A stretch of DNA of 12,405 nt from Deltaproteobacteria bacterium RBG_13_61_14 (lineage in GTDB: Bacteria > RBG-13-61-14): positions 30,067-42,471 of the forward strand of contig MGQK01000106.1 of assembly GCA_001797815.1 (NCBI GenBank), read 5' to 3'. A model generated the notes under the pieces. That model saw only the letters and a list, made by a program, of their open reading frames with translations. It did no database searches and had not been told where the DNA came from. Position 1 is the first letter of the stretch; each line of letters opens with the position of its first letter. Shown here piece by piece: positions 1-12,405 of this stretch. The position numbers were made by a program, and so were the translations under genes.

Positions 1-151
1 GAGTCTGGGGAAAGTCCCGGCTCGGCGCACCGAGCTGGTAGACCTGTTCATCCCGGTCCGGGACACGGTCTGCAAACTGATCGAAGGGGAGACGCCGGAA
101 CAAGCAGGCGAGAAGCTGGCCGAGGTCATCTGTAATGACTGCAAAATTTAA
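1..151 (+). CDS. etfB: Electron transfer flavoprotein beta subunit, C-terminal end (partial)
   Basis: This is the last 49 codons of a gene entering from the left edge, read in the frame starting at base 2 and ending at TAA 149-151. The visible end reads SLGKVPARRTELVDLF, then IPVRDTVCKLIEGETPEQAG, then EKLAEVICNDCKI. The segment with a short helix ending in a 'LIEGETPEQAGEKLAE'-type tail matches the usual end of ETF beta (FixA) proteins. The next gene is a clear ETF alpha only 15 bases downstream, the normal etfB-etfA order. ETF beta and alpha form a soluble heterodimer that carries electrons on FAD. The parts that would show whether this ETF is a bifurcating type lie outside the window. Confidence 0.82.
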   Translation, partial: SLGKVPARRTELVDLFIPVRDTVCKLIEGETPEQAGEKLAEVICNDCKI

Positions 152-166
152 TTTATTGAGGGTGGC

Positions 167-1159
167 ATGTCGAGCAACGCGGTGATCGTCGTCGGTGAGC
201 GGCTGGACGACCACCTCTCTTCCTCCACCCTGGAGATGCTAGGAGGCGGTCGGACCATAGCGGATCAACTGGGCGGCCCCCTGGCGATCGCGCTGTTGGG
301 CGAAGAAATGGAATCCCTGGCCCTGGAGTCCTTCGCTTATGGTGCGGACCGGGCCTATCTTCTCCAGGGCCCGAATTTGAACCACTACCAGCCCGAGGTC
401 TGGCTGAAGGTGCTGGCGGAATTCATAAGCGGGACCGGGCCGGAGTTGGTCTTGATCGGTCAGACATCGGTGGGCCGGGACCTCGCTCCGAGGCTGGCCT
501 GCCGGCTGGGCTCAGGTCTGGCCATGGACTGCACCCGGATCGAATGGGACCGGGATGCGGGCCGGGTGCGGATGTCGCGTCCGGTGTTCGGCTGCAAGGC
601 GGTGGCGGTGGAGGTCTGCTCATCGAAGCCGGCGCTAGCCACGGTCCGAGCCAAGGCGATGCCAGCCCGGGAGCAGGATGCTTCGAGGCAAGGGGAAGTG
701 GTGGCCGTATCGGTGGAGATTGACGACTCGATCCCGAAGAGCCGGACCGTGTCCCGCATCAGAGAAGAGATCAAGGGCGTGCTCCTGGAAAACGCCCGAG
801 TGGTAGTGAGCGGCGGCCGGGGTATCGGAGGATCGGAAGGCTTCGAGATGCTTGAGGCCCTGGCTGGAGTGTTCGGGGGGGCCACGGCCGCGAGCCGTCC
901 GCCCTGCGATGCGGGCTGGGTCCCTTCCTCCAAACAGGTCGGGCTCACCGGCAAGATCGTGCGACCGGACCTTTACCTGGCGGTAGCCTTGTCCGGCTCT
1001 TCCCAGCACATGGCCGGCTGCCAGGATTCAAAGACGATCATCGCGATCAACAAGGACCCGGAAGCGAATATTTTTTCCTTTGCCCACTACGGAGTAGTGG
1101 GCGATTACCGGAAAGTCATTCCGTCGCTCTGGGGGCGACTGAAGGAGAAGATGAAATAG
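167..1159 (+). CDS. etfA: Electron transfer flavoprotein alpha subunit
   Basis: A complete 330-residue protein of the usual ETF alpha length. The N-terminal ETF domain (about residues 4-165) includes GQTSVGRDLAPRLACRLGSG. The C-terminal FAD domain (about 205-325) carries the family signature in order: SGGRGIG (215-221), ASR (242-244), QVGLTGKIV (257-265), SGSSQHMAG (276-284), INKDPEA (294-300) and YGVVGD (308-313). These line the FAD site in characterised ETFs. It receives or donates electrons as a heterodimer with the upstream etfB product. GAGGG at 158-162 precedes the ATG. No N-terminal ferredoxin domain is present, unlike the EtfA of some lactate dehydrogenase-ETF complexes. In a FixABCX reading it would be FixB. 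Confidence 0.95.
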   Translation: MSSNAVIVVGERLDDHLSSSTLEMLGGGRTIADQLGGPLAIALLGEEMESLALESFAYGADRAYLLQGPNLNHYQPEVWLKVLAEFISGTGPELVLIGQTSVGRDLAPRLACRLGSGLAMDCTRIEWDRDAGRVRMSRPVFGCKAVAVEVCSSKPALATVRAKAMPAREQDASRQGEVVAVSVEIDDSIPKSRTVSRIREEIKGVLLENARVVVSGGRGIGGSEGFEMLEALAGVFGGATAASRPPCDAGWVPSSKQVGLTGKIVRPDLYLAVALSGSSQHMAGCQDSKTIIAINKDPEANIFSFAHYGVVGDYRKVIPSLWGRLKEKMK

Positions 1160-1272
1160 GCGGGACGGAAAGCTTGACGTGACCGGCGGAGCCATACGAG
1201 CTAGCAGTTGGAACTCCTGGCTCAGCCACATTCCGTTTCTGAACGGATGAAGGAGAATGGAGAGGTGGTGGC
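1160..1272 (+). other. Intergenic leader before the secreted-protein gene, with a small hairpin
   Basis: The largest gap inside the main gene run (113 bases). It contains an inverted repeat, TCCGTT (1232-1237), loop TCTG, AACGGA (1242-1247), and a looser one with GAGCCA near 1189 and TGGCTC near 1217. There is no T-run to make it an intrinsic terminator and no convincing -35/-10 pair. It may be only a leader or mRNA processing region. The ribosome binding site AGAGG at 1261-1265 serves the next gene. Confidence 0.3.
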
Positions 1273-2694
1273 ATGAGACATCATGGCCGCTTGGGTTCGG
1301 GCCTGATCCTGGTTTTACTTGTCAGTTGGTGCGGGCCCTTGCCGACGACGGCGGGAGCGGAGGGCCCCGGCCGGGCCCATGGCCGCTACTACGAGCCGGT
1401 GGAGGTTCCCGGTGAAGTGCTGGTCCCTTTGCAAGGCGCTTCTTTGAGCAAGCTTGCGGTATACTCGTTCCGAAAGGGAAGCTTCAGTCCCCTTCTGTTC
1501 CAGATTGATGAACTTACTCCGGAGGGGAGTTTCATCCTGACCCTCGGCCCGGAGGCCAATCCGGACGAGGGTAACGGCATTCTGGATCGGCAGGACTTGG
1601 TGGTTTTCATGGCCCGGGATGCCAGCGAAAAGGCCCCGGAGGGCCTGGCGCCGGAGGGCGCGGACCTGGCCGTTGCCGTCCAGTTGAAGGACCCGGTCAC
1701 GGGCGGACAGACCTGGGTGTACGTGGCGAGGTTCCCGACCGCTCCCTCTTTATGCGCGCTCAAGCCCGTTTCCGTGCTGATTGACCAGGGAGGCGTGTTC
1801 AACTTCCGGTTCCCCACCTATGGGTATGACGCGATTATCAACGAACAGGAAAAGAAGCCCATTCCCACTATTTTCATCAACAAGCTGTGGGTGACGCCGG
1901 AAGCCGGCGGCAACGGAAAGAACATCCTGGACCGGCAGAAGATACGAGGCGAGATCAGTTTTCTGGGCGGAATCATCAAGGTCCCCATCAATGAGAAGAT
2001 TGTAAGCGGCGGCGTGGTCGCCTACAAACCCGGGCCGGTCCGGATCCTCATCCACTCCACCATGTATCCCCTGCTCCCCCTTAAAATCAAGGGGCCGCGT
2101 TTTTACATTGACAGCGTCATGGTTGACACCCTCACCTTAACCACCACCATTGTGGACGTACCCTTCGATCCCGGATCTCTCATCACTGAAATGACCCTTT
2201 CCTTCGGCACCGACCTCTCGCCCGAGGCCAAGGGCATGCGCTATTACAACTCGACGCATCTCCAAGGCTTCCCGATTGACGGAGAAATGGACGAATCCGA
2301 GCGAAAATTCAATGAGGCCAAGGACGAGTGGCGCCTGGTCACTGGCGCGCAGGGGACCCAGATCCAGTTCACCAGGTTCGATCCCAAGTTCCTCACCGAC
2401 GGCAAGTCTTATTCCACGTATAGCGACAATGAAAAGGAAGAGCGGCCGCCGGAGAACTATCCCGGCGATATCGGGTACGCTTCGGATAAAATCGTGGTGA
2501 AAAGTCTGCCGGCCGGAGCTTATCACATCGAGACCTTCGGCTGCGTGCCGTATGCTTTTTATCGACCGGAAGGTCTGAACCGAGAATTTTTACAGGAAAT
2601 ATTACAGATCGCCACATCGCCTCTGGAGATTGAGGTCCAGGGGAAAAAGGCGCCAAACCAGGCGGGACAGTCTCGCGTGCTGGTGAAAAAGTAA
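1273..2694 (+). CDS. Secreted or periplasmic protein of unknown function
   Basis: A 473-residue protein I cannot assign to a named family. It starts with a signal peptide: basic MRHHGR, a hydrophobic stretch at about 8-20, and a likely cut after AGA (27-29). C20 is preceded by W, so it is not a good lipobox. The mature part looks mostly beta-strand. A segment at about 76-117 reads like a module: FQIDELTPEGSF, then an acidic NPDEGNGILDRQD loop (96-108), then LVVFMARDA. A related NGKNILDRQK occurs at 214-223, which may indicate an internal repeat. There are only two cysteines after the signal peptide and no transmembrane segment. AGAGG at 1261-1265 supports the ATG. It sits between the ETF genes and the FixC-like gene in the same direction, so it may be an extracytoplasmic partner of the module; that is inference only. 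Confidence 0.8.
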   Translation: MRHHGRLGSGLILVLLVSWCGPLPTTAGAEGPGRAHGRYYEPVEVPGEVLVPLQGASLSKLAVYSFRKGSFSPLLFQIDELTPEGSFILTLGPEANPDEGNGILDRQDLVVFMARDASEKAPEGLAPEGADLAVAVQLKDPVTGGQTWVYVARFPTAPSLCALKPVSVLIDQGGVFNFRFPTYGYDAIINEQEKKPIPTIFINKLWVTPEAGGNGKNILDRQKIRGEISFLGGIIKVPINEKIVSGGVVAYKPGPVRILIHSTMYPLLPLKIKGPRFYIDSVMVDTLTLTTTIVDVPFDPGSLITEMTLSFGTDLSPEAKGMRYYNSTHLQGFPIDGEMDESERKFNEAKDEWRLVTGAQGTQIQFTRFDPKFLTDGKSYSTYSDNEKEERPPENYPGDIGYASDKIVVKSLPAGAYHIETFGCVPYAFYRPEGLNREFLQEILQIATSPLEIEVQGKKAPNQAGQSRVLVKK

Positions 2695-2732
2695 CGTTTT
2701 CGGCTAAATGAATTCAGAGGAAGGAGATGGGC

Positions 2733-4166
2733 ATGGCGAAATACGACATTGCAATTTCCGGCGGCGGCCCCGGAGGGGCCTATGCGGCCAAGACCGCGGC
2801 CGAATTAGGACTCCGGGTGGTTTTTTTCGAGCGGGCCCGCAAGTCAGGCGAAAAGAACGCCTCCGGCTGTGGCTTGGGCCAGCGGTGGTGGAGGGATTTC
2901 CCTTTCATCATGGACGAGATTGTCGAGCTCGACTCCTACCGCGAAATCCACTTCTGCTACTTCAAGATCACCGATTCCGACGACCGCCTCGTCACCACCA
3001 TCTCCACGGCCAAGACCCCGAAGGATGACCGCCGCATCCAGCACAAGGACCACGGCTACGGCATGACCGGGACCAGCATCTACCGCTCGGACCTGGACCC
3101 GCTTCTCGCCAATCTCGCCTGCAACGCCGGGGCCGAGCTCCGGACCTCGACCCTGATCACCGACGTCATCAAGGAGAAAGGCCGCGTCTGCGGGCTGGTA
3201 ACCGAAAAGGGAGAGAAGATCGAGGCCGACGTGGTGATCGGCGCCGACGGGGCCCATTCCCTGGTGGCCATAGCCTCCGGGATCAGGAAGCGATGGAACA
3301 AGGACCAGATAACCCTCGTGCCCCAGCTCGATTTCTCCTGCAACGAGCAGAGGATGGATGACGTGATCGGTCCGGCGGAGTTGGTCTGGTTCGGGCCATA
3401 TTGCGGGGCCTACCAGGTGAACTTCCGGGACGGCTTTCATCTGGGCTTAGGCCAATGGCTGGACAAGTGGGACACCCGGCCGCTGGACATGGTGAAACGG
3501 ATTCTCAAGATCCCGGCTTTTCAGGCCATGTGCCGGTCGGTGGACGCCGAGCTCCGGGAGTACCAGGTGCACCTCCTGCCCTGGATGCCTCATCCGGGCA
3601 AGAGTTACGGAGACGGAGTCTTATTGGTCGGCGACGCCGGCGGCTTCCCCTGTCCGCTCGAGGGCGAGGGCATCTGGCACGCCTGCCTGACCGGCCGCAT
3701 GGCTGCCGAGACCGCAGCCGAGGCCATCGCCGCGGGCGACGTCTCCGAGAAGGCCCTTTCCGCTTATGAGCGCAAATGGAAACAATCCGCGGTTGGCCGC
3801 GAGTACGAGTTCGGTCAGGAGTACGTCAACCTCTGGAAGAACTCGGCCTTCGATCCCGAATTCATGAAAAAAATGGTCCTGTTCCTCGGCGAAGTCCAGT
3901 CCCTGAACTTCCCCAGCCCCGTGTTCGACTGGAGCGACGACCATATGAAGACCTTTAACGACCACTTGGGCCATCTGCTCGACCTCCTCCCCGAGCTTTC
4001 CGATTTCGCCAACCACAATATCGTGCCCCTGGGCAAGGGAATATCAACCGAGAACCGGGAAAGAATCGCGGGAATGATCAGCGGCTCGATCAAGAAGAAG
4101 CTGCCTCGCATCATCCCGCAAAGGGTTATTAGGTCCGTGGTCGGCAGATTTTTAGGACTGGCCTGA
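2733..4166 (+). CDS. FAD-dependent oxidoreductase, FixC / geranylgeranyl-reductase family (ETF-quinone oxidoreductase-like)
   Basis: A 477-residue flavoprotein. It has an N-terminal Rossmann motif SGGGPGGAYAA (9-19) ending in the acidic FFER (31-34), a second nucleotide-contact segment VVIGADGAHS (167-176), and a C-terminal FAD motif GDAGGFPCPLEGEGIWHA (300-317) followed by a helix of the type seen in FixC and ETF-QO. FixC proteins take electrons from the ETF and pass them, with the ferredoxin-like FixX, to quinone. The neighbours fit: etfBA upstream and an 8-Cys ferredoxin just downstream. No Fe-S domain is fused here, so the next gene would supply it. I chose ATG 2733 over ATG 2727 because GAGGAAGGAG (2717-2726) ends one base before 2727 but lies 6 bases before 2733. 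A different role in the geranylgeranyl reductase family cannot be excluded. Confidence 0.85.
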   Translation: MAKYDIAISGGGPGGAYAAKTAAELGLRVVFFERARKSGEKNASGCGLGQRWWRDFPFIMDEIVELDSYREIHFCYFKITDSDDRLVTTISTAKTPKDDRRIQHKDHGYGMTGTSIYRSDLDPLLANLACNAGAELRTSTLITDVIKEKGRVCGLVTEKGEKIEADVVIGADGAHSLVAIASGIRKRWNKDQITLVPQLDFSCNEQRMDDVIGPAELVWFGPYCGAYQVNFRDGFHLGLGQWLDKWDTRPLDMVKRILKIPAFQAMCRSVDAELREYQVHLLPWMPHPGKSYGDGVLLVGDAGGFPCPLEGEGIWHACLTGRMAAETAAEAIAAGDVSEKALSAYERKWKQSAVGREYEFGQEYVNLWKNSAFDPEFMKKMVLFLGEVQSLNFPSPVFDWSDDHMKTFNDHLGHLLDLLPELSDFANHNIVPLGKGISTENRERIAGMISGSIKKKLPRIIPQRVIRSVVGRFLGLA

Positions 4167-4177
4167 AAAGGCACGGC

Positions 4178-4195
4178 CGCCGATTTTTTTCGGCG
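4178..4195 (+). other. Intercistronic stem-loop with a T-only loop
   Basis: CGCCGA (4178-4183) and TCGGCG (4190-4195) form a perfect 6-bp stem around a loop of six Ts. It sits in the 50-base gap between the FixC-like gene and the ferredoxin gene. The T-run is inside the loop and not after the stem, so it is not a normal intrinsic terminator. It could stabilise the upstream message or adjust the relative expression of the two genes. Confidence 0.4.
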
Positions 4196-4216
4196 TCAAC
4201 GAAAGAGAGGAATAAA

Positions 4217-4522
4217 ATGGACCAAAGGGATACCAAGGGCGGAGATTTCACCGGGACCAGCCTCTTGAAACTGACTTTCAAGGTGGAGGGCGCCGATCCC
4301 GGAGAATTCATCACCTACGATCAATCCAAGTGCAACAGCTGCGGCGCTTGCTCTCTGGTGTGCTCGGCCAATCTGTGGGCGGTCAAGGACAAGGCCAAGC
4401 TGTCACCCCGCTACCAGGAGCTATGCCTGGAGTGCGCGGCCTGTTACGCTGTGTGCGAGAACGACGCCATCGCTTTTCGTTATCCCAACGGCGGCGCGGG
4501 GATCATCATCAAACACGGATAG
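4217..4522 (+). CDS. Ferredoxin-like protein with eight cysteines and a FixX-type tail
   Basis: A 101-residue protein with two full CxxCxxCxxxC motifs: C39, C42, C45, C49 in CNSCGACSLVC, and C70, C73, C76, C80 in CLECAACYAVC. This predicts two [4Fe-4S] clusters. The tail FRYPNGGAGIIIKHG (87-101) closely resembles the end of FixX proteins (YPxGGxGv). FixX works with FixC in electron transfer from ETF to quinone, in place of the Fe-S domain fused to ETF-QO. Position directly after the FixC-like gene supports this. Neither cysteine motif is followed by the proline common in bacterial 2[4Fe-4S] ferredoxins, and the long N-terminal part (1-38) fits FixX better than a free ferredoxin. AGAGG at 4206-4210 gives good spacing to the ATG. 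Confidence 0.88.
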   Translation: MDQRDTKGGDFTGTSLLKLTFKVEGADPGEFITYDQSKCNSCGACSLVCSANLWAVKDKAKLSPRYQELCLECAACYAVCENDAIAFRYPNGGAGIIIKHG

Positions 4523-4554
4523 CAAGGCGGAGGGCGCCGAAAGGAGGAAAACGC

Positions 4555-5238
4555 ATGGAAGGACCGACCAAGGTGGTTTGGGAGTTTCTGGAAACCGCGT
4601 TCCGCACGGGCGCGTTGGACGAGTTCCTCAAGCTGTCCAAGGCCGTGACAGATAAGAAGTACGAGAACCAGGCCGAGCTGTTCGCGGACTTGGAGGACGC
4701 GGTCAGCGCGATGGAGGACTTGACTTCCCTCGACCAGATATTGGTGGAGGCTTTCCGTATGATGCCTGCCCTTACCGATCCGGAAACGCTGGAAGGGATG
4801 GCCTTGTTGTTGTCCGCCGCAACTCCATATGTCAAGTCCTTCATGGACGCCCATAACCGGGACACCGCGCTCCTCGCCGAGAAAAAGGCCCGGCTCATGG
4901 CGGCTCTGCCGAAAGTATGGAAGGCGGTCGTCGCGCTGATCATGCTCAATTCCCCGGCGATCCTTTCCGCTCTGGGCAAAAAGTCCGCGTCCGAGTATGG
5001 CCAGAGTCTGGGCCGCGCCTTGAACGTCGTGGCAGGTTACGTCAATGACGTTCACGCCCGGGACCCGGAGGCCGTCTCCGCTTTCATGGCCGGGGTTTTC
5101 AAGGCGGTGGATGGGCAGCAGGTAGGCAAGACGGCGGATGTGCTCGCCCAGGCCTTCCTGGATCAGAGGCCCCCTCTCCTGAAATGGACCGCCGCCACGG
5201 CCGCCAAACAGGCTCGCAAGCGGCTGTTGGGCCGGTAA
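4555..5238 (+). CDS. Helical protein of unknown function
   Basis: A 227-residue protein I do not recognise. The open frame extends upstream to 4330, but the real start is almost certainly ATG 4555, preceded by AAGGAGG (4541-4547), because the upstream part overlaps the ferredoxin gene in another frame. The sequence is rich in Ala, Leu, Lys and Glu with few glycines, and looks almost wholly alpha-helical. It has no cysteine, so it should bind no Fe-S cluster. A hydrophobic stretch at about 121-140 (VWKAVVALIMLNSPAILSAL) could be a buried helix or contact the membrane. The C-terminus (216-227) is basic, AAKQARKRLLGR. Its place between the FixX-like ferredoxin and the first FAD oxidase suggests an accessory or docking role in this electron-transfer set. 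That is inference from position only. Confidence 0.8.
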   Translation: MEGPTKVVWEFLETAFRTGALDEFLKLSKAVTDKKYENQAELFADLEDAVSAMEDLTSLDQILVEAFRMMPALTDPETLEGMALLLSAATPYVKSFMDAHNRDTALLAEKKARLMAALPKVWKAVVALIMLNSPAILSALGKKSASEYGQSLGRALNVVAGYVNDVHARDPEAVSAFMAGVFKAVDGQQVGKTADVLAQAFLDQRPPLLKWTAATAAKQARKRLLGR

Positions 5239-5257
5239 CGCAAAGGAAAAAGAAGCA

Positions 5258-6712
5258 ATGGCTAAAAAAGAAGACCTGGCCCGGATTGTGGGCCCCGAGC
5301 GCGTGGTCACGGAAGAAGACGCGCTCATCGCTTACAGCTTCGACTCAAGCTTTGTCAAAGGCGAGCGGCCGGAATGCATTGTCAAGCCGCGAGGCCTCGA
5401 TGAAATCCAGCGGCTGGTGAAGCTCGCCAATGATCAGGGATTCGCTCTGGTTCCCTGCTCCTCCCACGGCCCGCACTCGCGCGGAGACACCGTGCCCACT
5501 GCCTCCGGCTCGGTCATCGTGGACCTTTCGGAGATGAAAGCCATCCTCCGCGTTGACCAGCGCAACAAGGTCGCCATGATCGATCCCGGCGTGACCTTCG
5601 CCGAGCTGCAGACCGAGGTCGAAAAGCAGGGCTTAAGAATCGAGATGCCCCTTCTTCCCCGGAAGACCAAGTCGGTCGTCGGAAGCCTCCTGGAGAGAGA
5701 GCCGACCACCGGGCCCAAATACAACTGGGACGCGATTGACCCTCTGTGTTGCCTCGAACTGGTTTTCGGCACGGGCGACTTATTTCGGACCGGCAACGCA
5801 GCGGGCCCCGGCTCGCTCGAGGAGCAATGGGCCTCGGGCCAGGCCCAGAAAATGCCCATGGGACCGGCCCAGACCGACATCGCCCGGTTGATCCAGGGGG
5901 CCCAAGGCTCGCTGGGTATCGTCACCTGGGCGACCATCAAGCTCGAACTCATGCCCGCGCTGAGCAAGGGCTTTTTCGTGGCCGGCCAAACTCTGGATGA
6001 ACTCATCGCCTTCACCTATCAAATCCTATGGCGCAAATTCCCCGACACCTGTCTCATCTTGAACAATGTCAACCTCGCCGCCATCGCCGGTCTGGACCCA
6101 AAGGACCTGCCGCCTTGGACGCTCCTATACTCCCTCTCGGGCCTCACCCATCTTCCGGAGGAGCGGCTCACTTACATGGAACAAGACCTGGCAGAGATCG
6201 CCGGCGAGTTCAAGGTCACGCCCCGGCGGAACCTGGCAGGGGTGGCTGCGGATCGAATGGTTGACCTGGCGAGCCGGCCCAGTGAGGAGCCCTATTGGAA
6301 GTTCCGGAAAAGAGGGGCCTGTCAGGACGTCTTTTTTCTGACCACTCTTGACCGGACGCCTGAATTTATCCAGGCCATGGACGGACTGACCCGGGAGTTC
6401 GGGTTGACCCGGGAAAATCTGGGCGTGTATCTCCAGCCCATTAGACACGGGACCGGGTGCCATTTGGAGTTCAACCTGATGTACAACCCCAATCGCCCGG
6501 AAGATTCCGCCCGGCTCCCGGCGCTCTTTGAACGCGCCAGTCGGGCCTGTCTGGATTTAGGGGGTTTTTTCTCCCGACCCTACGGCCTCTGGTCCGAGCT
6601 GGCCTACGCCAAATGTCCAGACACCGTCATGGCGCTCAGGAAAGTAAAAAACATCTTCGATCCTCGCGGAGTGATGAACCCCGGCAAGCTTTGTTTTAAG
6701 AAGGAGGCATAG
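5258..6712 (+). CDS. FAD-linked oxidase, GlcD / PCMH-type (first copy)
   Basis: A 484-residue flavoprotein of the vanillyl-alcohol-oxidase superfamily. The N-terminal FAD domain (about 38-232) has CIVKPRGLDEIQRLVKLAND, the VIVDLSEM strand (86-93), IDPGVTFAEL (108-117) and the diagnostic GAQGSLGIVTWATIKLEL (214-231). The C-terminus DPRGVMNPGKL (468-478) is the standard end of GlcD-like 2-hydroxyacid dehydrogenases. The pyrophosphate loop is unusual: PCSSHGPHSRGD (66-77) replaces the common glycine-rich loop and brings in two histidines. The segment after it, EREPTTGPKYNWDAIDPL (146-163), also differs from ordinary GlcD. The gene stops 3 bases before the Fe-S partner gene, like glcD/glcF and lactate dehydrogenase operons. 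Substrate unknown; a hydroxy acid or alcohol is likely. Confidence 0.88.
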   Translation: MAKKEDLARIVGPERVVTEEDALIAYSFDSSFVKGERPECIVKPRGLDEIQRLVKLANDQGFALVPCSSHGPHSRGDTVPTASGSVIVDLSEMKAILRVDQRNKVAMIDPGVTFAELQTEVEKQGLRIEMPLLPRKTKSVVGSLLEREPTTGPKYNWDAIDPLCCLELVFGTGDLFRTGNAAGPGSLEEQWASGQAQKMPMGPAQTDIARLIQGAQGSLGIVTWATIKLELMPALSKGFFVAGQTLDELIAFTYQILWRKFPDTCLILNNVNLAAIAGLDPKDLPPWTLLYSLSGLTHLPEERLTYMEQDLAEIAGEFKVTPRRNLAGVAADRMVDLASRPSEEPYWKFRKRGACQDVFFLTTLDRTPEFIQAMDGLTREFGLTRENLGVYLQPIRHGTGCHLEFNLMYNPNRPEDSARLPALFERASRACLDLGGFFSRPYGLWSELAYAKCPDTVMALRKVKNIFDPRGVMNPGKLCFKKEA

Positions 6713-6715
6713 GGC

Positions 6716-7984
6716 ATGAACGACCTGGCCACGCTTAAAAGCGACATGGAGGGCTGCTCGCGGTGCTCTCACTGCAAGTGGGTCCCCATGGCCCAGATCA
6801 AGAGTTGGCGGTTTGCCAAGATCTGTCCGTCGGTGGACCGCTATAACTTTCACGCTTACTCCGGAGGGGGTAAGCTGATCGCCTCCAACTCCATCCTCGA
6901 GGGCCGGAGCGAGGTCACCGACCCGGTGATGGAAATCGTCTACCGCTGCCAGCTCTGCGGCGCCTGCCAGGTCTCGTGCCAGGCCTACCGCGACGACATT
7001 GATCTTGCCGACGTCCTGCTCGCCCTGCGCGCCAAGTGCGTGACCGAGGGATACGTGCTCCCCGAACACCTGCTCATGATCGAGAGCATGAAGAAGGAGG
7101 ACAACACCCTGGGCCTGCTCAAGGCCGACCGGGGCGTCTGGGCCAAAGACCTCGATCTGATTGACATCAACACCCAGAAGGTGGAAGTCCTCTTCCATGC
7201 CGGGTGCAGGTATTCATACGACGAGGACCTCCGCTCCTCCGTGCGCAACTGGGTCCGGCTGTTCCGGAACGCGGGTGTGGACCTCGGAGCGGCCGGCCCT
7301 GAGGAATCCTGTTGCGGCGGCCGTGCTTTCGAGATGGGCTACCAGGGCGAGATGAAGAATTTTGCCGAGGACATGATCGGCAGGATCAAGGCCTCCGGGG
7401 CAAAGCTCCTGGTCACGCCCTGTTCGGATTGCTACTACACCTTCAAATACCTCTACCCTAAAAACGGCATGGATGCGGGCCTGCGCGTGCTTCATGCTGT
7501 GGAATACGCGGACCTGCTCATCAAGCAAGGCCGGCTCAAACTGGGCAAGTGCGCCTCCTTGCGGGTGACCTACCACGATCCCTGCCACTTGGGCCGGAGA
7601 GGAGAGATTTATAAGATGGGCTGGAACGGCGTCAATAAATTGCACCGGCCGGTCCGTTTCAAGCAGATGGGCAACCTAGGCATTTTCGATCCGCCGCGGA
7701 ATGTGATTCGGTCCATCCCCGGCCTTGACCTGGTCGAGATGGAGCGGATCCGGGAGTACTCCTGGTGCTGCGGCGCCGGCGGGGGCGTGCTGGAGGCTTT
7801 TCCGGACTTCGCCGACTGGACGGCTCGCGACCGGATCGAGGAGGCCAGGGCGGCCGGCGCCGAGGCGATCGTGACCGCCTGTCCCTGGTGCGAGAGAGTT
7901 TTCAAGGACGCGATCGCCGCCGGCGGCGACCCGATGAAAGTTTACGACGTGATTGATCTTATCACCATGTCATGGGGAGGATGA
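6716..7984 (+). CDS. Iron-sulfur oxidoreductase with two CCG domains (GlcF / HdrB-D type)
   Basis: A 422-residue Fe-S protein. The N-terminal half has two cubane-type motifs: C14, C17, C20 with C37-Pro, and C78, C81, C84, C88 (CQLCGACQVSC). Two CCG domains follow, each with a full set of ligands for a noncubane cluster: C164, C199-C200, C236, C239 and C290, C351-C352, C389, C392. The first has the usual spacing; the second has a longer loop (60 residues) before its CC pair. Such proteins pass electrons from a partner flavoprotein to a quinone, thiol or other carrier (GlcF, LutA, HdrB/HdrD families). No transmembrane helix is visible, so it should be soluble or peripheral. AAGGAGG (6701-6707) serves its start. 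It lies between two FAD oxidase genes with gaps of 3 and 1 bases, so translation is probably coupled. Confidence 0.9.
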   Translation: MNDLATLKSDMEGCSRCSHCKWVPMAQIKSWRFAKICPSVDRYNFHAYSGGGKLIASNSILEGRSEVTDPVMEIVYRCQLCGACQVSCQAYRDDIDLADVLLALRAKCVTEGYVLPEHLLMIESMKKEDNTLGLLKADRGVWAKDLDLIDINTQKVEVLFHAGCRYSYDEDLRSSVRNWVRLFRNAGVDLGAAGPEESCCGGRAFEMGYQGEMKNFAEDMIGRIKASGAKLLVTPCSDCYYTFKYLYPKNGMDAGLRVLHAVEYADLLIKQGRLKLGKCASLRVTYHDPCHLGRRGEIYKMGWNGVNKLHRPVRFKQMGNLGIFDPPRNVIRSIPGLDLVEMERIREYSWCCGAGGGVLEAFPDFADWTARDRIEEARAAGAEAIVTACPWCERVFKDAIAAGGDPMKVYDVIDLITMSWGG

Positions 7985-7985
7985 A

Positions 7986-9581
7986 ATGAAGCTTTTGCCT
8001 AAAGACGTTTACCGGGAGCTGGCGGACGCTCTCGGTGAGGAGAATATCTCGCAGGAGCCGGCAGTGCTGGACGGTTATGCCTGGCAGCCGGCCATGAACC
8101 TGACCAATCAGAAATGGATTCCCAGACCCGCGGCCGTGATTCTCCCGGCCACCACCGAGGAAGTCCAGACCATCGTCAGAATCTGCAACCAGCGCCAGGT
8201 CAAGTTCAAGGCCCATAGCACCGGCTGGGCCGCCTGGGGCGGGCCTTCCCAGGAAGGCGAGTTGCAAATTGACCTCCGCCGCATGAACCGGATCCTCGAA
8301 CTCGACGAGAAAAACAAGTTCGCGGTGGTTGAGCCTTATGTCTGCTGCGGCCAGCTCCAGTCCGAGGCCATGAAAAAAGGCCTTACCTGTCACATCATTG
8401 GCGCCGGACCTAACACTTCTGCTCTGGCCAGCGCCACCTCCGCATGGGGCTATGGCGGGACCGGACTCTCCACCGGCTATAGCGGAAGAAATGTGCTCGG
8501 CGTGGAGTGGGTCTTGCCCGATGGCGAGGTCCTGCAGCTGGGCTCCCCAGGCTCCCATGCCGGATGGTTCAGCGGAGACGGACCCGGGCCCGGCCTCCGC
8601 GGCATCATGAGAGGATTTTCCGGGACCCAGGGCTCGCTCGGAGTGTTCACCAAGTGCGCGGTGAAGCTCTTCCCTTGGTACGGTCCCCCGCAGCCCCGGG
8701 TCGAGGGGATCCTGCTCGACGTTGAAACCGATGTCCCGGAAACGGAAAAGATGTTTTTCGTGGTGGCCCCCAGTTTTAAAAAATACGCGGACATTTCCTA
8801 CGAGATCGGCAACGCCGAAATCGCCTACTGGTTTTGCCGCAGCCCGCTCAATGCCGGCGTAGATCTTTTCATGCCTCGGGCTGGGGATCGGCTCTTCGAG
8901 TCCAAACCCCTTCGGGCCTTGCTCAAGGCCTTCCAACATCTCGGTGTCGCCCTGCTCAGCTCCCCTTCCAAGCGCGAAGTCGAATATCAGGAGAAAGTCC
9001 TTCGCAAAATCACCGTCGAACACGGGTGCATCCTTCTCGATCTCAGCAAAGCCCCGGGCTACGGCTTCTGGTGGTGGCTCATGGGGGTCCGGTCTATCCC
9101 CACCGCCCTCACTTTCCGGGCTGGCGGAGACTTCCTCACCAGCTACGGCTCTCCGGTGGAATACGACAACGCCATCCGCCAGGCCGAGGTCGCCCAGGAA
9201 TGCAAGCAGAAGTACATTGACCAGGGCTATTTCAAGGACGACATGTCCGACATTGGGTGGGGCGGGATTTATGAAGGAACCGCCAACTGGGGACATTGCG
9301 AGACCGCGGCCATGTTCGATCGCCGCGACGGCCAAGCCGAGGGAAGGTTCAAGTACCTTGAGGATTCCGCTCGAACCACTATCGAGCACACCCTCGGCCT
9401 CGGCCTTTCCAATCTGCCGCCGGGCGCCTGGAAAGTATACGGGCCCCAACTCCACAACTACCATCTATGGGAGGCTCGGATAAAAAAGGCCTTCGATCCC
9501 AACTCGGTGGGAGACGAGCAATGGTACGTTCCTTCAATCGATGAAATCGAGCCAAAAGAGTCATCTTCGGATGAGCAATAA
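7986..9581 (+). CDS. FAD-linked oxidase, divergent PCMH-type (second copy)
   Basis: A 531-residue flavoprotein of the same superfamily as the upstream oxidase but clearly different in sequence. The FAD domain (about 45-230) shows WIPRPAAVILPATTEEVQTI, AHSTGWAAWGG (76-86), the strand DLRRMNRILELD (96-107), GYGGTGLSTGYSGRNVLG (155-172) with VEWVLPDGEVL (173-183), and GTQGSLGVFTKCAVKLFPW (213-231). The end, IKKAFDPNSVGDEQWYV, is a variant of the family's usual 'FDPnxxxNPG' tail. Architecture recalls the p-cresol methylhydroxylase / vanillyl-alcohol oxidase / alkyl-DHAP synthase side of the family more than GlcD. I chose ATG 7986 over the upstream ATG 7953 because GGGGAGG (7974-7980) lies 5 bases before it. 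It is the last gene of the run and starts one base after the Fe-S protein's stop. Substrate unknown. Confidence 0.87.
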   Translation: MKLLPKDVYRELADALGEENISQEPAVLDGYAWQPAMNLTNQKWIPRPAAVILPATTEEVQTIVRICNQRQVKFKAHSTGWAAWGGPSQEGELQIDLRRMNRILELDEKNKFAVVEPYVCCGQLQSEAMKKGLTCHIIGAGPNTSALASATSAWGYGGTGLSTGYSGRNVLGVEWVLPDGEVLQLGSPGSHAGWFSGDGPGPGLRGIMRGFSGTQGSLGVFTKCAVKLFPWYGPPQPRVEGILLDVETDVPETEKMFFVVAPSFKKYADISYEIGNAEIAYWFCRSPLNAGVDLFMPRAGDRLFESKPLRALLKAFQHLGVALLSSPSKREVEYQEKVLRKITVEHGCILLDLSKAPGYGFWWWLMGVRSIPTALTFRAGGDFLTSYGSPVEYDNAIRQAEVAQECKQKYIDQGYFKDDMSDIGWGGIYEGTANWGHCETAAMFDRRDGQAEGRFKYLEDSARTTIEHTLGLGLSNLPPGAWKVYGPQLHNYHLWEARIKKAFDPNSVGDEQWYVPSIDEIEPKESSSDEQ

Positions 9582-9613
9582 GAAATAGCGGTTCCCCCCG
9601 GGACTATGCAATT

Positions 9614-9730
9614 GTGGCTAGGTGCTCAGGACACAGGCTGGCTGCTAAGGACAAAGAAAAAGCCCTGGTCGAGCTTGGTGAACTTGTCACGATCTTGCTT
9701 AATCATGGGATTTTGGTGGTGGAAGAATGA
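9614..9730 (+). pseudogene. Possible gene remnant: short open frame with no good start
   Basis: A frame open from 9575 to TGA 9728-9730 whose second half looks protein-like: LAAKDKEKALVELGELVTIL, then LNHGILVVEE, an amphipathic helix then a strand. There is no ATG and no ribosome binding site; GTG 9614 is the only plausible start. The beginning is disturbed by an imperfect 20-base tandem duplication (9616-9635 and 9636-9655). I read it as the C-terminal remnant of an unidentified gene near the mobile-element scar. It may also be chance. Confidence 0.25.
9616..9655 (+). repeat. Imperfect 20-base tandem duplication
   Basis: GGCTAGGTGCTCAGGACACA (9616-9635) is followed directly by GGCTGGCTGCTAAGGACAAA (9636-9655); 16 of 20 bases agree. 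The unit is not a multiple of three, so it would shift any reading frame across it. Confidence 0.55.
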
Positions 9731-9795
9731 CTCTTCAAAAAGGGGGGAGGGGATCGGGTGAAAAAGAAGGTTTTTTTCGTTACATTTCTGTATAA

Positions 9796-9850
9796 AAATG
9801 TGCCAGAAATGTGCCAGGATTTTGAAAAAAGGGTGGGTTTTGGCACATTT
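9796..9850 (+). repeat. Two tandem AAATGTGCCAG repeats plus an inverted copy (possible integrase arm sites)
   Basis: AAATGTGCCAG occurs at 9796-9806 and again at 9807-9817, with no gap. A 10-base inverted copy, TGGCACATTT, lies at 9841-9850. They stand about 95-150 bases before the tRNA fragment, with an integrase remnant on its other side. Short direct and inverted repeats flanking the crossover core are how tyrosine integrases of the lambda type mark their arm-binding sites. The repeats are seen directly; the arm-site role is inferred from the layout. Confidence 0.5.
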
Positions 9851-9942
9851 TATGGACTTAATGGAAAGCGGTAACCGACCCGATTTGTCTAATGGTTTCG
9901 CTAAGTTATTGGTTTTACTGGTTATTCGCCAAAACGACCTGA

Positions 9943-9992
9943 ACGGACTTTTAATCCGTTGGTCGCGGGTCCGAATCCCGCACGGCCCTCCA
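9943..9992 (+). tRNA. 3' half of a tRNA-Lys(UUU) gene (attachment-site fragment, not a working tRNA)
   Basis: The fragment folds as the 3' half of a tRNA. Anticodon stem ACGGA/TCCGT (9943-9947, 9955-9959) closes the 7-base loop CTTTTAA with anticodon TTT (Lys). Variable loop TGGTC, T-stem GCGGG/CCCGC (9965-9969, 9977-9981) with loop TCCGAAT, and the acceptor 3' strand ACGGCCC with T and then CCA (9990-9992) follow. It matches the known bacterial tRNA-Lys pattern (TTGGTCGC...GCACG). No 5' half is present: the expected GGGCCGT and a D-arm are missing upstream. The T-loop has C where the nearly invariant T55 should be, and the discriminator base is T. Fragments like this are left by elements that integrate in the 3' half of tRNA genes. 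Confidence 0.85.
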
Positions 9993-10005
9993 TAAAATTA
10001 AGGGG

Positions 10006-10338
10006 TTACGGAACACTCTCTTTTCTGTCCGCTTCCCCATGTGTAATATTTGTGCAATTTTTTCCAATCGGCTTGTCGGTCACCACCCTTTTCAGGTCGT
10101 CTTCATCCACGGAATCGTAGCGCATCAGCATCGCCATTGTCTTGTGCCCGGTGATCGCCATGATCGCTCGGTCCTGCTTGCCGGCTCTTCTCATGTTGGT
10201 GACGAAGGTATGCCTAAAGTCATGAAACCGGAAGTTCTCAATCCCGGCCAACTGGCAAGCTCGCTTGAACGAACGTTTCACCGAGTCATTGGTAAATCTT
10301 GGAGCCACCCCAATGTAGACCGTGCCAGGCTTATGCAA
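10006..10338 (-). pseudogene. Truncated tyrosine recombinase (phage-type integrase), C-terminal catalytic part
   Basis: About 110 residues of the catalytic domain, against roughly 350-400 in a full integrase. With the TTG at 10338 as residue 1, it shows H39-x-x-R42 (in FHDFRHTF), H65 (in ITGHKT) and the nucleophile Y74 (in LMRYDSV). The first catalytic arginine and the whole N-terminal DNA-binding part are missing. Upstream the frame is closed by a stop at 10366-10368, and no integrase-like sequence follows on either strand to 10548. There is no good start codon. Its stop lies just 14 bases from the CCA end of the tRNA-Lys fragment, typical for an integrase beside its attachment site. It is very probably inactive. 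Confidence 0.85.
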
Positions 10339-10371
10339 GCCAAGGAAGGAACTTTTTATTGATAGCTAAGA

Positions 10372-10389
10372 AGAGGGTATTAACCCTCT
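10372..10389 (+). other. Perfect 7-bp hairpin upstream of the integrase remnant
   Basis: AGAGGGT (10372-10378), loop ATTA, ACCCTCT (10383-10389). It lies just beyond the point where integrase similarity stops. It has no T-run on the plus strand. It may mark a deletion junction or an element end; function unknown. Confidence 0.35.
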
Positions 10390-10548
10390 GGAGGACCAGG
10401 TTCTGGTTCATTCTTGTCCTCAAACCACGACCACTGATACTCCCATTTTCGCCAGCGCCTCGGACAGGCTGGTCGCGCAAGAGTTCCAGTTGAACCCCTT
10501 AACTGCTTGGTGTAGACTTTCTCCAGCTTTTCCAGAGGTGGAGGCGCA

Positions 10549-10848
10549 ATGAACAAAACCCTGATCCGGCTTCTCTTTGTTTTCTTGGCCCTGGCCCTGC
10601 TCGGCCAGACCAACAAGACCAGTGTCGCGGTCTATCCGATCAAGGCGGTGGGCGGGGTGGACAAGTCTCTGGCCCAAACCCTCGCCTCCCTGATGATCAA
10701 GGAGTTGGGTAAATCCAGCAAGCTGATCGTGATTGACGAGAGCATGTTGGAGGAGGTGATGAAGCGACAGGCTATGAACATCTCCGATCTCTGCGATTCC
10801 ACCGTCTGCCAGGTCAAGATCGGAGAACTGGTCCAGGCCCCCAAGTAA
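10549..10848 (+). CDS. Short secreted protein, N-terminal part of a CsgG-like family (probably truncated)
   Basis: A 99-residue product with a signal peptide (MNKTLIRLLFVFLALALLGQ) and a start well served by GGTGGAGG. The rest, VAVYPIKAVGG then LAQTLASLMIKELGKSSKLI, VIDESMLEEVMKRQ and a DSTVCQVKIGELV segment, resembles the first domain of CsgG-like secreted proteins common in deltaproteobacteria: a 'favourite sugar-free' alpha/beta domain ending in a Cys-containing 'C...C.vqiGkll' turn (C82 and C87 here). Those proteins normally go on for hundreds of residues; this one stops right after the turn (VQAPK). The sequence beyond the stop does not continue the family in any frame I can see. It is most likely a broken gene in the mobile-DNA scar. 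The family call is from pattern memory and is moderate. Confidence 0.6.
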   Translation: MNKTLIRLLFVFLALALLGQTNKTSVAVYPIKAVGGVDKSLAQTLASLMIKELGKSSKLIVIDESMLEEVMKRQAMNISDLCDSTVCQVKIGELVQAPK

Positions 10849-10911
10849 AAACAACCACTTCCAGAAAGGTGCCTGTCCCAGAAAGGGGGAACCTCATCCT
10901 GGAAAAGCGAC

Positions 10912-10941
10912 TTTTCATTACTTAACCGTTTGTTTTATAAT
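10912..10941 (+). promoter_or_regulatory. Likely sigma70-type promoter of the TetR gene
   Basis: The -10 box TATAAT (10936-10941) is a perfect match. The -35 candidate TTTTCA (10912-10917) matches TTGACA in four of six bases, with an 18-base spacer. The regulator starts about 80 bases downstream and the region is otherwise AT-rich. Confidence 0.5.
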
Positions 10942-10958
10942 GAGCCCGGTGGTCAAGT

Positions 10959-10976
10959 CTGTCCTATTTTGGACAG
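10959..10976 (+). promoter_or_regulatory. Inverted repeat in the TetR gene leader, possible operator
   Basis: CTGTCC (10959-10964), spacer TATTTT, GGACAG (10971-10976): a perfect 6-bp inverted repeat with an 18-bp span, starting about 18 bases after the -10 box. Position suits autorepression by the TetR protein. Its sequence is not the same as the palindrome before the decarboxylase gene. Confidence 0.45.
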
Positions 10977-11022
10977 TAGTGTATTTTATTGCTGAATCCT
11001 TTTGCGGTCGGGGCGGGAGTTC

Positions 11023-11664
11023 ATGCCAGTATCGGGGTACACGAAATTCGGGGTTGGTCTGGATGAGGCGGCCAAGCGGGACCATATCCAGGCGGCGGCG
11101 AAAAAGGTTTTCGGCCGGGTGGGCTATCACCATGCCAGCGTAAAGGAGATCATCTCCGAAGCGGGCATCTCCCGTCGCACCTTTTACACCTATTTCCGCA
11201 GCAAAGAGGATGTGTTGATCCAACTGGTGGATACCTTCATCGAGGAGGTCAAACGGACCAAAGAGCTGGAAACGCCGGATGAACTCCAAAGCACTACCGA
11301 AGTCCGCGACCAGGTCCGGCGATTGGCCTGGGCGCTGGTCGAGGTGATCCTGAAAAACCGCGAACTCATCAAGCCCCTCTTTGAAGGCATGGTCCTCGAC
11401 GACGACGTGCTCACCCCCCGCAGCGAGAACCTCTTGAAAATTTTCCAGACCTTTATCCGCGAGTATCTTGAAGCCGCGCAGGCGAAAGGTTTTGCCCACG
11501 AAGGGGACGCGGAATTGATAAGCGGCATGCTGCTGGGGATGTATATGGAGACGGTCCGGAAATATATTATCAAGCAAAAGCGCCCCCCCCTGGATCGACT
11601 GGTCAAGGAAATTCTCGCTCTGCTCGAGCGCGGCTTGCTCAAGCCGGGCCCCACCCCCTCGTAA
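11023..11664 (+). CDS. TetR-family transcriptional regulator
   Basis: A 213-residue protein, normal TetR length. Residues 16-63 form the DNA-binding domain: helix AAKRDHIQAAAKKVFGRVGY, then the helix-turn-helix ASVKEIISEAGISRRTFYTY (38-57) followed by FRSKEDVL, the family hallmark. The rest (about 70-213) is a helical ligand domain; its ligand cannot be told from sequence. I chose ATG 11023, with GGGAG (11015-11019) before it, over an in-frame TTG at 11002. TetR proteins usually repress their neighbours and release on ligand binding. A perfect palindrome in the promoter of the next gene is the obvious target. By context the ligand could be an acyl-CoA or carboxylic acid of the pathway, but this is a guess. 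Confidence 0.93.
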   Translation: MPVSGYTKFGVGLDEAAKRDHIQAAAKKVFGRVGYHHASVKEIISEAGISRRTFYTYFRSKEDVLIQLVDTFIEEVKRTKELETPDELQSTTEVRDQVRRLAWALVEVILKNRELIKPLFEGMVLDDDVLTPRSENLLKIFQTFIREYLEAAQAKGFAHEGDAELISGMLLGMYMETVRKYIIKQKRPPLDRLVKEILALLERGLLKPGPTPS

Positions 11665-11673
11665 ATTTTTTTT
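11631..11673 (+). terminator. Weak terminator candidate at the end of the TetR gene
   Basis: Hairpin CGGCTT (11631-11636), loop GCTC, AAGCCG (11641-11646), inside the last codons, then a run of eight Ts (11666-11673) just after the stop. The T-run is 19 bases from the stem, too far for a standard intrinsic terminator, so this is doubtful. Confidence 0.2.
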
Positions 11674-11693
11674 CTTCCCACGTCATTTTTTGC

Positions 11694-11722
11694 TTGACAA
11701 CACAAAGAAGGGCGGCTACAAT
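11694..11722 (+). promoter_or_regulatory. Strong sigma70-type promoter of the decarboxylase-like gene
   Basis: TTGACA (11694-11699) is a perfect -35 box, and TACAAT (11717-11722) matches the -10 consensus in five of six bases, with the ideal 17-base spacer. Expected transcription start is about 11729-11731, at the left edge of the palindrome. Confidence 0.82.
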
Positions 11723-11730
11723 GCCTCCGA

Positions 11731-11752
11731 AAGTAGACACCAGTGTCTACTT
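11731..11752 (+). promoter_or_regulatory. Perfect palindrome, likely TetR-family operator
   Basis: AAGTAGACAC (11731-11740), centre CA, GTGTCTACTT (11743-11752): two 10-bp arms with no mismatch. It begins 9 bases after the -10 box, so a bound protein would block the start of transcription. Size and symmetry are typical of TetR-family operators, and the regulator gene lies directly upstream. Confidence 0.8.
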
Positions 11753-11783
11753 GGTGATGTCAGGTTGACGCCAGGGAGTGAGC

Positions 11784-11810
11784 ATGGCGCAGGAGCAGAG
11801 AGAACGGTAA
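11784..11810 (+). CDS. Possible 8-codon leader ORF
   Basis: ATG 11784 to TAA 11808-11810 encodes MAQEQRER. GGGAG (11774-11778) stands 5 bases before the ATG, a proper ribosome binding site. It lies in the 5' untranslated region, 33 bases before the decarboxylase start. It could influence translation of that gene, or be chance. Confidence 0.25.
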   Translation: MAQEQRER

Positions 11811-11843
11811 AACAAGCTAGAAATCATTAACGGAGGTGAAATC

Positions 11844-12405
11844 ATGAAGCAACAAATTCTCAAACCGAACCCGAATCCCACCCGGTTTCCCATCCGCCCG
11901 CTCTACGGGCTGGATCCGGCGGAAGCCAACGACATGAGCGAGCGGTGCAAGTGGGAGCTGGACAACGCGGAGTACTACGTGGTTCTCTTTTTTCCGCAGG
12001 ACAAGGAGATCGTCAAGCGGTTCATCCCGCCCCCCCTGAAGCTCATCCCGAGAGTGCCGCTCGTCAATATTTTCGTGCAACAGCTCACCTTGAACGGCGG
12101 CCGGGACAATGACTCCTTGAACTACGGATACCTGGAGAACATCCTCGCCGCGCTGGTGAGCTACAAGGACACGATGGGGGTTTATCCGATTGCCATTCAC
12201 ATCGGGTCGGACATCGGGTGCATCATCGGCCGGGAGATGTTCGGCACGGCCAAGAAGGTGGGCCAGTTCGAGTACCAGCGCAACGGGGAAAAGTTTTTCT
12301 GGAAGGTCAAGCGCCGGGGGATCACGCTCATCGAGTTCCGGGGCGAGATCGGGGACGAGGACGCCAATCCCGAGAACATCCTCAAAATCATGGAACACCC
12401 CACCT
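11844..12405 (+). CDS. Acetoacetate decarboxylase family protein (partial, runs off the right edge)
   Basis: The first 187 codons of a plus-strand gene. GGAGGTGA (11832-11839) precedes ATG 11844. The key segment is IIGREMFGTAKKVGQF (127-142): in acetoacetate decarboxylase the GRE...KK motif carries the adjacent lysines of the active site, the second activating the first, which forms a Schiff base with the substrate. Here they are K137 and K138. Upstream, YLENILAALVSYKDTMGVYP (97-116) fits the family's 'Y.E..i' strand. Members of this wide family also act as aldolases, dehydratases or hydratases, so the reaction is not certain. It is separated from the TetR gene by 179 bases that hold the promoter and palindrome, and is probably under that regulator's control. 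Confidence 0.85.
   Translation, partial: MKQQILKPNPNPTRFPIRPLYGLDPAEANDMSERCKWELDNAEYYVVLFFPQDKEIVKRFIPPPLKLIPRVPLVNIFVQQLTLNGGRDNDSLNYGYLENILAALVSYKDTMGVYPIAIHIGSDIGCIIGREMFGTAKKVGQFEYQRNGEKFFWKVKRRGITLIEFRGEIGDEDANPENILKIMEHPT

Follow-up and report, generated by a model that had tools for sequence, protein, structure and literature searches.

The window analysed here, i.e., the whole 12,405-nt stretch of DNA at C106:30067-42471, belongs to a 95% complete draft genome of 4.74 Mb in 132 contigs. On the plus strand, positions 167..9581 carry genes for an electron-transfer flavoprotein alpha subunit, a FAD reductase, a ferredoxin, FAD-linked oxidases, and Fe-S reductase-like proteins, all named from an NCBIfam scan in which the matches fell below the equivalog cut-offs. 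These genes are the cargo of what we call the left island. They are followed by the right-end module of that island (9598..9931, plus strand), which consists of a decayed gene end and an arm region, by the 3′ half of a tRNA-Lys(UUU) gene (9944..9992, plus strand), and by a C-terminal tyrosine integrase remnant on the minus strand (about 10006..10338; C106:40147-40479), which represents what is left of the right island's integrase. Within the right island, the first cargo gene that could be recognised encodes a TetR-family regulator (11002..11664, plus strand; PF00440, E = 8e-15), and an acetoacetate-decarboxylase-like protein (11844..12404, plus strand; PF06314, E = 3.5e-20) runs off the window. 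Further proteins of the right island include a kinase-like ABC1 protein, a peptidase, an epimerase, an MFS transporter, and PIG-L and URO-D proteins. No phage structural genes were found in the subset of proteins scanned. Similarly, a PHROGs search with six unassigned C106 proteins gave 0 matches, so there was no sign of a prophage in the six proteins tested. In the low-GC stretch to the left of the window, C106:10979-18421 contains a reading frame of 2480 aa with matches to SpvB, TcdB-middle, FG-GAP, and RHS repeats.

The intact tRNA-Lys(UUU) gene and its 3′ halves

Window positions 9944-9992 are identical (49/49) to the last 49 nt of tRNA-Lys(ttt), from the anticodon stem to the CCA, and the E value of 1e-24 in a within-genome BLAST excludes a chance match. 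The fragment is the true 3′ end of the tRNA and not an internal piece. The first-pass annotation had described an isolated 3′ half of tRNA-Lys(UUU) at 9943-9992. Its end, its identity, and its isolation were all confirmed, and no 5′ half was found near the fragment, but position 9943 lies one base outside the identity. ARAGORN made 0 tRNA calls in the window, and the Rfam tRNA model gave the fragment 25.5 bits against a cut-off of 29. The intact tRNA-Lys(TTT) gene that the annotation had anticipated does exist, but at C120:3880-3956 on the minus strand of a separate 7.9-kb contig and not on the contig of the window. With 71.6 bits, it ranks ninth of the 41 tRNA matches in the genome. No second intact tRNA-Lys(ttt) was found among the tRNA genes read; these made up ∼33 of the 41 matches in a draft of 95% completeness, and the remaining matches were mostly longer and Leu/Ser-like.

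Another half copy was found at C106:82525-82569 (45/45 identical), 42.5 kb downstream of the half in the window and in the same orientation, where it adjoins the housekeeping gene pbp1A. According to BLAST, the 3′ half of tRNA-Lys occurs in these three places only in the 4.7-Mb genome, and the 45 nt at window 9948-9992 are common to all three copies.

The fragment has C in place of T55 and a discriminator T, which had previously been taken as signs of lost selection. Both bases are present, but the intact 71.6-bit gene also carries both of them (T-loop TCCGAAT, discriminator T). They were therefore inherited from the target gene and are uninformative on decay. In a script-based comparison of the tRNAs whose T-loops could be read cleanly, in which a few were mis-registered, only the tRNA-Lys(UUU) at C120:3880-3956 had C55, and the other cleanly read tRNAs had T55. 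tRNA-Lys(CUU) and several other tRNAs of the genome share the discriminator T, and C55 tRNAs also exist in viral contigs. It is conceivable, though improbable, that the attP of an island brought C55 into the only tRNA-Lys(UUU) of the host, in which case integration would have rewritten an essential gene, whose displaced copies all carry the base as well.

Integrases, arm-type repeats, and island edges

The C120 contig encodes an intact tyrosine integrase of 343 aa (PF00589, E = 8.9e-25), in which the Arg, Lys, His-x-x-Arg, His, and Tyr motifs were recognised by reading. It lies on the CCA side of the tRNA gene and is convergent with it, its 3′ end being 71 bp from the CCA. An excisionase-like HTH_17 protein (phrog_66) and a repressor-like HTH protein are encoded upstream of it. 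An integrase remnant on the CCA side of the half-tRNA, as annotated earlier, is indeed present in the window (PF00589, E = 3e-14); it keeps the His-x-x-Arg, His, and Tyr motifs but has lost the N-terminal two thirds. The remnant shares 63-73% aa identity with the C120 integrase, and the longer alignment includes 2 stops. A second remnant, at C106:28481-28735, matches the C120 integrase at 93% DNA identity across 151 bp. Both C106 remnants are antisense to the half-tRNA, as in the layout on C120, and the integrase ends differ by ∼25% in DNA. Furthermore, the sequence AAGGGGTTACG after the CCA is common to the half-site in the window and C120. When the integrase was used as a query, the genome collection gave one distant match (28% identity), and among the matches listed from the phage and plasmid collections the identity was ≤ ∼31%, with no record reaching 60%. 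No integrase of the C120 family was found in two genomes of the same order.

The ∼334 bp upstream of the half in the window have a counterpart of 85% identity upstream of the 82.5-kb half (C106:82176-82508). By pattern searches of the genome itself, a paired repeat, TGTGCCA-N4-TGTGCCA, with 11-bp spacing was identified in this module (9799..9820, plus strand). This 22-nt pair, TGTGCCAGAAATGYGCCAGGAT, has only three sites in the genome (search with ≤ 3 mismatches; control, 0), namely C106:39865 and C106:82377, in the two right ends, and C120:3813, next to the C120 tRNA; one base is changed in the 82.4-kb pair. An inverted arm-type repeat, TGGCACA, was found by direct reading at 9841..9847 (plus strand). 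Looser pairs are present at both integrase stubs (C106:40106 and 28441); the former, TGTGTAA-N4-TGTGCAA (10040..10057, plus strand), begins 48 nt past the CCA, at the left end of the right island. From their sequence, we read these pairs as putative arm-type sites to which the integrase may bind. A 96-bp segment at C100:22455-22550, upstream of tRNA-Leu(TAG), also matches the right-end module (73%), and no integrase match was found near it.

The right island extends over C106:40062-82569 (42.5 kb) and has its own tRNA fragment, with the C-terminal stub as its only integrase. The left island, of ∼11.6 kb, extends from the integrase stub at ∼28.5 kb to the half-site in the window, which is its own fragment. 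Both lengths are within the 2-200 kb of the Islander length criterion. A decayed half-site to the left of the 28.5-kb stub was also sought, but the best candidate had an alignment score of 38 against a random mean of 36.7 and was rejected. A third island starts at the C120 tRNA, and the low-GC region C106:1-28480 (47.6%) could belong to it. The outer flanks hold housekeeping genes, namely ilvD and a metallo-hydrolase gene on one side and pbp1A and a tRNA nucleotidyltransferase gene on the other. The GC content at the C120 site is 63% outside and 50% inside, and the change at the right edge is small (61.5% outside, 58% inside). The intact tRNA and the junction sit on different contigs, and the ends of C120 and C106 do not overlap. 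In the two same-order genomes, which were the closest available for comparison, no tRNA was found beside pbp1A; tRNA-Lys/pbp1A synteny in these genomes was considered as support and set aside as uninformative.

The probable junction between the islands and its rival readings

The entry of islands at tRNA genes is a common and well-understood route by which bacteria gain foreign genes. We consider it very probable that window positions 9944-9992 are an attachment-site scar, left where two related islands of the tyrosine-integrase type adjoin in a stack at one tRNA-Lys(UUU) gene. A tandem junction is the most likely reading because there are three half-sites, arm repeats beside all of them, and integrase ends of the same family. 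The first-pass annotation had proposed site-specific integration, which is supported by the third half-site in the same orientation, the arm repeats at every half-site, and the adjacency of the intact tRNA to a full-length integrase of the same family. It had also named two layouts, an attP or a tandem-island junction; the same evidence favours the latter, and the former is unnecessary. In each round of integration, a crossover at the anticodon loop would cut the tRNA, which would be restored next to the integrase by a replacement 3′ half from the attP of the island, and the previous 3′ half would be displaced to the far end of the island. Repeated rounds would give the order tRNA, integrase, island, 3′ half, integrase, island, 3′ half, and chromosome, with C120 and C106 as the presumed two ends of one array. 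We infer the exact crossover point from the two displaced copies, in both of which the tRNA identity starts at the anticodon stem/loop.

A tandem duplication of a single island by homologous recombination would also create an internal junction, and the right ends are indeed homologous. However, the interiors of the two islands are unlike in the Pfam and NCBIfam scans, and the right ends are 15% and the integrase ends ∼25% (DNA) apart, yet the 45-bp core is identical. This combination is expected of related islands that were acquired independently and share a target, and it fits separate insertions, so we regard duplication as very unlikely. The half-site could instead be the attP of one element, integrated or circular, but the chance of this appears slight. 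A half-tRNA beside an integrase end is locally attP-like too, and the viral contigs L091 and L096 carry isolated tRNA-Lys halves near an integrase, but the right element ends, 42.5 kb away on the same contig, at a third half-site, and what lies to the left of the half in the window is a right end homologous to the 82.5-kb one.

It is also highly doubtful that the fragment is in use, whether as a tRNA-half RNA or as the end of an expressed and selected 65-aa ORF (window 9798-9995). A similar 66-aa ORF lies over the other right end (C106:82378-82578), but direct reading showed that a 1-bp indel puts the ORF start out of register between the copies and that many of the changes between them alter the amino acid; the arm repeats in the DNA can explain the conservation. 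Finally, truncation by itself would suit an ordinary decayed tRNA pseudogene or a kept fragment with no involvement of integration. This reading can practically be dismissed given the 49/49 identity, the abrupt limits of the fragment at the anticodon stem and the CCA, and its position between an integrase and the arm repeats, an arrangement that recurs at the other sites. For the stacked islands, the half-sites give exact ends, and the genome is the sole member of its family among the genomes compared. The oxidoreductase cluster that makes up most of the window and the acetoacetate-decarboxylase-like cluster that follows it are probably acquired cargo.

Known systems and other tRNA-integrase sites

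The structure is of a known kind and represents ordinary island accretion (PMC4383910; PMC9897764). The Islander set comprises 3919 tRNA/tmRNA islands, with 125 tandems of two or more and 4 of three or more, and the anticodon-type crossover is the commoner class (2083/3919) (PMC4383910). The array proposed here resembles that set in its intact tRNA, displaced 3′ fragment, tRNA-side integrase, anticodon-type crossover, and tandem arrangement. In contrast to the set, only decayed C-terminal stubs remain of the inner islands' integrases, and the tRNA is on a different contig from the fragments. In PYG1 of Pyrococcus yayanosii, a partial tRNA likewise marks the far end of the island, and the repeat is 44 bp, compared with 45-49 bp here, but there is one island there and at least two are stacked here (PMC9897764). 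Tandem island copies at one attachment site are also described for Salmonella genomic island 1 (PMC2297512), although this island targets trmE and not a tRNA gene (PMC8409611).

A second tRNA-integrase pair was observed in the genome: tRNA-Arg(CCG) at C111:22249-22321 is followed after ∼149 bp by a different tyrosine integrase (22470-22949; L087). Additionally, an integrase reading frame at C61:9692-10690 (L074) contains a TAG codon in frame and ends upstream of a tRNA-Arg(TCG) that is truncated by the contig end (C61:10818-10878); this is probably another island edge. The tRNA-Lys 3′ halves of the viral contigs (L091:12658-12705 and L096:3098-3149) have C55 and an integrase close by that points toward the cut side of the half-tRNA, which indicates that targets of this kind have been used independently.
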